NCBI GenBank assembly: GCA_029561955.1
Contig: JAKQWO010000010.1
Span: 1 to 64,000 of the forward strand
DNA from: Candidatus Cloacimonadota bacterium
GTDB lineage: Bacteria; Cloacimonadota; Cloacimonadia; Cloacimonadales; Cloacimonadaceae
Direction of reading: 5' to 3'
DNA length: 64,000 nucleotides
Shown: one piece after another, positions 1-64,000 of the stretch
How the letters are laid out: each line of letters starts with the position of its first letter
Position numbering within the stretch: the stretch's first letter is position 1
The notes under the pieces: model-generated
Told to the model about the DNA's origin: nothing
The model's database searches: none
What the model saw: only the letters and a program-made list of their open reading frames with translations
Program-made: the position numbers and the translations under genes

Positions 1-206
1 CGTGATCGTCAGCAAAAAAGCAGCAATTGATCTGATAGATAGTGCCATCTATATATACAATAACGATAGAATACATGAGGCATTAGGATACAAAACGCCA
101 TCCGAAGTATACGACAACCAGGCAATATTAAAACCCACTACGCGGAGCAAAAAATGCGTAGAGAAATAACACTAAAAACAAACAAAAAACAGTCCGGTAT
201 ACTGGC
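1..206 (+). mobile_element. Right end of an IS3-family insertion sequence (partial)
   Basis: The window opens inside an insertion sequence. Its transposase ends at 169, and after a short A-rich stretch the reading frame of an unrelated secreted-protein gene appears already open from about 195-207, so the IS boundary must lie between about 170 and 207. IS3-type elements normally end in CA; the CA that closes the run actggca at 206 is a possible end, but this is inference because the left end is outside the window and no inverted repeat can be matched. Confidence 0.6.
2..169 (+). pseudogene. IS3-family transposase (OrfB/integrase core), C-terminal fragment cut by window edge
   Basis: The open frame from the window edge to the TAA at 167-169 gives 55 residues containing HEALGYKTPSEVY preceded by an IYNNDRI segment. 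This is the characteristic tail of the IS3-family OrfB DDE integrase domain (rve_3), just after the catalytic Glu. The rest of the enzyme is upstream of the window, so whether the transposase is intact cannot be judged. The element appears to have inserted into, and removed the 5' part of, the next gene. Confidence 0.75.
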
Positions 207-1547
207 ACGTCACACTACACGGTAAGCTTTTATTACTTTACCAAAAACCTGGATACTGCCAACGACTATTGCCGCTACAGCGTGATGTATGACAACTATG
301 CAAATTGGGACAACTGGATCACGGTGAATAATAACAGCAATGCCTGGACTATGGTCTCGGTGGATGTGCCCACAGGAAGCAACTACCTGCGCCTGCGCCT
401 CTCCAGCAAGTTCGATGGAACCAGCAAATATGCCCATTGGGACTACGTCAAAGTGGAGGGCACACCGATTCCCAGCTCTGCACCAGAAGTAAGCAACGTA
501 ACAGTCAGCCAGCGTACCGACGGCAGCAAGATTGTGGATATCTATTATGACCTCTACGATGCTGAGGGAGACCTCTGTGACATCACTTTCAAGCTCAGCG
601 ACAACGGCGGTGCCAGCTTTGACATCATCCCCGATCCTGCCCACCTGAGCGGCGACTTTGGCGATGACCTGCCCGGCGGCAGCGGCAAACACATCATCTG
701 GGAGGCCGGGGCGGAAGGCTATGACTTGGATGGCAGTTTCCTCTGTCGTGTCTATGCCGATGATGGTTCTACACCACCTATACCGGAAAACTTTGTCTTA
801 GTGGAAGGTGGCACTTTCCATAACGGCACTTCCAATGTGACCATCAGCAGCTTCTACATCGATAAATACGAGCTCACTCAGTCTGAATACCAGGCTGTGA
901 TGGGCAACAATCCTTCTTACTATACTAATGTCACCAATGGTCCTGTGGAGCGGGTAAGCTGGTTTGATGCCATTGAATACTGCAACCGCCGCAGCATGCA
1001 GGAGGGGCTGACTCCCTGCTACAGCTACGGCAACTACGGCACCAATCCCGATGACTGGCCTTCAGGTTGGAATTCCAACCGAAACAATCATACCAATGTC
1101 GCCTGCAACTGGGGTGCTGAAGGCTATCGTCTGCCCACCGAAATGGAGTGGATGTTTGCCGCCAAGGGAGGTAATCAGAGCCAAGGCTATACCTACAGCG
1201 GCAGCAACACGGTTGGCAATGTTGCCTGGTATTATAATAATTCCGGCGGCAGTATGCAAGGCACTACGTACACAGTTGGTACCAAAGCCCCCAACGAGCT
1301 CGGTATCTACGATATGAGCGGTAACGTCTGGGAATGGGTGTGGGATATTTATGGAAGCTATCCCAGTGGAGCGCAGACTGATCCCCATGGGGCTAACAGC
1401 GGTTCCTACCGTGTGATTCGCGGCGGTGGCTGGTTCGACCATTCCGACAGCTGCACCGTTTCGTATCGTAGCTACAAGGATGCGACCTACGCGGGCAGCT
1501 TTATAGGGTTCCGCATCTGCAGGGTTTTCTGTACGGGCGGTCGCTGA
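204..1547 (+). pseudogene. 5'-truncated secreted protein with formylglycine-generating-enzyme-like (SUMF1) domain
   Basis: The longest frame with a start codon begins at a GTG (282), but the same frame is open and protein-like upstream (residues reading TSHYTVSFYYFTKN), directly abutting the IS remnant, so the true N-terminus including any signal peptide has been lost. What remains is a beta-sandwich-like segment, an Ig-like region (about 70-165 counting from 282) and a SUMF1/FGE-sulfatase domain with the family landmarks FVLVEGGTF, YRLPTEMEW, GNVWEWVWD, VIRGGGW and GFRICR. Of the two FGE cysteines, the first position (after GGGWF) is Asp, while the Cys in DSCTVSYR fits the second, so sulfatase activation is unlikely; such domains are common in secreted proteins of this lineage. 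The last codons and the stop come from an interspersed repeat. Probably non-functional. Confidence 0.75.
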
Positions 1548-1560
1548 ACCGCCGATCTGC
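1531..1560 (+). repeat. GTACGGGCGGTCGC hairpin unit, copy 1
   Basis: This roughly 30-bp unit begins GTACGGGCGGTCGCTGAACC and can fold as a short hairpin (GGCGGT paired with ACCGCC). Related copies lie at 3047-3075, 33460-33490 (inverted) and 58871-58900 (inverted). This copy overlaps the 3' end of the formylglycine-enzyme-like gene and supplies its stop codon. Confidence 0.7.
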
Positions 1561-1854
1561 ACGGATACCAGTATGTACACTCGCAGAGATGCCTGGTACG
1601 GTCGGTCCGGCGACCGACCCTACTATAGCGACCATACATTCAGCGTAAAGCCTGATGAGTATGAACCCCGTCCTGCAAGCTGCAGCTTCTCAGTTGAGCT
1701 CAGTCCCAAGGTGGAAAGGCAATGAAATGAGAAAGCACTTGACTTATAACAACAAAGAAGTGATTGAAGAGGAATTTTAAAATGTTCCCGAGTAACCATA
1801 TTAACAACCAGTTGGAATTTACACCAACAATAAAGACAAAACAGGAGTAAAACA
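1548..1854. other. Intergenic: repeat units and possible coding debris
   Basis: Holds the end of the 1531 repeat and a perfect hairpin (GGTCGGT-loop-ACCGACC, 1600-1617) whose 24 nt at 1600-1623 recur exactly at 33330-33353. An open frame runs through to a TGA near 1725 without a start or ribosome site and may be debris of a longer gene. The ribosome site of the next gene (CAGGAG) lies just before 1855. No RNA gene recognised. Confidence 0.5.
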
Positions 1855-2712
1855 ATGAAAGTAATACTTTCCCGCAAGGGATTTGACAGCACTGCTGGGG
1901 GATATCCCAGCCCTATCCTGGATGCGAGGGAGCTCATCAGCTTCCCCATCCCTGAAAACATGGCCCATGCAACGCCAGATTATCGCAAATTGCCAAGAAT
2001 ACGTTATGCAGACCATAAGACTTCGCAGGGAATCACATATTTGGATCTGCTTTCCCAATTACTGCCTCCCAATAATCAGAACCTTAAGTTCAGGGAAGAG
2101 AGAATCCCGCTGGAAGAGGCATTTTGTCACTACGATCCTCAGATATATAATCCATCCACCCATAGTGAAACACCCAAGTACAAAGGCTTGTTTGGGCAAA
2201 CCAAAAGTGCTCTTGGGCATCTTGTTAAAGAAAATATCGGAGCGGGTGACCTGTTTCTCTTCTTTGGCTGGTTTCGCGATACCAAAAGAAAGCCAGATGG
2301 GACATATGAGTATGTGCAAGGAACTGACAAGCACGTCATATGGGGCTGGCTTGAAGTTGAAAGAGTCATAGATGTTAAGCGTGATAAAGTTCAAGATTCA
2401 GACTTGAGAAAGCACCCTCATTTTTCTTTGGTAAGAGATGAGAACAAGGTATTCGTCAGTAAAGATAAGCTGTCATTCTTACCCGATTTGCCTGGGGCGG
2501 GGGTGTTCCAATATCATGATAAACTCGTTCTTACCAAAAAGGGAATGAGCCGTTCAAAATGGGATTTACCTGCTTACTTTAAGGGAAAGATTAGTTATCA
2601 TACGGAAGCAAGCTTCAAAAAGGACTATTTCCAGTCAGCCGGTATAGGTCAGGAGTTTGTGGTGGATGCAGACGATAAGATAATGAAATGGGTTAAAAAC
2701 CTGTTTATATAG
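1855..2712 (+). CDS. Nmad3-family (nucleotide modification associated domain 3) protein
   Basis: 285 residues. The N-terminus MKVILSRKGFDSTAGGYPSP followed by a LISFPIPE-like segment matches the conserved start of the Nmad3 family as I know it, a domain predicted from gene neighbourhoods to act in DNA or nucleotide modification, often in phage and mobile regions; its biochemistry is not established. Other visible features are a GDLFLFFGWFR strand-rich core, an HVIWGWLEV segment and a basic C-terminal half. Start chosen at the ATG with CAGGAG eight bases upstream. It has no modification or restriction partner nearby: an IS-truncated gene lies upstream and repeats lie downstream, so it looks like acquired cargo. 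A rho-independent terminator follows. Function unproven. Confidence 0.7.
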   Translation: MKVILSRKGFDSTAGGYPSPILDARELISFPIPENMAHATPDYRKLPRIRYADHKTSQGITYLDLLSQLLPPNNQNLKFREERIPLEEAFCHYDPQIYNPSTHSETPKYKGLFGQTKSALGHLVKENIGAGDLFLFFGWFRDTKRKPDGTYEYVQGTDKHVIWGWLEVERVIDVKRDKVQDSDLRKHPHFSLVRDENKVFVSKDKLSFLPDLPGAGVFQYHDKLVLTKKGMSRSKWDLPAYFKGKISYHTEASFKKDYFQSAGIGQEFVVDADDKIMKWVKNLFI

Positions 2713-2743
2713 AGGTCATGATCCACTGTTGGAATAATAATAG

Positions 2744-2780
2744 CCCGCATGTCCGCTTGGATGTGCGGGTTTTGGTTTTT
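2744..2780 (+). terminator. Rho-independent terminator after the Nmad3 gene
   Basis: An 11-bp stem (CCCGCATGTCC with GGATGTGCGGG, two G-U pairs) with a 4-base loop at 2744-2769 is followed by TTTTGGTTTTT. It sits about 30 bases after the stop codon on the same strand. Confidence 0.75.
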
Positions 2781-2927
2781 CCACGGATGGGGCGGCGAGC
2801 CGCAGTTGTGAGTTGTGAGTTGTGAGTGGCTGACGCACGTTTCGGGAATACGTGTGTTCGTTTCTGGGTTGGGTGTAGCCTCGAAGATCTTTCTATTGGC
2901 CCACGAATTACACGAATTGACACGAAT
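2778..2927. repeat. Degenerate repeat shared with 47229-47389
   Basis: Both regions start with TTCCCACGGATGGGG-like sequence, share a GTGAGnGTGGCTG segment and a TGTAGCnTCGAnG segment in the same order, and end in an identical 28-nt stretch (2900-2927 and 47362-47389) containing ACGAATTACACGAATTGACA. The middle is diverged. Overlaps the larger inverted-repeat element at 2791-3204. Confidence 0.65.
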
Positions 2928-3204
2928 GGGGCGACTTCGTCGCAGTTGTGAGTAGTGAGTTGTGAGTTGTGAGCGGCTGCGCTGGTTTCAAGGAATCGTT
3001 GTCTAAACTGTGTGGTCTTGTATGGTCGCTTGCCCTTAGCGACCCTGTACGGGCGCTCGCTGAAGCGCCGATGTACTGTCTTTAATCGTAGCTACCAAAG
3101 AAGTAGCCAGCGGTTGCTGATCCGCCGTTTGTCCTGATCGCCACATGCATCCCGAAACGTGCGTCAGCGACTAACAACTATCAACTAACAACTGGGCGAA
3201 GCCC
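2791..3204. repeat. ~410 bp MITE-like element with ~55 bp terminal inverted repeats
   Basis: The left end (2791-2847) and the reverse complement of the right end (3150-3204) align: GC-rich tip, a tract of TTGTGAG or TTGTTAG heptamers, then a perfect 19-bp match (GCTGACGCACGTTTCGGGA at 2829-2847, inverted at 3150-3168). A third, internal copy of the heptamer tract lies at 2940-2975. The interior also carries two hairpins: GGTCGCT/AGCGACC near 3024-3044 and the GTACGGGCG unit. No open frame looks real, so any mobility would have to be in trans. Confidence 0.65.
3047..3075 (+). repeat. GTACGGGCGGTCGC hairpin unit, copy 2
   Basis: Reads GTACGGGCGCTCGCTGAAGC, a variant of the unit at 1531-1560 in which the two stem arms (GGCGCT and AGCGCC) have changed together so pairing is kept. 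This pattern suggests that the hairpin itself is maintained. Confidence 0.65.
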
Positions 3205-3257
3205 CCGACTGGCGACTTGGGAAGTGGCAGTGCGGCTACCGCCGGCTACATCACCAG

Positions 3258-3388
3258 GTATTACACTTTGGCAAAGAAAGAGACAACATTTGACCGATTT
3301 CGTATCGTTAGCATTGGCAAGAGGTTACGAGATTGGATTTTTGACTTTTTCTTCGTCTGAGCGAGGTCGTCAGAGTATATTATGAGGG
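3258..3388 (+). repeat. ~130 bp interspersed repeat, copy 1 (inverted copy at 33106-33237)
   Basis: Begins GTATTACACTTTGGCAAAGA, continues with AGAGACAACATTTGACCGAT, and ends with CGTCAGAGTATATTATGA. The reverse complement of 33106-33237 gives the same blocks in the same order, with a diverged middle. No open frame is conserved, so this is a DNA-level repeat. Confidence 0.7.
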
Positions 3389-3420
3389 CTTGTTTTTTCT
3401 CAGAGTGTTATGATAGTGGT

Positions 3421-3921
3421 TTAGCTATGTAGCACTCTGTCGATGAAGCTTTTAACCAATTCAGGGTCATCCAGATCGCATTCCTGCAGATAGGGCAGAT
3501 GCGGGAATGCGGTAAGGAAAGCTTTGGCAAAGAGGCCGGTGCCGATTCTTTGTGGGGCTGCGTCTCTGGAGCTGAAGAATTCTACATTTTGGATGCCGCA
3601 ACTGGGGGATTTGGATTTGAAGATGAAGCCTTTGAGGGGTTCCTTTTGAAGATAGAGGATTTTGGCATCTATCCAGTTCTGCATCTGCTGCGTGAGGTCT
3701 TGCTGGGTTTCCAGCGTTTGCAGGGAAGGGGCTTCCACATCGTAAAGCAGGATGATCTTCTCTCTGGGGGTGCTGAGTCCCAGCTCCACTTCAGGGCAGA
3801 TGGGCAGCCACTCTACATTTTCACCGAAGATTTCCTTTAGGCGTGGCTCAAGCTTGAGACGGCCATCATAGCGCACCAAGTTGCCTAAGAGGCAGGAGCT
3901 TACGCCGATGAGAGGCTTCAT
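3421..3921 (-). CDS. DUF523 family protein
   Basis: 166 residues, the size of a stand-alone DUF523 (YbbK-like) protein. Family motifs are visible in order: GVSSCLLGNLVRYDG at the N-terminus, LPICPEVELGLSTPRE in the middle and GFIFKSKSPSCG about residue 97, giving three conserved cysteines that could bind a metal or act in redox chemistry. No enzymatic role is established for the family. It is the last gene of a long minus-strand run; its ATG directly follows the stop of the thyX-like gene (no gap), implying co-transcription and perhaps translational coupling. The DUF1722 partner found fused in some proteins is absent. Confidence 0.85.
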   Translation of the reverse strand: MKPLIGVSSCLLGNLVRYDGRLKLEPRLKEIFGENVEWLPICPEVELGLSTPREKIILLYDVEAPSLQTLETQQDLTQQMQNWIDAKILYLQKEPLKGFIFKSKSPSCGIQNVEFFSSRDAAPQRIGTGLFAKAFLTAFPHLPYLQECDLDDPELVKSFIDRVLHS

Positions 3922-5307
3922 TTAAAGGGTGTCAAACTGGCTTTTGCCGCCTAACCTGGAGGTGGCGAAGGGAGCGTGAGGTTTGGCTTGCTCCACCATC
4001 TGCAGAGCCAGGTCTCGGATCTCCCACTGGGCATGTTCGTCACAACGCAGCCTGCTGAAGTGGTAAAGCTCACGCAGGTTGAGCTTGGCATAGACGCTTG
4101 TGCTTTCGGCGTTCAGATGCAGATAGGCTCCCAAGTGACGGGGCAGAGCTGTACGGTAGCTTTTCACCTCTTTAAAGAGTCGCTTCCACTCGTCGGCTCT
4201 ACCGATCTGTTGAATAGATTTGGGGATGATGATCTCTGTATTCTGCTGCTCGGTGGAGGCTTTGATCAGGGTGGCGGTGCGATGTCTTTTGAGCTGCGCC
4301 CAGGCGGATTCAGAGAGGGTAACGAGATATTCAAACTCCATGAGCTCAAAGGCGCGGGGCATCTTCTGCCAGGGCTTCAGTCCTTTGAAGAAGCCTTGCC
4401 AGAGTTCGCTCTGTTCTTCCGGGCTCAGGCTGGCAAAGTGCTGTTCCAAGCTCTTGAGATCGCCTTTGCCCTGTTCAAAATACAAAAGAGCCATGATGCG
4501 GGCATCTGCATTGTCCGTAGCGAAAAGAAGCTGGGAATGAGGCAGCTTAGCGGGCAAAGTGGTGCTGGGTACAAAGTCCAGCTCTGGAAGACAGAAGCAA
4601 TCCTTGGTAGCATCCGTGTAGCGCAAGAGTGAAGGTGCGATCTCGCTTACTTGAGTATAGATGAGCTCGTAAAGCTGCTTGGCTTCTTGTAAGGGGCTTT
4701 GGTTGAGGCGGGTGAGCAAGACTTCCAGGCTGCGGCAGTTGATGGTCATGCCCATCTGGGTTTTGGTGGCAAGCGGCAAGATGTAGCGGGCATCCTCTTT
4801 GGCCAGGGTGAGCAGGGTGCGTTTATCCAGTTCGGGATTGCATTTGGCAAGATGCTCAGTCAAGAGCTCAGTGCTTTGAGAATATTCTTTAAATAAGGCA
4901 TCGCAAAGCTCTGTATATCCGTCTGATAGCTCGGTGTCTTTTTTCAGCTCAGCGGGGACTAAATAGTCCTTTTCAAAGGTGACGTAACGCTGGGATTTCT
5001 CGGTGAAGGAGGCGAGGCGGCTGCGTTGAACCAGCTCGGTGAGATGACGTGAGATGCCGATGAGGTCGAGGTTGAAGACGGCGTGTTCGGCCACGGAGGC
5101 GTGTCCCATCTCAAAGATGATCTTCTCGTTTGAGTTACGAGCTTTGGCTATATGCTCAAGTGCCTCAAACCTAAGCTCTTCCACGCTCTTTTTGCTGCGG
5201 CTGATGCGGGCATAGGCGGCAGAGAGCACTTCCGGAGTGGCTACCTCCGAATCCAGCCTGGCTATCAGGGAGCTATCGATGTTGTATCCAGCTACTTTGA
5301 CCTGCAC
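3922..5307 (-). CDS. thyX: Tandem-domain ThyX-like flavin-dependent thymidylate synthase
   Basis: 461 residues, about twice a canonical ThyX (dUMP to dTMP using FAD and methylenetetrahydrofolate). Two ThyX-like halves are visible. Half 1 (about 1-225) carries a signature-like QRSRLASFTEKSQRY (94-108) in place of RHRxxSxNExSxRY, and a weak C-terminal helix (NCRSLEVLLTRLNQSPLQEA) without the usual AQWEIR. Half 2 (about 255-461) has RHR (341-343) but no SxRY signature, then a classical NLRELYHFSRLRCDEHAQWE segment (410-429). The two halves therefore keep complementary parts of the active site. Double-domain ThyX proteins exist elsewhere, but activity of this one is inferred. It lies 16 bases after deoC, so dTMP synthesis and deoxyribose catabolism are adjacent. 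Confidence 0.8.
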   Translation of the reverse strand: MQVKVAGYNIDSSLIARLDSEVATPEVLSAAYARISRSKKSVEELRFEALEHIAKARNSNEKIIFEMGHASVAEHAVFNLDLIGISRHLTELVQRSRLASFTEKSQRYVTFEKDYLVPAELKKDTELSDGYTELCDALFKEYSQSTELLTEHLAKCNPELDKRTLLTLAKEDARYILPLATKTQMGMTINCRSLEVLLTRLNQSPLQEAKQLYELIYTQVSEIAPSLLRYTDATKDCFCLPELDFVPSTTLPAKLPHSQLLFATDNADARIMALLYFEQGKGDLKSLEQHFASLSPEEQSELWQGFFKGLKPWQKMPRAFELMEFEYLVTLSESAWAQLKRHRTATLIKASTEQQNTEIIIPKSIQQIGRADEWKRLFKEVKSYRTALPRHLGAYLHLNAESTSVYAKLNLRELYHFSRLRCDEHAQWEIRDLALQMVEQAKPHAPFATSRLGGKSQFDTL

Positions 5308-5323
5308 TTGTTTGCTCCTTAAG

Positions 5324-6097
5324 TTAGAGTAAAGCTAAGACGTTACTGGCTCCGATGCGGTTTGCACCTGCTTCCAGCATGGCGAGGGCGGTCTCACGGT
5401 CACGGATGCCGCCGCTGGCTTTCACTCCCATCTTGGGGCCTACGCATCTGCGCATCAGCTCTACATCTTCCAGCTTTGCGCCGGCACTGCCAAAACCGGT
5501 GGAGGTCTTCACGAAGTCTGCGCCTGCTTTTTTGGCGTAGAGGCAGGAGATGATCAGCTCTTCCTCGCTCAAGATGCAGGTCTCAACGATCACCTTGAGC
5601 ACTGCATCACGCTTGTAACAGATGCTGGCGACGCTGTGGATCATATCATAGGAGAGTTTGGGCAGGCCGCTTTTGATGGCGCTGAGGCTTTGCACCATGT
5701 CCACTTCCTCGATGCCGTGTTCTAGGATGCTGGTCACTTCTGCCTCCACGGCTTCCAAAGAGCTGGCGCCCAAGGGGAAATTGATCACGGTGCAATTCTT
5801 GACGCTATGCAACAGACGCAGACGTAAGACATGGCTAAACCATGAGTTAACGCACACGGCGGCACAGTGGTGGGCATTGGCCAATTCACAGAGGTTGTTG
5901 ATGTCAGCGGTGGAAGCATCGGCTTTGAGGTTGGTGGCATCCAGCACGCTGATCACGCCCATGGAGCTTTTCCACAGTTGGTCAGGCTGATCAGCTCTAC
6001 ATTTGGCGCAATTCAGGCAGATGCCGTGTTCGCCATCACAACGGGCAGCGGGTGCATCTCCAAATAGGTCTCTGGCGATCTTTTCGATCTTATTCAT
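5324..6097 (-). CDS. deoC: Deoxyribose-phosphate aldolase
   Basis: 257 residues. Cleaves 2-deoxyribose-5-phosphate to glyceraldehyde-3-phosphate and acetaldehyde in deoxynucleoside catabolism. Catalytic features are present: Schiff-base Lys197 in FVKTSTGFG, Lys226 in GVKASGGIRD and Asp133 in EVDMVQ. Unusual is an N-terminal segment with Cys20, Cys27, Cys30 and Cys33 (CDGEHGICLNCAKC), spacing C-x6-C-x2-C-x2-C, which resembles an Fe-S or zinc site and is not needed for the TIM-barrel chemistry. Further cysteines at 70, 78, 82 and 102 are scattered. The gene lies 13 bases after rlmN and 16 before the thyX-like gene in the long operon. Confidence 0.93.
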   Translation of the reverse strand: MNKIEKIARDLFGDAPAARCDGEHGICLNCAKCRADQPDQLWKSSMGVISVLDATNLKADASTADINNLCELANAHHCAAVCVNSWFSHVLRLRLLHSVKNCTVINFPLGASSLEAVEAEVTSILEHGIEEVDMVQSLSAIKSGLPKLSYDMIHSVASICYKRDAVLKVIVETCILSEEELIISCLYAKKAGADFVKTSTGFGSAGAKLEDVELMRRCVGPKMGVKASGGIRDRETALAMLEAGANRIGASNVLALL

Positions 6098-6110
6098 GAG
6101 GGTCTCCTTT

Positions 6111-7142
6111 TTAAACTTTTTTCGTGGTTTTGATAGCTAACTGTCCACAAGCACCGTTGATGTCCCTGCCTCTGCTGCGGCGCAGGGTGATGGCTTGAGG
6201 CAGAGAGGTGGCGCGAGCCATGAAGTCCTCCACTTCCGCTTCTGTGGGCGATCTGTAGGGAAGCGAAGCGACAGGATTGTAGGGGATGAAATTGATCTTT
6301 GCGGCCAAATCTGAAGTGAATCGTTTGAGGGCTTGGATGGAGGCATCATCCATGTTGACCTCGGGGATGAGGATATATTCGAAGGTGATACGGAAGGGAT
6401 TTTGGCTATTGAAGTATTTTAAGGCACGTTTAAGAGGCTCTAAGGGATAAATGGTATTCACTCTCATTAGTCCGTCCCGAACCTTGTCAATGGCACTATT
6501 TAGCGACAGGGCGAGTTTTACTTTTACCTTGGAGTCAGCTAACTTGGTGATGCCGGGCAAGACGCCACAGGTGGAGATGGTGGTGCGTCTGGGGCTGAAA
6601 GATAGACCTTGTTCGTCTTGGAGTAAGAGGAGTGCTTCCAACACGTTATCCAGGTTGTCCATCGGTTCTCCCATGCCCATGAAGACGATGTTGGTAATGC
6701 GCTCCGGGTAGACCTCTCTTGAGGCGATGAGCACCTGCTGCATGATCTCGTGAGGTAAGAGGTTACGTCCCGCGCCCAGGGTGCCGGTAGCGCAGAAACT
6801 GCAGCCTCGGGCACAACCTGTCTGTGAGCTGAGGCAGAGGGTGTTTTTCTTGCCCTCCGGGATGACTACGCACTCGATCTTCTGGCTATCACTGAGCTGT
6901 AAGAGGAACTTCTTGGTGCCGTCTTTGGATTTATCAAGAGCAAGGATTTGGGGAAGAGAGAAGTCGAAACTGTCTGTGAGCCACTGTTTGAAGTCCTTAG
7001 GCAGGTTGCTCATCTCGTTGGGATCAAAGACCAGCTTGTCATAGACCCAATCCAGCAACTGCTTAGCTCTGTAGGCAGGGAAGTTTTCCGCAATGAAGGA
7101 GCTTAGAGCTTGGGGTTTGATGCCATAGATGCTGTTTAGCAT
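6111..7142 (-). CDS. rlmN: 23S rRNA (adenine2503-C2)-methyltransferase, radical SAM
   Basis: 343 residues, normal family length. Methylates C2 of A2503 in 23S rRNA (and often A37 of some tRNAs) by a radical SAM mechanism with a methyl-cysteine intermediate. The Fe-S motif is CARGCSFC (Cys110, Cys114, Cys117), followed by the SAM-contacting MGMGEPMDN segment; the C-terminal NGACGQLA contains the Cys that carries the methyl group. The N-terminus (IYGIKPQALSSF...YRAKQLLDWVY) is typical. Its start overlaps the end of the ricT-like gene by 7 bases, implying coupled translation. Confidence 0.96.
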   Translation of the reverse strand: MLNSIYGIKPQALSSFIAENFPAYRAKQLLDWVYDKLVFDPNEMSNLPKDFKQWLTDSFDFSLPQILALDKSKDGTKKFLLQLSDSQKIECVVIPEGKKNTLCLSSQTGCARGCSFCATGTLGAGRNLLPHEIMQQVLIASREVYPERITNIVFMGMGEPMDNLDNVLEALLLLQDEQGLSFSPRRTTISTCGVLPGITKLADSKVKVKLALSLNSAIDKVRDGLMRVNTIYPLEPLKRALKYFNSQNPFRITFEYILIPEVNMDDASIQALKRFTSDLAAKINFIPYNPVASLPYRSPTEAEVEDFMARATSLPQAITLRRSRGRDINGACGQLAIKTTKKV

Positions 7143-7987
7143 GGTTCCGGTTGTGGGGTTTCAATGACGACCAATTGATTGAACTCTTTAAGGGTAACTT
7201 CTGTGAGTACTTGATCTTCGTCTGTCAAGTGAATCCTTTTGTTTAAGACGTCTATCTTAAATACATACATCTGCTGGGTGTTACACATCACGCAAGTGCC
7301 TAAAAGCGGGTAGTCCCTAGCCTCTTCCACATAGAAATCTTCTTCAAAATTGAGGCAACAGAGGAGGCGACCGCAGGGGCCGGAGATTTTGGAGAGATTC
7401 CCGGCCAAGTTTTGGTCTTTGGCCATCTTGATAGTCACTTGGCTAAACCGCTTTAGGAAGCTGCCACAACAGTAAGGATTGCCGCACATGCCAAAGCCGC
7501 CCAGCCTCTTTGCTTCGTCTCTGCCGGTGGTTTGATGCAGCTCGATGCGGGTTCTGAACACGTTGGCCAGTTCACGCACAAACACTCTAAAATCTATCCT
7601 TCCATCGGCTGAGAAGAAGAAGGTCAGCTTGTTGCCATCGAATTGGTAGACGGTCTCAATCAGCTTCATCACAAAGGGATAGCGTGCCAGGATGTCCATG
7701 AAGATGCCGGATGCCTTATCTTCGTCCATCTCCAAGGTTTCGATCTTGTTGATGTCTGCTTCGGTGGCTATGCGCTTGATCTCAAAAGTTTTATCCGGCA
7801 GAGAGGGGATCTGGGAGGGATGGATCGCTAGGTGAATGATCTGAGCGATGTCCTCTCCGCGCTCTACCTCCACGATGATCAGATCATCGGGCTGCAGGGT
7901 GAGATTGTTTGTGTTTTGGTAGTATCCCAGCCTGCCATTGCGAAATTCTACCTCTATATAATCCAGTTCTTGGATGCTGTCTTCCAT
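7136..7987 (-). CDS. ricT: PSP1-domain protein, RicT/YaaT-like
   Basis: 283 residues. The PSP1 family includes Bacillus RicT, which with RicA and RicF forms an Fe-S protein complex affecting RNase Y maturation of transcripts and phosphorelay. Conserved cysteine clusters are seen: MCGNPYCCGSF, SGPCGRLLCCLNFE and CVMC. The N-terminal strand (IEVEFRNGRLGYYQ) and the FFFSADGRIDFR core are typical of PSP1. RicA and RicF homologues are not visible here, so the exact role in this organism is unknown. The start abuts the stop of the upstream GlmU-like gene with no gap, and its own end overlaps rlmN. Confidence 0.88.
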   Translation of the reverse strand: MEDSIQELDYIEVEFRNGRLGYYQNTNNLTLQPDDLIIVEVERGEDIAQIIHLAIHPSQIPSLPDKTFEIKRIATEADINKIETLEMDEDKASGIFMDILARYPFVMKLIETVYQFDGNKLTFFFSADGRIDFRVFVRELANVFRTRIELHQTTGRDEAKRLGGFGMCGNPYCCGSFLKRFSQVTIKMAKDQNLAGNLSKISGPCGRLLCCLNFEEDFYVEEARDYPLLGTCVMCNTQQMYVFKIDVLNKRIHLTDEDQVLTEVTLKEFNQLVVIETPQPEPC

Positions 7988-9187
7988 TTAGTCTCCATGG
8001 GTTGATTTGAATATCTGGGAATAAAGGGCTGCTTCTTCGGGGCTGAATTGCTCGTCTCGACGCTGTTTGACTAGTGCGGCGGTCTTGAAGAAGGATTCCA
8101 GCCTATGGGGCACCAAAAGAGAGGCATTTCCCCAAGAAAAGTCTGGGATGAAGCCATCGATGAGTGCACTGCCCCAGAGGTTTGAGCCCACTCCGATTAC
8201 GGTGCCGGTATTGATGCTGCAATTGATGCCGAGCTTGCTGTGATCGCCTATAATGCATCCCATGAACTTTGTATGTGTATCCTCTTTTTTACCTGTAAGA
8301 TAGCTATAGCTAAAAACGGAGCCATAGGTGTTCTTGAGGTCGCTGTTGTTGGTATCGGCGCCGATGTTTACCCATTCGCCTACGTAGCTATGCCCCAAAA
8401 AGCCATCGTGTTGCTTGTTTGAATAGGCATGAAAGATGCTGCCTTCCACCTCGCCGCCCACTTTGCAGACGGGGCCTATGGAGCTGCCGGGGTAGATCTT
8501 GGCGGCGATCTTGATCACACTCAGCTTGCCGATATAGGCGGGGCCTACGATCACGGCATTGTGCATAATGGTGGCACCTTCATCGATCACGATGGGACCT
8601 GCTGAGGCATCCAAAACCACGCCGGGTTTGAGGGTTACCTCATCGCCAATCCAGATGGAATAGGGCGCAAGGATGGTGACGCCGGGCTCGGTCTCAAAGA
8701 AATTGTCTTTATCATAAAAGTACTGTTCAAAGTCTTGGCGGATCAAGTCTTCAGAGGCATGGATGATTTCGCTGAGGTTGCTGAAGAGCCAGCCTTCCTG
8801 CTGCTGATCTCTGTTGAGTTTTGTGATGAAGCTTTCCAAGGGTAAATGCATGGCTTTGGCTGCTCTGTGGGCGATCAGATAGTCACCCTCGAAGATGGAC
8901 TCACCGGGTTGCAGGGCTTTGATAGCCTGGATGATCTCCGGTTGGGGTTTGATGCGGGAATTGATCAGCAGCTTTCCCTTGTATGCTGGGCGGTTAATCG
9001 GCCAGTCGGGCAACCTTGATTGCCACAATTCCTGCAAACGTGGCTCGATCCAAAGTACAGCCTCATCGTCGTCAAAGAGGTTGGATATCCTCTGACGCAG
9101 CTTGAGGATGCCGCAGCGAATGTCCGAAACTGGTCTGCTTTGGCAGATGGGGTAGAAGGCTTTGGGTATATCGTCGAAGATAATCAT
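7988..9187 (-). CDS. GlmU-like sugar-phosphate nucleotidyltransferase/acetyltransferase (Bacteroidetes type)
   Basis: 399 residues. The N-terminus (MIIFDDIPKAFYPICQSRPV, then DIRCGILKLRQR) matches the alternative GlmU family described in Bacteroidetes and archaea (TIGR03991 type), not the Escherichia GlmU. The C-terminal half is a left-handed beta-helix with hexapeptide repeats (IGDEVTLKPGVVLD, IGPVCKVGGEVEGS, IGDHSKLGINCSINTGTVIG), as in sugar acetyltransferases. The likely role is making UDP-GlcNAc or a related nucleotide sugar for peptidoglycan and glycans, which fits its place between a glycosyltransferase and downstream of PBP1A. The N-terminal domain lacks a clear GxGTRM loop, so nucleotidyl transfer is uncertain. 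Its ATG shares one base with the TAA of the upstream GT2 gene. Confidence 0.75.
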   Translation of the reverse strand: MIIFDDIPKAFYPICQSRPVSDIRCGILKLRQRISNLFDDDEAVLWIEPRLQELWQSRLPDWPINRPAYKGKLLINSRIKPQPEIIQAIKALQPGESIFEGDYLIAHRAAKAMHLPLESFITKLNRDQQQEGWLFSNLSEIIHASEDLIRQDFEQYFYDKDNFFETEPGVTILAPYSIWIGDEVTLKPGVVLDASAGPIVIDEGATIMHNAVIVGPAYIGKLSVIKIAAKIYPGSSIGPVCKVGGEVEGSIFHAYSNKQHDGFLGHSYVGEWVNIGADTNNSDLKNTYGSVFSYSYLTGKKEDTHTKFMGCIIGDHSKLGINCSINTGTVIGVGSNLWGSALIDGFIPDFSWGNASLLVPHRLESFFKTAALVKQRRDEQFSPEEAALYSQIFKSTHGD

Positions 9188-10338
9188 TATTTCATTCCTT
9201 TAGGGGGCTTTTTGCCGTGCCAGACAAAGAGATTGAACTGACCTAAGACCATGGTGAAGACCAAAAAGAAGTTTTGGATCAGCACCCAAATGGGGTAGAA
9301 GCGCAACCTCTTGCCATCCAAGCCCAAATAGGACTTGGAGTAGTTGAAGAAGATGAGCTCAATCGTGGTCCTGAAAGCAAAGAAGCAGAGGGCTAACTTC
9401 CAACTGAAGAATAACATGAAGAAGCTGCCCCAATACAAGAAAGCCAGTGAAAGCAGGATGAAGAAGAACTCCGTGTGCAGTTTAAGTTGATGCTTCATGT
9501 CCGATGCCCAGCGCGTCCTTTGGCTAATCAGCTCCTTCCAGGAAGGCACGGGCTGGGTGTAGACGAAGCTGTTGGGATCGAAGTTGAAGATCACCTTGTG
9601 ACCTGCACGGCGCATCAAATGCATCAGGATCACATCATCTCCGGTGATTAGATGCTGTATCTTTTCAAAGCCGCCCACCTCTTCCCAAGCGGACTTGAGG
9701 TAGGCGAGGTTTTGCCCAATGCAAGCCCAGTTTTTGCCCACAGTGTAGCCACCGGCCAAGACGAGATAGGTGGCGGCAAAGTCAAAGTGTTCATATTTAT
9801 TCACCAGAGAAGCCTGAGACCAGTCCTTGAGCAAGGTTCTGGAGTATCCGGCCACCACGCTGACGTCATCGGTAAAGTGTTGCACCGTGGATTCCACCCA
9901 GGTGAGCGGAACGATACAATCCGCATCGGTGGTGAGGATGATCTCGTTTTTGGCCTTCAAGATGGCGAGATTCATGGCGTTCTTTTTGGGCGAAACGGCA
10001 TTCTCGCGGCCTGTGGTTCTGAGGTAGTGAAGCTCTACTCCCATATCGGCATAGGAGCGGATGATGGCCTCTGAATCATCGGTGGAGCAGTCATCTGCGA
10101 TGATGATTTCATAGAGCTCTTTGGGATAGGTTTGGTTTACCAGAGAGGTGAGCAGAGCGGGGAGGTTGGCGGCCTCATTGTGCGCAGCCACGACGATGCT
10201 GACTCTGCGTTTTTTATAGCTCAGGTTGGGACGGAGGTTTTTGTAACCAATGTAGAATCTGATCACGTAAACCACGTAGGTCACAACCCCCATGGCTATG
10301 GCCAGGATGAGTAGATGGTAGATGAGCTTACAAAACAC
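9187..10338 (-). CDS. Membrane-anchored family 2 glycosyltransferase
   Basis: 383 residues. An N-terminal membrane segment (about 5-28) precedes a GT-A domain: VSIVVAAHNEAANLPALL start, nucleotide-binding DDCSTDDS, the DxD-type TTDADCIVP, an acidic TGDDVILMHLM and the QRTRW motif (about 290) of membrane processive transferases. Two or three hydrophobic segments follow at the C-terminus. The donor and acceptor sugars cannot be told from sequence. It lies 19 bases after PBP1A and is coupled to the GlmU-like gene, suggesting a role in cell-surface polysaccharide or lipid glycosylation. Start chosen at the first ATG with AAGG upstream and a membrane anchor. Confidence 0.88.
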   Translation of the reverse strand: MFCKLIYHLLILAIAMGVVTYVVYVIRFYIGYKNLRPNLSYKKRRVSIVVAAHNEAANLPALLTSLVNQTYPKELYEIIIADDCSTDDSEAIIRSYADMGVELHYLRTTGRENAVSPKKNAMNLAILKAKNEIILTTDADCIVPLTWVESTVQHFTDDVSVVAGYSRTLLKDWSQASLVNKYEHFDFAATYLVLAGGYTVGKNWACIGQNLAYLKSAWEEVGGFEKIQHLITGDDVILMHLMRRAGHKVIFNFDPNSFVYTQPVPSWKELISQRTRWASDMKHQLKLHTEFFFILLSLAFLYWGSFFMLFFSWKLALCFFAFRTTIELIFFNYSKSYLGLDGKRLRFYPIWVLIQNFFLVFTMVLGQFNLFVWHGKKPPKGMK

Positions 10339-10357
10339 TCTCTTGGTTCCTTATTGT

Positions 10358-12439
10358 TCAGTTTTCGGCTTTGGGTGAGCCACCTTTACCCCATTGAGTG
10401 GGATACTGATTGTAGCTAAGCGTGTCTGAAACCATGGGTGGGATATTGTCTTCGATGAAGTATTCTTCGATGCCGCCCATGGGTATGGTGAAACCGGAAG
10501 TGGGGTGGATGTGGCGTTTAACCACTCCGGATGGGGCTTTGAAGGTGTAACGTGAGTCGTCTGTGGCTGGGAAGCGTCCCTTGTTGTCAATCTTGATAGC
10601 TTGAGCCATGATGGTGCCCCAGATGTTTGAAGCCTGGGCTTTCCCAGCATAAATCTTGCTGTTGTCATAGCCCGTCCAGAGTCCTAAGGTGTAGGCTTTA
10701 TTGAAGCCGATAAACCAAGAGTCATAGTTGTTTGAAGAGGTTCCTGTCTTTCCGGCAGAAGGCCATGAATAGCCTCTTCTGGCACCAGCACCGGTACCTC
10801 TTTGGGTGACTGATTCCAACATGCTGGTCATGATATAAGCCACTTCGGGAGTGCAGATCTTGACTTTATGACCGGTTCCTCTTTCCAAGACTTTGCCACT
10901 CTTGTCTTCCACCTTGGTAATAAATACCGGTGTTGATCTCCAACCTCCATTTGGGAATGCCGTGTATGCGGCAATGAGGTCGATGGGTTTGACTTCATAG
11001 GCACCTAAGGCGGCGGTATAGTCGTTTGCCTTGGCGTTTAAGCCGAAGCGTTTAAAGCTTTCATTGATGGCGTCCAAGCCAATATCATAGCCACACTTAA
11101 CTGCCCAGACATTGTAAGAATGGGTAAGAGCAGTGCGCATTCTGCTATAGCCATGGAAGCTGCGGTTGGCATTTTGCGGGCTCCAGTCGCCTAAAGTGAA
11201 GGGAGCGTCGTTGATGACGGTGGAAGGTGTGTATCCCTTTTCTACAGCTAAAGTGTAAAAGATGGGCTTGATGGCAGAGCCTGGTTGACGCTTAGCTTGG
11301 GTCATACGGTTGAACTTGCTGTGCTCAAAGTTGCGGCCTCCGATCAGGGCTCTCACATAACCCGTTTTGTTTTCGATCAAGACGAGGCCGCCTTGGATAT
11401 ATTTTGTGTCTATGTCGTGGGTGCCAGGAGGGACGGATGAGTATTTGTTGCGGTTTCCGGCACTGTCTTCAAAGCGGGTGAGGTAGGTATTGAGGATTGA
11501 ATCTGCCATAGCAGACATTTCAGGGTTGAGCGTTGTGTAGATGCGCAAGCCTCCATCAAGGAGTGTGGGAGATCCATAGGTGCGCTCCAGATAGGTGCGG
11601 ATGTGTTCCATGAAGTAGTCCAAGGCAAACCTTTTCGTGTTGCTGTTTTTGGATTGCAGTGGCGTTTCGATGGCAGCCAAGTATTCCTCTTGGGAGATCT
11701 TCTTGGCTTTGAGCATCCTGTCAAGCACGTTATTCCTGCGTTTTAGGGCTCTTTCCGGATTGTTGATGGGATCATAATAGTTGGGCATTTGGATCATTCC
11801 CACCAAGGTGGCAGATTCCGCCAAGCTCAAGTCTCGTGCATTCTTATCGAAATAATAGAGTGCAGCGGTCTCTACTCCATTGTTTTGTCGTCCCCAGAAG
11901 ATTTTATTGAAGTAAATCTCCAGTATTTCCTCCTTGGAGAAGCTGGCTTCAATTCTAAAGGCCAAGACCAGTTCTTTCATCTTGCGGGAAAGCTTCTTTT
12001 CTGGGGAGAGGAACATGTTGCGTGCCATTTGTTGAGTGATGGTGCTGCCGCCCTGGGCATAGCCTCCCGAGCGGAGGTCTGCAAAGACAGCTCTGACAAG
12101 ACCAATCGGATCAATGCCAAAGTGCCAGAAAAACCTCTTGTCCTCCGTGATGATTAGCGCATCTATCAGGTGTTCAGGAAGTTCCTTGATCGAGACCAGC
12201 TTGCGCTTTTCGCCTTGAGAGGCAAAGAGGTAGACCAGCTTGCCGTTGCAATCGTACACTTCGCTTCCGGTTGGCAAGGTGAAGTTCTTCAGCTCCTCGG
12301 TGGGCGGCAGGCTATCGCAGTAAAACCAGAATAAGCCCGCTACGATGCCGATGAACACACAAGTGCCAAAGCCTACCCAGAGCAGGACATTTTTGAACTC
12401 CTCTGTATTGATGTTGATGTTTTTAAGCTTGTCTATCAT
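10358..12439 (-). CDS. Penicillin-binding protein 1A-type (transglycosylase/transpeptidase)
   Basis: 693 residues, class A high-molecular-weight PBP. A single N-terminal anchor (about 17-40) is followed by the GT51 glycosyltransferase domain with catalytic Glu99 in IITEDKRFFWHFGID and the GGSTITQQMARN motif, then the penicillin-binding domain with Ser388-x-x-Lys391 (PGSAIKP), SYN at 441-443 and KTG at 564-566. It polymerises lipid II and cross-links the glycan strands in the periplasm. All catalytic residues are present. The start codon overlaps the stop of the Gx transporter gene by one base (TAATG). Confidence 0.94.
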   Translation of the reverse strand: MIDKLKNININTEEFKNVLLWVGFGTCVFIGIVAGLFWFYCDSLPPTEELKNFTLPTGSEVYDCNGKLVYLFASQGEKRKLVSIKELPEHLIDALIITEDKRFFWHFGIDPIGLVRAVFADLRSGGYAQGGSTITQQMARNMFLSPEKKLSRKMKELVLAFRIEASFSKEEILEIYFNKIFWGRQNNGVETAALYYFDKNARDLSLAESATLVGMIQMPNYYDPINNPERALKRRNNVLDRMLKAKKISQEEYLAAIETPLQSKNSNTKRFALDYFMEHIRTYLERTYGSPTLLDGGLRIYTTLNPEMSAMADSILNTYLTRFEDSAGNRNKYSSVPPGTHDIDTKYIQGGLVLIENKTGYVRALIGGRNFEHSKFNRMTQAKRQPGSAIKPIFYTLAVEKGYTPSTVINDAPFTLGDWSPQNANRSFHGYSRMRTALTHSYNVWAVKCGYDIGLDAINESFKRFGLNAKANDYTAALGAYEVKPIDLIAAYTAFPNGGWRSTPVFITKVEDKSGKVLERGTGHKVKICTPEVAYIMTSMLESVTQRGTGAGARRGYSWPSAGKTGTSSNNYDSWFIGFNKAYTLGLWTGYDNSKIYAGKAQASNIWGTIMAQAIKIDNKGRFPATDDSRYTFKAPSGVVKRHIHPTSGFTIPMGGIEEYFIEDNIPPMVSDTLSYNQYPTQWGKGGSPKAEN

Positions 12440-12954
12440 TAGATTTCCTCAATTTGATGTGAAAAAAACTGCATTATATAGGCAACAAAGAGCCCGCTGA
12501 TCAATCCAAGAAAAAGTAGGATTGGTGTCAAGACAAAAACCTCGCCTCTGTCCAAAACTACCCATTTTGCGATCACTAACTGCGCCATATTGTGGGCTGT
12601 AGCGCCGCAGATGCTGACTCCATAGAAGCTAAAGCCCAGCCTGCTTTTTTGTGCCAAAAGCATGGCCAAAACAGCCGCCAAGCCCGCTCCAAATGAGATC
12701 AGAGTGCTGGGAGAGAGGAAAGTGAAGGTTACTACAGCGGAAACCAGGGTTTTGGTGACATTGACGATGATCGCTTGCCAGACTTTACCATCCATGATCA
12801 GATAGAGGATGATCACATTGGAGAGTCCCAAGCGCAGGAAAGGCAGGGGTAAGGCTTTGGTGATCAGGCTTTCAACAATGTGCAGGCTGCAGGCGATGGC
12901 ACTCAAGAAAGCCAAGAAAAACAGGGAGTTCCCTTTCATGCTACTCGTTTTCAT
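12439..12954 (-). CDS. Gx transporter / ECF S-component-like membrane protein (Hpre_diP_synt_I family)
   Basis: 171 residues with about five hydrophobic helices. The LGLSNVIILYLIMDGKVW segment and the following membrane pattern fit the Gx transporter family, historically annotated heptaprenyl diphosphate synthase component I and related to energy-coupling-factor substrate-binding subunits. The substrate is unknown. It overlaps the upstream ATPase gene by four bases (ATGA) and PBP1A by one. The adjacent MlaF-like ATPase is probably not its energiser, since that belongs to another ABC subfamily. Confidence 0.8.
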   Translation of the reverse strand: MKTSSMKGNSLFFLAFLSAIACSLHIVESLITKALPLPFLRLGLSNVIILYLIMDGKVWQAIIVNVTKTLVSAVVTFTFLSPSTLISFGAGLAAVLAMLLAQKSRLGFSFYGVSICGATAHNMAQLVIAKWVVLDRGEVFVLTPILLFLGLISGLFVAYIMQFFSHQIEEI

Positions 12955-13679
12955 ATCGAGTCAAATCCAAAAAAGTCTCTGATCAGGGGCGAACGCTCTT
13001 GGCTCAGCTTGTCCAAGCCACCGTAGTACAGCATTTCACCCGCTTCCAAAAACAAAACCATATCGCCCACTCTTTCCAAATTGCGCACGTCGTGAGTGAT
13101 GGTGATCGTGGTGGCAGTTTTGGATTCCACGATGCGGTTGATGTAATACAAAACTTCATCTGCTGTGATGGGATCAAGACCGGAGACTGGCTCATCAAAC
13201 ACGATATAGCGCGGTTCATAGACCAAAGCTCTGGCTATGCCCACCCTCTTGCGCATACCACCGCTGAGTTGCGCAGGAAACTTGTCGCTGGCGTCTTCCA
13301 AACCCACTTCGAATAGCGCTTGCCTTACCTTTTCTTTGGCTCTATCCAAGTCTTTTTCTCCCCTCGTATAAAGCGGTAAAGCCACGTTTTGAAAGACGCT
13401 CAGGGAGTCCAGCAATGCGGCATTTTGAAAGACGATGGCAAACTGGGATTTGTCTGATTCCAAGGCAGTGGACGAGTTTTGATAGATGTCCACATGGTCG
13501 ATGATCACTCTGCCTTGTTGAGGTGGGAAAAAGCCCATCAGGGTCTTGCTCAACACGGTTTTCCCGCTGCCGCTGCGTCCCAAGATGATGAGGTTGTTTT
13601 CATCACCCAGCTCGAAGCTGATGTCCTTGAGGATGGGCTTATCATCCAAGCTCAGGCTAAGACTCTGTACGCTGACCAT
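12951..13679 (-). CDS. MlaF-like ABC transporter ATP-binding protein
   Basis: 242 residues from the ATG at 13679 (MVSVQSLSLSL); an upstream in-frame start at 13784 would add a non-homologous N-terminus overlapping the VanZ gene, so it is rejected. Walker A GRSGSGKT, Q-loop VFQNAALLDSLSV, signature LSGGMRKRVGIARAL, Walker B YIVFDEPVSGLDP and the switch His in TITHD are all present. LSGGMRKRV and the QNAALLDS loop are typical of the MlaF/Ttg2A group, which powers phospholipid transport between membranes. MlaE and MlaD partners are not in this run, so it would have to work with a permease encoded elsewhere. The 5' end overlaps the VanZ gene by 23 bases. Confidence 0.85.
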   Translation of the reverse strand: MVSVQSLSLSLDDKPILKDISFELGDENNLIILGRSGSGKTVLSKTLMGFFPPQQGRVIIDHVDIYQNSSTALESDKSQFAIVFQNAALLDSLSVFQNVALPLYTRGEKDLDRAKEKVRQALFEVGLEDASDKFPAQLSGGMRKRVGIARALVYEPRYIVFDEPVSGLDPITADEVLYYINRIVESKTATTITITHDVRNLERVGDMVLFLEAGEMLYYGGLDKLSQERSPLIRDFFGFDSI

Positions 13680-14034
13680 AATTAAACAACCCCACAACCC
13701 AAGCACCCAGCACGCCGGCAGCATTGGCCAGAAAGTCATAGACACACACATTGCGCCCCAGGATATACCTTTGATGCAGCTCATCGAGTAAAGCGGTTAT
13801 CAACACGCCCAAAACGATCAAAGAGCGCTTGCCCAGAGAGTAGTTCTTCTCTTTCATCCACCGATTGAGCAGGTTGCCCAGCACAAAATATATACCAAAA
13901 TGGGCAAGTTTATCCCAAGAAACGACTGATACTTGGGGCAGATCGGCTGAAGGGATGGAGGAAAGAATCCAGATCATACTCCACCAAACAATCACGAAAT
14001 AGAGGTTGAGATTGCTCTTTTGGGGGCTTGTCAT
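13657..14034 (-). CDS. VanZ-like family membrane protein
   Basis: 125 residues from the ATG at 14034, which overlaps the stop of the upstream gene as ATGA; the longer frame starting at 14121 lies inside that gene and is rejected. Four hydrophobic helices and the VanZ-family landmarks SWDKLAHFGIYFVLG, LLDELHQRYILGRN and VYDFLANAAGVLGA are seen. The conserved acidic and His residues are characteristic, but the biochemical function of the family is unknown; VanZ itself lowers teicoplanin binding. Its location in an envelope operon near PBP1A is consistent with a cell-wall role. Confidence 0.85.
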   Translation of the reverse strand: MTSPQKSNLNLYFVIVWWSMIWILSSIPSADLPQVSVVSWDKLAHFGIYFVLGNLLNRWMKEKNYSLGKRSLIVLGVLITALLDELHQRYILGRNVCVYDFLANAAGVLGAWVVGLFNYGQRTES

Positions 14035-14741
14035 GGATTCACACTCACCAATTCCCAGCTTGCTGACAAGATTCCTCTTGAAACCTTTGCTTTCACCAGG
14101 GTGCCCTTGTTGTCTACCCAAAATTCTGTCTTATTCTTTGAGGAAAAGATGTTGTGTGTGAGTGTGTCTACATAAGGCGGTTTGGTATGTGTTTCGGAAG
14201 AAAAGCTGAAGCTCCAGCCTTGAGCTTGAAAATCCCCCGCTTTGGTGCTGATTTTGGAAGAGCCCAGATACCTTGCCTTCGCTTGCCACATCGAGCCATT
14301 GGCGTCCAGCTCATAGGTGCCAGCCTTTCCTTTGCCATCACAAAACATCATGATGAGCGAAAACAGCTCTCTGGTGCGGTTAGTGATTCGGTATTGCTGG
14401 TTTTGCTTGTCTGAAGTAGTCATTTGGGCAGAGCCTGCCGCATGATTGTAATGCGTATAGTAGTTGCAATTTGTCTTCTTGTTGATGACCTTCCTTTCCG
14501 TGTTGCTGGGAAAGTAGTTTTTATTGTAATTAATGCGGTAGCTATTGTCCACATATGGAAATATCTTGTTATGGATCAGAGACTTAACCCAAATAGACAG
14601 GCTTTGAGGCTCTCTGCTAATCTTCAGGGAAACCACCTCCAAACCCAGGGCTTTTACCTTGTAGTCCATGGTGACAGCCTGTAAGCCGCTCCCCAGCAGG
14701 GCAAACAGCAGCAACAAGATTGTCAGTTTAGCTCTCATCAT
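14031..14741 (-). CDS. DUF3108 exported protein
   Basis: 236 residues from ATG 14741 (or the adjacent ATG 14738). A signal peptide MMRAKLTILLLLFALLGSGL with cleavage near LQA-V precedes a beta-rich domain starting MDYKVKALGLEVVSLKI, which fits the DUF3108 family of periplasmic proteins of unknown function. The longer frame beginning at 14795 lies in the upstream gene. It overlaps the CNNM-type gene upstream and VanZ downstream, so it is part of the same transcript. No catalytic residues can be named. Confidence 0.75.
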   Translation of the reverse strand: MMRAKLTILLLLFALLGSGLQAVTMDYKVKALGLEVVSLKISREPQSLSIWVKSLIHNKIFPYVDNSYRINYNKNYFPSNTERKVINKKTNCNYYTHYNHAAGSAQMTTSDKQNQQYRITNRTRELFSLIMMFCDGKGKAGTYELDANGSMWQAKARYLGSSKISTKAGDFQAQGWSFSFSSETHTKPPYVDTLTHNIFSSKNKTEFWVDNKGTLVKAKVSRGILSASWELVSVNP

Positions 14742-16002
14742 CTTCTTGCGTCTTGGGCAAATGAACATCCACTGTTTTGATGCTCTTGTTATCACTCTCC
14801 ATCACCAGGATCTTAAGCCCATTATCAAGCTCGTGGCTTTCGCCTTTGGCGGGCACGTGGTTGAAGTGTGAAAGCAGATACTCTGCGAGGTTGTCATATT
14901 CCTCGGGGTCTAAATCCGCATCAAACTGCTGGTTGAACTGGCGTATATTGCAGCTTCCGCTCACCGTGAAGTGATTGGGGGATTTCTCCAAGATCTCCGG
15001 CGCTTCCACCCGATCAAATTCATCGTGTATCTCTCCCACGATCTCTTCCAGGATGTCTTCCAGTGAGACAAGGCCTGAAGTGACGCCATATTCATCCACT
15101 ACCACCGCCAGTTGCATCTTGCGCTGTTTGAGCTGGTTCAAAAGCGCTTCAACCTTCATATTTTCGGTCACAAACATAACAGGCCGCATCAATTCAGGGA
15201 TAGGCGTCCTTTGGTTGTCCAAAATGAAATCTTTGACATACACGAGGCCGATGATATCGTCTATCGTTTCTCTAAACACAGGGATGCGGGAATAGCCTGT
15301 TTTGATGATCAATTCACGGAGTTCTGGGATCTCGGCATCCACGTTTATGGCTTGAATCCTGACTCTGGGGACCATGATCTCGCTCACCTGTGCCTCACGG
15401 ATTCTGTATAGGCTGGCCAGAATCTGCTTTTCTCCTTCATCCAGGGAGTTGGCAGAGTTTTCACTGTGAATGAGATTGCGAAATTCATCGCTGGAAATGC
15501 CTCTTTGCACCTTGTCATCCTCGCTATGCTTTTTGGAGACCAGGTTTGAGAGCTGCTCAAACAGCCACACGATGGGGAAGAGCAGCCATTGGAGCACCAT
15601 TAGCGGTATTCCGGCAAATTTGGTGAAGCTGCCAGCCACGGAGAGCGCCAAAAGCTTGGGCATGATTTCGCCAAAAAGCAGGATCAAGCTGGTGGTGATG
15701 ACCACCTGCAAGCTCACCATCCAAGAGAGGTTAAGAGAGGTTTTCTCAGCAATTTGGATCACTAACAAGGTCGCCAATGAAGCCAGTGCCATATTGACGA
15801 AGGTGTTTCCCAAAAGCAGAGTAATGAGAAGCCTGTGAGGTCGCTTCAGCAGCTTCAAAGTGCGTTTCGCTGAAGCAGTTTTCGAGCCTTCAAGCTTTTT
15901 GAGATAGAGCCGTGATAGCGAGAAAAAAGCTACTTCTGATGCCGAAAAAAAGGCCGAAAACATCAGAAGCACGATCATTATAAATGCAGAACCGTCGTCC
16001 AC
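14728..16002 (-). CDS. CNNM/CorC-type transporter with DUF21 and CBS domains
   Basis: 424 residues. Domains in order: N-terminal DUF21 (CNNM) membrane region (about 1-190, four hydrophobic segments with SASEVAFFSLSR), a pair of CBS domains (about 205-330, EIMVPRVRIQAINVDAEI and DDIIGLVYVKDFI), and a C-terminal CorC/HlyC domain (about 340-415). Members export Mg2+ or related divalent ions, or are annotated hemolysin-like; the transported ion is inferred. It lies three bases after ybeY, reproducing the widespread ybeY-corC neighbourhood. Confidence 0.9.
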   Translation of the reverse strand: MDDGSAFIMIVLLMFSAFFSASEVAFFSLSRLYLKKLEGSKTASAKRTLKLLKRPHRLLITLLLGNTFVNMALASLATLLVIQIAEKTSLNLSWMVSLQVVITTSLILLFGEIMPKLLALSVAGSFTKFAGIPLMVLQWLLFPIVWLFEQLSNLVSKKHSEDDKVQRGISSDEFRNLIHSENSANSLDEGEKQILASLYRIREAQVSEIMVPRVRIQAINVDAEIPELRELIIKTGYSRIPVFRETIDDIIGLVYVKDFILDNQRTPIPELMRPVMFVTENMKVEALLNQLKQRKMQLAVVVDEYGVTSGLVSLEDILEEIVGEIHDEFDRVEAPEILEKSPNHFTVSGSCNIRQFNQQFDADLDPEEYDNLAEYLLSHFNHVPAKGESHELDNGLKILVMESDNKSIKTVDVHLPKTQEDDES

Positions 16003-16005
16003 GTC

Positions 16006-16458
16006 TTATTTACCCACCATTTTTCGCTTATAGTAGTTTTCTTTTTGTTCCATGTTAATCTTGTCTTGTGTTTTGATGTGATCATAGCCCAGCAGATGTA
16101 GCAGACCATGAATCACTAATGTCTGAATCTCCTCTTGGATTGAATTTGTTCCCTTTTGCCTGTATGCCTGATTTATGTCAACAACAATATCACCCAAGAA
16201 GGTTTTTGTTGCGCCTTGATCTGATTCCAATTCGCCGTGAGTTGCTCCAAAAGCCAACACATCCGTTACTTCCGCTGCGCCTCGGTACTGTTTGTTAAAT
16301 CCTTGCATCTGCTCATCATCACAGAGATAGAGCGTTGCATAACAGCGTGATTCTGGCCGCTCTTGAGCGAATATCTCCTCCGCCATGGCGATCAGGACAG
16401 ACGGTTCGACCTCCGCATCCGTATCGTTGATTATGTCCAGTGCAGGAGGCTCACTCAT
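16006..16458 (-). CDS. ybeY: Endoribonuclease YbeY (rRNA maturation)
   Basis: 150 residues from ATG 16458, which overlaps the stop of pgpH (ATGAGTGA); the frame extends upstream to 16584 but that part lies within pgpH. The zinc-binding signature HGLLHLLGYDH (H-x3-H-x5-H) is intact near residue 117, with VTDVLAF upstream as usual. YbeY is a metalloendoribonuclease for 16S rRNA 3' processing and ribosome quality control. The pgpH-ybeY order is conserved in many phyla. Confidence 0.95.
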   Translation of the reverse strand: MSEPPALDIINDTDAEVEPSVLIAMAEEIFAQERPESRCYATLYLCDDEQMQGFNKQYRGAAEVTDVLAFGATHGELESDQGATKTFLGDIVVDINQAYRQKGTNSIQEEIQTLVIHGLLHLLGYDHIKTQDKINMEQKENYYKRKMVGK

Positions 16459-18559
16459 CTTTGGGCTTTTGCTCATCCGGATAGTCCAAGCGTTTTCTAT
16501 AGATGCTTTCCAAGATCGGCAGCATGGCGATTTTTGCTTTTTGGAGATCGCTGATGGTGATCGGAGCCTCGTTGAGTTGTCCATCTCGGATCATTCTTTG
16601 AATGGTGTCGTCGATGATCTTTTCCAGCTCGTCTTTGGAGCGAAGGTCTTTAGCTTTGGTGGTGGATTCTACGATGTCTGCCAGCATCACCAAAGCGGAC
16701 TCTTTACTCCTCGGTTTGGGGCCATCATAGGTGTAGTCTTCCAAATCCGGATCAAGCCCCTGCCGCTGCGCCACATCCAGAAAATACCTTATCCTGCTGG
16801 TGCCGTGATGCTCTTTGATGATGTCTATCACTTCCTTGGGGATATTGTATTTATGAGCCAAGAGCACACCTTCTTTCACGTGGTTTCTCACCATACCGGC
16901 ACTTTCTTTGGGGTTCCATTTATCGTGGATACTGGATGAATCTGGGTTGTTTTCGGTGAAAATATCCGTATTCACCAGCTTGCCGATATCGTGATAATAG
17001 CTCCCCACCCTGGTGAGCCGTGAATCCGCTCCGATGGCTTCTGCAGCACGTTCGGCGAGATTCCCCACTACAAGTGAATGATGATAGGTTCCCACCGCTT
17101 GCGTGGCCAATTTCTTCAGCAGGGGATGGTTGAAGTCCAGCAGTTCCAAAAGCGTTTGTTTGGTAGACCTATTCCAGCGTCGTTCATAAAAGGAGCTGAT
17201 CGCTGCAGCACCCAAGACGGAAACCGTAGACGAGATCAAGGCATAGCCAGAGTTTCTGAGGACAATGATAGCCGGATCATTTTTGTAGAGAGCCAAGGAT
17301 ATATTCACCACGATCAGGGATGCAGTCAGGATTAGCCAAATCTTGAAGGGCTCATGCCAGGCCCTGATTCTTTGCACAAAGACGAGCGTGATTAGGGTGG
17401 CAAGTAGCAGTATTACAGGGGCATAGGCTTCCCAATTTATAAATGGATTAAGGATGAGGGCATTTGCGATCGAGATGAAAATGCCAAATTCAAAGCCGCT
17501 CAAAACGGCGATGGAGAGCGGAATCATCGCAAAAGGGATGATGATGTTGTTCACGCCCAAGACGTGATTACTCAACACCCCAAATAGAGCGGTAAAAACA
17601 TAGCTGAGGTTGATGGGCAGCTCGATGGAGTCCTGCGCCAACTTCTTGGGCACCAAAAGCTGGAAAGCGCTATTGGTGATGAGCAAAACGATGAAAACAA
17701 AGAGCAACATCCCCAGAGAGAGCCCCATTCTATGCCAAGGTGAGCGTGTCATATTTCTGGCTTTATAGGCTTCAGTGAGCGAGTTGAGCTTGTTTATATC
17801 GCTCTTGCTTACTCTTGCATATTTCCTCAGGATGATCTCATTTTGCAGCACCTCACCTTCTTGAGTGGGAACAGCACTGATGGCTATCTGCTTGATTTCC
17901 TGATACTTGTTCTCATTCACCAGCAGGTTCGGCTGGACGAGGATCTCGCTCAATTGCTCGGCAAAAGCGGAGTAGCCATTTCTAATCAAAATGTTCTGAA
18001 ATGAGCTCTTGGCTTCGCCAAACTCCTGAAAGCCATTCACGGAGACCTTTCTTAACTGATCAGCTTCATACAAGGTGAGGCTATCCCCCAGAGCCAGGTC
18101 ATAAATGGGTGTTTTATACACGGCTGAAATGGCATTGTAGATGGCAGAATAGGCACGCTCTCTCGAATCTGAATTGGTGGCCAAAGCTAAAAACTCAGGG
18201 CTGATGGGTGCTTTGATCTTGCTCAATTCCTCCGCCAACTCTTCGGAATCCGAGCTCTTGGGATACTGCCTCAGAATAGCAAAGATGCGGTCTAAAGAGC
18301 TAAAAGCATCAAAGCGTACCTGATCGGAGACGCTAAAGGGTGGCTCTATCTTTTCCAAAGCACGTTCTCGATCGATTTTCAACTGCTCCTCGCTTTTGAG
18401 GATAGGAAAATCAAAAGGAGAAATCAGCTCCATATCAGAAACCTGCCCCTCTGTGAGGCGATATTCAGGGTAGGCAAATCTCCCTGCAGCAAAGATATGA
18501 TGCAGCCCTGCAATCACTACAGCCATGATCAGAGCATAGACAAACGATTTTGAATTCAT
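16451..18559 (-). CDS. pgpH: 7TM-HD phosphohydrolase, PgpH-type cyclic-di-AMP phosphodiesterase
   Basis: 702 residues. An N-terminal membrane helix (about 8-26) is followed by a large extracytoplasmic 7TMR-HDED-like domain (about 30-265), seven transmembrane helices (about 275-460) and a cytoplasmic HD domain. Metal ligands of the HD motif are present in GTYHHSLVVGNLAER and GSYYHDIGKL, with EHHG further on. The family degrades c-di-AMP to pApA; a c-di-AMP cyclase is not in this window. It heads the 15-gene minus-strand run; upstream is a 650-base repeat-rich gap. Confidence 0.92.
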   Translation of the reverse strand: MNSKSFVYALIMAVVIAGLHHIFAAGRFAYPEYRLTEGQVSDMELISPFDFPILKSEEQLKIDRERALEKIEPPFSVSDQVRFDAFSSLDRIFAILRQYPKSSDSEELAEELSKIKAPISPEFLALATNSDSRERAYSAIYNAISAVYKTPIYDLALGDSLTLYEADQLRKVSVNGFQEFGEAKSSFQNILIRNGYSAFAEQLSEILVQPNLLVNENKYQEIKQIAISAVPTQEGEVLQNEIILRKYARVSKSDINKLNSLTEAYKARNMTRSPWHRMGLSLGMLLFVFIVLLITNSAFQLLVPKKLAQDSIELPINLSYVFTALFGVLSNHVLGVNNIIIPFAMIPLSIAVLSGFEFGIFISIANALILNPFINWEAYAPVILLLATLITLVFVQRIRAWHEPFKIWLILTASLIVVNISLALYKNDPAIIVLRNSGYALISSTVSVLGAAAISSFYERRWNRSTKQTLLELLDFNHPLLKKLATQAVGTYHHSLVVGNLAERAAEAIGADSRLTRVGSYYHDIGKLVNTDIFTENNPDSSSIHDKWNPKESAGMVRNHVKEGVLLAHKYNIPKEVIDIIKEHHGTSRIRYFLDVAQRQGLDPDLEDYTYDGPKPRSKESALVMLADIVESTTKAKDLRSKDELEKIIDDTIQRMIRDGQLNEAPITISDLQKAKIAMLPILESIYRKRLDYPDEQKPKDE

Positions 18560-18869
18560 AGGGGCCAGTTTGCTAAAAGCCGTAGGATTGTCAACAATAA
18601 GTTTTGATCCCTATGCAAAACCGAACCAAACTTCAGGGAAATGACCTGAAACATCCTTACACAGACCAATGATGCTGTATCACAGCGAGCTCTACGAAAG
18701 GTTTGTAGCCTGTGGTCGACATATCAGCGCAAATTGGGGCCGTTAGCTGTAGCGACTCTTGCAGGAGCAGCTTGCTTCTCTTACTTTCGCTTCCGTAAGT
18801 TTGCATATTTCTAACCGCCGCTGCCAAGTGTCCATTTTCACCCTTAATTTCCCCTAAAAAACCGAGAAA

Positions 18870-19148
18870 TTATCGAAACATTTGACTTTTTGAAAAGGTT
18901 CACATCTTTCTGGGCACCTACTCCGCCTAAACTCGTAACCTGCTGGTATCCTATGCGGTTCCTGCTCCACGGGGCAGGGGCCGAGCAGGGGCGGGGCAGG
19001 GACGCCGCATGAACAGCGGCTTTAAGGGGTGTCAAAAACGGCCGTTTTCTTTGCAGTTTACACGCGCTGAGGTCAAATTTTTCAGAGAAGCCCACTTTTT
19101 CCCGCTGCCGAGTCTCGAAAAGAAACTCCTACTATTTTTGTAGGAGTT
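18870..19148 (-). repeat. ~280 bp interspersed repeat, copy 1 (inverted copy at 46931-47205)
   Basis: Read on the minus strand it begins with a hairpin (AACTCCTAC with GTAGGAGTT, 19124-19148), then GAAAAATTTGACC, AACGGCCGTTTTTGACACCC, a CCCTGCCCCGCCCCTGCTCG tract, GGTTACGAGTTTAGGC and GAACCTTTTCAAAAAG. The plus strand at 46931-47205 has the same blocks in the same order. A frame of about 50 codons aligns between copies, but differences are not concentrated at third positions and the second copy has a stop, so it is treated as DNA repeat. Confidence 0.75.
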
Positions 19149-19178
19149 CAGTGTTGGAATAACAGCAGTTTCCAGTCT

Positions 19179-19205
19179 AAAAAAGCTGACATTTTGGCAG
19201 GGTTC
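19179..19205 (-). terminator. Possible terminator after radA
   Basis: On the minus strand a short stem (CTGCCA with TGTCAG, one mismatch, AAA loop) is followed by CTTTTTT, about 12-40 bases downstream of the radA stop. The stem is weak, so this is tentative. Confidence 0.35.
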
Positions 19206-19216
19206 AATCTGCTTGA

Positions 19217-20551
19217 TCAGTTGAAGAGGGAATACACCGCACTCAAATCCTTGATCTTGATCACCGCTTTACGTGCCTTGGTTTTGCTGTTCTCGGGCAC
19301 GTAAATCTGTTCAAAGCCCAGCTTTAGCGCTTCTTTGATTCTGCTTTCCATCTGGCTCACGGGTCTGAGCTCTCCACTGAGCCCTACTTCACCAATGAAT
19401 ACAGCTTTTGGCGGCAAGGGCGCATCCTTCATGCTGGAAATCAGGGACGCCAAGATACCCAAATCCAGCCCCGGATCGCTGGAGCGCATTCCGGCCGCGA
19501 AGTTTACAAATACATCACTATTGCGCAGATAGAGAGCCAGATGTTTTTCCAGAATAGCCAGCAGCATGGCCAGTTTTTTCTGTTCCAAACCCACGGCAAC
19601 CCTTTGTGCGGTGCCATAGTTGGATGCCGTGACCAAACTTTGGATTTCCACTATGAAGCTGCGGCTGCCCTCCATCACGCAACTGATAGCCGTTCCACTC
19701 AGTGAGGGATCGCGGCTCATAAAGATGTGGTTGGGGTCGATCACTTCCTGCAAGCCCAAGTTTGTCATCTCAAAGATGCCTATTTCATTGGTGGCGCCAA
19801 ATCGATTTTTCACGGCTCTGAGAATCTTGTATTGCCCGCGGGATTCACCCTCAAAATAGAGCACCGTATCCACCATATGCTCGATGATCTTAGGCCCGGC
19901 GACCAAGCCTTCTTTGGTCACGTGACCTACCATGAAGATGGGGATGCCCCAGGTTTTGGCAGCTCTGGCGAAGCGGTTGCAGCTCTCACGCAGTTGAGTC
20001 ACGCTTCCGGCGATGGAATCAACTGTAGAAGTGCTCACCGATTGGATGGAATCCACCACCACAAAGTCTGGCTTTTCCGCTTCAATCACTTCCAGGATAG
20101 CCTCCACATCATTGGTGCAAAACAGCCATATATTTGGGCTATTGACGTTTAAGCGTGTGGCGCGCAGGCGGATCTGCTGATCGCTCTCTTCTCCGGAGAC
20201 ATAGAGGACCTTTTTATCCATAGAACCAAGCCACTGCGATAGTTGCAGCATCAGGGTGGACTTTCCTATCCCCGGTTCGCCTCCGATCAGACTCAACATT
20301 CCAGACACAATCCCTCCACCCAATACCAGATCAAGCTCTTTGATGCCGGTATTGATGCGGGGGCGCTCATCCACCTTTACTTCGACAATGCGCGTGGGCT
20401 TGCCGCGTTCCGCTCTGGGCCCGCTGCTTGCCTTTCTTCCTATGATTCTATCGGATTCTTTGAGCGTTCCCCAGCTTCCGCAGGCAGGGCATTTCCCTGC
20501 CCACTTCACCGTCTCATAGCCACAATCCGAGCAAAAAAAACCGTTAGCCAT
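19217..20551 (-). CDS. radA: DNA repair protein RadA
   Basis: 444 residues from ATG 20551, which has AGGAG eight bases upstream; an upstream in-frame start at 20584 lacks such a site. Domains: N-terminal C4 zinc finger (Cys7, Cys10, Cys21, Cys24), RecA-like ATPase with Walker A GEPGIGKST (92-99), the RadA-specific KNRFG motif (248-252) and a C-terminal Lon-protease-like domain containing GEVGLSGELRPV. RadA is a hexameric helicase promoting branch migration during recombination. Expressed divergently from the redox operon. A second copy is not in view. Confidence 0.96.
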   Translation of the reverse strand: MANGFFCSDCGYETVKWAGKCPACGSWGTLKESDRIIGRKASSGPRAERGKPTRIVEVKVDERPRINTGIKELDLVLGGGIVSGMLSLIGGEPGIGKSTLMLQLSQWLGSMDKKVLYVSGEESDQQIRLRATRLNVNSPNIWLFCTNDVEAILEVIEAEKPDFVVVDSIQSVSTSTVDSIAGSVTQLRESCNRFARAAKTWGIPIFMVGHVTKEGLVAGPKIIEHMVDTVLYFEGESRGQYKILRAVKNRFGATNEIGIFEMTNLGLQEVIDPNHIFMSRDPSLSGTAISCVMEGSRSFIVEIQSLVTASNYGTAQRVAVGLEQKKLAMLLAILEKHLALYLRNSDVFVNFAAGMRSSDPGLDLGILASLISSMKDAPLPPKAVFIGEVGLSGELRPVSQMESRIKEALKLGFEQIYVPENSKTKARKAVIKIKDLSAVYSLFN

Positions 20552-20666
20552 TTTTGATCTCCTATGTTTGAAGCCAAGTTTCAAAAACGACAGAAATAGG
20601 CAAGCACTATTTTGTCATAAGATCAATTTTCATGCGTAATGCGGGCAGTGATAGGGCAATCTTTTT

Positions 20667-20687
20667 TATAATAATTCAAAAATTATT
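20667..20687 (+). promoter_or_regulatory. Candidate promoter and operator of the redox operon
   Basis: A TATAAT box at 20667-20672 overlaps a perfect 7-bp inverted repeat AATAATT-CAAA-AATTATT at 20670-20687, about 50 bases before the glutaredoxin start. AT-rich inverted repeats over the -10 region are typical MarR-family operators, and a MarR gene is the second gene of this operon, so autoregulation is plausible. No good -35 was found; the assignment is inference. Confidence 0.5.
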
Positions 20688-20733
20688 TGTTTTTGGTGGT
20701 CAAGCGGATTATTCTATGGTTGAGGTATTGATA

Positions 20734-20967
20734 ATGAGACCAAATATAGTAATTTTTGGCACCCCCACTTGTGGTTGGTGTAAAAAGGCAAAGGATTATT
20801 TCCGGTCATCCGGTTATAATTTCAAATACATAGACGTATCCCAAGATGCGTCTGCTCTGAGAGATATGGTTAGAAAAACAGGGCAACAAGGTGTGCCCCA
20901 GATATGGATAAACAACGTAGCTGTCGTGGGCTTTGATAAAGCCAAGATCGAGGGTCTACTCAAGTAA
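20734..20967 (+). CDS. Small glutaredoxin-like protein
   Basis: 77 residues from ATG 20734, chosen because GAGGT lies upstream and because the protein then starts at the thioredoxin fold (MRPNIVIFGTPTCGWC); an in-frame start at 20632 adds a non-homologous leader. Redox motif CGWC (Cys13, Cys16), the cis-Pro in QQGVPQIWI and a GFD segment are as in small glutaredoxins and NrdH-like proteins. It reduces disulfides or carries electrons to a partner enzyme. First gene of a four-gene redox operon. Confidence 0.9.
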   Translation: MRPNIVIFGTPTCGWCKKAKDYFRSSGYNFKYIDVSQDASALRDMVRKTGQQGVPQIWINNVAVVGFDKAKIEGLLK

Positions 20968-20998
20968 TAACAAACACAAAGAACAAAGGAGAACAAAA

Positions 20999-21454
20999 AT
21001 GAGTTCAAGCGCACAAAGTTTCCTCAACCTCATCACTCGTCTACAAGTAGTACTCACGGAGATTGACTATGTCCAAAAGGAATGCCTGCAAGCAGGAAAA
21101 ATGGAATGTCAGCTCCTCAATTATCTTAACAAGATGCAAGAACCCGTAAACATGAACGAGCTATCCAAGGTCCTTGATGTGTCACACAGCCGTGTTACAC
21201 GCATCATGGACAACTTGGTGGGCAAGAAACTTGTTAGCCGTCGTCCTTCAGAAAAGGATAGACGCTGCTGGTATGCCATTATCACCGAAAAAGGCAAGAA
21301 GCTGGCAGAGAATAGTCAACAAACCCTGATTGAACAACAGAAGAAGATCATTGCCAAGCTGCCCGGCAAAGAAATTGACAATGTCTACAAGGCGTTGAAG
21401 ATCTATGTTGAGCAATATGAGGCGCTGTTGGAAGCCAGTTTAATGGAGGGCTGA
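20999..21454 (+). CDS. MarR-family transcriptional regulator, possibly thiol-sensing
   Basis: 151 residues from ATG 20999 with AAAGGAG upstream; the longer frame from 20933 overlaps the glutaredoxin gene and is rejected. The winged helix-turn-helix is clear: MNELSKVLDVSHSRVTRIMD for helix-turn-helix and LVSRRPSEKDRRCWYAIITE for the wing. Cys29 and Cys37 near the N-terminal dimer helices (KECLQAGKMECQ) and a Cys in the wing could act as a thiol switch, as in OhrR-type regulators; this is inference. Since it is flanked by glutaredoxin and OsmC genes, it probably controls this operon in response to oxidants. Stop overlaps the OsmC start. Confidence 0.88.
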   Translation: MSSSAQSFLNLITRLQVVLTEIDYVQKECLQAGKMECQLLNYLNKMQEPVNMNELSKVLDVSHSRVTRIMDNLVGKKLVSRRPSEKDRRCWYAIITEKGKKLAENSQQTLIEQQKKIIAKLPGKEIDNVYKALKIYVEQYEALLEASLMEG

Positions 21455-21885
21455 TGGTGACCACCGTTAGCACGAACTGGGTCAAGGACATGCTCTTTGA
21501 CGCCGAACTGTCTGGCCACCATCTTCTTATGGATTTGGACACTCAGGTTGGCGGAGAGGATAAAGGCCCCCGGCCCAAGCCTCTGATCTTAGCCGCTTTG
21601 AGTGGCTGTTCCGGGATGGATGTGGTTTCCATCTTGGAGAAGATGAGAGTGAAGGACTATCAGTTTAAAATCGATGTAGCGGCCGAATCCACCGCTGAAC
21701 ATCCCATCACCTATCACACCATCAATGTGGATTTTCACTTTGAGGGAAGCGATCTGCCCAATGATAAGGTCTATAGAGCCGTAGAGCTCTCCACCACAAA
21801 GTATTGTGGGGTGATGGCTATGTTGCGCAAAGCCGCCCAAATTAACGTTAAAGTATATGTCAATGGTCTGGAGGTAACACCATGA
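21454..21885 (+). CDS. OsmC/Ohr-family protein
   Basis: 143 residues. OsmC-like proteins are thiol peroxidases that reduce organic hydroperoxides in the cytoplasm using two conserved cysteines, here in ALSGCSGMD (about residue 52) and TKYCGVMAML (about residue 117). The N-terminal strand pattern and GPRPKPLILAALSGC are typical of the YhfA/OsmC group; it is not a strict Ohr. Start overlaps the MarR stop (TGATG), indicating translational coupling. The glutaredoxin and the thioredoxin-like lipoprotein could be its reductants. Confidence 0.9.
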   Translation: MVTTVSTNWVKDMLFDAELSGHHLLMDLDTQVGGEDKGPRPKPLILAALSGCSGMDVVSILEKMRVKDYQFKIDVAAESTAEHPITYHTINVDFHFEGSDLPNDKVYRAVELSTTKYCGVMAMLRKAAQINVKVYVNGLEVTP

Positions 21886-22379
21886 GATATATAGTCGTAA
21901 TACTGGTTATGCTGATGTTTGTCAATGTGCTCGGGTGTAAAAATCCAGAAGCAGTACCGCCCGATGACGCCATCGAGGCTGAAAACGAAGCTGCTGAAAC
22001 AGAAAAAGGAATGTGGCTGACAGATTATGATAAAGCCATGGCAGAAGCCCAAAAGCGGGATCTGCCCGTATTGATCAACTTCTCGGGATCAGATTGGTGC
22101 ATTTGGTGCATCAAGCTGATGGATGAAGTGTTTGATAAGGAAGAGTTTAAGGCCTATGCTAAAGATAACCTTGTGCTTCTAAACCTTGATTTTCCCAGAA
22201 AATCCACTCAAAGCGAAGAGGTTCAGAAAGCCAATCAAGCTTTGGCAGAACGCTTTGAAATTGAAGGCTTTCCCACCGTGATCCTGCTCAATAGCAAAGG
22301 TGAGATAATTGGCCAAACAGGGTATCGTGAAGGAGGTCCCAAACCCTATATCGAGCACCTGAAGCAGATGGTCAAATAG
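21882..22379 (+). CDS. Thioredoxin-fold lipoprotein
   Basis: 165 residues. A lipoprotein signal peptide ends in NVLGC (lipidated Cys19), an acidic linker follows (about 25-42) and then a thioredoxin-7-like domain with redox motif CIWC (Cys73, Cys76) in the context FSGSDWCIWC, and cis-Pro in EGFPTVILL. It is expected to be anchored in the envelope and to act as a disulfide reductase or quality-control protein. It overlaps osmC by four bases (ATGA) and is last in the operon, followed by a terminator. The cytoplasmic and envelope members together suggest defence against oxidants on both sides of the membrane. Confidence 0.9.
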   Translation: MRYIVVILVMLMFVNVLGCKNPEAVPPDDAIEAENEAAETEKGMWLTDYDKAMAEAQKRDLPVLINFSGSDWCIWCIKLMDEVFDKEEFKAYAKDNLVLLNLDFPRKSTQSEEVQKANQALAERFEIEGFPTVILLNSKGEIIGQTGYREGGPKPYIEHLKQMVK

Positions 22380-22401
22380 ACAAGCATAAACACCCAATAT
22401 A

Positions 22402-22431
22402 GCCGGCATCTCTCGTGGTGTCGGCCTTTTT
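22402..22431 (+). terminator. Rho-independent terminator of the redox operon
   Basis: A stem GCCGGCA / TGTCGGC with a ten-base loop (22402-22425) followed by TTTTTTG, 23 bases after the last stop codon, in the gap between convergent genes. Confidence 0.8.
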
Positions 22432-22470
22432 GTTTGTGTGAATATCAGGGTCTTGTAAGCGAACTCGCTT

Positions 22471-24330
22471 CTATTGCAAGCCGATCTGCTCGTAAATCTT
22501 CACTGCCTGGCTACTGCCTTTCACTTTCACCTCGTCCAGGTAGTGCACCTGCACAAAGTCTTCTACCTGAGTATAGGTATATTCGCTGATGATGATATGT
22601 GTTTGGGTGCCATAGTTTGGGCCGATTTCTACTAAGCTGGCTCCGAGTTTGATGGAGTCTCCAATGGCAGTGTAGTCAAAGATCTGCTCGCTGCCAAGGT
22701 TTCCCACCAAAGCTTGGCCGGTATTGATGCCGATGCTGATCTCAAAAAGCTCATGGCCTTTATCACGCCACTTGTCCTGCAGGATGGCAAGTCTGTTTCT
22801 CATTTGCAGTGCGGTTTTGCAGGCGGAAAGGGCATGATTGTCCAGAGATACAGGCGTTCCAAAGAGAGCCATGATCTCACCGCCGCTGAATTTGTCCACA
22901 AAGCCATCGTTGTGGATGATGGTATCAACCATGACGGTGAGATAGTCTTTCAGAATCTGCACAGTTTCTTGCGGTTTATGGTCTTCGGAAAAGCTGCTGA
23001 AGCCTCGGATGTCAGAAAAAAGCACCGTTACTTCTTGGAGCGAGCCTCCAGATTTCAGGCTTTTGGGGTCTTTGAGCAGTTTCTCTACCAGCTCGGGTGC
23101 CATGTATTGCTGGAAGGCTTTGCGGATGAAGCGTTTCTCTTTCAAAGAAGTCAGATATTGCTTTACCAGAGCCACGATGTAGAGGGCAAAGAGCAGCAGT
23201 ATGCTTTGCACGACTGGCAGGATCATGGCTTCGTTGATAAACAACAAATATGCAACCAGATAGAGGGCGGGCGCAAGGATGAGCAGCATGATGGCACCCC
23301 AAATTGGCCTCAAGCGACTCCAGATAAACCACAAAATGATGGCTGAGGCAGCTTGAATGCCCAAATAATACCAAAAATCCAAGTGTCTCAGGTATTTCTG
23401 CTGCAGCACCATCTCGATGAAGTTGGCGTGGATTTCCACACCCGGAGTCTGCGAACTCGAGGAAAAGGGAGTGCTGAAGTAATCGTGCAATTCAGCGGTA
23501 TCAGCTCCAACCAAGACGATTTTATCACGGAAAACACCGCTTTCCATGAGCTTGTAAAACTCGTTTCTTTCATAGCCCATCTGCCCTGGCAGTGAGGTCA
23601 GGGAGTCGTCTATCACGCTGGAAAAAGTATAGTAGGGGAAGTGGTGGGCGGGACCAAAGTAGTTGATCAGCGTTTCGTTATCATTGATGAGCGGGATTTT
23701 CAGGTTGCTTACCTGCAGGTAGCCGTTATTGCTTTGGATGTGTTTGTCCCAGTCCGATTGATACACCCTGCGGTTGGCTAACGCAGCGACACCCAAGGTG
23801 TATTGCGGCTTTTGGGCAAAGTAGTGGTAAAGAGAGTAGCGGCGAATCACCCCATCGATGTCTGTCTTGAGGTTTGTCACACCCCAACTGAGGTTTTGTA
23901 ACATGATAGGATACACGGGAGTTAACAGTTGTTGATGTAAGTCGCTTCCGGTTGTTTCTATGAGCCTGCCTGCAAAGACCACGTTTTGATATTCGGCAGC
24001 GGTCTGTGCCAAGAATTCGTCATCAAAGCTGCTGGTGGATTCGGTAAACTCAAGATCAAATACGATAAGCTTTGCGCCGGCGAGATTGAGGTTGTGGATC
24101 AGCTTGGCATAGTATTCTCTGGGGAAGGGATAGCGCTCATCCAGGGCGTTGAAAGTTGCGTCGTCAATGCTCACGATCACCACTTGATCGCTCAAATCCT
24201 GAGAGCCTCTGAGGCGGAAAAGGCAGTCTTGTGCGAGGTGTTCGATCTTGGCAAAAAAGCCGACCAACATCAGCAGCTTGATGATGGCCAAGATGATCAG
24301 AGGTGTAAGGATCGCTTTTACTATTTTCAT
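22471..24330 (-). CDS. CHASE2 sensor protein with degenerate class III nucleotide cyclase domain
   Basis: 619 residues. N-terminal helix (about 8-26), extracytoplasmic CHASE2 domain (about 30-315, opening VVIVSIDDATFNALDERYPF), three transmembrane helices (about 322-390), a linker and a class III cyclase homology domain (about 430-600). Of the catalytic residues, metal ligand Asp440 (LFSDIRGF), Lys480 and Thr554 (FDYTAIGD) are kept, but the second metal Asp, 44 residues after the first, is Gly484 (FSGGEIMALFG), and the transition-state Asn and Arg are Lys561 and Ser565 (GDSIKLGASLVE). It is therefore probably inactive as a homodimeric cyclase and may be a nucleotide-binding sensor. It lies behind a terminator after the barrel gene. 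AAGGAG precedes the ATG. Confidence 0.88.
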   Translation of the reverse strand: MKIVKAILTPLIILAIIKLLMLVGFFAKIEHLAQDCLFRLRGSQDLSDQVVIVSIDDATFNALDERYPFPREYYAKLIHNLNLAGAKLIVFDLEFTESTSSFDDEFLAQTAAEYQNVVFAGRLIETTGSDLHQQLLTPVYPIMLQNLSWGVTNLKTDIDGVIRRYSLYHYFAQKPQYTLGVAALANRRVYQSDWDKHIQSNNGYLQVSNLKIPLINDNETLINYFGPAHHFPYYTFSSVIDDSLTSLPGQMGYERNEFYKLMESGVFRDKIVLVGADTAELHDYFSTPFSSSSQTPGVEIHANFIEMVLQQKYLRHLDFWYYLGIQAASAIILWFIWSRLRPIWGAIMLLILAPALYLVAYLLFINEAMILPVVQSILLLFALYIVALVKQYLTSLKEKRFIRKAFQQYMAPELVEKLLKDPKSLKSGGSLQEVTVLFSDIRGFSSFSEDHKPQETVQILKDYLTVMVDTIIHNDGFVDKFSGGEIMALFGTPVSLDNHALSACKTALQMRNRLAILQDKWRDKGHELFEISIGINTGQALVGNLGSEQIFDYTAIGDSIKLGASLVEIGPNYGTQTHIIISEYTYTQVEDFVQVHYLDEVKVKGSSQAVKIYEQIGLQ

Positions 24331-24341
24331 CCGGTCTCCTT

Positions 24342-24378
24342 AAAAAAACAAGGGAGGACTGACAAACAGCCTCCCTTG
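24342..24378 (-). terminator. Terminator or attenuator between barrel and CHASE2 genes
   Basis: On the minus strand a perfect 9-bp stem (CAAGGGAGG/CCTCCCTTG, 12-base loop) is followed immediately by seven T residues and then by the ribosome site AAGGAG of the CHASE2 gene. It should cut transcription coming from the barrel gene, so the CHASE2 gene would get only read-through or use its own promoter. Confidence 0.85.
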
Positions 24379-24395
24379 CAGATTATCCTATTTGA

Positions 24396-26807
24396 TCAGA
24401 ACTTCTGTGAGATCGTAAAGCTCCAGGTGAGCAGGTTGTTTTTGAGGTTGGAATCGGCTTTAAATTTCTGTATCCTTTGGTTGATACCGGTGCTGATGCT
24501 CATATTCTGGATGGGTCTGGCATCCAAGCCAAGCGAGATGTAATCAAATGATTGCTCTGTAAGATCACCGGTCAGGTTGACTCTCCTATAGCTGGTATAG
24601 GGGATGATTTTTTCAGCCAGTAAGGCATATTCAGCACGGGCAAACAGGTTGTAGTTGCTGTTGGAAAGGTCAGGGAGAGAAAGCGTGCCCAAGTCCCTGT
24701 CCTGAGCAGCCCTTGAGAACACAAACTGAGTTTTCAGGGGTATTATAACAAGGCGATTGGTCATGGAAACGTTGATGCTATTGGAGAAGTTTTCATACAT
24801 CAGATTGTTATTTGCGCCTTGAAAGCTGTTGCTTGTGCCCATCCTGTAGGTTAGATCCAGTTGTGATGGAAGGACGGGGATCTGCTTGATGTCATATCCC
24901 AGTCCCACAGAGAGGCTGTTTGAATTGCGCTTGTAGGGCACAAACAGGGAGGGATCCTGCAGTCTGCCGTTATTCTCGTTGGTAGTGGTCGTATTGAAAT
25001 AGGAGCCCTTTAGGTATGGGAGGTTTTGGATGCGCAACATCGCTTGGACAAACCAAGAGTCACTGGTCTGCGTTTCAGCACCGGTGAGGGAGAGGTTGTT
25101 CTTGGTGCGTGAGAAGCCACCGTTGAGGTTAAAGTAGCGTCCGAGATAGTATTGATTGCTGACGTTGATCTGCGATGTGTCTTTAGGATACTGGTTGATG
25201 CTGTGGGAGTTGAAGGCGCTTCCCACCGCGGTGTAGCTAATGTTTAGAAGATTCTTAAAGACAATCGTACGGAGGTAGGCTGTGGCGGCTAAGTTGTGTT
25301 TGCTGGGCATGAAGGGCTGCATATTGCGGTTGATCACAAAAAGCTCTGCCAGCTCACCCGGATCGATAAAATCCAAGTCTGGGGCGAGTTGCCCGATATC
25401 TTCCGCCGAAATGGTAGGGTCTATAGTATTGGTATTCAAGAAGCTACCGGCTACTTCTGCACCCAGGACCACACTTTGCTCTGGGAGATGGATCCTCATA
25501 TCCAGGCTCGCTACTATGTTGTCTTCGGGTGTGACGGTATAGATTACATTTCCATTTTGGTCAGTGTATGAGTATATCTCTTTAGACAGCGAGGAAATGA
25601 TATCACGGTTTCTGACGCCATTGATGCCGATGGAGAAGCCCTGCTCGGTGCCGATGCGCAATCTGCCTCCCACCACTTCTTGGCGGAATGTGCCACCGGG
25701 AGCTTGGATGGGCAAGCCGTTATCGTCTGTGCTTGGAAGCTTGGTGCTGCGCACGATTTCACCCGCCATCACTTCCAAGCCCATCTGCCTTTCGTAAAGC
25801 TTGCTGTAGAGGCCATACTGGTTGCGGTTGTTGAGCACGAAGTGGCTTATTTGAGGGGTATAATCGCCGGCGACGATCTCCCAGAAGGGGAGCATAAAGC
25901 CGATGGTGTAGCGGTTTACCCTTTGAGCGTTCTTATCCTCAAGTGAGCTGAAAAGCAGATTGGTATAGGCGGTGGCGATTCCATAATTGATGCTGGCATC
26001 TCCCCAAGCCATCCAATCGTTTTCACTCTCAATGACATCAGTCAAGGTGGCTGAATAGTCGTGATTGTGGATATTTGAGGCAAAGTTGACACTTCCCGAG
26101 TAGATGAAGGGGCTGCGAGCCTTGATCTTGGGTGTTTTGATATTCCAGAGCTGGGATTGCACCTTTTTCCCACCCTTCACGGCGGTGATTAAAGCGCGCA
26201 CCTCTTCACCGTTGGTCTTGCTATCTCTGTAAACCACAGTATTATTAGTGATGGTGCTCGCTTTGGTGACTTCACTGCCGCCTACCCACACTCTGATGCT
26301 GCTGGGGCTGATTTCGTCTGCGATCTCAAAGAAGGAAACGGCGAAAACAAAGGCATCGGATTCAAATTCACCTTCGGTGCTGAGCAGGATAAAGCCTTCT
26401 TCCAGCTTGCCACTCATAGGGCCTGGGGTGAGGGTGTAAGGGCCATTTACCTCAAATTCAAGCGGCAAAATCTCCACGCTCTGGTCGTTGAGCACAAACT
26501 CGTAATAGTATCTGACATCTTTGTCTTTGATCTGAGAGCTTTTGAGAACCGTCTCCCAGAAGAGTGATCCCGGGGCTTGACGTCTCATTTCCTGGGTGTG
26601 GTAGATGGTCTCCTGTGCGTAGCTGTAGCGCAATCTTACGGTTTTGACATCATTGGCACCAATGTTCACTTCCACTCGCATCGTAACATTCTCCCCGAAG
26701 GTGTAGGTCATCGGAGCCTGATTTTGAGCGGTGATCACACGAGTGGTCTGAGCCATAGCTATGATGGATAAGCTGAGTAGTATGAGGCAGATTATGATTC
26801 TTTTCAT
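24396..26807 (-). CDS. Outer-membrane beta-barrel protein with N-terminal beta-sandwich
   Basis: 803 residues from ATG 26807 (GGAGTGAT upstream); a longer frame from 26861 overlaps the fecR-like gene. Signal peptide MKRIIICLILLSLSIIAMAQ, an Ig-like beta-sandwich (about 25-130: YTFGENVTMRVEVNIGANDV), a second sandwich (to about 240), then a long series of alternating strands typical of a barrel, ending ...WSFTISQKF with the terminal Phe used as BAM recognition signal. Not assignable to a named transporter family. It lies 13 bases after the FecR gene, and its position between a FecR protein and a CHASE2 sensor suggests that it is part of an envelope-sensing module. Confidence 0.8.
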   Translation of the reverse strand: MKRIIICLILLSLSIIAMAQTTRVITAQNQAPMTYTFGENVTMRVEVNIGANDVKTVRLRYSYAQETIYHTQEMRRQAPGSLFWETVLKSSQIKDKDVRYYYEFVLNDQSVEILPLEFEVNGPYTLTPGPMSGKLEEGFILLSTEGEFESDAFVFAVSFFEIADEISPSSIRVWVGGSEVTKASTITNNTVVYRDSKTNGEEVRALITAVKGGKKVQSQLWNIKTPKIKARSPFIYSGSVNFASNIHNHDYSATLTDVIESENDWMAWGDASINYGIATAYTNLLFSSLEDKNAQRVNRYTIGFMLPFWEIVAGDYTPQISHFVLNNRNQYGLYSKLYERQMGLEVMAGEIVRSTKLPSTDDNGLPIQAPGGTFRQEVVGGRLRIGTEQGFSIGINGVRNRDIISSLSKEIYSYTDQNGNVIYTVTPEDNIVASLDMRIHLPEQSVVLGAEVAGSFLNTNTIDPTISAEDIGQLAPDLDFIDPGELAELFVINRNMQPFMPSKHNLAATAYLRTIVFKNLLNISYTAVGSAFNSHSINQYPKDTSQINVSNQYYLGRYFNLNGGFSRTKNNLSLTGAETQTSDSWFVQAMLRIQNLPYLKGSYFNTTTTNENNGRLQDPSLFVPYKRNSNSLSVGLGYDIKQIPVLPSQLDLTYRMGTSNSFQGANNNLMYENFSNSINVSMTNRLVIIPLKTQFVFSRAAQDRDLGTLSLPDLSNSNYNLFARAEYALLAEKIIPYTSYRRVNLTGDLTEQSFDYISLGLDARPIQNMSISTGINQRIQKFKADSNLKNNLLTWSFTISQKF

Positions 26808-26820
26808 GATGATCACTCCA

Positions 26821-27501
26821 TTAGTATTCAATCTCAATGAACCTGGTGTAGCCGTCTTCATCGATCATAGGGATTCTGAGGATGTTGGGCGTGTATACAG
26901 CCAAAGCTTCTTGTTCTGCCGCATCCAAGCCTTGAATGTCTTCCGGTGTGGTTTCACGCACGCTCAAGTCCATGTACCTGTCCACAAAAGCAGTCTGTCC
27001 GGCCGTGACATCAGCTTTATCACCAGTTTGAGATACTTCCACATTCACCGTGCCATCGGTGACGATGTAAGTAACTTCGCCTTCTTCGTTTACTATGGTG
27101 ATAAACTGCGTTCCATTCACGGATGCCATGGTGGTGGGTGTGCTGACTCTCACGCTCCCTTTGCTGTTGGGGTTCACTTTGGTGAAGACACGTCCGGAAT
27201 TGACTTTAATGGTTTTATCCAAGAGTTTATCTCTACGTGATGCGCTCACCACCACGTAGGAGTTGGCAAAGACCTTGATGGAGGAAGAGTCGTCAATGTA
27301 TTTGTAGGCAGCGAAGGATTGGTTTCGGGTGTGAATCTCATCGAAGTCGTTGATGCTATCGCCCACTTTGAACTTAATGTTTTTGCCGCCTCTAAAGAGG
27401 TCGACCTTTCCCTTGGCGGCGGTCACAAGTGCCACTCCAGTAGCGTCTAAAGCTGTGAATATCAGGGCGATTAGCAAGAGAGTAAAGATAGTCTTTTTCA
27501 T
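26821..27501 (-). CDS. Exported FecR-domain protein
   Basis: 226 residues. Signal peptide (1-20, MKKTIFTLLLIALIFTALDA) and a FecR domain: VALVTAAKGKVDLFRGGKNI, a GDSINDFDEIHTRNQSFAAY strand pair, SGRVFTKV and VSTPTTMASVNGTQF. FecR itself relays TonB-dependent signals to a sigma factor, but this protein has no cytoplasmic or membrane segment and no sigma factor neighbour, so it belongs to the free exported FecR group, often found near CHASE2 proteins. The C-terminal part (about 180-226) is acidic. Spaced 9 bases after the upstream secreted-protein gene. Confidence 0.88.
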   Translation of the reverse strand: MKKTIFTLLLIALIFTALDATGVALVTAAKGKVDLFRGGKNIKFKVGDSINDFDEIHTRNQSFAAYKYIDDSSSIKVFANSYVVVSASRRDKLLDKTIKVNSGRVFTKVNPNSKGSVRVSTPTTMASVNGTQFITIVNEEGEVTYIVTDGTVNVEVSQTGDKADVTAGQTAFVDRYMDLSVRETTPEDIQGLDAAEQEALAVYTPNILRIPMIDEDGYTRFIEIEY

Positions 27502-27510
27502 GGTTCCTCC

Positions 27511-28644
27511 TTAGTTTCCTATTCTGATCTCCACATCTTTTTCTGTGATCTCTCTGAGCAATTTGATGGCTTCATGGCCGCTGTAGTTTCTACCATTGAG
27601 GATCACGTTTCCGACGGGGTTAAACCCTTGGACAAACAGAGCATTGATGGCGCTATCGTTCAAGTTCATCAACAGGGTCTTGAGCTCGCTTTCATTTTCC
27701 ACGGTGGTGCCGTCTGTTACATACTGAAATACAAACCATTCACTCTTGAGGCTCTCGGAATCCTTAGGCTTTTTGGAGGATGAGAATGGGTTGTTCTCGT
27801 TGTATTTATCCAGCGTGATTTGCCAGGCATAATAGCATCCATTGTTGAAGGGAAGGTAGTCTGCAAACATGAAGTTGGTGATCAAATCCTGTGCATCTTG
27901 ATCACTCGCCGTTTCGTAAAAGAGCCTTCCGGTAAGAGCCACCGAGGTTTGAGTGGGTGGCAGGTTTTGCGGAAACTCTCTGATGGTGAGCCAAGCTGCT
28001 CTGTTGAATCCGGTTGTTAGCGCGCTCCACATGAAGCTCACGGGTTTCATGTTTACTTGAGGAGGCGTGCTGCCTACCTTCTGACCCGGAGAAAGCAGCA
28101 AGATAGGGCCTGTGTTTTTGATGGTAATGGTGAAGAAGATAGATGGCTCATATCGTTTAGCAGTGACGGCTCTCAGGCTGACTTCTGCCTTGATGACACC
28201 ATCGGGAAAATAGCCCGAGAGCAGAGCCTGCTTGAGTGTGGGGTCTATATTGACAATATCGTTTATGCCCGTATAGCCACCGCTAAGCAAGGTAAAGTCA
28301 CTACTCAAAGCATCGGTAAATAGCTCCCCATTGGTAAGCATGATCGTCTCGGAAGGGGCGATTTCCTCTCTGGATTGAAACTCTGCCTCCAATACCCGCA
28401 TACCATTCCAGGTTAGCTTAACTTTCATCATAAGCTTATGGGAAGAGGGGCTAATGTTTGTGATGGTCAAGGTGGTTAAATGGGTCTGTCCCGCTGCATT
28501 ATCTGGATCGAAAGTAGCAGCGCTAAGCTCATTTAATGATATGGCATTTGGTGTGAATGCGCCTGAAAAGACGTTGTTGCCCAACACCTGCATAGGTATC
28601 AAGCCTAACATCAGCAGTATGATAAGCTTCGGTAGGTGTTTCAT
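27511..28644 (-). CDS. Secreted protein of unknown function
   Basis: 377 residues with a signal peptide (about 1-22, ending VLGN). I recognise no named family. Visible features are a beta-sandwich-like N-terminal part (HLTTLTITNISPSSHKLMMK), a second strand-rich region with PVSFMWSALTTGFNRAAWLT and a QITLDKY segment resembling interface parts of extracellular binding domains, and a charged C-terminal end (LREITEKDVEIRIGN) with GHEAIKLLREITEKD that looks like a small alpha-beta unit. It begins 12 bases after ddl and is 9 bases before the FecR gene, so it is probably an extracytoplasmic partner of the FecR and barrel proteins. Confidence 0.7.
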   Translation of the reverse strand: MKHLPKLIILLMLGLIPMQVLGNNVFSGAFTPNAISLNELSAATFDPDNAAGQTHLTTLTITNISPSSHKLMMKVKLTWNGMRVLEAEFQSREEIAPSETIMLTNGELFTDALSSDFTLLSGGYTGINDIVNIDPTLKQALLSGYFPDGVIKAEVSLRAVTAKRYEPSIFFTITIKNTGPILLLSPGQKVGSTPPQVNMKPVSFMWSALTTGFNRAAWLTIREFPQNLPPTQTSVALTGRLFYETASDQDAQDLITNFMFADYLPFNNGCYYAWQITLDKYNENNPFSSSKKPKDSESLKSEWFVFQYVTDGTTVENESELKTLLMNLNDSAINALFVQGFNPVGNVILNGRNYSGHEAIKLLREITEKDVEIRIGN

Positions 28645-28656
28645 TGTTCCTCCAAT

Positions 28657-29586
28657 TTATACATTGTGCATTATCATTTCTAATAGTTTGGCAAAATCAA
28701 CTCCCACGGTCTTGGCGGCCATGGGCGTGAGACTGAGGGACGTCATGCCGGGCAGGGTATTTGCTTCCAAAAACCAAGCTTGATTTCCATCATAGAGAAA
28801 GTCTACCCTGGCATAGCCCTTGAGATCAAAAGCATGCCACAGGCGTGTAGCGTAGACCTGCAATAGACGTGACAGCGCTGGGTCTATCTCAGCAGGAGCC
28901 ACGTAGACGGTTTTCCCTTCGGTGTACTTATTGGTATAATCATACCAGCCTTCCACAGGCTTTATTTCCACCACGGGCAGTGCTTTGCCTTCCAAGACGG
29001 TGACGGCAAACTCCGAGCCAGCGATGTATTTCTCTATCAAGACGGTGTTTGACTCCCTGAAAGCCAGCTCTACTGCAGGTTTTAGCTCCCGGATCTGCTT
29101 CACTACGGAAACTCCCACGCTGGAGCCTGCATCGTTGGGTTTCACTACCACCGGCAGTCCCAAGGAGCCCAAGAAGCCCATCAAGTCCTCATCTGTATTG
29201 TAGTCTACAATCATGTTTTCACGCATGATGATAAAGTCTGCTGTGGGTATGCCCATATCTCTGGCGACCAGCTTGGAGATATACTTGTCCATCGTGATGC
29301 AGCAAGCTCTGGAGCCGCTTCCCGTAAAGGGGATATGCGCCAGCTCAAAAGCAGCCTGCATCTTGCCATTCTCTCCCTCGCCTCCGTGCAAGCCGAAGAA
29401 GACTAAGTCTGCGCCACCGGACTTGATGGCTGCAATCAGTTCTGAAACTGTGGGAAAGTCTCGAGGGTCGAGCTCAAACACCTTGTAGCCCGAATCTCTA
29501 AGTTGAGCGGAAACAGCAGCTCCGCTCTTGAGTGAGACCTTACGCTCTGATGAGTTGCCGCCCTTCAATACACATATAGTTTTCAT
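28657..29586 (-). CDS. ddl: D-alanine--D-alanine ligase
   Basis: 309 residues, normal for Ddl. ATP-grasp enzyme joining two D-Ala for peptidoglycan precursor synthesis in the cytoplasm. N-terminal LKGGNSSERKVSLKSG, GLHGGEGENGKMQ, TGSGSRACCITMDK, PVVVKPNDAGSSVGV and the C-terminal FLEANTLPGMTSLS are family hallmarks. Its setting, downstream of a response regulator and a FemAB-like gene and upstream of the FecR module, rather than in a mur cluster, is unusual and hints that the module is concerned with the cell wall. Confidence 0.95.
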   Translation of the reverse strand: MKTICVLKGGNSSERKVSLKSGAAVSAQLRDSGYKVFELDPRDFPTVSELIAAIKSGGADLVFFGLHGGEGENGKMQAAFELAHIPFTGSGSRACCITMDKYISKLVARDMGIPTADFIIMRENMIVDYNTDEDLMGFLGSLGLPVVVKPNDAGSSVGVSVVKQIRELKPAVELAFRESNTVLIEKYIAGSEFAVTVLEGKALPVVEIKPVEGWYDYTNKYTEGKTVYVAPAEIDPALSRLLQVYATRLWHAFDLKGYARVDFLYDGNQAWFLEANTLPGMTSLSLTPMAAKTVGVDFAKLLEMIMHNV

Positions 29587-29627
29587 CTTACCTCAAAAAG
29601 CATTGCTTTGTAATTTAAACTCAAGAT

Positions 29628-30530
29628 TCAACTGCTGATGCGGAAGAACAACTGGAGCTGATGCCCCATTGCGCCTTTGAATCTCGCCACATCCGGCACA
29701 TTTGCACCGCATAAATCCAAGACCTTGCAGCGGGATTTCAAGGTTTCGATCAGCATATGAGTATGCCAGAGGCTGACACCCTTGCTCAGCTCCTCTTCCG
29801 CTGTGCTGCGGAACAAGGAGTAAGCGATCTCTGCATCACCCTGTAGCATAATATTAATACTCACAATCTTGCCATCCCTGCACACATTATGCTGCCGGAG
29901 CAAACCGCTTTTCGCCAGATCCTCAATGAAGTTCTTGATCTTGTCGTCATCCTTTACAGGTTGCATTCCTTTGCGTCCAACCATCGCCTTGGTCAGCTCA
30001 ATATAGGCAGAAACATCCAGGAATTCCTCAAAAGAATAGCCTTCCTTGGAGGCGTTCCTCAGCTTCCTGCGTTCTTTGCCCAAAGGCTGTGTTTCCACCT
30101 CGTAATCATGGATATAGGTATAAAACGGCTGCGTCTTGATTTTATTCCAGATAAATCCTCTCACATCATAGTTATGAGGGGCTAAGGTGACACTAAATCT
30201 CTTGTAGTGCTTTTTGAGGAAGAGAGCAAGATCAGAGCAGATGCGCAGCTCATCCAAAGCGTTGCGTGCAGGCGAGGTGCCAAAGGGATGATTGAAGTGC
30301 ACTCCCTGATAATAGGCTCCCAAAGCGGGTACCAACCTCACAAAACCCAGATGTTTCTTCTCATACAGGGGCATTTGCGCTACTAACTCTTCGCCTTTAT
30401 ACACATTTGCCAGCTTGGGCTCAAGACCGTTAAAGGCAGCAGCAGCATTCATCAAATCCGCTTTACACCACAGAGGCGTTGTGGGAGCTTGATCTGAGGA
30501 CTTGGGACTAATCAGGACGATCTCATGCAT
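29628..30530 (-). CDS. GNAT / FemAB-like acyltransferase (BioF2-like)
   Basis: 300 residues from ATG 30530 (a GTG at 30536 is also possible). The pattern fits the acetyltransferase-6/FemAB-like superfamily of two GNAT folds: an N-terminal fold with MPLYEKKHLGFVRLVPALGA, then RRKLRNASKEGYSFEEF, an ISVNIMLQGD-like strand (actually IVSINIMLQGDAEIAYSLFR) and the family-end motif FKGAMGHQLQLFFRI. Relatives add amino acids or acyl groups to cell-wall precursors or glycolipids. The substrate is unknown, but adjacency to ddl suits cell-wall modification. It begins about 10 bases after the response regulator gene. Confidence 0.72.
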   Translation of the reverse strand: MHEIVLISPKSSDQAPTTPLWCKADLMNAAAAFNGLEPKLANVYKGEELVAQMPLYEKKHLGFVRLVPALGAYYQGVHFNHPFGTSPARNALDELRICSDLALFLKKHYKRFSVTLAPHNYDVRGFIWNKIKTQPFYTYIHDYEVETQPLGKERRKLRNASKEGYSFEEFLDVSAYIELTKAMVGRKGMQPVKDDDKIKNFIEDLAKSGLLRQHNVCRDGKIVSINIMLQGDAEIAYSLFRSTAEEELSKGVSLWHTHMLIETLKSRCKVLDLCGANVPDVARFKGAMGHQLQLFFRISS

Positions 30531-30540
30531 AAGCACAGTC

Positions 30541-30897
30541 TCACACCATCTTCTGCACGATATTGAGCAATTCTATCAGTTGGAAAGGCTTGATGATATA
30601 GCTTGACGCACCCTCCAACATGGCATTGTAGACCAAGTCAATCGTGGGGAAGCCGGTCATAATCAAACACTGGAGATCAGGGTCCTGCCGCAGCAACTCG
30701 ATCATCAAATCTATGCCGCTCATACCAGGCATGGATTGGTCTATGATGGCAAGCTTATACTTCCCTACACTGAATTTCGCCAAAGCAAGGGATGCGTTTT
30801 CAGCCGTATCTACCCCATAGCCGTTTGCTTTCAGGAAGTCCGCAAGAACCTCTCTGAGCAAGCGGTCATCGTCTACTATCAAAATATACGCATCCAT
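30541..30897 (-). CDS. Single-domain response regulator (CheY-like)
   Basis: 118 residues: a receiver domain with no output domain. Acidic pocket Asp9-Asp11 (VDDDRLL), phosphoacceptor Asp53 (IIDQSMPG), Thr81 (MTGFP) and Lys103 (IIKPF) are all present, so phosphorylation by a histidine kinase is expected. The kinase is not in this window. It must act through protein contact. It is first in a tight run leading to the FemAB-like, ddl, secreted, FecR and barrel genes. Confidence 0.92.
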   Translation of the reverse strand: MDAYILIVDDDRLLREVLADFLKANGYGVDTAENASLALAKFSVGKYKLAIIDQSMPGMSGIDLMIELLRQDPDLQCLIMTGFPTIDLVYNAMLEGASSYIIKPFQLIELLNIVQKMV

Positions 30898-30961
30898 CTG
30901 ATAAAAAGCTCCTAAATATAGAATTAAGTCTCCACACCACCTTTTTAAAAACTCAACAATC

Positions 30962-30967
30962 TGTCAA
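30962..30967 (-). promoter_or_regulatory. Possible -35 element of the response-regulator operon
   Basis: A TTGACA on the minus strand lies 65 bases upstream of the response regulator start; the matching -10 (TAAAAA-like) is poor, so only the -35 is proposed. AGGAG lies about 15 bases before the ATG. Confidence 0.3.
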
Positions 30968-31025
30968 CCAAAAATGTGGGTTTCGGAGTAAAAAAGAGCA
31001 TTTTTAGGAAAAATAGTCTTTTGTA

Positions 31026-31054
31026 TTGACGAGAAACGGCTTATATTATCTTTG
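31026..31054 (+). promoter_or_regulatory. Possible Bacteroidetes-type promoter of the cold-shock-like gene
   Basis: TTGACG at 31026-31031 and TATCTTTG at 31047-31054, with 18 bases between the TTG and the second element. This resembles the -33/-7 (TAnnTTTG) promoters of Bacteroidetes more than a sigma70 site. The match is short and could be chance. Confidence 0.4.
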
Positions 31055-31086
31055 GTCATAAGAAGTAAAAGATAAGAGGTTAAGCA

Positions 31087-31299
31087 ATGAAAGGAAGAGT
31101 TAAATGGTTTAACAAGAACAAAGGATACGGATTCATCACCACTGAGGACAACAAGGAGTACTTCGCCCACTGGAAGTCCATCGTCACAAACTCCCCCATG
31201 GAGTTAAAAGTCCTCGAACAGGATGAAATAGTCACTTTTGATCTTATGGATACCGATAAAGGCATCCAGGCGATTAACATCATCCGTGTTAACGCCTAA
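31087..31299 (+). CDS. CspA-family cold-shock-like protein
   Basis: 70 residues, one cold-shock domain. RNP1-type KGYGFITTED is intact; RNP2, usually VFVHFS, is YFAHWKS, so one aromatic is exchanged. The start MKGRVKWFNKNKG is canonical. Such proteins bind single-stranded RNA or DNA and act as RNA chaperones. AGAGG lies about 8 bases upstream of the ATG. It is monocistronic: a terminator follows about 20 bases after the stop. Confidence 0.92.
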   Translation: MKGRVKWFNKNKGYGFITTEDNKEYFAHWKSIVTNSPMELKVLEQDEIVTFDLMDTDKGIQAINIIRVNA

Positions 31300-31320
31300 A
31301 CGAATTAGTTTCTTGAGCTA

Positions 31321-31352
31321 AAGGCCGGTTTGATTAGCATCGGCCTTTTTTT
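31321..31352 (+). terminator. Terminator of the cold-shock-like gene
   Basis: Stem AAGGCCG / CGGCCTT (31321-31347) with T-run to 31352, directly before the ygiQ start codon. The ygiQ gene must therefore be read through or have its own promoter inside this element. Confidence 0.8.
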
Positions 31353-31358
31353 GATCAT

Positions 31359-33038
31359 ATGGCTTTTTTGGTTACTACTCAGGAAGAAATGGCGGCTTTA
31401 GGCTGGGATGGGCTGGATGTAATCCTGGTCACTGGCGATGCTTATGTGGATCATCCCTCCTTTGGAACCGCTGTGATTGGCAGGGTCTTGGAGGCCGAGG
31501 GTTACAAGGTGGGAGTGATCGCCCAGCCGGATCTATCGAGCGATGCAGACCTCTTGCGCTTGGGTCGGCCCCGCCTGTTTTTCGGCATCAGCAGCGGCAA
31601 TATGGATTCCATGGTAAACCACTACACCGCCCAGCGCAAACTGCGCAACGACGACGCCTATTCACCCGATGGAGAGATCGGCAAACGCCCCAACCGCGCC
31701 ACCATAATCTACACCAATCACATCAGACGCCTCTTCAAGGATGTCACGGTTGTCCTGGGCGGGATAGAAGCGTCTCTGCGTCGCGTGGCACATTACGACT
31801 TTTGGCAGGATAAGGTGCGCGCCTCTGTCTTGGCGGATAGCAAGGCGGACATCATCGTTTACGGCATGGCAGAGAAAGCCATTGTGGAGATTGCCAAAGC
31901 CTTGGATGCGGGCGAAAGCGCATCCGAACTTCAGGACATCCGAGGCACTGTGGTCTTTGCCGCATCAGATGATAATGGCTTCCATGGCGTGATGCTGCCC
32001 TCCAACGTGGAATCCATAGATAAACTCACCTTTCATAGAGGGACGCAACTCTTTTGGCAACACCACCTTGCGGATGTGCTGTATCAGATAAATGGTGGCA
32101 GGCTAATCAAACACAATCCACCGGCAGAGACCTTAACGCCTATGGAATTGGAGCGTGTCTATGCCTTACCTTTTGAGCGCAAGCCCCATCCCTGCTATGA
32201 GGGCAAGACCATCCCCGCATTTGAACAGATCCAGGCTTCCATCACCTCGCATCGGGGCTGCTATGGTGGCTGCAATTTCTGCTCCATTGCCGCTCATCAA
32301 GGCCGACGGATCAGCTCCCGTAGCCAAGCTTCCATCCGTGCCGAGGTTGCGAAGCTGACAAAAGACTACAAAGGCAAGAAGCTGACCATCACGGATGTGG
32401 GTGGCCCCACAGCCAATATGTATGGTTCCCATTGCAGGCTTGATTGGCCAGCGAGCTGCAAGAGAAGGAGCTGCCTCTATCCAAGCATCTGTCCCAATCT
32501 TGTCTACGATCAGGAAAGGCATCTTGACCTCTTGCGGGAAGTGAAGCAGGTCTCAGGCGTGGGGAATGTGTTTGTCGCTTCAGGTTTAAGGCACGATATG
32601 GCAATCGCCAGCTCTGCATACATCCAAGCCTTAGCCTCCAAATACGCAGGCGGCAGGTTGAAACTGGCACCAGAACACAGCGAAACCGAGGTGCTGAAGC
32701 AGATGGGTAAGCCTTCGATTGATTCCTATATGAGCTTTTCAGAGCAGTTCTTTCACTACTGCAAAAGAGCCGGACTAAAGCGGCAGATCATCCCTTATCT
32801 GATCGTAGGGCATCCGGGTGCAGACTTGAATTCTGCCTTAGCCATGCGCAGGTGGCTGATCAAAAACAGGATCAAAGTGGAGCAGGTGCAGGAATTCACG
32901 CCCACTCCCATGACCATCAGCACCTCCATGTATTATACCGGCCTGGATTTTGAGACCGGCAAGCCCATCCACGTCCCCAAGCCTTCCGAGCTAAGAAAGC
33001 AGAAAGAGCTGATCATGTGGCACAAGCGGCGGCAGTGA
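31359..33038 (+). CDS. YgiQ-family radical SAM protein, short form
   Basis: 559 residues. The N-terminus FLVTTQEEMAALGWD aligns with FLPMSREEMDQLGWD of YgiQ, which supports the chosen start despite no ribosome site. TGDAYVDHPSFG, GGIEASLRRVAHYDFW and the Fe-S motif CYGGCNFC (about residue 305) are family marks. The reaction is unknown; members carry out radical SAM chemistry. It ends after FTPTPMTISTSMYYT...HKRRQ, so the DUF3362 tail of longer relatives is absent. Confidence 0.9.
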   Translation: MAFLVTTQEEMAALGWDGLDVILVTGDAYVDHPSFGTAVIGRVLEAEGYKVGVIAQPDLSSDADLLRLGRPRLFFGISSGNMDSMVNHYTAQRKLRNDDAYSPDGEIGKRPNRATIIYTNHIRRLFKDVTVVLGGIEASLRRVAHYDFWQDKVRASVLADSKADIIVYGMAEKAIVEIAKALDAGESASELQDIRGTVVFAASDDNGFHGVMLPSNVESIDKLTFHRGTQLFWQHHLADVLYQINGGRLIKHNPPAETLTPMELERVYALPFERKPHPCYEGKTIPAFEQIQASITSHRGCYGGCNFCSIAAHQGRRISSRSQASIRAEVAKLTKDYKGKKLTITDVGGPTANMYGSHCRLDWPASCKRRSCLYPSICPNLVYDQERHLDLLREVKQVSGVGNVFVASGLRHDMAIASSAYIQALASKYAGGRLKLAPEHSETEVLKQMGKPSIDSYMSFSEQFFHYCKRAGLKRQIIPYLIVGHPGADLNSALAMRRWLIKNRIKVEQVQEFTPTPMTISTSMYYTGLDFETGKPIHVPKPSELRKQKELIMWHKRRQ

Positions 33039-33105
33039 ATCCCATGTCCCACGATCAAGACCTAACCATTTCCTAACTCATTTTCTCTCGCGCTCTTCGA
33101 AAGCT

Positions 33106-33237
33106 CCGTCTATAATATACTCTGACGATGTTGCCTCGGTGAAGAAAATCCAGATTTTCAAATCTTGTAACTGCATGCTAAAGTTGAGCATACGAAATCG
33201 GGCAAATGTTGTCTCTTTCTTTGCTGGGGTGTAATAA
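33106..33237 (-). repeat. ~130 bp interspersed repeat, copy 2 (inverted)
   Basis: The reverse complement begins GTTATTACACCCCAGCAAAG, includes AGAGACAACATTTGCCCGAT and ends CGTCAGAGTATATTATAGA, matching 3258-3388 with a diverged centre. Confidence 0.7.
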
Positions 33238-33329
33238 CTGTATGGTCGCTATGGCAAGCGACCATACAGGGCTATGTGCGTCAGCAATATGTGTACAGAT
33301 GGCGAAAAACGTACAGGCCGAAAATACAT

Positions 33330-33353
33330 GGTCGGTCCGGCGACCGACCCTAC
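33330..33353 (+). repeat. 24-nt hairpin identical to 1600-1623
   Basis: GGTCGGTCCGGCGACCGACC followed by CTAC, a perfect 7-bp stem with a 6-base loop, identical in both places and 31.7 kb apart. Confidence 0.75.
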
Positions 33354-33354
33354 C

Positions 33355-33446
33355 TCTTCCTTGCTTAGCCGAGCGGTGATGCCGTGGCGATACTCGGGTT
33401 TTTCCCGAGTGGCTCCGAGTAATCACCGGGCGGATAAGTAAGGGCG
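33355..33446 (+). repeat. Palindromic ~91 bp repeat, copy 1
   Basis: Starts CTTCCTTGCTTAGCCG and ends with the partly decayed mirror CGGATAAGTAAGGG. The apex is ACTCGGGTTTTTCCCGAGT. Other copies at 47568-47658 and 58739-58832. Confidence 0.75.
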
Positions 33447-33459
33447 GGGCAGCTTTGCT

Positions 33460-33490
33460 GCAAGATCGGCGGTTTAGCGACCGTCCGTAC
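33460..33490 (-). repeat. GTACGGGCGGTCGC hairpin unit, copy 3 (inverted)
   Basis: On the minus strand reads GTACGGACGGTCGCTAAACC then GCCGATCTTG, close to the unit at 1531-1560. Confidence 0.65.
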
Positions 33491-33525
33491 AAGCCTGCCC
33501 GTACATTGTTAGTAGGTAAAAAAGC

Positions 33526-35250
33526 TTAGTGTGACGAAAGAGGACGGCTGCTTAGAATAGACCTGAATTCCGGTGAAAAGACACTATTAGGATATTCTTT
33601 CAAGAACTCGCGGGCTTGCCTTTGTTGTTCGCTGCTGCTTTTCTCCAAGAGCAGTGCCAGAAGTGCGGAGTATTCCCTGGCGATGGGGTCTTGCCAATCA
33701 TGCGCCAAAATAGCTAAAGCTTTGTCCTTTTGATCAAATTCCAGAGCCCACTGCAAGGCTAAAATCATCAGCTCCTCTTCTGCATCCTCGCTAAAGATTT
33801 CGCTCAGCATGTCGATAGAGTTGGGGTCTTGCAGCAGGTAGGCACGGTAGGAAGCCAAAAAGTGGGATTTGCTTTCCTCCGAGAGGTTTAGCAGGTGCAT
33901 CATCAGGTAAATGGAGTCGTTTGTATATTTGCCTTCCGGACGGTGGATGATCTGCTCGTTCATTAGGCTATCGGCTAACTCGATGTTATTTTCAAACAGG
34001 GCGATGAGGAAGAGGCAGTGCTCTTTCTGTTCAGCAAAGTTGTTGTCATTCACCTGGTTGAGGATGGATTTTGCCGCCTCCAAATCCTGATTGAGGATGT
34101 TCAGGCGGGCGGTTTCCACCTGGATTTCTGCGATCTGCACGGTGGAGCGTGTGTATTCTATGGCTTGGGTGAGCCACTCTATCGCCTGAGCGGCGTCATG
34201 GGTAAAGCTCAAAACCAGCTCGCTCTTGAGCTTACGTGCAGAATAGCCCACACCGCTACGCCACTTATTTTGAGGCAGATTGAGCAGAGAATCCTGGACC
34301 ACCACGGTGACCAAAGAGTCTGCCAGTTGATAATCCAGATTTCGATGGGCGATGGTGGCGCGGTTGAAGAGATATTGGTTTTTACGGAAGATGTCTGTTT
34401 CTATGGTTTCCAGATACTCAAAGGCTAGGAAGGCTACCTCATCTTGACGTGAGCTAAACTGCTGATTGGCAAAGTTTACCAGCTTATCGGGAGAGAGCTT
34501 CTTGTAGACATCAAGTGCGGCAGCATAGTCTTTGCGCTGCACCAAAACCCCGGCTAAAAGCTCTTTGAGCACGATGCCGGAGCTACTGTTGGCCTTGTCC
34601 GTGATCACGTTGATCAGGGTGCTATCCGCTTCCAGAATGGTTTTGCACTGGTTGTTGACGAAGTAGAGATTGGCGGGATTGCGCTCCAACCAGCCCAAGT
34701 ATTCATTGAGAGCCAGCTCGTAACGCTGGGCGTAAAGTGCACTGTTGGCATATTCCAAAGCGAAGAGGTTGGGGTCTTTAAAGTTCTTTCTGCCAAGCTG
34801 ATACAGCCTCTGCACATAATCAAAAAAGCCTCTGCGTTCAAAGTGGGAAGCGATGGTTCTGTAGCGGTTTTGATCGTTGGGCTGCATGGAGATGCTCTGC
34901 AAAACTTTGGGCCAGGCTTCTTCCGCTTTGCCCTTGTAGACCAAGATCTGTATCTGCTGATCCAGCAGCGTGATAGGTGGCAAATATGCGCCATGCCTAT
35001 CCAGGACATCCTGCGCCTTATCCACGTTGCCTGTCGCATAGGCGATGTTGATGAGCTGCAGGATGGCGGTTTGGTCGGTGGGAACCAGCTCTAGGACTTG
35101 TTTATAGAGGTTTTCAGCCTGCGTATATTGCCTCATGCCAAAGTGGTTTTGTGCTTGCTGCAAAAGGATTTGCCGCTGGTCATATTGTCCCCTGAGCAGG
35201 CCGCTAAAGCTGGCTGATAAGAATAAAAGAATCAAAAAGCGGCTTTTCAT
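33526..35250 (-). CDS. Exported TPR-repeat protein
   Basis: 574 residues, with a signal peptide (about 1-21, ending LLRGQ) and tetratricopeptide repeats through most of the chain (for example ILLQQAQNHFGMRQYTQAEN, NLYKQVLELVPTDQTAILQL, then later DYAAALDVYKKLSP and AAQAIEWLTQAIEY). TPR arrays mount protein complexes; no enzymatic residues are visible. It overlaps the upstream DUF4175-type gene by four bases (ATGA) and probably works with that protein in the envelope. A solute-binding-like lipoprotein gene is first in the same operon. Confidence 0.85.
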   Translation of the reverse strand: MKSRFLILLFLSASFSGLLRGQYDQRQILLQQAQNHFGMRQYTQAENLYKQVLELVPTDQTAILQLINIAYATGNVDKAQDVLDRHGAYLPPITLLDQQIQILVYKGKAEEAWPKVLQSISMQPNDQNRYRTIASHFERRGFFDYVQRLYQLGRKNFKDPNLFALEYANSALYAQRYELALNEYLGWLERNPANLYFVNNQCKTILEADSTLINVITDKANSSSGIVLKELLAGVLVQRKDYAAALDVYKKLSPDKLVNFANQQFSSRQDEVAFLAFEYLETIETDIFRKNQYLFNRATIAHRNLDYQLADSLVTVVVQDSLLNLPQNKWRSGVGYSARKLKSELVLSFTHDAAQAIEWLTQAIEYTRSTVQIAEIQVETARLNILNQDLEAAKSILNQVNDNNFAEQKEHCLFLIALFENNIELADSLMNEQIIHRPEGKYTNDSIYLMMHLLNLSEESKSHFLASYRAYLLQDPNSIDMLSEIFSEDAEEELMILALQWALEFDQKDKALAILAHDWQDPIAREYSALLALLLEKSSSEQQRQAREFLKEYPNSVFSPEFRSILSSRPLSSH

Positions 35251-38200
35251 TGGGCTTGATCCGAAAGTAGCTTGAGATACTTGATGATCACCTGTTGCCA
35301 GGAATTGGGCAGGCTTTTATATCTGTCGTCCAGCATGGCAGCGCGTCTGAGCTGCTGCAAATCCATCTGAGAGGTGTCAGTCGGAAACTGCTGTTTGGCG
35401 GCTTCCGCCTTTCTCTTCTGGGTGGTATCTCGTTTATTGATAGAGCGTTGCGCATCGAGCAGGCGGGAGATGATATTTTCCTGTCGCCTCATGGTGTCGG
35501 GGCTGAGCTGATTTGCCCTCAATTGCCTGGCGACTGCTTCCGCTTCCTCGATGATCTGTTTGATGGTATTGGCTTGCTTTTGAGCCTCAGGGTCGTTTTG
35601 CAAAGTGCGTTTGAGGTTGTCTGCCAAACGCTGCTGATCGGCTGCCAATTTCTGCACCTGTTGCTGCATAGCGGCGTCCATGCGTCCACCTTGCTCCTGA
35701 AGCTGTTTTAGCAGGGCTTGGGTGAGCATATTCATCATCATCTGCTCCTGTCCCATTTGCTGCAACATCTGCATCAGAGATTGCATTCCGCCACCGCCAC
35801 CTCCACCGCTGGATGCGTTGTTCAGAGCCTGCATGAGGTCATAGACCATCAAATTCAAGCCTTTGAGGATGTTTGCCATGTGTTGAGGCAGTTGATAGTA
35901 TTGCATTTCAGACACTTGCATGAAGAGATCACGGTAGGCATTGTTAGTGTCGGTGAGATCGAGGTAAAACTTGGGCGGGACAAACATTGTGACCTGAGGT
36001 GTACCGAAGAATTTATTGAGCAATATCTGCAATCCATCGTATTGTGCAATAAGCTCTTGCATGATGGGGTAGGGGTCTTTGCCCAAGCGCTGTTGCAGCT
36101 TTTCGTGGTTGGTGGAAAAGATGAGCAATTCCCTGATGGCACGTTGCATGGCGGCTGTGACTTCCTGCTGACTCTGACCGCCCATGGATTGCTTCATCTC
36201 GTTCATCTTGAGCGTGAAGCGACGCATCTTTTGCAGGGCAGCTTCCATGTTGGCCTGGGCTTCGGAGCGTTTGTTTGCCCTCAGGTTTAAGGAGCTGCTT
36301 TTCATGTCGGATTCCGGCTTGCTCTGCTGCATATCCTGCTTAAGCTGCTGAAGTTGCTGCTTGATGTCTCGATCTTTATTGCTGTCCAACATCTTGTCCA
36401 GGTCTTCCAGAGCCTTTTTGAGCTCTTCGTAGGCGGAGCTGATGTTATCCTGATCGGTGGCCAAGTTTTCCGCTTTGTTACTCGGGTCAGAGGCTCTATC
36501 CTTGAGGGCTTGCTGGCTCTTTTCGATCTCGGAGGCCATCTGCAGAGCCTTTTCCATCGACTGTTCCTTCTTGATGCTCTCCAAGAGGTCAAGCGTCTGG
36601 TCGATGCGATCCATGAAGTCCTGCAGGCTGAACTTGAAGTTTTCCACGGCTTTGCGCAGGTCTTCGGGGTTCATGTTTTCCAGAGCCTTATTCATCTTGT
36701 CCATGGCGGCGCGGAGCTCATCGTTGGCGATCTCTTCCATCAGCTCCTGAATCTTCTGCATCTTCTCTAGCACGTCTTCGGAGAGGGCTTGATGGTTTTG
36801 CAGTTGATTGATCAAATCCTGGAAGTCCTCCGCCAGATTATCCACCTGATCCGCCAGCTCTTCCTGCTTTTCCATCAGGTCTTGGAGCTGCTTTTTGTCT
36901 TCCCAGTCGGTTTGTGGGTCTTTGAGTATTTCGCGGCGTTTTTGCTCAAACTCCTGTTGCAGGTCTTGAGCCTGTTCCAGGGCGCTCTGCAGCTCGCTGG
37001 TCTTGAGGTTTTCCTTTTGCTCGATCTTCTGATAAATCTCAGCGATGGAGGGGAATCGTGCCACGTAGCGGGCGCTTTCGGCCTTCTGGTGCATAGGTGA
37101 GTTGTCCCAGATCTGCATCCAGTAAGTTACTCTGTCGCCAGGGAATAGGCCAAAAGGCGCCAGGTCAAAGACGTAGTCCAGATTGAGGATTTTGCCAGCG
37201 ATGACGCTTTTGATGGTGATGTTTTGCACAGCGGCATCGTTGATCTGGTAGACGAGTTGCAGGTTGCGCAGGCCAAAGTCGTCATTGGCGCTCACGATCA
37301 GGGGTAGGTTCATCCTCTGATCCAGCACCGTGTCTTTGGCGGGGAAGAGGATTCTGATCTCGGGTGGCGAGTCTGTGATGATATTGATGCTCTTCTCTTC
37401 GGGACGGTTTTTGCGGCCTAAAAAGTCGGTGAGCTCCAGATACCATGTCTCAGCTTTCTGTACTCTGAACTGCGTGCTAAAGCTGTTGCCACTGCCTTTC
37501 AGAGGAAGGGTGCGCCCGTCTGAGAAGCGCATCTGAGCTTGCTTGATGGGGATGTTGGTCTGGATATTGAGGTTGACCAAGCTGTGGAGGAAAGCCTCGA
37601 TATTGCCTTGGGATAAGGTGTCTACAACGGTGCTCAAACCCGTGTAGGCCGGCGGTGAAATCTGCGTCCTCCATTGGCGGGCGTAAGGCTCATCCAGGCA
37701 GGTGATCTTGAAGGTATCGCTGCTGGCGACGGAGTTTGAGATGTAGTATTCGATGTCCGTTTCTACAGAGTTGAAGAGGTAACGCCAGTCCGTGAGAGCC
37801 AGCTCTCTGAACATTTTATCATAGCGGAAGTAGAGCTTGTGTTCCAGCCTCGTTTCGGGGTTCAGCACCTCGATCAACACTTCCTGCCCGCGTCCGATGG
37901 TGATGTTGCCGGGGCTGACTTCGATGGCTTCTTTGTAGACGATGCTTTGGGGTCTGTTAGTGTAAAACTGTCTGATGGCTAACCTAAAGGAATCCCAGGA
38001 CATAGCCCAAAAGGTGAGGGTGCCTACCAGGAAGAAAAGGATGAGGAAAATCTGGGTGGGGTTGAACCAGGCTGGGGGCTTGAGCTGCTGTTCCTCGATG
38101 CGTCTATCTGCTTGGATGGCTAAGAGTTCGATCACTTCGGGGCTTTCTTGTTGCTCCCTCAGCTCGTAGAGGTTTTGATAGATGTCGTCATCGTTGCCGG

Positions 38201-38474
38201 CGGTAATGTCCATCCAGCGTGCGGTCTTGCGGTCGTCCCAAAGCGAATTGTAAGCTCTGAGCAGTAGGAAAATGCTGAATAGTGCCGTGCCCGTGCGCAG
38301 GGTCATGTTGATGTAGGGGAGTACGGTGCTGCGCTCTCCAAAACCCAGCCAGGAGGCGTAATAGATGTGGATGGAGGCGAGAAAGATCAGCAAACACGCA
38401 AGCAAAGCCCTGCCCATGAGAGCAGAATTGAACTTGAATTTGTATCGCTTGAGCGCTCTCTCAAAGAGGGTCAT
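35247..38474 (-). CDS. Large DUF4175-like membrane and coiled-coil protein
   Basis: 1075 residues. Two membrane helices near the N-terminus (about 20-40 and 60-75), another near 145-165, an extracytoplasmic beta-rich region (about 170-500) and then a very long, Gln/Glu/Lys-rich coiled coil (about 500-850) including the region LEQAQDLQQEFEQKRREILK and later MQQQVQKLAADQQRLADNLK. A Gly-rich run (SSGGGGGGGMQS, about 905) separates it from a Met/Gln-rich segment. The layout matches DUF4175 proteins, found in Bacteroidetes-type genomes with unknown function. Start: first ATG, 30 bases after the solute-binding gene. Confidence 0.75.
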   Translation of the reverse strand: MTLFERALKRYKFKFNSALMGRALLACLLIFLASIHIYYASWLGFGERSTVLPYINMTLRTGTALFSIFLLLRAYNSLWDDRKTARWMDITAGNDDDIYQNLYELREQQESPEVIELLAIQADRRIEEQQLKPPAWFNPTQIFLILFFLVGTLTFWAMSWDSFRLAIRQFYTNRPQSIVYKEAIEVSPGNITIGRGQEVLIEVLNPETRLEHKLYFRYDKMFRELALTDWRYLFNSVETDIEYYISNSVASSDTFKITCLDEPYARQWRTQISPPAYTGLSTVVDTLSQGNIEAFLHSLVNLNIQTNIPIKQAQMRFSDGRTLPLKGSGNSFSTQFRVQKAETWYLELTDFLGRKNRPEEKSINIITDSPPEIRILFPAKDTVLDQRMNLPLIVSANDDFGLRNLQLVYQINDAAVQNITIKSVIAGKILNLDYVFDLAPFGLFPGDRVTYWMQIWDNSPMHQKAESARYVARFPSIAEIYQKIEQKENLKTSELQSALEQAQDLQQEFEQKRREILKDPQTDWEDKKQLQDLMEKQEELADQVDNLAEDFQDLINQLQNHQALSEDVLEKMQKIQELMEEIANDELRAAMDKMNKALENMNPEDLRKAVENFKFSLQDFMDRIDQTLDLLESIKKEQSMEKALQMASEIEKSQQALKDRASDPSNKAENLATDQDNISSAYEELKKALEDLDKMLDSNKDRDIKQQLQQLKQDMQQSKPESDMKSSSLNLRANKRSEAQANMEAALQKMRRFTLKMNEMKQSMGGQSQQEVTAAMQRAIRELLIFSTNHEKLQQRLGKDPYPIMQELIAQYDGLQILLNKFFGTPQVTMFVPPKFYLDLTDTNNAYRDLFMQVSEMQYYQLPQHMANILKGLNLMVYDLMQALNNASSGGGGGGGMQSLMQMLQQMGQEQMMMNMLTQALLKQLQEQGGRMDAAMQQQVQKLAADQQRLADNLKRTLQNDPEAQKQANTIKQIIEEAEAVARQLRANQLSPDTMRRQENIISRLLDAQRSINKRDTTQKRKAEAAKQQFPTDTSQMDLQQLRRAAMLDDRYKSLPNSWQQVIIKYLKLLSDQAQ

Positions 38475-38504
38475 CGTAAGTAAAACCTTCCTAAGCTGAT
38501 GCTA

Positions 38505-39773
38505 CTAACCTTGCTCTTCCTCGATGAGCTGGGCAAACTTGGCCGCTGCCTGATCCAGTGCCTCTTTGGGTGTAAGCACCTGCTTGAATGCCTTTTCCAG
38601 ATAGTCCTTGAGCTGTTGTCTGGCTTCAAACCAGGCGCCCATCTGAGGCTCGAAGATGGCATCTTCCAGTTGGGCAAAGATGGCCTCAAACTGCGGAGAT
38701 TCGGCCAAGAAATCACGCAGGACATCCGTCTGCAGCGCACTCTTCCGTAGAGGCATGTAACAGGTTCTGGCGCTCCACTCTGCGGTTTGCTCGGTGTCTG
38801 TAAACCACTTGATAAACTTCCAGGCTGCCTCTTCTCTTCTCTTGTCGCCGCTCTTGAAGATCACGATGTTGGCTCCGCTGATGGCGCTCTTGTTGGTGCG
38901 ATAGGTGGGCAGGGGAGCGTAGCCGATGTTGAAGTTGATAGGCTGCTGCCGCATGTGGGTGATGGACACGCTGGAACCCTCATACATAGACACGATGCCG
39001 GCCATAAAGTCGTTTTGACCATCATAGCCCTGAGACTGATAGACGCTCTTGTCTTTGTGCAAAAGATCTGTCAGATAGGTGAGCGCTTCCACGCCTTCAG
39101 GGCCGTTGAACACGGGTCTGCCATTCTCGTCTATGATCTGCCCGCCGGCTTGGGCCAAGAGGTTGATAAACTGCCATTCGTTAGGAACAAAGTTGGTGCC
39201 GTAAGTGTTACGTGGCTTGGCTTCTTTGGTGAAGATGCGGCAGTAAGTCCTGAATTCATCCCAGGTAGCGGGGAAGTGGTTGGGGTCGAGTCCTGCACGG
39301 TAGAACATGTCTTTATTGTAGAAATAGGCTCTCACGCTTTTGTTGAAAGGCCAAGACCAGATGCTATCCTGATAGGTGATGGATTGGAGGAAGACGGGGT
39401 AGATGTCCTGCAGGTTTTCATCGGTAAAGTCCGGGTCATTGGCGATCAGGTCACTGATGTTGACCAGCACGTTTGAGGCCACATACTTGGAAGTCCAGGA
39501 TTCAAATACCTGAGCGATGTCCGGCTGTTTCTTGGCTTGGATGGAGGCCATCAGTTTCTGGCTGAGGGCGGTGTAGCTGCTGATGGGGTTAGCGACCACC
39601 TCCACCTCATTTTGGCTGCGATTGAAGCGGATGATCATGTCCGTGAGCACGTCGCCCAAAGGGCCGCTCAGTCCGTGCCAAAAGGTGATCTTCACTTTGC
39701 TGCTCTGGGTGGTCTTGGAGCAGGCACCAAGTATCAACACCACAAGCATCAGGATAATGGTAAACTTACGCAT
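38505..39773 (-). CDS. Extracellular solute-binding lipoprotein (family 1, UgpB-like)
   Basis: 422 residues. Lipoprotein signal with LGAC (Cys18) and a family 1 binding-protein fold: VKITFWHGLSGPLGDVLTDM, PDIAQVFESWTSKYVASNVL, WSWPFNKSVRAYFYNKDMF and FIKWFTDTEQTAEWSART. Relatives bind sugars or glycerol-3-phosphate for ABC importers. No permease or ATPase gene is adjacent; instead it is followed by the DUF4175 and TPR genes, so it either uses a distant transporter or serves as a sensor. GGAG lies upstream of the ATG. A possible -35 (TTGACT) is at 39830-39835 on the minus strand. Confidence 0.88.
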   Translation of the reverse strand: MRKFTIILMLVVLILGACSKTTQSSKVKITFWHGLSGPLGDVLTDMIIRFNRSQNEVEVVANPISSYTALSQKLMASIQAKKQPDIAQVFESWTSKYVASNVLVNISDLIANDPDFTDENLQDIYPVFLQSITYQDSIWSWPFNKSVRAYFYNKDMFYRAGLDPNHFPATWDEFRTYCRIFTKEAKPRNTYGTNFVPNEWQFINLLAQAGGQIIDENGRPVFNGPEGVEALTYLTDLLHKDKSVYQSQGYDGQNDFMAGIVSMYEGSSVSITHMRQQPINFNIGYAPLPTYRTNKSAISGANIVIFKSGDKRREEAAWKFIKWFTDTEQTAEWSARTCYMPLRKSALQTDVLRDFLAESPQFEAIFAQLEDAIFEPQMGAWFEARQQLKDYLEKAFKQVLTPKEALDQAAAKFAQLIEEEQG

Positions 39774-39868
39774 TTATCAAAACTCCATGTCTTATCTTTG
39801 GTTGCACATCTATATCAGACTCGGCTGTGAGTCAATAGATTTATTTGTCCATCGGGGTAAAATACTTT

Positions 39869-40897
39869 TTATAAAGGCAGAGACACGCGCTGACCATTTT
39901 TGGCGGAGAGGTAGATGGCTTGGATGATTTCCACAGATTTGCGGCCATCACGACCATCGGTGGAGGGAGTTCCTCTTCCCAGCAGTACGTCTATCACATT
40001 GCGATAATAAGGGTTGTGACCAAAGCCGTAGATGTTTGGCGGCTGGTAGTTTGTATCCATGACGATGCGGTCGTCGTCATCATAATCTTCAAATTCCCAG
40101 TGCTCGATCTTGTTCACAGCCACGCCACCCACTTTCACCGTGCCCTTTTCACCGATGATGGTGATGGAGCCTTCAAAGTTTTTGGGGTAGGTGAGCATGG
40201 TCACGTTGATGGTAGCGATGACACCGTTGCGGAAGTGCAGGATGGCAGAGCCGGAATCTTCAGCTTCGATGTTTCTGGCCAGGGTGGCGGTATAGGCCAT
40301 CACGCTATCCACGCTGCCCAGAAGCCAATACATGGCATCCACATAGTGGCTGGCTTGGTTCATGAAGGCACCGCCGTCAAACTCCCAGGTTCCACGCCAG
40401 TTTTCAGCATCATAATACTGCTGCGGTCTTTGCCAGAATACGTTTGACTGCGCCACATAGATCTGGCCAAAACGCTTCTTGTCCACAGCACGTTTGAGCA
40501 ATTGCATAGTGGCATTGAGCCGGTTTTGCTTTACCACAAAGAGGGGAACGTTGTTCAGGTCGCAGGCATGGATCAGGCTATCGGCTTGCTGGATGCTGAT
40601 GCCCATTGGCTTTTCGGTGATCACGGCGACGTTGCTATGAGCCACATCCACGCCGATCTGAGAGTGCAGTCCACTGGGTGTGCAGATGCTCACGGCATCA
40701 AGGTCTTCCTTCTTCAGCATCTCATGATAATCGCTGTAAAAGCTCTTGATTCCATAATCTTTGGCTGCAGCTTCAGCCTTGTGGGTTTTGATGTCTGCCA
40801 CTGCCACAAATTCCGCTTCCGGGATTTGGGAGACAGCTTCGAAATGATTCTTGGAAATGCGTCCACAGCCGATCAATCCGAGCTTGATTTGTTTCAT
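39869..40897 (-). CDS. Gfo/Idh/MocA oxidoreductase, WlbA-like sugar-nucleotide dehydrogenase
   Basis: 342 residues. Rossmann start LGLIGCGRISKNHFEAV, EKP motif (TEKPMGISI, about residue 95) and the family domain with GTWEFDGGAFMNQASHYVDA, where the conserved GG...NQ..HY..D pattern fits WlbA/WbpB, enzymes oxidising UDP-GlcNAcA at C3 on the way to diamino-glucuronic acids in lipopolysaccharide. Other Gfo/Idh roles (for example inositol dehydrogenase) are not excluded. It is divergent from the glycosyltransferase operon, suggesting joint use in surface glycan synthesis. Confidence 0.85.
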   Translation of the reverse strand: MKQIKLGLIGCGRISKNHFEAVSQIPEAEFVAVADIKTHKAEAAAKDYGIKSFYSDYHEMLKKEDLDAVSICTPSGLHSQIGVDVAHSNVAVITEKPMGISIQQADSLIHACDLNNVPLFVVKQNRLNATMQLLKRAVDKKRFGQIYVAQSNVFWQRPQQYYDAENWRGTWEFDGGAFMNQASHYVDAMYWLLGSVDSVMAYTATLARNIEAEDSGSAILHFRNGVIATINVTMLTYPKNFEGSITIIGEKGTVKVGGVAVNKIEHWEFEDYDDDDRIVMDTNYQPPNIYGFGHNPYYRNVIDVLLGRGTPSTDGRDGRKSVEIIQAIYLSAKNGQRVSLPL

Positions 40898-41074
40898 TTG
40901 TATTCTCCAGATATTACAAAATGTGGGCTCGCTTCTTAGCAGGCTAAAAAGTGAGCTTCAGACCAACTTTTAGAAGATATGGTTTTTGGCAAGCAGTTTC
41001 TTCTTGATAATCGCAAAAGCTGTGGGCTCAATTCTCCAATTGACAAAAACGCCGCCTTTTAATATGGGGATTCT

Positions 41075-42244
41075 ATGGATAATAAAGCTAAAAAACTATT
41101 GTTAATCACCGACATGTTTCCCCGTCCGGAAAGTCCCACCGATGGTGTGTTCGTTCTACACCAGGTGCAGGCTTTGGCTGCGCACTATCAGGTAAGGGTG
41201 TTTTCCTCATGGTTCCCTTCAAAAGCCAAGGTGCAAGTGAGGCAAAAGCCTGAATATGACGTGATCCAGGTCTATTATCCTCAGAGTAGAATCTTCTATC
41301 CGCTCACCGCATATTACTACCATAAATACGTGTTGCCCAAGCTGAAAGAGGTCTTGGATAGCTTTGATCCTGACATTATCCACGTGCATGATTGTCGCCA
41401 TCTGCCTGAGCTGTTGTGTATGCAAGACCTGCTTTCAAAGCACCATGCCAAAAAGATACTTACCGTTCACAATATCCAAACGCTCCCGGAGAGGACAGAG
41501 CGTTTTTGGCTCAAATCCATCTACCAGAACACCTTGCCCAAGGCTTACCGCGTCTGGGACAAGGTGCTGTTTGTAAGTAAGCAACTGCTCGAGCGCATGC
41601 GGGAGATCATCCCGTCTCACAAGAGCTTATACATAGGCAATGCCATCATTCCCACGCCGGAGTGCAAGGATGAATCTCTGAAGCATATCAAAGACAAGAT
41701 AGAGAGCAAGAATTTCAACATCCTCTCAGTGGGTAACTTGGTGAATACCAAGGGTTTTGACATCCTGATCCAAGCTTTTGCCCAATTGCAGAGACAGCAC
41801 AAAAACATGTCTCTCACCATCATTGGCTCAGGAAAGCAGCAGAAAAAGCTAATCAACCAGATCATAGGCTTAGGCTTGGAAGAGCAAATCAACTTGATTC
41901 CGGCTCAGCCCAACGAGATCGTGCGCAACGTATATAAGTGCTTTGATCTCTTTGCTTTACCAAGCTATAGTGAGACCTTTGGCATCGTTTATCTTGAAGC
42001 CATGGAAGCAGGTTTGCCGGTGATTGGAGTGAGAGGACAGGGAATTGACGGAGTGGTGCGGGACGGCGTGACCGGACTTCTGTGCGAGCCCAAGAACGTG
42101 AGTGACCTCGTCTCCAAAATCCGTTGGGCAATAAACAACCGTGAAGCAGCTACCAAGCTTGCCTGTGCAGGCCAGATACACGTGAGAGAGAACTATATGA
42201 TGGACAAGCTTGTCCGTAGATTAGTGGATATCTATGAAAGTTGA
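41075..42244 (+). CDS. Family 4 glycosyltransferase
   Basis: 389 residues, GT-B fold. N-terminal LLLITDMFPRPESPTDGVF, then IIHVHDCRHLPELL and the donor-side motif SETFGIVYLEAMEAGLPVIG (E-x7-E type) near 310-330 typical of GT4. Sugar specificity cannot be inferred. First gene of a four-gene operon with overlaps or 1-base gaps. TTGACA at 41042-41047 and a TAATAT box just before the gene form a plausible promoter, with only about 15 bases between -35 and -10. Confidence 0.88.
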   Translation: MDNKAKKLLLITDMFPRPESPTDGVFVLHQVQALAAHYQVRVFSSWFPSKAKVQVRQKPEYDVIQVYYPQSRIFYPLTAYYYHKYVLPKLKEVLDSFDPDIIHVHDCRHLPELLCMQDLLSKHHAKKILTVHNIQTLPERTERFWLKSIYQNTLPKAYRVWDKVLFVSKQLLERMREIIPSHKSLYIGNAIIPTPECKDESLKHIKDKIESKNFNILSVGNLVNTKGFDILIQAFAQLQRQHKNMSLTIIGSGKQQKKLINQIIGLGLEEQINLIPAQPNEIVRNVYKCFDLFALPSYSETFGIVYLEAMEAGLPVIGVRGQGIDGVVRDGVTGLLCEPKNVSDLVSKIRWAINNREAATKLACAGQIHVRENYMMDKLVRRLVDIYES

Positions 42245-43505
42245 CAAGCGTATCTTGATGATTGTCAATGAGTTCCCGCCCACAGGCGAGAGTGGTGTGC
42301 AAAGACCGCTTAAGTTTTTGAAGTATCTCGCTGCTGAGGGTTGGCTCTGTCATGTTGTGACTCCCAAGCATCTTCCCAAAACCGTGTTGGATGAGTCTTT
42401 ATGTGCCGAAATACCCGCTTCGGCCATCATCCACAAGACGCCCAGTTGGGGCTTCAAAGGCAAAGCAGTGGATAAAGTGGCCGAAATCCGCTTTCAGGGA
42501 AGCCAGAGTACCACCAAAGCCTTCATCATGCGCTTTCTGATGGCTCTTAACCATGTTATCTTTCCCATTGACAAACAGATAGGCTGGGTGCCCTTCGCCT
42601 TCATCTATAGCTGGTGGCTCATAAAGAAGCACAAGATCCGCAATGTATACATTACCGCCTTCCCCTTTTCGGCCTTTTTGGTGGGCATCATGCTCAAGAA
42701 GTGCTTTAAAGACCGCATCTTCTGGGTGGCAGACTACCGTGATGCCTGGCAGTTTGAGCCGATATTGGGTGAAGCTGTGCCGCCATTTAGACAAGCCATC
42801 ATCCGCCACTGGGATAAAAGCGTGCTCAAGCACTGTGATAGGGCTGTGTTTGTGACACCTCTCATCCAGCAGACCTATACCAAGCACTTCAAATGGCTTA
42901 AAGGTAAGACCAGTTGCATCACCAATGGCTATGACGAAGCGGATTTCCTTGATTTGGAACCCAATCTTTCCAGCTCAACATCCCTTTTGTATATGGGCAA
43001 ACTCTATGGCGTGCAGAGGCGCAATATTATGCCTCTTTTGCAAGTGATGAAAGATATGGAGTTGCAGCTTCCATTGATGCATGTGGGCACGGTAGATAGA
43101 GATGCAAAAGCCTATATAGACGAAGGGAACTACGATTTTTATAGCTATCATGGCTATGTGTCACATCAGGAAGCGATAGAACTGGCTCTGGGAGCCAGAA
43201 TAAACCTGAGTCTGATCAATGACGATGAGGATTCTGAGGGCGTTTACACGGGTAAAGTATTTGAGCTGCTCAGAGCGCAAAGACCCATCCTGGCCTTGGG
43301 TCCTCCCCGAGGTGTGGTCAAAGACCTGATAGAGGCTACTCACAGCGGTGAATATGCCCATCTGAACAATCCTGAGAAGATAGAGGCAGCCCTCAAAAAG
43401 CTGATGTCCGACCCTGACAGCTATGGTTGCGATCTGGCCGCAATCCAACAATATGATAGGAAACACTTAACGAAGCGACTGGCAAAACTCTATGAAAGAT
43501 ATTAA
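42234..43505 (+). CDS. Glycosyltransferase, GT4-like
   Basis: 423 residues. N-terminal RILMIVNEFPPTGESGVQRP, central WVADYRDAWQFEPI (the acceptor-domain DxRD motif of such enzymes) and VTPLIQQTYTKHF, then a C-terminal donor domain with LYMGKLYGVQRRNI and a VYTGKVFELLRAQRPILALG motif. The weaker E-x7-E suggests a divergent subgroup. It overlaps the upstream gene by 11 bases and the downstream gene by 14, so coordinated translation is likely. Confidence 0.85.
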   Translation: MKVDKRILMIVNEFPPTGESGVQRPLKFLKYLAAEGWLCHVVTPKHLPKTVLDESLCAEIPASAIIHKTPSWGFKGKAVDKVAEIRFQGSQSTTKAFIMRFLMALNHVIFPIDKQIGWVPFAFIYSWWLIKKHKIRNVYITAFPFSAFLVGIMLKKCFKDRIFWVADYRDAWQFEPILGEAVPPFRQAIIRHWDKSVLKHCDRAVFVTPLIQQTYTKHFKWLKGKTSCITNGYDEADFLDLEPNLSSSTSLLYMGKLYGVQRRNIMPLLQVMKDMELQLPLMHVGTVDRDAKAYIDEGNYDFYSYHGYVSHQEAIELALGARINLSLINDDEDSEGVYTGKVFELLRAQRPILALGPPRGVVKDLIEATHSGEYAHLNNPEKIEAALKKLMSDPDSYGCDLAAIQQYDRKHLTKRLAKLYERY

Positions 43506-44577
43506 GATAAATAACCGCAGCAAGATCCTGCTGATGTATCTCACTTGGTTTTTCTGGAAGATCAGGCAAGCCTTTACGCACCTATCCGATAAAGAGCCCA
43601 AACGCATCTGTGTCCTCTATTTGAGCGGTTTGGGCGACATCGTTTGTGACACCATGTTTTTTGAGACCCTGCGGGAAAAGTGGCCCCAAGCCAAGCTCAG
43701 CGCCTGTTTTCCTGCCGCATTCTGTGAGGTGCAAAAGGAGTTCTTTGCCTTTGATCATTACATTCCGCACCGTAGCTTCTGGCTAACTCTGAAGCGGCTT
43801 TGGAGCCTGCAAGCCGACCTCATTATCCTGCCCGGCTGGCTGATGCGCAATTCCCTCTTGGCCATCTTTTCCAATGCCAAAGCCTTTATCGGCTATGTGA
43901 ACGATCTCAGCTTCAGCAACAGCTATCTCAACAGCTACACGCTCGAACTGGCAGGAATCCAAGCCAAACGCTGCGTTCAGGACATGCGCAATTGCCACCT
44001 TTCCCAAAGACCGATGGCCATCTCCGTGGCCTTGGGGCTTGGGACTTACGACATCGAAAACCTGGAAATCCCCAGAATGAAAGAAGACCTTAACCATGCC
44101 GTTTTTCATGCCGGGGCGCGCTTTGAAGGCAGACGCTATAGCGAGGAATCCTTTGCAGAGATAGCAGAATACCTCTTGGATCAGGGCTTGGTTAATACCG
44201 TATATCTGGTTGGAGCCAATGAAGATAGGGAGATCAACTTACGCATCAGGAGTCACAGCAAACTAAAGACCATCGTGGATAAATCTGGCATCACTCTCCG
44301 CCAAAGTCTTGAGCTCATCCGCACGGCAAAAGTGTTTGTAGGTAACGATTCAGGCCCCATGCACTTAGCTGCCTTGGCTGGAGTGCCTACTTTAGGGCTT
44401 ATGGGGCCAAACTTCCCTCATATCAGCGGCCCTTTGGGCAAGCAAAGTAGATACCTCTTTCATGAATTTGAGTGCAGTGGCTGCAACCAGAGGGATTGCG
44501 ACTACAACTATCGTTGCATCAAGGCGATAACTACCCGGGAAGTGGTGCAAACCTTGAACGAAATGCTAAAGGGTTAA
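43492..44577 (+). CDS. Heptosyltransferase-family (GT9) glycosyltransferase
   Basis: 361 residues. N-terminal CVLYLSGLGDIVCDTMFFET, the GT9 acceptor half, then FVGNDSGPMHLAALAGVPTL and GLMGPNFPHISGPLG. GT9 enzymes add heptose (or related sugars) to lipid A-core oligosaccharide. A C-terminal Cys cluster (CSGCNQRDCDYNYRC) may bind zinc or form disulfides and is seen in some homologues. Overlaps the preceding gene by 14 bases; one base separates it from the following gene. Confidence 0.88.
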   Translation: MKDIKINNRSKILLMYLTWFFWKIRQAFTHLSDKEPKRICVLYLSGLGDIVCDTMFFETLREKWPQAKLSACFPAAFCEVQKEFFAFDHYIPHRSFWLTLKRLWSLQADLIILPGWLMRNSLLAIFSNAKAFIGYVNDLSFSNSYLNSYTLELAGIQAKRCVQDMRNCHLSQRPMAISVALGLGTYDIENLEIPRMKEDLNHAVFHAGARFEGRRYSEESFAEIAEYLLDQGLVNTVYLVGANEDREINLRIRSHSKLKTIVDKSGITLRQSLELIRTAKVFVGNDSGPMHLAALAGVPTLGLMGPNFPHISGPLGKQSRYLFHEFECSGCNQRDCDYNYRCIKAITTREVVQTLNEMLKG

Positions 44578-44578
44578 G

Positions 44579-45742
44579 ATGAAAAAGAAGAAGATTCGCA
44601 TCCTCAACATCATCACTCGCTTAAGCATCGGCGGCGTTTCCAAGCATGTTTTTATCCTCAGCCGGCTTTTCAACGATCCTCCCTATCGCAGCATCATCGT
44701 GAGTGGACGATGCGAAGACCACGAAAAGGACATGTTTGCCGAAGCGAAGGGCTATGAGCTGGAGGTAATCCACGTTCCTGAGATGGAGCGATCTATCAAT
44801 CCGATCAATGACCTCTTGTCTGTCTTCAAACTCTATAGGATTATCAAAGACCTGGCCCCGGATGTGGTGCACACGCACACCGCCAAGGCTGGAGTCGCCG
44901 GAAGGATAGCCGCTAAACTTGCCGGAGTCAAGAACATCATCCACACCTTCCACGGCAACAACTTTCAAGGCTATTTTGGCTATCTTATGAGCCAGGTATC
45001 CATCAACGTGGAAAGAGCCTTGGCGCTGCTCAGCACGCGTATCATCGCCATCAGTGCTCAACAAAAGGACGAGCTCATAAAATATAGAATCTGTCCCGAC
45101 AGGAAGATCTGTCTCATCCCCTTAGGCTTTGATTTTGAAGAGTTTACTCACCAAGAGAGCGACATTGGCGGTTTCAAAAGACGTTACAACATTCCACCCG
45201 AAAACAAGCTGGTAGGCTTTGTGGGGCGGCTCACCGACATCAAGAATCCCGGCGCCTTCATCGATATAGCCGCCAAAGTCTTGGAGCAAAGGCAGGATGT
45301 GACCTTCGCCTTTGTGGGTGATGGAGACCTGACACCGCATCTGAAGCGGGAAGTGGCGCAAAGAGGTCTGAGTGGCCAAGTCATCTTCACCGGCTATCTC
45401 ACCGATCTGAACCCGCTCTACGCCGATCTGGACGCCACGGTGCTCACCTCCACCAACGAAGGTACACCGGTCGTGATCATCGAGGCGATGGTCAATCGTG
45501 TGTTGGTGCTTTCCACTAACGTAGGCGGCGTGCCCAATATGATCAAAGACAAGGTGAGCGGCTATCTCTTTGATAGCGTGGATATTGAAGCCTACGTCCA
45601 AAGACTGCTTTACAGCTTTGATCATCCCGAAGAGGTGCAGCCACTTTTGGATAGTGCCGAGAAAGACGTGGTCGCCAAATACGGAGCCGAGCGGTTGAGA
45701 CACGACTTCGCTCGCTTGTTTAAAGAGCTGAAAGTTAAGTAA
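44579..45742 (+). CDS. Family 4 glycosyltransferase
   Basis: 387 residues. N-terminal RILNIITRLSIGGVSKHVFI (GGxSxH loop), VVHTHTAKAGVAGRIAAKLA and HTFHGNNFQGYFG in the acceptor domain, and the donor domain with KLVGFVGRLTDIKNP and TSTNEGTPVVIIEAMVNRVL (E-x7-E type). Closest in style to GT4 enzymes building surface polysaccharides. The acceptor is unknown. Last gene of the operon; it is convergent with the cyclophilin gene 21 bases away with no clear terminator. Confidence 0.9.
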   Translation: MKKKKIRILNIITRLSIGGVSKHVFILSRLFNDPPYRSIIVSGRCEDHEKDMFAEAKGYELEVIHVPEMERSINPINDLLSVFKLYRIIKDLAPDVVHTHTAKAGVAGRIAAKLAGVKNIIHTFHGNNFQGYFGYLMSQVSINVERALALLSTRIIAISAQQKDELIKYRICPDRKICLIPLGFDFEEFTHQESDIGGFKRRYNIPPENKLVGFVGRLTDIKNPGAFIDIAAKVLEQRQDVTFAFVGDGDLTPHLKREVAQRGLSGQVIFTGYLTDLNPLYADLDATVLTSTNEGTPVVIIEAMVNRVLVLSTNVGGVPNMIKDKVSGYLFDSVDIEAYVQRLLYSFDHPEEVQPLLDSAEKDVVAKYGAERLRHDFARLFKELKVK

Positions 45743-45763
45743 TTGTGCCCAAGCCAAGCATTG

Positions 45764-46822
45764 CTACTTCAGCAGCACACCCCTGCTACATTTGTCTCCA
45801 TATTTAAACAGATAAGTCCCTGCGGCACAATTTCTTTGCTGGCTGTCTCTGCCATCCCAAAACAGCTCATCTTTCACCATGCCAAAATCTCGGATCAGCC
45901 TTCCTTTCAGATCATAAATTTTAAGTCTCTGTGGCAGCGGTGAAGAAAGCTTGATCTCGGTTCCTTCACGGAAAGGATTGGGGTTTAGCGAGATAGCCTG
46001 CACAGCAGGCAACACGTCGTCGGCGACATTATTACCGGAAGAATTGATCTGCCAAATCACAGTGTGTGACCATTCCACGTTTTCCACCGTACAGCTCAGG
46101 ATGTGTGTTCCAGCGGGAAAGCGATGGGTGAGAGTGGGTTCGTTTACACCCTGCAGGACGACCTCGTCATCCACCTTCCAAGTGTAATTGATGTCATGGT
46201 TTCCACTATAAGCCACCACCGCGAAGATGACATCCTCGGCGGCGCTGCACTGCACCACTTCATCATTTGCGGGCAGGATAAGATCAATCATGAGATCAAG
46301 CATCCTCAGCTCGTTGATGGTAACCGGTGTGATGGGCCTATTGTTAGCTCCCACAGGCACTTGGCCTATAGCCAAAACCACGTCGAGGTTTTGCACCACC
46401 TTGCCAAACACGGCATAGTGTCCATCCAGGTGCGGTTGTGGCGCCAGGGTGAAGTAATATTGACTGCCAGCGGAATTGGGTTGACTTGTCTTGGCCATAG
46501 CCAACATACCGGCGCGATCATGAATCAGGGAAGGATGGTATTCATCTTGGATGGTGTAGCCGGGGCCGCCGGTTCCTGTGCCATTGGGGCAGCCATCCTG
46601 AATCACAAAGCCGCTTACCACCCGGTGAAAGATCAAGTCATTATAAAAGCCATTGTTGGTGAGATTGATAAAGTTCTCACCTGTGATCGGCATGAGATCA
46701 TTGTAAATCTCCGCCGTAAACGAGCCCATGGAGGTGTCCCAACGGGCAAAATGAAGGCCATAGGCAGGTGCCAAAAGGCACACTACCACTAACATCAAGC
46801 ATGCTTTGAGAATCTTGAACAT
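45764..46822 (-). CDS. Secreted cyclophilin-type peptidyl-prolyl isomerase with C-terminal sorting domain
   Basis: 352 residues. Signal peptide (about 1-22), cyclophilin domain (about 24-175: GSFTAEIYNDLMPITGENFI, FHRVVSGFVIQDGCPNGTGT, AGMLAMAKTSQPNSAGSQYY with most catalytic-pocket residues), a PKD/Ig-like domain (about 185-262) and a C-terminal about 80-residue domain, starting LNPNPFREGTEIKL and ending AAGTYLFKYGDKCSRGVLLK, of the FlgD/type-IX-sorting kind. It should isomerise prolyl bonds outside the cytoplasm or on the surface. Attachment of a sorting domain to a cyclophilin suggests export across the outer membrane. No secretion genes are in the window. Confidence 0.9.
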   Translation of the reverse strand: MFKILKACLMLVVVCLLAPAYGLHFARWDTSMGSFTAEIYNDLMPITGENFINLTNNGFYNDLIFHRVVSGFVIQDGCPNGTGTGGPGYTIQDEYHPSLIHDRAGMLAMAKTSQPNSAGSQYYFTLAPQPHLDGHYAVFGKVVQNLDVVLAIGQVPVGANNRPITPVTINELRMLDLMIDLILPANDEVVQCSAAEDVIFAVVAYSGNHDINYTWKVDDEVVLQGVNEPTLTHRFPAGTHILSCTVENVEWSHTVIWQINSSGNNVADDVLPAVQAISLNPNPFREGTEIKLSSPLPQRLKIYDLKGRLIRDFGMVKDELFWDGRDSQQRNCAAGTYLFKYGDKCSRGVLLK

Positions 46823-46930
46823 GATTACCTCGTTCTTATATTTGAGTGCAAGCCTAAAAAGCTGTGGATATTTGGCAAGTCATTTGTGCGAATTAGGTAG
46901 AAATGTTGGAGGTGATTTAATGTCAGTAAA

Positions 46931-47205
46931 CACCTACTAAATTGGTAGGAGTTCATTTCCTAACCTCGGCACCTGAAAAAGCAGGTCTTTTTGAAAATTT
47001 TGACTGTCGGGCGGATAAAAGTAACAGGAAATGGCCGTTTTTGACCCTCCTCAAAGCCGCTGTTTATGCGGTCTCCCTGCCCCGCCCCTGCTCGGCTCCT
47101 CCTCCATCGAACAGGAATGGCATAGGATTGCAATAGGTTACGAGTTTGGGCAGGGAAGGTGCACAGAAAGAGGGGAACCTTTTCGAAAAGGCAACCTTTG
47201 AGGCA
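46931..47205 (+). repeat. ~280 bp interspersed repeat, copy 2
   Basis: Starts with the hairpin CCTAC...GTAGG (46933-46949) and continues GGCACCTGAAAAAGCAGGTC, GAAAATTTTGAC, ATGGCCGTTTTTGACCCTCC, a CCCTGCCCCGCCCCTGCTCG tract, GGTTACGAGTTTGGGC and GAACCTTTTCGAAAAG. Mirrors 18870-19148. Confidence 0.75.
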
Positions 47206-47228
47206 AGCATCTGGTTTTTGAAAGTAAT

Positions 47229-47389
47229 TTTCCCACGGATGGGGCTGATAGAGTCAGCAAAGGGGAGGGAGTGAGAAAGGGAGATAGTGAGAGTGGCTGC
47301 GCTGGCTCTGGGATTGGGATATTCTGAGGTGTAGCTCGAGGCTATGGGTAGAAAGAATCTTCCCACGAATTACACGAATTGACACGAAT
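47229..47389 (+). repeat. Degenerate repeat shared with 2778-2927
   Basis: Same block order as at 2778-2927 and a terminal identical 28-nt segment at 47362-47389. Confidence 0.6.
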
Positions 47390-47567
47390 TTAAGGGGCCA
47401 GCTACCGCTGGATTTTTTACTGTGTTAAATGGTACTTCTTCTTCATAACTCCACTTCCCATCTAAGTTTCGAGATAACTCATAACTGCTCGTAAGGTTAG
47501 GCTACCGCATGTACTATTTGGTCGATTTGGCAAGTGACTGTGCCTCACAACTGCGTCGAGGCTGCCC

Positions 47568-47658
47568 CTTCCTTGCTTAACCGCAGGGAGATGCCGTGGT
47601 GATACTCGGGAAAAACCCGAGTATCTCCGAGTAATCACCGGGCGGCTAAGCAAGGAAG
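47568..47658 (+). repeat. Palindromic 91 bp repeat, copy 2 (apex inverted)
   Basis: Left arm CTTCCTTGCTTAACCGC mirrors right arm GCGGCTAAGCAAGGAAG. The apex here is CTCGGGAAAAACCCGAG, with A5 where the other two copies have T5, while the rest keeps its orientation. Confidence 0.8.
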
Positions 47659-47879
47659 AAGCAGGAAAGCTCACACTGGGGCGACTGCTTTATTTGGGCC
47701 AAAATGGGTAGCAGAGGAAGAATTTCCAAAACTGATGTCAAAAGCTGCAAAACCGCATCCTGGGTCAAATAGGAGCAACGAAGAAGAGATAAACCATAAA
47801 AAACAAGAAATGATTACTTGACAAAAATGTCAAAGCGACGATTCTGTGAACAGACTTAAAAAAGACTTAGGAGGAGGTT

Positions 47880-48455
47880 ATGAAACCCAAAGAACTCAAA
47901 CCGGCACCCCAGATGCGCACGATGCTAAGACGGATCAACTGGGTGGTCTTCGCCATCCTTTTGATCCCCATCATGGCAACGATTGTCATCCAGTCATTGG
48001 ATTACTCACAATTTTCTCTGCCAGCAGTTTTCGTCTGGCTTGCACTCCTCATCATCATCGACGCCTACATCGTGGCTATGTGTCGCAATTTGAGCTACAG
48101 CCTGGATTCCGATGCAGTGCTTTTGAACAAAGGAGTTTTCTGGAAACGCCGCACCACGGTTCCCTACAGTAAAATCACCAATATCGACATCACTCAGGGG
48201 CCGGTGGAGCGCTCTTTTGGCCTCAGTAAGATCCACATTCAGACTGCAGGTTTGAGTGGTGGTGAAAATTCTCACGCAGAATTGGTGATGCGAGGCGTTA
48301 CCAATCCGGATGAGCTAAAGACCGAGCTCATGGACTATATCATGAAGCCTACTGCTGCTCCCGTGGCTTCTGAAGCGGAGAGAGCCGAATCTGCCGATGT
48401 GCTGAATGCCATCTTGGAAGAGCTGAAAGCTATTCGGCAAAACATGCCAAAATAA
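47880..48455 (+). CDS. Bacterial PH-domain membrane protein (bPH2/YdbS-like)
   Basis: 191 residues. Two transmembrane helices (about 18-38 and 46-66) are followed by a bPH2 domain (about 70-150) with LLNKGVFWKRRTTVPYSKIT, DITQGPVERSFGLSKIHIQT and AGLSGG, the family signature. A C-terminal charged tail (about 155-191) is helical. The function of these domains is not known; YdbS is implicated in envelope stress. AGGAGG directly upstream fixes the start. Monocistronic as far as can be seen. Confidence 0.88.
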   Translation: MKPKELKPAPQMRTMLRRINWVVFAILLIPIMATIVIQSLDYSQFSLPAVFVWLALLIIIDAYIVAMCRNLSYSLDSDAVLLNKGVFWKRRTTVPYSKITNIDITQGPVERSFGLSKIHIQTAGLSGGENSHAELVMRGVTNPDELKTELMDYIMKPTAAPVASEAERAESADVLNAILEELKAIRQNMPK

Positions 48456-48521
48456 GCTTACCGATGAAGTAAACAAAGATTTTCATTGACAAGCTGAGCC
48501 CCATATAGAGACTTGATAAAT

Positions 48522-48539
48522 CCTTGAGTTTTCTCAAGG
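48522..48539 (+). other. Perfect leader hairpin upstream of hppA
   Basis: CCTTGAG-TTTT-CTCAAGG, a perfect 7-bp stem, about 40 bases before the hppA start and without a T-run. It may be a transcript-stabilising or regulatory leader; role unknown. Confidence 0.4.
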
Positions 48540-48577
48540 GGCGACTTTAATTCTTAAGAAACACTGTCGAGGTTTTT

Positions 48578-50998
48578 ATGGAAGTTATCCCATTTCTTTG
48601 GTATCTTGCTCCCTTGGGAGCTACAATGGCTTTGGCCTTTGCTATTGTCTTTTTCTACCAGGTCAAAGCGCAGGATCCGGGCACGCCGCGCATGGTGGAG
48701 ATCGCCGGATTTGTGAGAGAAGGCGCCTATGCCTACCTGAAACAGCAGTATAAAGGTGTGATCATTTTCTTCATCATCGCCTTCATCATCTTTCAGTTCA
48801 TGGCTTTGGTGATGAAGGTATTGCATCCTTTGGTGCCCTGGGCTTTTTTAACGGGTGGTTTCTTTAGCGGTTTGGCTGGTTTTATCGGCATGAATATCGC
48901 TACCTTGGCCTCCAATCGCACTGCCCAAGCCTGTTCCAAGAGTTTAAATAAAGGGCTCAAGGTGGCTTTCAGAGCCGGTAGCGTGACGGGGCTCACGGTG
49001 ATAGGTCTTGCTTTGATAGACATTTCTGCCTGGTTCTACATCCTAAACCGGCTTGCAATCCCGCTGCAGCAGATCACGGTGATAATGCTCTCCTTTGGCA
49101 TGGGCGCATCCACACAGGCGCTCTTTGCCCGCTTAGGCGGTGGAATCTTCACCAAAGCGGCAGACGTGGGAGCTGATCTGGTGGGTAAAGTGGAAGCCGG
49201 CATCCCTGAAGACGATGCCCGCAACCCCGCCACCATCGCAGATAACGTGGGAGACAACGTGGGAGACGTCGCCGGCATGGGAGCTGACCTCTATGAAAGC
49301 TACGCGGGTAGCATCTTGGCTACAGCGGCCTTGGGTATGAGTGCGGTATCCATGTTGGGCGAGAAATTTGCCAGTTATAGAGTTAACTTTGTGGTGGCGC
49401 CCATGATCCTGGCCGGCATCGGTGCTTTGCTTTCCATCGTCGGCATCTACATGGTGCGCACCCATGAAAAGGCAGACACCAAAGAGCTGATGTTTGCGCT
49501 CAATAAAAGCGTGTATTTTACCTCTGCAACCATCGGTATTGCATCCTTCTTTATCACAAGATTGCTGCTGCCGCCGGAGTATTATTTTGGTGTTTTCATC
49601 AGCATTGTTATCGGTTTGGCCATCGGTGTGTTGATCGGCTGGTTTACCGAGCTGGATACCTCGCATAGTTACAAGCCCACGCGGGCAATATCTGAACAGG
49701 GCAAGTTTGGCCCTGCAACGGTGATTTTGGAAGGTATAGCCGTGGGAATGCGCTCCACTGCGGCTCCTGTGATCACCGTGGTCATAGGCATCGTGCTGGC
49801 CTTTGTCTTTAGCCATGGCTTCTCTTCGCTGGAAATGGGGCTTTATGGCATCGGTTTTGGAGCCGTGGGCATGCTTGCCACTTTGGGTGTGACTTTGGCT
49901 ATGGATGCCTTTGGGCCCATTGCAGATAACGCAGGTGGCAACGCCCAGATGTCTTATATGCCGGAGTATGTGCGTGAGCTCACAGATAGCCTGGATAGCG
50001 TGGGAAACACCACTGCGGCTACAGGGAAGGGATTTGCGATCGGAAGTGCGGCGCTCACCGCCATGGCTCTCTTGGCTGCCTATCTGGAAGAGGTGCGTGC
50101 CGGGCTCATTCTCTTGGGAGACAAGCTCAATCAAGCCGTCTTCCTGAAGGTCAATTACAGCCCTGGCTATTTTGAGATGATCAATATTAAAAACGCCTCA
50201 ATTCAAGACTTTATCAATTACTATCAGATCAGTGCTCTCAACCCAAAATACCTGATGGGTGTGTTCGTCGGCGCCATGGTGCCCTTCTTCTTTTCCTCGC
50301 TCACCATCAAGGCTGTGGGACGCGCCGCAGGTAAGATGGTGGATGAGGTGCGCCGCCAATTCACCACCATTCCTGGCATCTTGGACGGCAGCACCAATCC
50401 GGACTACAACTCCTGCGTGAGGATTTCCACCATCGCCGCGCAAAAGGAAATGGTCATGCCAGCCATCATCGGCATCTCCGTTCCCGTGATTGTGGGTATG
50501 ATTTTGGGCGTGGCGGGAGTGCTGGGAGTTCTCTCTGGCGCATTGGCAGCCGGTTTTGTACTGGCGGTGATGCTGAATAATGCTGGTGGAGCTTGGGACA
50601 ACGCCAAAAAGTATATAGAAACGGGTGAATTTGGCGGAAAACACTCGATTGCGCATAAGGCTACCATCGTGGGAGACACGGTGGGCGATCCCTTCAAAGA
50701 TACGGCCGGGCCCTGTATCAACATCTTGATCAAGCTGATGAGCATGGTTTCTATCGTGTTTGCAGGCTTGATCGTGAGCTTCTCGCTCAGGATAGAGACC
50801 TTGCCCGCTCCGGGTTCAAGCTTGAAGCCAAATGTGGAAATGCACAACAAGATCGAGACTCTCTCCCTTGATGATCCCCGCGCCCAGGAAAGGATTATCC
50901 GCTCAGAGGTTAAGGCTCCAGAAGTAGAGGAAGTGGAGTATAAAGAGATCAAAGCCGATGAGGCGGTGATCGAAGAAGCTGTAAAAGTGAAAGATTAG
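48578..50998 (+). CDS. hppA: Ion-translocating membrane pyrophosphatase, K+-dependent type
   Basis: 806 residues, longer than the usual 650-770. About 16 transmembrane helices. The substrate-site signature ADVGADLVGKVEAGIPEDDA followed by RNPATIADNVGDNVGDVAGM (about 196-234) and the C-terminal GDTVGDPFKDTAGPCINILI are intact. GNTTAATGKGFAIGS (about 475-489) has Ala where K+-independent enzymes have Lys, indicating K+ dependence. Whether Na+ or H+ is pumped is not decided from sequence. It uses PPi hydrolysis to energise the membrane. The final ~60 residues form an acidic tail rich in Glu, Lys and Val that is not part of the family fold. A strong terminator follows. Confidence 0.95.
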   Translation: MEVIPFLWYLAPLGATMALAFAIVFFYQVKAQDPGTPRMVEIAGFVREGAYAYLKQQYKGVIIFFIIAFIIFQFMALVMKVLHPLVPWAFLTGGFFSGLAGFIGMNIATLASNRTAQACSKSLNKGLKVAFRAGSVTGLTVIGLALIDISAWFYILNRLAIPLQQITVIMLSFGMGASTQALFARLGGGIFTKAADVGADLVGKVEAGIPEDDARNPATIADNVGDNVGDVAGMGADLYESYAGSILATAALGMSAVSMLGEKFASYRVNFVVAPMILAGIGALLSIVGIYMVRTHEKADTKELMFALNKSVYFTSATIGIASFFITRLLLPPEYYFGVFISIVIGLAIGVLIGWFTELDTSHSYKPTRAISEQGKFGPATVILEGIAVGMRSTAAPVITVVIGIVLAFVFSHGFSSLEMGLYGIGFGAVGMLATLGVTLAMDAFGPIADNAGGNAQMSYMPEYVRELTDSLDSVGNTTAATGKGFAIGSAALTAMALLAAYLEEVRAGLILLGDKLNQAVFLKVNYSPGYFEMINIKNASIQDFINYYQISALNPKYLMGVFVGAMVPFFFSSLTIKAVGRAAGKMVDEVRRQFTTIPGILDGSTNPDYNSCVRISTIAAQKEMVMPAIIGISVPVIVGMILGVAGVLGVLSGALAAGFVLAVMLNNAGGAWDNAKKYIETGEFGGKHSIAHKATIVGDTVGDPFKDTAGPCINILIKLMSMVSIVFAGLIVSFSLRIETLPAPGSSLKPNVEMHNKIETLSLDDPRAQERIIRSEVKAPEVEEVEYKEIKADEAVIEEAVKVKD

Positions 50999-51021
50999 GC
51001 GATTATCGCATTATAATAAGC

Positions 51022-51060
51022 AAAGCCCGTGGAAAAAAAGGAGAAATCCACGGGCTTTTT
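51022..51060 (+). terminator. Rho-independent terminator of hppA
   Basis: A perfect 12-bp stem AAAGCCCGTGGA/TCCACGGGCTTT (51022-51058) with a 13-base A-rich loop runs into a T-run ending at 51060, about 25 bases after the stop. Confidence 0.92.
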
Positions 51061-51082
51061 ACGTCGAGTCCTAAAAACTAAT

Positions 51083-51493
51083 TCAATGTGCACCCTTGAA
51101 GATGAGGGCTATTTCACGTTTGGCGGAAAGTGTGGAGTCAGAGGCATGGACGGCGTTTTCGGTGACACCATCGGCAAACATGGCGCGGATGGTGTCGGGT
51201 GCCCTCTTATTCGGGTCAGCATCTCCCACCAGCTTACGCAGCTTGGCCACGGCATCAATCCTTTCCAAAAGCAAGGCCACCGTGGTGCCGGAGCACATAA
51301 AGTCCAGTAGCCGCTCGTAGAAATCCTTGCCTGCGTGCATCATATAAAACTCGGCTGCACGTTTGCGGTCAAACTGCAGCACCTTGATGTTCTTGAGAGT
51401 AAAGCCCCGCTGTTCCATGATGGTGATGATGTGGCCCACGTGGTTTTTCTTCACGGCATCAGGTTTGATCAGCAGGAGAGACTGTTCGGTCAT
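51083..51493 (-). CDS. ndk: Nucleoside diphosphate kinase
   Basis: 136 residues. Transfers phosphate between NTPs and NDPs via a phospho-His: His116 in ENAVHASDS. N-terminal QSLLLIKPDAVKKNHVGHII and the KPDA motif are intact. Normal family length. Its ATG overlaps the stop of the upstream 107-residue gene (ATGA), so the two are co-transcribed. Confidence 0.96.
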   Translation of the reverse strand: MTEQSLLLIKPDAVKKNHVGHIITIMEQRGFTLKNIKVLQFDRKRAAEFYMMHAGKDFYERLLDFMCSGTTVALLLERIDAVAKLRKLVGDADPNKRAPDTIRAMFADGVTENAVHASDSTLSAKREIALIFKGAH

Positions 51494-51813
51494 TTGTGAA
51501 TGTATACTGTTTCGATGTAGTCCAAAGCTGCCACTTTGATGGCAATGTCACGGTTGAGAACGGAGCTCATCTTCACCTTGTGTTTGAGGATGTCTGTCCA
51601 GATCTCGCTCACTTCGTTGGCTTTAAACTCATGCGAAGTGTATTTTTTGAGCATTTCCTGGTAAAATTCATCCCTGTCCACATCCACTCTTGCAATCACC
51701 AATTTATAGCTGTCGGGACAGAAGTCATAGTCCTTAAAGCGGATGTCAAGAACGGCATAACCGAGCTTGAGCAGGTTGTCGTAGTTGATCTGTAATTCGT
51801 TTAGGTTGTTCAT
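51490..51813 (-). CDS. Uncharacterised 107-residue protein upstream of ndk
   Basis: I do not recognise this family. It has an alpha-beta composition with a YAVLDIRFKDYDFC strand, LVIARVDVDRDEFYQEML and an AIKVAALDYIETVYI end, one Cys and no signal peptide or membrane segment, so it should be cytoplasmic. Translationally coupled to ndk by a four-base overlap. The divergent uvrB gene starts 164 bases away. A real gene on coupling and composition. Confidence 0.7.
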   Translation of the reverse strand: MNNLNELQINYDNLLKLGYAVLDIRFKDYDFCPDSYKLVIARVDVDRDEFYQEMLKKYTSHEFKANEVSEIWTDILKHKVKMSSVLNRDIAIKVAALDYIETVYIHK

Positions 51814-51977
51814 TTATGTCTCCAAGCATATTATTGTATGGACAAAAAACCGTAGTTCAAAGTCAATGCATCCAAGATTTTATAAATCTGCTATTGCGTC
51901 AAGTCCTAAATTGCAGCTTTGTTTTTCAGGATCACATAAGTCATTGATAACAATACAATAAGATAAGGGGAAATAAG

Positions 51978-53996
51978 ATGTCATTATTCAAATTGGAAAG
52001 CGACTACAGCCCTTCGGGGGATCAGCCTCAAGCCATTGCTGAGCTCGTGCAGGGAATCGAGGAGGGAAAGGCGCATCAGGTGCTTTTGGGAGTGACGGGT
52101 AGCGGTAAAACCTTCACCATCGCCAATGTGATTGCCCAGTTTGACCGTCCTGTTTTGGTGCTTTCTCACAATAAAACCCTTGCTGCGCAGCTTTATGGCG
52201 AGCTCAAGCAGCTTTTCCCCCACAATGCGGTGGAGTATTTCATCTCTTATTACGACTACTATCAGCCGGAAGCCTATATCCCCGGCAAAGATATCTATAT
52301 TGAGAAAGACAGCGACGTCAACGAGCAGATCGAGAAGCTGAGGCTGAGAGCGACCATGAGTTTGATGGAACGCAGGGATGTGATCATAGTGGCATCGGTT
52401 TCCTGCATTTATGGTTTGGGCGTGCCGGAGGAGTATCGTGAAGCATTGATTCGCCTCGAAGTGGGCGCACAGATGGATAGGGACGAGCTAATCAAGAAGC
52501 TGGTAGCCGCTCACTATGCCCGCAACGACATCGCTTTTGAGCGTGGAGCCTTCCGCGTGCGGGGTGATGTGGTGGACATCTATCCCGCATATTTGGAACA
52601 TTGCCTCAGGGTAGAGTTTTTCGGCCCTGAAATCGTGAGGCTGCAAAAGCTGCAACCCATCTCCTATCAGGTGCTTGAAGATGTTGATTCCTACCCAGTA
52701 TATCCTGCCATTCACTTTGTAATGAGTCCGGAAAGGATGCGTAATGCCACCGGCAATATTCGCAAAGAGTTGGACGAGCGGTTGCAGTTTTACCTGGCCA
52801 ACAACCGCTATCTTGAGGCGGAAAGGCTGAAGCAGCGCACCATGTTTGACCTTGAGATGCTCAACGAACTGGGCTACTGCTCCGGCATCGAAAACTACTC
52901 CAGACATCTCACCGGAACGCCTGCTGGACAGCCTCCTTACTGTCTTTTGAACTACTTCCCTGAGGACTTTATCTTTATCATAGATGAATCACACGTCACC
53001 ATCCCGCAGGTGCATGGCATGTATGGCGGAGACTACACCCGCAAGCAAAACCTGGTAGAATATGGCTTTAGGCTCCCTTCTGCCTTCGATAACCGTCCCT
53101 TGCGCTTTGAGGAATTTGAGCAGTATCTCAATACCGTGATCTTCGTCTCTGCCACTCCCGCGGATTATGAGCTGGAATTGACCAAAGGCGTGGTGGTGGA
53201 GCAGGTGATCCGTCCCACGGGACTGCTGGATCCCGAAGTGGAGATCAAGCCGGTGAAAAACCAGGTGGATGACCTCATCGCCCAGATCAAAGAGCGCGTT
53301 GCCAAAGGGCATAAAGCCTTGGTGATGACGCTCACCAAGCGGATGAGTGAAGACCTCAGCACCTACCTCAACAACGCCGGCATCCGTGCCAAATATCTAC
53401 ACAGCGAGATTGACTCCATCCAAAGAGCTCAGATCATCCGAGACATGCGTCTGGGAGAGTTTGACGTGATCGTGGGTGTGAACCTGTTGCGTGAAGGCTT
53501 GGACTTGCCGGAAGTGTCTTTAGTGGCTATCTTGGATGCGGATAAGACCGGCTTCCTACGCTCGACCCGCTCGCTGATCCAGATCTCAGGCAGAGCAGCT
53601 CGTAACGTGGAAGGGAAGGTGGTGCTCTATGCCGATATTATCACTGATGCCATCGCTCAAACCCTCAGCGAGACGCAGCGTAGGCGTGCCAAGCAGCTTG
53701 CCTATAACGAAGAGCACAAGATCACGCCGCAGAGCATCCAGAAAAGCATCGAGCAGATCATGCAATCTACTGCCATCGCGGAAGGTTATGCTGCTTTTGA
53801 TGAAGAGAAAGACACCAAGCCCTCCAAGACCGATTTCTTTGAATATCTGGAGATAGACAACAAAGAAAAGCTGATCAATCTGCTGAAGAAGGAAATGCAG
53901 AAAGCAGCTGCCAATCTGGAGTTTGAAAAGGCCGCCGAACTGAGGGACAGGATAGCGGAGATGCTGGATTCACCAGCTCAACTGCTAACTCAATAA
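51978..53996 (+). CDS. uvrB: Excinuclease ABC subunit B
   Basis: 672 residues, normal length. Damage-verification helicase of nucleotide excision repair. Walker A GVTGSGKTFT (38-47), the beta-hairpin EYFISYYDYYQPEAYIP, DESHVTIPQ, helicase motifs V/VI (GVNLLREGLDLPEVSLVAIL, then RSTRSLIQISGRAARNVEGK), and the C-terminal UVR domain (LINLLKKEMQKAAANLEFEK) that contacts UvrC. GGGG-AAATAAG upstream of the ATG acts as ribosome site. Its last 12 bases overlap the end of the convergent GT9 gene. Confidence 0.98.
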   Translation: MSLFKLESDYSPSGDQPQAIAELVQGIEEGKAHQVLLGVTGSGKTFTIANVIAQFDRPVLVLSHNKTLAAQLYGELKQLFPHNAVEYFISYYDYYQPEAYIPGKDIYIEKDSDVNEQIEKLRLRATMSLMERRDVIIVASVSCIYGLGVPEEYREALIRLEVGAQMDRDELIKKLVAAHYARNDIAFERGAFRVRGDVVDIYPAYLEHCLRVEFFGPEIVRLQKLQPISYQVLEDVDSYPVYPAIHFVMSPERMRNATGNIRKELDERLQFYLANNRYLEAERLKQRTMFDLEMLNELGYCSGIENYSRHLTGTPAGQPPYCLLNYFPEDFIFIIDESHVTIPQVHGMYGGDYTRKQNLVEYGFRLPSAFDNRPLRFEEFEQYLNTVIFVSATPADYELELTKGVVVEQVIRPTGLLDPEVEIKPVKNQVDDLIAQIKERVAKGHKALVMTLTKRMSEDLSTYLNNAGIRAKYLHSEIDSIQRAQIIRDMRLGEFDVIVGVNLLREGLDLPEVSLVAILDADKTGFLRSTRSLIQISGRAARNVEGKVVLYADIITDAIAQTLSETQRRRAKQLAYNEEHKITPQSIQKSIEQIMQSTAIAEGYAAFDEEKDTKPSKTDFFEYLEIDNKEKLINLLKKEMQKAAANLEFEKAAELRDRIAEMLDSPAQLLTQ

Positions 53997-54962
53997 AGAC
54001 TTCTCTACCGCATCAAACAACATCCGCGGCGTGATCTGAGTCATGCAGTCCCAATGCTCCAAAGGACAGCTTTCCCTGCCGTGTAGCGTGCAGGGCTGAC
54101 AGGGCAGATCTGCACATAAGACCTCAGCTTTGGGATTTAGCGGTGCAAAGCCCAGCCTCGGATGCGTGCTGCCAAAGATGGCGACCTGCCTGCATCCCAA
54201 GGCAGCAGCAAGATGCATGGGGCCACTATCCGAAGAAACCACTAAGTCCACCTTTTGCAAGAGTCCAGCCAGAGATGCCAGGTCATAGGCTCCACAGCGG
54301 TTGATGCTGATTGCCTCAAAAGAGCCACGGATTGCCTCCGAAAGCTCCTTTTCTGCCTCGCTACCCAAGAAGATGAAACGCCAATCCTCCTTGGCTAGAC
54401 GCAGAAAGTCTCGATATTGCGTCAGGGGATAGGTCTTGGTAAAGTGAGCCGCTCCGGCAAAAATGGCTATTACCTGCTTGCCTTCCCACTCTTGGGGTAG
54501 CTTCGGCTCATCTTTCAGTAGCAGATGCGGGTAGAGCTTTGGGCTTTCCCACTTCTCATCCGGGAAAAAGTCCGTCAGTGCCGAAAAGTATAAATCCACC
54601 GTGGAACTGATGCGTTCCTCGGTCTCATGCTTCACGATTTGCTGGCGCAACTGACGCTGTTTCTGGTATCTGTATTTCTTGGGGGCTTTGGCCAAAAGTG
54701 TGATCAGATGCGAGGCCAGCTTGCCATGCAGATCAAACACCGCATCATATTCCTGCGCTCTCAGTTCTTTGAAAAAGCTGGGACTTTCACGCCAGATAAG
54801 CAGCTCAATGCTGCTGCCCATCATCAGGAGGATGTCTGCAAAAGCTTCTTTACAGACGAAGGTGATGCGGCAATTGGGGAAGTGACATTTGAGAGCCGCT
54901 ACCACAGCCTGGGTGAGGATGATGTCACCCAAGCTACTCAGGCGAATAATGAGGAAATTCAT
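53985..54962 (-). CDS. Heptosyltransferase-family (GT9) glycosyltransferase
   Basis: 325 residues. N-terminal FLIIRLSSLGDIILTQAVVA, then a GT9 donor half with AIFAGAAHFTKTYPLTQYRD and VVSSDSGPMHLAAALGCRQV, IFGSTHPRLGFAP and the Cys-rich PCQPCTLHGRESCPL near 280-295. WaaF/RfaF-like enzymes add heptose to the lipopolysaccharide core. It overlaps alaS by four bases (ATGA), an unusual neighbour, and overlaps the convergent uvrB end by 12 bases. Confidence 0.9.
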   Translation of the reverse strand: MNFLIIRLSSLGDIILTQAVVAALKCHFPNCRITFVCKEAFADILLMMGSSIELLIWRESPSFFKELRAQEYDAVFDLHGKLASHLITLLAKAPKKYRYQKQRQLRQQIVKHETEERISSTVDLYFSALTDFFPDEKWESPKLYPHLLLKDEPKLPQEWEGKQVIAIFAGAAHFTKTYPLTQYRDFLRLAKEDWRFIFLGSEAEKELSEAIRGSFEAISINRCGAYDLASLAGLLQKVDLVVSSDSGPMHLAAALGCRQVAIFGSTHPRLGFAPLNPKAEVLCADLPCQPCTLHGRESCPLEHWDCMTQITPRMLFDAVEKSLLS

Positions 54963-57559
54963 ACTTCGTTCACCAGGCTCCTGGCCTTTTCTACGGCTTG
55001 AGGGATGAGGCTGGCGTCTTTACCACCCGCCATGGCGGAATCCGGTCTGCCACCACCTTTGCCGCCTAAAACTGCTGCCACTTGGCCGATGAGTTTGCCG
55101 GCATGAAAGCGGTCTTTGAGGGCTGAACCAACCACGCAGAGGATGGAGACCTTATCTGCGCTGGGAGCAAAGAGGAAGGCGATCATATCTGTAGCTTGGG
55201 ACTTGATGTCGTCACCCATAGTCCTCAATTGTTCTGCAGTTTCGGCTTTTACTTCGGAGGCCAAAAACCTGAAGCCGTCCATCTGCTCAGCCCGCTGCAT
55301 GATGTTGCCCAATTGGTCTCTACCGTGTTTGGCAGCTTGATTTTTGAGCTCCTCTTCCAAATCTTTATTTTTCTGGATCAGGGCATCCAGCTTTTCTTCC
55401 AATTGCTTATCCGGTGATTTGAGCTTGTTGGCTATGTCATGCAGCCTTTCTTGCAAATGGTTCACATGCTCCAGCGCAGCGCGTCCGCTCAGCACTTCCA
55501 ACCTTCTGATACCTGCTGCGGAGGAGCTTTCCGATTCGATCTTGCAAAGTCCGATCTCGCCTGTGGCCTGTACGTGTGTGCCGCCGCAGAGCTCTTTGGA
55601 ATAATCCTCTACGCTTACCACCCTCACGTCATCGGCATACTTTTCTCCAAATAAGGCGATAGCTCCCTGCTTCTTGGCCTCTTCGATGGGTAAAACAGCA
55701 GTGCTGACCTCACGGTTTTGCAGGATAACTTCGTTGACTGATCTTTCCAAAGCGTGAATCTGAGCCTTATCCAAAGCCGCCTGATGCGTGAAGTCGAAGC
55801 GGGCATGATCCGGAGCCACCAAGGAGCCTTTCTGCTGCACATGTTCACCCAAAAGCTCTCTGAGAGCCTTGTGGACGAGGTGGGTGAGGGTGTGGTTGCG
55901 GGCAATATCCTTCCTGCGTGCCACGTCAATCTTTGCTGTGAGTTCACCCGCATGTGGCGATCCTTTCAATACCTTGCCTGTGTGGATATAGTAGTCCGCA
56001 TGCTTTTGCACGTCAGTGATCTGAACCTCAAAATCAGCGTCAAAGATCATTCCCGTATCTGCCACCTGACCACCGGATTCTGCATAGAAGGGTGTCTTGT
56101 CCAAACGCAGGTGGATGAGTCCCTCTTCATCAAAATAGTAGCTCTGGATGCGAACCTTGGCCTCAGGTTCGGTATAGCCCACAAACTCAGTGGGGGAGAG
56201 CTCGGTAAGAGTGATCCACTCCACATCCTCCGCAGAATAGGAGAACTTGGAACTTGATCGAGCCCGTTCTCTTTGCGCTTCCATCTCGGCTTCAAAGCCA
56301 GCTAAATCCACATCCAATCCATGCTCGGATGCCAGAATCTGAGTGAGATCCAGCGGGAAGCCGTAAGTATCATAGAGCATGAAGGCGTCTTTACCGGCGA
56401 TGGTCTTACCTTCCAGCTTATCCACAATCTCTTCAAAACGCTGCAACCCGATGTCCAAAGTGTGATTAAACCTCTCTTCTTCAGCTTTGATCACGGTGCG
56501 GATATACTCTTCCTTACCTTTCAGCTCGGTGAAGTGATGCCCCATGATCTCCACCACGATGTTGACCAAGAGATACAAGAAAGGCTCGGTGAAACCCAGC
56601 AGCCTTCCGTGTCTGGCAGCGCGCCGCAGGATGCGTCTGAGCACGTAGCCACGCCCTTCATTGGAAGGGAAGCCGCCATCCGCCAGCGCAAAACAGAGGC
56701 AGCGCACGTGGTCTGCGATCACCCTGTGGCTCACTCCTGTCTCAATGTCATAGGCTTTGCCGCTGAGCTGAGCCAGTCTATCGATGATGGGCATAAAAAG
56801 GTCGGTTTCGTAGTTGCTGTGTTTGTCTTGCAGCACCTGTGTGACTCTTTCCAGTCCGGCGCCGGTATCCACAAAGCGGTCTTTGAGTGGTGTGAGGCTG
56901 CGATCCGCCTCTCTTTTGTATTGGATAAACACCAGATTCCACAGCTCTATATAGCGAGCACAGCCAGAATTGACACCACAGACGTGCTCGGGGTCGTGGC
57001 CTTTGTCACAAGTGCCTTCGCCTCTATCTATATGGATTTCGCTGCAGGGGCCGCAAGGGCCGGTTTCGCCCATCTCCCAAAAGTTGTCTTTATCACCATG
57101 GAAGCTGATGTGGGCGAGGTTGATGTCCGTCTCGCTCTTCCATATGTGGTAGGCTTCCTGATCGCTGTCATGCACGGTGGCATAAAGCTTGTCTTTGGGC
57201 AGCTTCCACACTTCGGTGAGCAGCTCCCAAGCCCAGGCGATGGCCTCCTTTTTGTAATAATCCGCAAAAGACCAATTGCCAAGCATCTCAAAGAAGGTGT
57301 GATGGTAGCCATCTTGGCCCACTTCTTCGAGGTCGTTGTGCTTGCCACCGGCGCGGATGCACTTTTGGCTGTTGACGACCCGCGGAAAGTCCCGCTCTCT
57401 TAAGCCCAAAAAGATGTCCTTAAACTGATTCATGCCCGCATTGGTAAAGAGCAGCGTGGGATCACTTTCCGGAACCACCGGTGAACTGTGCACAAACTGA
57501 TGTCCTTTACTGCGGAAAAAGTCGATAAAGGAGAGGCGAATGTCTTTACTGCTCAGCAC
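54959..57559 (-). CDS. alaS: Alanyl-tRNA synthetase
   Basis: 866 residues, full length. Class II motifs begin with FFRSKGHQFVHSSPVVPESD and FTNAGMNQFKDIFLG; GDKDNFWEMGETGPCGPCSE, then EVGQDGYHHTFFEMLGNWSF are all canonical. The editing domain has HTLTHLVHKALRELLG and the zinc-type CGGTHVQATGEIGLCK. The C-Ala domain with GGKGGGRPDSAMAGG ends the protein. Four-base overlap with the GT9 gene; 4 bases after the stop of trxB. Confidence 0.98.
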   Translation of the reverse strand: MLSSKDIRLSFIDFFRSKGHQFVHSSPVVPESDPTLLFTNAGMNQFKDIFLGLRERDFPRVVNSQKCIRAGGKHNDLEEVGQDGYHHTFFEMLGNWSFADYYKKEAIAWAWELLTEVWKLPKDKLYATVHDSDQEAYHIWKSETDINLAHISFHGDKDNFWEMGETGPCGPCSEIHIDRGEGTCDKGHDPEHVCGVNSGCARYIELWNLVFIQYKREADRSLTPLKDRFVDTGAGLERVTQVLQDKHSNYETDLFMPIIDRLAQLSGKAYDIETGVSHRVIADHVRCLCFALADGGFPSNEGRGYVLRRILRRAARHGRLLGFTEPFLYLLVNIVVEIMGHHFTELKGKEEYIRTVIKAEEERFNHTLDIGLQRFEEIVDKLEGKTIAGKDAFMLYDTYGFPLDLTQILASEHGLDVDLAGFEAEMEAQRERARSSSKFSYSAEDVEWITLTELSPTEFVGYTEPEAKVRIQSYYFDEEGLIHLRLDKTPFYAESGGQVADTGMIFDADFEVQITDVQKHADYYIHTGKVLKGSPHAGELTAKIDVARRKDIARNHTLTHLVHKALRELLGEHVQQKGSLVAPDHARFDFTHQAALDKAQIHALERSVNEVILQNREVSTAVLPIEEAKKQGAIALFGEKYADDVRVVSVEDYSKELCGGTHVQATGEIGLCKIESESSSAAGIRRLEVLSGRAALEHVNHLQERLHDIANKLKSPDKQLEEKLDALIQKNKDLEEELKNQAAKHGRDQLGNIMQRAEQMDGFRFLASEVKAETAEQLRTMGDDIKSQATDMIAFLFAPSADKVSILCVVGSALKDRFHAGKLIGQVAAVLGGKGGGRPDSAMAGGKDASLIPQAVEKARSLVNEV

Positions 57560-57563
57560 TTAC

Positions 57564-58508
57564 TTAGTCCTTGTCAGATGATGTGTCATCAAAGTTTTCG
57601 ATCAGCCACTTCTCGGCACACCAGGCGGCAATCGCTCCATCGGAAGCAGCGGTAACCACCTGTCTCAACACGGTGTTACGTATGTCTCCAGCGGCATAAA
57701 CGCCGGGGATATTTGTCTGCATGCTCGCATCCGTGATCACAAAGCCGGCTTCATCCAGCTTGATCTCGGAGCCCATCAGCTCGTTATTGGGCAGGATCCC
57801 CACGTAGATAAACACCCCGTTCACATCGAGATAGCTGACTTCTTCCGTCTTGCGATTGAAGACTTTCAGCTTCTGCACAAAGCTCTCGCCCTGAATCTCC
57901 TGCACCACACTATTCCAAACCATCTCAATCTTGGGATTGCTGAGAGCGCGGTCTTGGATGATCTTCTGCGCCCTGAGCTCATCACGACGATGGATGATAT
58001 AGACCTTGGAGGCAAAGCGGGTGAGGAATATTGCCTCTTGGACAGCGGAATCGCCTCCGCCTACCATGGCCACGACTTTGTCCCGATACAGAGCACCATC
58101 ACAGGTGGCACAATAGGAGACGCCGCGACCTATATACTCCTCTTCGCCAGGCACACCCAAACTGCGGGGATGCGCACCCGTGCAGAGGATGATCACTTTG
58201 GCTTCATACTTGTTATCTTCAGAAGTTTCCACCGTTTTGATCGCACCGTCCAAGTGCAGAGCCATGATCTCTTCATCAAAAAACTCAGCGCCAAAACGCT
58301 CAGCCTGAGCATGCATCTTGCCTGTGAGCTCAAAGCCACTCAAGCTTTCCTCAAAACCGGGATAGTTTTCCACGTCTTCCGTGACGGTGATCTGGCCACC
58401 GATGAAGGCACGCTCAAAAACCGCAGTCTTCAAGCCACCTCGAGCCGCATAGATCGCAGCACTCAAGCCCGCTGGCCCGCCTCCGACTATCACTACATCA
58501 TATCTCAT
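57564..58508 (-). CDS. trxB: Thioredoxin reductase
   Basis: 314 residues, low-molecular-weight type. FAD site GGGPAGLSAAIYAARG (9-24), GQITVTEDVENYPGFE, redox pair CATC (Cys133, Cys136), NADPH site VGGGDSAVQEA and VYAAGDIRN near the C-terminus. Reduces thioredoxin with NADPH and could supply the glutaredoxin/thioredoxin-type proteins elsewhere in the window. The first gene of the alaS-GT9 transcript. The last residues (NFDDTSSDKD) are a short acidic tail. Confidence 0.96.
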   Translation of the reverse strand: MRYDVVIVGGGPAGLSAAIYAARGGLKTAVFERAFIGGQITVTEDVENYPGFEESLSGFELTGKMHAQAERFGAEFFDEEIMALHLDGAIKTVETSEDNKYEAKVIILCTGAHPRSLGVPGEEEYIGRGVSYCATCDGALYRDKVVAMVGGGDSAVQEAIFLTRFASKVYIIHRRDELRAQKIIQDRALSNPKIEMVWNSVVQEIQGESFVQKLKVFNRKTEEVSYLDVNGVFIYVGILPNNELMGSEIKLDEAGFVITDASMQTNIPGVYAAGDIRNTVLRQVVTAASDGAIAAWCAEKWLIENFDDTSSDKD

Positions 58509-58738
58509 ATCTTACCTCATGGTTTAAATAATACACTATCCTAAACTCTGATTTTGAAAGGGTATTTGTTGTCAAGTGAAAAGGGATGATAGGGCTCTGG
58601 AAGTGGGATACCGAGCTCATCTGGCGAGATGAATCTATTCAAAACAGTATGCTTTTTCCTATCAGATGGGAGGGTTTTTAAGACCAAGTAATGCAGTAGA
58701 GTTTTCTCAGTCCATTTGATTTTTAGGCTCTTCTCTCA

Positions 58739-58832
58739 CTTCGCCCTTGCTTACCCGCAGGGTGATGCCGTGGTGATACTCGGGTTTTTCCCGAGAGGCT
58801 CCGAGTAATCACCGGGCGGCTAAACAAGGAAG
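58739..58832 (+). repeat. Palindromic ~94 bp repeat, copy 3
   Basis: Left arm CTTCGCCCTTGCTTACCCGC (two extra bases) pairs with right arm GCGGCTAAACAAGGAAG; apex CTCGGGTTTTTCCCGAG. Same orientation as the copies at 33355 and 47568. Confidence 0.78.
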
Positions 58833-58870
58833 AGGCAGGGGCTCATCCTGCGGCATTCGGAAGAGTGACG

Positions 58871-58900
58871 GTAGACCGGTGGTTCGGCGACCGCCCGTAC
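58871..58900 (-). repeat. GTACGGGCGGTCGC hairpin unit, copy 4 (inverted)
   Basis: On the minus strand reads GTACGGGCGGTCGCCGAACC then ACCGGTCTAC. It adjoins the palindromic repeat, as copy 3 does at 33460. Confidence 0.6.
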
Positions 58901-59009
58901 GGAGGCTCCACAGCTAACTCCCTTGACTATTGATGATTAGTCTATTCCAAGCTCCAGAAAAATGTAAATATCCTCTTTTTCCCCTTTGCTTTCACTTGGA
59001 ATTGGTTAA

Positions 59010-59031
59010 TATATGAACAGATATTCATATA
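59010..59031 (+). promoter_or_regulatory. ArsR/SmtB-type operator
   Basis: A perfect 8-bp inverted repeat TATATGAA-CAGATA-TTCATATA. The TGAACA...TTCA core matches operators bound by SmtB/CzrA/CadC-type metal sensors. It overlaps a likely -10 (TATATG) downstream of a TTGCTT -35 near 58987 and ends at the AAGGAG ribosome site, so bound repressor would block transcription of arsR and the efflux ATPase. Confidence 0.85.
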
Positions 59032-59042
59032 AGGAGTTACAC

Positions 59043-59399
59043 ATGGATGCGATATGCAAGTGTAAGAACATAGATAAGAAAGAATTAGAGCGAACAATAG
59101 AGCAACAACCGGATGCCGATACTATCGAGCGGATGAGCAACTTTTTCAGTGTCTTTGGTGATGGCACGCGACTAAAGATACTCTATTATCTCTCATGTCA
59201 AGAACTTTGTGTGGCGGATTTGGCCAGCCTGGTGAAGATGGGTCAATCTGCAGTCTCTCACCAGCTCAGGAATCTGAGGCTCAACCGTTTGGTGAAGGTG
59301 CGCAAAGAGGGCACCACCAGCTATTATTCTTTGGATGATGAACATGTGCAGAGTATCTTTGAGGTTGCCTTGGAACATATCAACGAGGTGAAAAGGTAA
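59043..59399 (+). CDS. ArsR/SmtB-family metal-responsive repressor
   Basis: 118 residues from ATG 59043 with AAGGAG six bases upstream; an in-frame ATG at 59013 lies inside the operator and is rejected. The winged helix-turn-helix is clear: VFGDGTRLKILYYLSCQELC and VADLASLVKMGQSAVSHQLR, with LNRLVKVRKEGTTSYYSLDD as wing. N-terminal Cys residues (ICKC, residues 5 and 7) and Cys near the recognition helix (SCQELCVADL) resemble the CadC type of Cd/Pb/Zn sensor. Metal choice is inferred. Stop overlaps the next start. Confidence 0.92.
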   Translation: MDAICKCKNIDKKELERTIEQQPDADTIERMSNFFSVFGDGTRLKILYYLSCQELCVADLASLVKMGQSAVSHQLRNLRLNRLVKVRKEGTTSYYSLDDEHVQSIFEVALEHINEVKR

Positions 59400-61480
59400 T
59401 GACGACGCAGGAATATGAAATCCACAACCTGGATTGTGCGCATTGTGCCAATGAGATAGAGGCGGGCATCTGTAAAATGCCGGGTGTGGCAGAAGCAAGG
59501 CTGGATTTTGTGAATCGGAAGCTGCTGATCAGCTATAGCGAAGAGGTGGCGGATGCCTTGGAACGTCTCAATCACTTGGCGGATTCGATTGAGCCGGGCG
59601 TGAGCATCACAGACACCAATATAGAAGTAGCGGACAAGCGAGCCAGCGTCATGTTTTGGTTGCCTTTGGTGTTGGGGATGCTGGTTTTGATAGTTTCCCT
59701 GGCTCTACCGGTTGCGCCTGCATTCAAGACCTGCTTAGGCATCATTGCCTGGCTGTTGGTGGGGCACAGGGTGATCTGGTCGGTCCTGCGTTCTTTGATA
59801 AAGGGCAAAGTCTTCGGCGAGCAGTTTCTGATGACGATTGCCACCAGCGGCGCTCTGGTTTTAGGTGAATTTACCGAAGCGGTGGCGGTGATGTTTTTGT
59901 ATGAAATCGGCGAGTGGTTAGAAAGTTTGGCGGTGAAACGCTCTTATAAATCAATTCAAGGCATGTTGTCCATCAAGCCGGATAAAGCGCATCTGCTCAC
60001 CGCATCAGGCACTCAGGATGTGGCTTTAAACCAGGTGCAGGTGGGGCAGAGGCTACTTGTTTATCCTTCCGAGCGCATTCCTCTTGATGGAATCGTGATC
60101 AAAGGCAGCTCCAGTTTAGATACTTCCACGCTCACGGGTGAAGCTGCTCCCTTGGCGGTTTCTGAGGGTGACAAGGTGATCTCCGGCACGCTCAATATCC
60201 AAGGGCTCTTGGAAATAGAAGTCAGCTCGGTCGATGCAGAGAGCACGGTGAGCCGCGTCTTGAAGCTAATAGAGGAAGCAGGTAGTCGCAAATCCGTAAG
60301 CGAACGCTTCATCACCCGTTTTGCCGGCGTCTATACACCCGCGGTGGTCATCGTCGCTATCTTAGTTTTTTTGATTCCCACACTGCTCGGTTTTGAGGCT
60401 GCAGTATGGTTCAAGCGGGCATTGGTGTTCCTGATCGTGAGCTGTCCCTGCGCTCTGGTGATCTCGTTGCCACTTAGCTATTATGTAGGCATAGGCAAGG
60501 CGGCACGGCAGGGCATAATCGTCAAAGGTTCCGTATATTTAGACATCCTGCGCCGGGTAAAAACCATGGTCTTTGACAAAACCGGCACCCTCACCACGGG
60601 CGAGCTGAAGATCAAAAATCTGCTAACTCCCAAAGGAGGCGATGCAGAGGAGCTGAAAAGCACGGTCTATAGGTGCGAATACACCTCGCATCATCCCTTT
60701 GCCAAAGCGATCAAGAGTGCCTACAGCGCGGATTATGATGCAGATAAGGTATCAGTCTTCTCAGAGAGTCCCGGTAAAGGCATCTCAATGGAATATGACG
60801 CAGACAAGTTGGTGGTAGGCAGCGCTAAGTTCCTAAAAGAGCAGGGTTATCAAGACTTGATCGATATCGAAGACGAAAGCTGCGTACATGCGGGCAAAAA
60901 CGGTGTCTACTTAGGGTCGATCACCTTTGCGGATGAATTGCGTCCCAGGATGAAGGAAGTGATCGCCAAGCTCAAAAGTAAAGGTATAGAGCATTTGGGC
61001 GTCTTGAGTGGCGATCAAAAGTTCAAGGTGCAGGCTATGAGTCAGGAATTGGGTTTGGATATCTGGGAGGCGGAGCTCTTGCCGCATCAGAAGATTGAGC
61101 ATCTGGAAAATTTGATGCAGAGCTCAGATGGCTTCACCGCTTACGTAGGCGAAGGCATGAACGATGCTCCCGCATTGGCCAGAGCGGATGTGGGCATAGC
61201 CATGGGCAAGATCGGCAATCCGGCCTCCATCGAAACTGCGGATATCGTATTACTCAACGACAGACCTGAGCAACTGATCAAAGCCCTGCAAGTTGCTGAA
61301 AACACCCACCAAGCCGTGGTGCAAAATATCAGTCTCGCTTTGGGTGTAAAAGTATTGGTGATGGTGCTGGGTTTAAGTGGCGTGAGCGGGCTCTGGGAGG
61401 CGATTATCGCAGACGTGGGCGTGACGCTTTTGGCCGTATTAAATGCTGGACGTTACGGGTTTGTGAAAAGCCGCACTTGA
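59399..61480 (+). CDS. P1B-type heavy-metal efflux ATPase (Zn/Cd/Pb, ZntA/CadA-like)
   Basis: 693 residues. N-terminal heavy-metal-associated domain with CAHC (Cys13-Cys16), membrane helices, actuator TGEA (246-249), SCPCALVISLP with metal-binding Cys349-Pro-Cys351, phosphorylation DKTGT (Asp393), SHHPFAKAI in the nucleotide domain and GEGMNDAPALARAD hinge. The final membrane segment DVGVTLLAVLNAGR has the Asp typical of Zn/Cd exporters. It exports divalent soft metals with ATP. Shares one base with arsR, under the operator at 59010-59031. Confidence 0.95.
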   Translation: MTTQEYEIHNLDCAHCANEIEAGICKMPGVAEARLDFVNRKLLISYSEEVADALERLNHLADSIEPGVSITDTNIEVADKRASVMFWLPLVLGMLVLIVSLALPVAPAFKTCLGIIAWLLVGHRVIWSVLRSLIKGKVFGEQFLMTIATSGALVLGEFTEAVAVMFLYEIGEWLESLAVKRSYKSIQGMLSIKPDKAHLLTASGTQDVALNQVQVGQRLLVYPSERIPLDGIVIKGSSSLDTSTLTGEAAPLAVSEGDKVISGTLNIQGLLEIEVSSVDAESTVSRVLKLIEEAGSRKSVSERFITRFAGVYTPAVVIVAILVFLIPTLLGFEAAVWFKRALVFLIVSCPCALVISLPLSYYVGIGKAARQGIIVKGSVYLDILRRVKTMVFDKTGTLTTGELKIKNLLTPKGGDAEELKSTVYRCEYTSHHPFAKAIKSAYSADYDADKVSVFSESPGKGISMEYDADKLVVGSAKFLKEQGYQDLIDIEDESCVHAGKNGVYLGSITFADELRPRMKEVIAKLKSKGIEHLGVLSGDQKFKVQAMSQELGLDIWEAELLPHQKIEHLENLMQSSDGFTAYVGEGMNDAPALARADVGIAMGKIGNPASIETADIVLLNDRPEQLIKALQVAENTHQAVVQNISLALGVKVLVMVLGLSGVSGLWEAIIADVGVTLLAVLNAGRYGFVKSRT

Positions 61481-61592
61481 CAAAAAACCCCAACTCATAA
61501 ACAAGTGCCACTTAGTGGAATATCCTTCGAGCGAGGTTTTAAAAAAAACAGCAGTTTGAGGGCTTGTTCAAATGAATGATAAGGAAGATAAA

Positions 61593-63494
61593 ATGATAAA
61601 GATCAGTTTACCGGACGGTTCGCAAAGAGAATATGCTCAAGCGGTTACCGTTTACCAAGTAGCACAGGACATCTCCAAACGTCTTGCCGATGCCGCGGTC
61701 TGCGCAGAAGTGGAAGGCAAGCTGGTGGATATGGATCACGTCATAGACCATGATGCAGCAATGATGTTGCACACCTTTGAGAGCGACATCGGCAAGGAAG
61801 TTTACTGGCACAGCACAGCTCACCTGATGGCGCAGGCGGTCAAACAGCTCTTTCCCAAGGTGCAAGTGACGATCGGGCCTGCGATTGAGCAAGGCTTTTA
61901 CTACGATTTTGACAAAGAAACTCCCTTCACCGAAGACGACCTAATCCAGATCGAAGAGCGGATGAAAGAGCTGAGCAAAGCGGGCTTGAAATATCAGCGC
62001 CGGGAGCTGAGCAAAGACGATGCTGTGCAGATTTTCGCCGATATGAGTGAGGATTACAAGCTGGAAATCTTGGCCGAAATCCCGGATGGCGACACGATCA
62101 GCACCTATCAGCAAGGTGATTTCATCGATCTCTGTCGTGGTCCGCATATCATGGACACCAGCAAGATCAAAGCCATCAAGCTGCTCAAAACCTCTGGTGC
62201 TTACTGGCGTGGAGACGAGAAAAACAAGATGCTGAGGCGCATCTACGGCATCAGCTTCCCCTCAAATAAAGAGCTGAACCAATATCTGGATTTTCTCAAA
62301 GAGGCCGCATTGCGGGATCACCGCAAGCTTGGCAAGGACCTTGACCTCTTTTCCATCAACGAAGAAGTGGGGCCGGGCTTGGTGCTTTGGCATCCACGTG
62401 GGGCTATGATCCGCCACTTGATCGAAAGCTATTGGAAAGAGGAGCATCTTCGCCGCGGTTATGATCTCGTTTATACGCCGCACTTGGGACGCAGCACACT
62501 TTGGGAGACCAGCGGCCACCTCGGGCACTACAAAGAAAACATGTATGCCGCAGTGGAAGTGGAAGATCAGGACTACTACATCAAGCCGATGAACTGCCCT
62601 TTCCACATCTCTATCTACAATTCCGACCTGCATAGCTACCGTGAATTGCCCATCCGCATGGCTGAGCTGGGAACCGTTTATCGCTACGAGCGCTCTGGCG
62701 TTTTGCATGGCCTGATGCGCGTGAGAGGCTTCACTCAGGATGATGCGCATATCATCTGTATGCCGGAACAGTTGGACGAGGAAGTGGAGAAGCTCATCGT
62801 CTTCTCGCTGGATATGCTCAAGCACTTTGGTTTTGAGGATTTCCTCATCTATGTGAGCACCAAGCCGCAGGACAGTGTGGGCAAAAATGAGGACTGGGAA
62901 AACGCTACCCAAGCCTTGGCCAAGAGTCTGCAAAAGCTGAGCTTAAACTATGAACTGGACGAAGGTGGCGGTGCTTTTTATGGCCCCAAGATCGATATCA
63001 AGATCAAAGACGCCATCGGTAGAGCCTGGCAATGCACCACCATCCAATTTGATTTTAACCTGCCAGAACTATTTGACATGCAATACATTGGCTCAGACAA
63101 CACGCCTCACCGTCCCTACATGATCCACAGAGCGATCCTAGGTTCGGTGGAGCGCTTCTTTGCCACCCTGCTGGAATATCATGGCGGCAGGCTGCCGCTC
63201 TGGTTAGCTCCCGAACAGATTCGTATTTTGCCCATCACCGATGCTCAAAATGACTATGCCAAACAGTTGCAAGCCAAATTTGCAAATCTGGGCTACAGGG
63301 TGAAGGTGGATTCCCGTAATGAGAAGGTGGGTTACAAGATCCGTGAAGCTGAGCTGCAGAAGATCCCCTATATGTGCGTAATCGGCAAAAATGAAGAGGC
63401 TGAAGGAACACTGACACTGAGACAGCACGTCAAGGGCGATCTCGGTGTGATGAACTTTGAAGAGGCGGTGAAGCTGATCGGAAAGCAGGCTTAG
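61593..63494 (+). CDS. thrS: Threonyl-tRNA synthetase
   Basis: 633 residues from ATG 61593 (AAGGAAG five bases upstream); in-frame ATGs at 61572 and just after lack a ribosome site at the right distance. TGS domain (about 1-60: ISLPDGSQREYAQAVTVYQV), editing domain with HSTAHLMAQAVKQLFP, and class II catalytic core with IKPMNCPFHISIYNS (zinc Cys), YRYERSGVLHGLMRVRGFTQ and ARWQCT-like (here RAWQCTTIQFDFN). The anticodon-binding domain ends the protein. No T-box leader was seen upstream. Confidence 0.97.
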   Translation: MIKISLPDGSQREYAQAVTVYQVAQDISKRLADAAVCAEVEGKLVDMDHVIDHDAAMMLHTFESDIGKEVYWHSTAHLMAQAVKQLFPKVQVTIGPAIEQGFYYDFDKETPFTEDDLIQIEERMKELSKAGLKYQRRELSKDDAVQIFADMSEDYKLEILAEIPDGDTISTYQQGDFIDLCRGPHIMDTSKIKAIKLLKTSGAYWRGDEKNKMLRRIYGISFPSNKELNQYLDFLKEAALRDHRKLGKDLDLFSINEEVGPGLVLWHPRGAMIRHLIESYWKEEHLRRGYDLVYTPHLGRSTLWETSGHLGHYKENMYAAVEVEDQDYYIKPMNCPFHISIYNSDLHSYRELPIRMAELGTVYRYERSGVLHGLMRVRGFTQDDAHIICMPEQLDEEVEKLIVFSLDMLKHFGFEDFLIYVSTKPQDSVGKNEDWENATQALAKSLQKLSLNYELDEGGGAFYGPKIDIKIKDAIGRAWQCTTIQFDFNLPELFDMQYIGSDNTPHRPYMIHRAILGSVERFFATLLEYHGGRLPLWLAPEQIRILPITDAQNDYAKQLQAKFANLGYRVKVDSRNEKVGYKIREAELQKIPYMCVIGKNEEAEGTLTLRQHVKGDLGVMNFEEAVKLIGKQA

Positions 63495-63496
63495 GC

Positions 63497-64000
63497 GTGG
63501 ATATCAAAACCCAGATCATCAGTTCACTCAAGACGGCTTCTGATGCCATCCTCAGGATGGCTGAGCGCTTGGATGAAGCGGCTGTCGAAAGGGCTTTTGA
63601 GCTGATCAGAAATTGTGAAGGCAAGGTGGTGCTCACAGGAGTGGGTAAAAGCGGCATCATCGCCCGAAAAATATCCGCTACCTTGGCCAGCACAGGCACC
63701 GCATCCATCTTTCTCCATGCTGCGGAAGGCATACATGGAGATTTGGGCATGATCCAAAGCCACGATCTGGTGATCGCCGTTTCCAACAGCGGTATGGGGA
63801 GCGAGCTGATTTCGCTGATTCCGTTTTTGAAGTTTATCGGCACACCTCTGATCGCCTTCACGGGAAACATGCAGTCTACCTTGGCCGAAGCGGCAGATGT
63901 GGCGCTGGATTGCAGTGTGGCCAAAGATGCTGAACCCTTGGGTATGATTCCTACAGCAAGCACTACGGTTGCCTTGGCTCTGGGAGATGCTTTTGCCGTG
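63497..64000 (+). CDS. kdsD: Arabinose-5-phosphate isomerase (KpsF/GutQ/KdsD family), 5' part, cut by window end
   Basis: A GTG-started frame two bases after thrS runs to the window end (168 codons). SIS-domain motifs VVLTGVGKSGIIARKISATL, STGTASIFLHAAEGIHGDLG, SNSGMGSELI and LGMIPTASTT are those of KdsD-type isomerases, which convert ribulose-5-phosphate to arabinose-5-phosphate for KDO synthesis. The C-terminal CBS pair would lie outside the window. Fits a lipopolysaccharide-bearing envelope. The GTG start is inferred from position; the ribosome site is weak. Confidence 0.92.
   Translation, partial: MDIKTQIISSLKTASDAILRMAERLDEAAVERAFELIRNCEGKVVLTGVGKSGIIARKISATLASTGTASIFLHAAEGIHGDLGMIQSHDLVIAVSNSGMGSELISLIPFLKFIGTPLIAFTGNMQSTLAEAADVALDCSVAKDAEPLGMIPTASTTVALALGDAFAV

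Follow-up and report, generated by a model that had tools for sequence, protein, structure and literature searches.

A CHASE2-linked class III cyclase in a Cloacimonadota bacterium has probably lost catalysis recently, within one lineage

Introduction

In Sinorhizobium meliloti, the outer-membrane receptor NsrA is a functional partner of the CHASE2 cyclases CyaD1, CyaD2, and CyaK (PMC13001267, PMC7529298). Campylobacterota contain gene clusters that combine a CHASE2 adenylate cyclase with a FecR outer-membrane protein, a TPR protein, and a phosphodiesterase (PMC9239204). In class III dimers, as stated for the C1/C2 pair, the metal-binding Asp residues come from one chain and the residues for the substrate and the transition state from its partner, and the mammalian C2-C2 homodimer, which is devoid of the metal residues, is inactive (PMC4174876).

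Here, we analyze a CHASE2 protein with a class III cyclase-like domain, encoded in a stretch of 64,000 nucleotides (hereafter, the window) on contig C22 of a Cloacimonadota metagenome-assembled genome (MAG; 2.13 Mb, 81 contigs, 99.5% complete). Our literature search for Cloacimonadota combined with adenylate cyclase returned no match. Like the S. meliloti system, the window pairs an inner-membrane protein of CHASE2 and class III cyclase domains with a predicted outer-membrane beta-barrel, which we liken to NsrA as a putative functional partner; it differs in that its cyclase chain lacks three catalytic residues and its barrel is encoded in the same operon. The Campylobacterota clusters likewise place a CHASE2 cyclase beside a FecR-domain protein, whereas Cloacimonadota have a separate FecR protein and barrel, both encoded downstream of a response regulator and a D-Ala-D-Ala ligase-like (Ddl) gene. 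In both sequence and fold, the nearest solved cyclase domains are those of CyaB (Pseudomonas aeruginosa, 3r5g) and Cya2 (Synechocystis, 2w01), which, unlike the window protein, keep the second metal Asp as well as the Asn and Arg. The mammalian C2-C2 pair resembles the window protein in keeping the cyclase fold while missing catalytic residues. In mammalian C1-C2, by contrast, the partner half completes one site, whereas residues of both half-sites are missing from the single window chain.

Results

Domain architecture and active site

The open reading frame starts with ATG and contains no internal stop codons. Its domains and catalytic positions are as follows (all on the minus strand).

22471..24330, minus: CHASE2–transmembrane–class III cyclase-like protein, 619 amino acids (open reading frame and Pfam)
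23326..24288, minus: CHASE2 sensory domain, residues 15-335, almost every invariant position retained (Pfam, alignment, and AlphaFold)
22501..23040, minus: class III cyclase domain, residues 431-610, with a degenerate active site (Pfam and alignment)
23011..23013, minus: Asp440, first metal ligand, retained (GAC; translation and codon alignment)
22891..22893, minus: Lys480, substrate-specifying, retained (translation and codon alignment)
22879..22881, minus: second metal Asp replaced by Gly484 (GGT; the closest relative has GAT; translation and survey)
22669..22671, minus: Thr554, substrate-specifying, retained (translation and codon alignment)
22648..22650, minus: transition-state Asn (AAC) replaced by Lys561 (AAA; translation and survey)
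22636..22638, minus: transition-state Arg replaced by Ser565 (AGC; the second-closest relative, L008, has CGC and the closest, L007, has GGC, encoding Gly; translation and survey)

Pfam searches identified CHASE2 (PF05226, 179 bits) and Guanylate_cyc (PF00211, 67.2 bits against a cut-off of 21.9) at these residues. The latter match spans positions 6-176 of the 183 in the profile, which places the domain in the class III cyclase family by sequence, and the succession of CHASE2, transmembrane helices, and output domain is that of CHASE2 sensors. In the AlphaFold model of the window protein, which was built on an alignment of 29 rows, the CHASE2 part reaches a pLDDT of about 90, three helices lie at residues 319-409, and the active-site segments of the cyclase fall below a pLDDT of 50.

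Catalytic positions were assigned by alignment to the solved cyclases CyaB (3r5g), Cya2 (2w01), and CyaC (1wc0). A competent class III homodimer carries two metal-binding Asp residues, a transition-state Asn and Arg, and a substrate-specifying Lys together with Thr or Asp. Only the last pair (K480 and T554) is complete in the window protein, which has one metal Asp (D440) with Gly at position 484, and Lys and Ser at the two transition-state positions. The original prediction had listed the same three retained and three substituted residues and taken the protein for a pseudo-cyclase; translation and the alignment to the three solved enzymes bear out this assignment, and with one metal Asp and both transition-state residues replaced, a pseudo-cyclase is also our best reading of the sequence. 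The cyclase domain is very probably inactive, with no or almost no cyclic nucleotide synthesis to be expected.

A conserved operon joins the cyclase to a FecR protein and a predicted outer-membrane barrel

The cyclase gene ends a run of genes, listed here from its nearest partner upward.

24396..26807, minus: predicted outer-membrane beta-barrel, 803 amino acids, conserved operon partner (gene order and fold search)
26821..27501, minus: FecR-domain protein (PF04773), conserved operon partner (Pfam and gene order)
27511..28644, minus: 377-amino-acid protein (orf377), part of the operon in several genera, without a match in Pfam (Pfam and gene order)
28657..29586, minus: Ddl-like gene (identified by eye), a conserved neighbor on the upstream side (sequence and gene order)
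29628..30536, minus: 302-amino-acid conserved operon gene (orf302; gene order)
30541..30897, minus: single-domain response regulator (PF00072), head of the conserved gene run (Pfam and gene order)

The complete run, from the response regulator through orf302, Ddl, orf377, FecR, and barrel to the CHASE2 cyclase, is present in the window and at ten further loci in five genera. The barrel gene adjoins the cyclase gene on two more, short contigs, and does so in nearly all family genomes that contain both, so that the CHASE2 cyclase, the FecR protein, and the barrel form a cluster of conserved adjacency. The model of the barrel protein contains many long strands, and its closest solved folds are the Mtr complex, ushers, porins, and TonB-dependent receptors, all at low TM-scores, which supports the fold class and not a particular family. 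Barrel and FecR genes are intact in the window genome. A broken barrel was considered for L007 and ruled out, the reading frame there being intact. No phosphodiesterase was recognized in the Cloacimonadota gene run. Read from its gene order, the operon appears to fit the plan of the known CHASE2-cyclase receptor clusters.

The ancestral protein would have been an active CHASE2 class III cyclase ending the conserved operon. The barrel and the FecR protein would have passed a signal across the periplasm to the CHASE2 domain, which in turn would have set the activity of the cytoplasmic cyclase homodimer.

Catalytic residues are lost in one lineage

A CHASE2 cyclase match was found in 38 of 50 family genomes at a loose threshold. 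Besides the window protein, 29 distinct family orthologues were aligned (records L036 and L037 duplicate L007 and L008). One of these, L029, stops short of the third motif, and 27 of the 28 that cover all six catalytic positions are intact at every one. The exception is L007, the closest relative (81% identity), which has lost only the Arg (R565G) and keeps D484 and N561. The next relative, L008 (79% identity), has an intact site. We surveyed 89 relatives from the whole phylum, a few of which, among the most distant and longer proteins (e.g. L108-L111, open frames of 695-726 amino acids), may be paralogues. Position 484 is Asp without exception (89/89). Of the 87 sequences with a residue at position 561, 85 have Asn, one has Ser, and one has Thr; at position 565, likewise covered by 87, the counts are 85 Arg, one Gly, and one Asp. 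Each of these two positions is a gap in two sequences. Against this background, the three substitutions in the window protein are more than chance.

The three substitutions are therefore not conserved among orthologues, and only L007 shares one of the lost positions (565). They are specific to one lineage, an outcome that the original prediction had itself named as speaking against its reading. A conserved family of pseudo-cyclases with a shared inactive ancestor is ruled out by the same survey. The predicted catalytic loss is recent, confined to one lineage, and partly common to one sister species. In the protein tree, the window protein groups with L007 (support 0.994) and then with L008. 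Cyclase identity to the outgroup L011 falls along this series from 80.4% (L008) through 75.3% (L007) to 66.5% (window), and that of the CHASE2 domain stays at 50-52%. Loss in the window lineage was probably stepwise: the Arg, gone in the nearest species too, would have been lost first, and D484 and N561 later. The change at position 565 may, however, have arisen twice, once from CGC to AGC and once from CGC to GGC, which leaves the order of steps unproven.

Some genomes elsewhere in the family lack the gene. In genus g7 (G016-G028), the CHASE2 cyclase is absent from 11 of 13 genomes, which indicates that it is dispensable there. Some g7 genomes with no CHASE2 cyclase match (G020, G021, G024, and G025) retain a barrel match. 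A second group of CHASE2 cyclases (about 710-755 amino acids, 29-35% identity; for example G010:C99 and G001:C1:1340508) is widespread in the phylum and absent from the window genome.

Selection is relaxed but persists

Branch-specific dN/dS ratios (omega) were estimated with a GY94-like, F3x4 codon model, with 9 taxa in the domain analyses and at most 6 in those of whole genes; omegas of ancestral branches that reached their bounds were disregarded as numerical artefacts. On the window branch, dN/dS is raised about fourfold over the whole gene (0.247 against 0.063 elsewhere, 2ΔlnL 33.8), in the cyclase domain (0.276 against 0.067, 2ΔlnL 17.9), and in the CHASE2 domain (0.193 against 0.064, 2ΔlnL 12.0). 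An omega of 1 for the cyclase domain on this branch is rejected (2ΔlnL 9.2). General fast evolution of the window genome was ruled out, as nine of eleven neighboring genes (MarR, OsmC, Trx, orf377, Ddl, orf302, RR118, rSAM, and RadA) do not have a raised dN/dS on this branch (2ΔlnL below 2). The FecR and barrel genes give values of 3.7 and 7.9, respectively, which suggests that relaxation may touch the whole module.

Positions that are otherwise invariant are broken in the window protein at 8 of 73 sites in the cyclase domain, three of them catalytic, and at 2 of 51 in CHASE2 (P 0.14 for the difference between domains, not significant), with no such breaks in the transmembrane and linker part. 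The ratio of cyclase to CHASE2 branch length in the protein tree is 2.06 for the window (rank 6 of 83) and 1.93 for the intact L008, so that it hardly separates the two. Had the whole gene been fully neutral over 18% of the branch, the fraction implied by omega, about 4.4 stop codons would be expected, and the same calculation for the cyclase domain alone gives 1.7; none is seen in either (P 0.013 and 0.19). The open frame of the whole gene argues that selection probably still maintains the protein, though more weakly than before. The view in the original prediction that the gene is not simply decaying has less force than it first suggests: the CHASE2 part is indeed intact, yet its dN/dS is raised on the window branch as well.

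Broken active sites in other lineages

Two other lineages in the survey have altered catalytic residues. L095, from genome G083, carries D440N and N561S, and L112, from genome G084, carries D440S, K480R, N561T, and R565D. Both are full-length CHASE2 cyclases, with genes at L116 (G083, 13617-15464) and L117 (G084, 244-2112). Counting the window, each of the three lineages has its own set of replacements, a pattern that resembles independent loss and does not suggest a shared new function.

The operon of G083 is devoid of the barrel gene, and in G084 Ddl directly adjoins the cyclase gene. No barrel match was found in genome G083 or in G084, the latter only 73% complete. Among genomes with an intact cyclase site, the barrel is present in 78, absent in 3, and unknown in 4. 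There is a hint that broken sites go with barrel absence (P 0.027, with unknowns counted as absent, the window clade as one barrel-positive lineage, and the sequences related).

Other cyclases in the genome

The window genome encodes further cyclases. On contig C36, a complete class III cyclase forms a fusion with an AAA ATPase-like region (VTILFADIKGFT, VDKYIGDAIMALFG, DFTVYGPEVNLASRM), and contig C67 encodes a twin-domain, soluble-type cyclase. Together with two matches to cNMP-binding domains, these genes indicate that cyclic-nucleotide signaling as such has probably not been lost. Contig C67 also encodes a beta-helix-like protein (C67:9500-11970, L041:1-2466), whose gene contains seven copies of a 67-nucleotide unit about 171 nucleotides apart. 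The unit encodes a near-constant stretch, TPTLTYIRVRNSTQTSR, between variable stretches, and its core pattern, with up to 3 mismatches allowed, occurs genome-wide only in this gene.

Discussion

We consider it reasonably probable, from the sequence comparisons, that the window protein is a catalytically dead cyclase in a signaling arm under relaxed selection, derived from an active ancestor by recent, lineage-specific loss. Selection would have relaxed, but not vanished, on the window protein and more weakly on its barrel partner. Loss in one lineage, set against an Asp at position 484 in all 89 relatives, points to a gene that is being switched off and not to a new kind of sensor, and the signaling arm would then have lost its use.

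In a rival reading, the protein is a true pseudo-enzyme that has given up catalysis but retains some other task, such as holding the barrel/FecR module as its membrane partner or serving as a switch that another protein reads. The open frame, the purifying selection that persists in both domains (omega 0.19-0.28, below 1), and the full frames retained in G083 and G084 despite their broken active sites all agree with it, as does the pattern at invariant cyclase positions, where 62 of 67 non-catalytic residues are retained but 3 of 6 catalytic ones (Fisher P 0.015, a post hoc test because the gene was picked for its catalytic loss). Selection is relaxed, however, and neither new conserved sites nor a conserved new motif appeared, the replacements being G484/K561/S565 in the window, N440/S561 in G083, and S440/R480/T561/D565 in G084. 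We therefore regard a true pseudo-enzyme as possible, though unlikely. A broader idea is that the barrel-FecR-CHASE2 complex of Cloacimonadota also performs another, non-catalytic task, which would have allowed repeated loss of the active site (in the window and L007, in G083, and in G084) while the protein was kept; this strikes us as doubtful.

Readings in which activity persists fare worse. Some class III enzymes tolerate replacement of single canonical residues, and the window protein retains D440, K480, and T554; we know of no homodimer, however, that tolerates loss of a metal Asp plus both transition-state residues, and the conservation of the second metal Asp in every relative makes a still-active cyclase with an unusual active site very unlikely. 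The original prediction had also raised a heterodimeric sensor, in which another chain, such as the C36 or C67 cyclase, would supply the missing residues of a half-active dimer. With one metal Asp, the Asn, and the Arg all missing from the window chain, neither shared site would be complete; the window protein is the only CHASE2 protein found in the genome, and the C36 and C67 cyclases are fused to other domains and have counterparts where the CHASE2 cyclase is intact. We consider such a heterodimer highly improbable. An error of sequencing or assembly would be conceivable for a single MAG in which each of the three losses is one base change from a relative's codon, yet random errors would hardly add five breaks at other invariant cyclase positions to the three catalytic ones and leave those of the transmembrane and linker part unbroken, nor raise omega over the whole branch, and the nearest species is altered at one of the same sites; we regard this explanation as highly improbable.

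The window cyclase is otherwise ordinary, but it is a good natural series for study. The barrel-FecR-CHASE2-cyclase operon is widespread in Cloacimonadota, and if activity has been lost as we propose, L008, L007, and the window would be successive stages of losing catalysis within one genus, with the operon still in place. The series would offer a test of whether the CHASE2 and barrel part can act without cyclic nucleotide synthesis.
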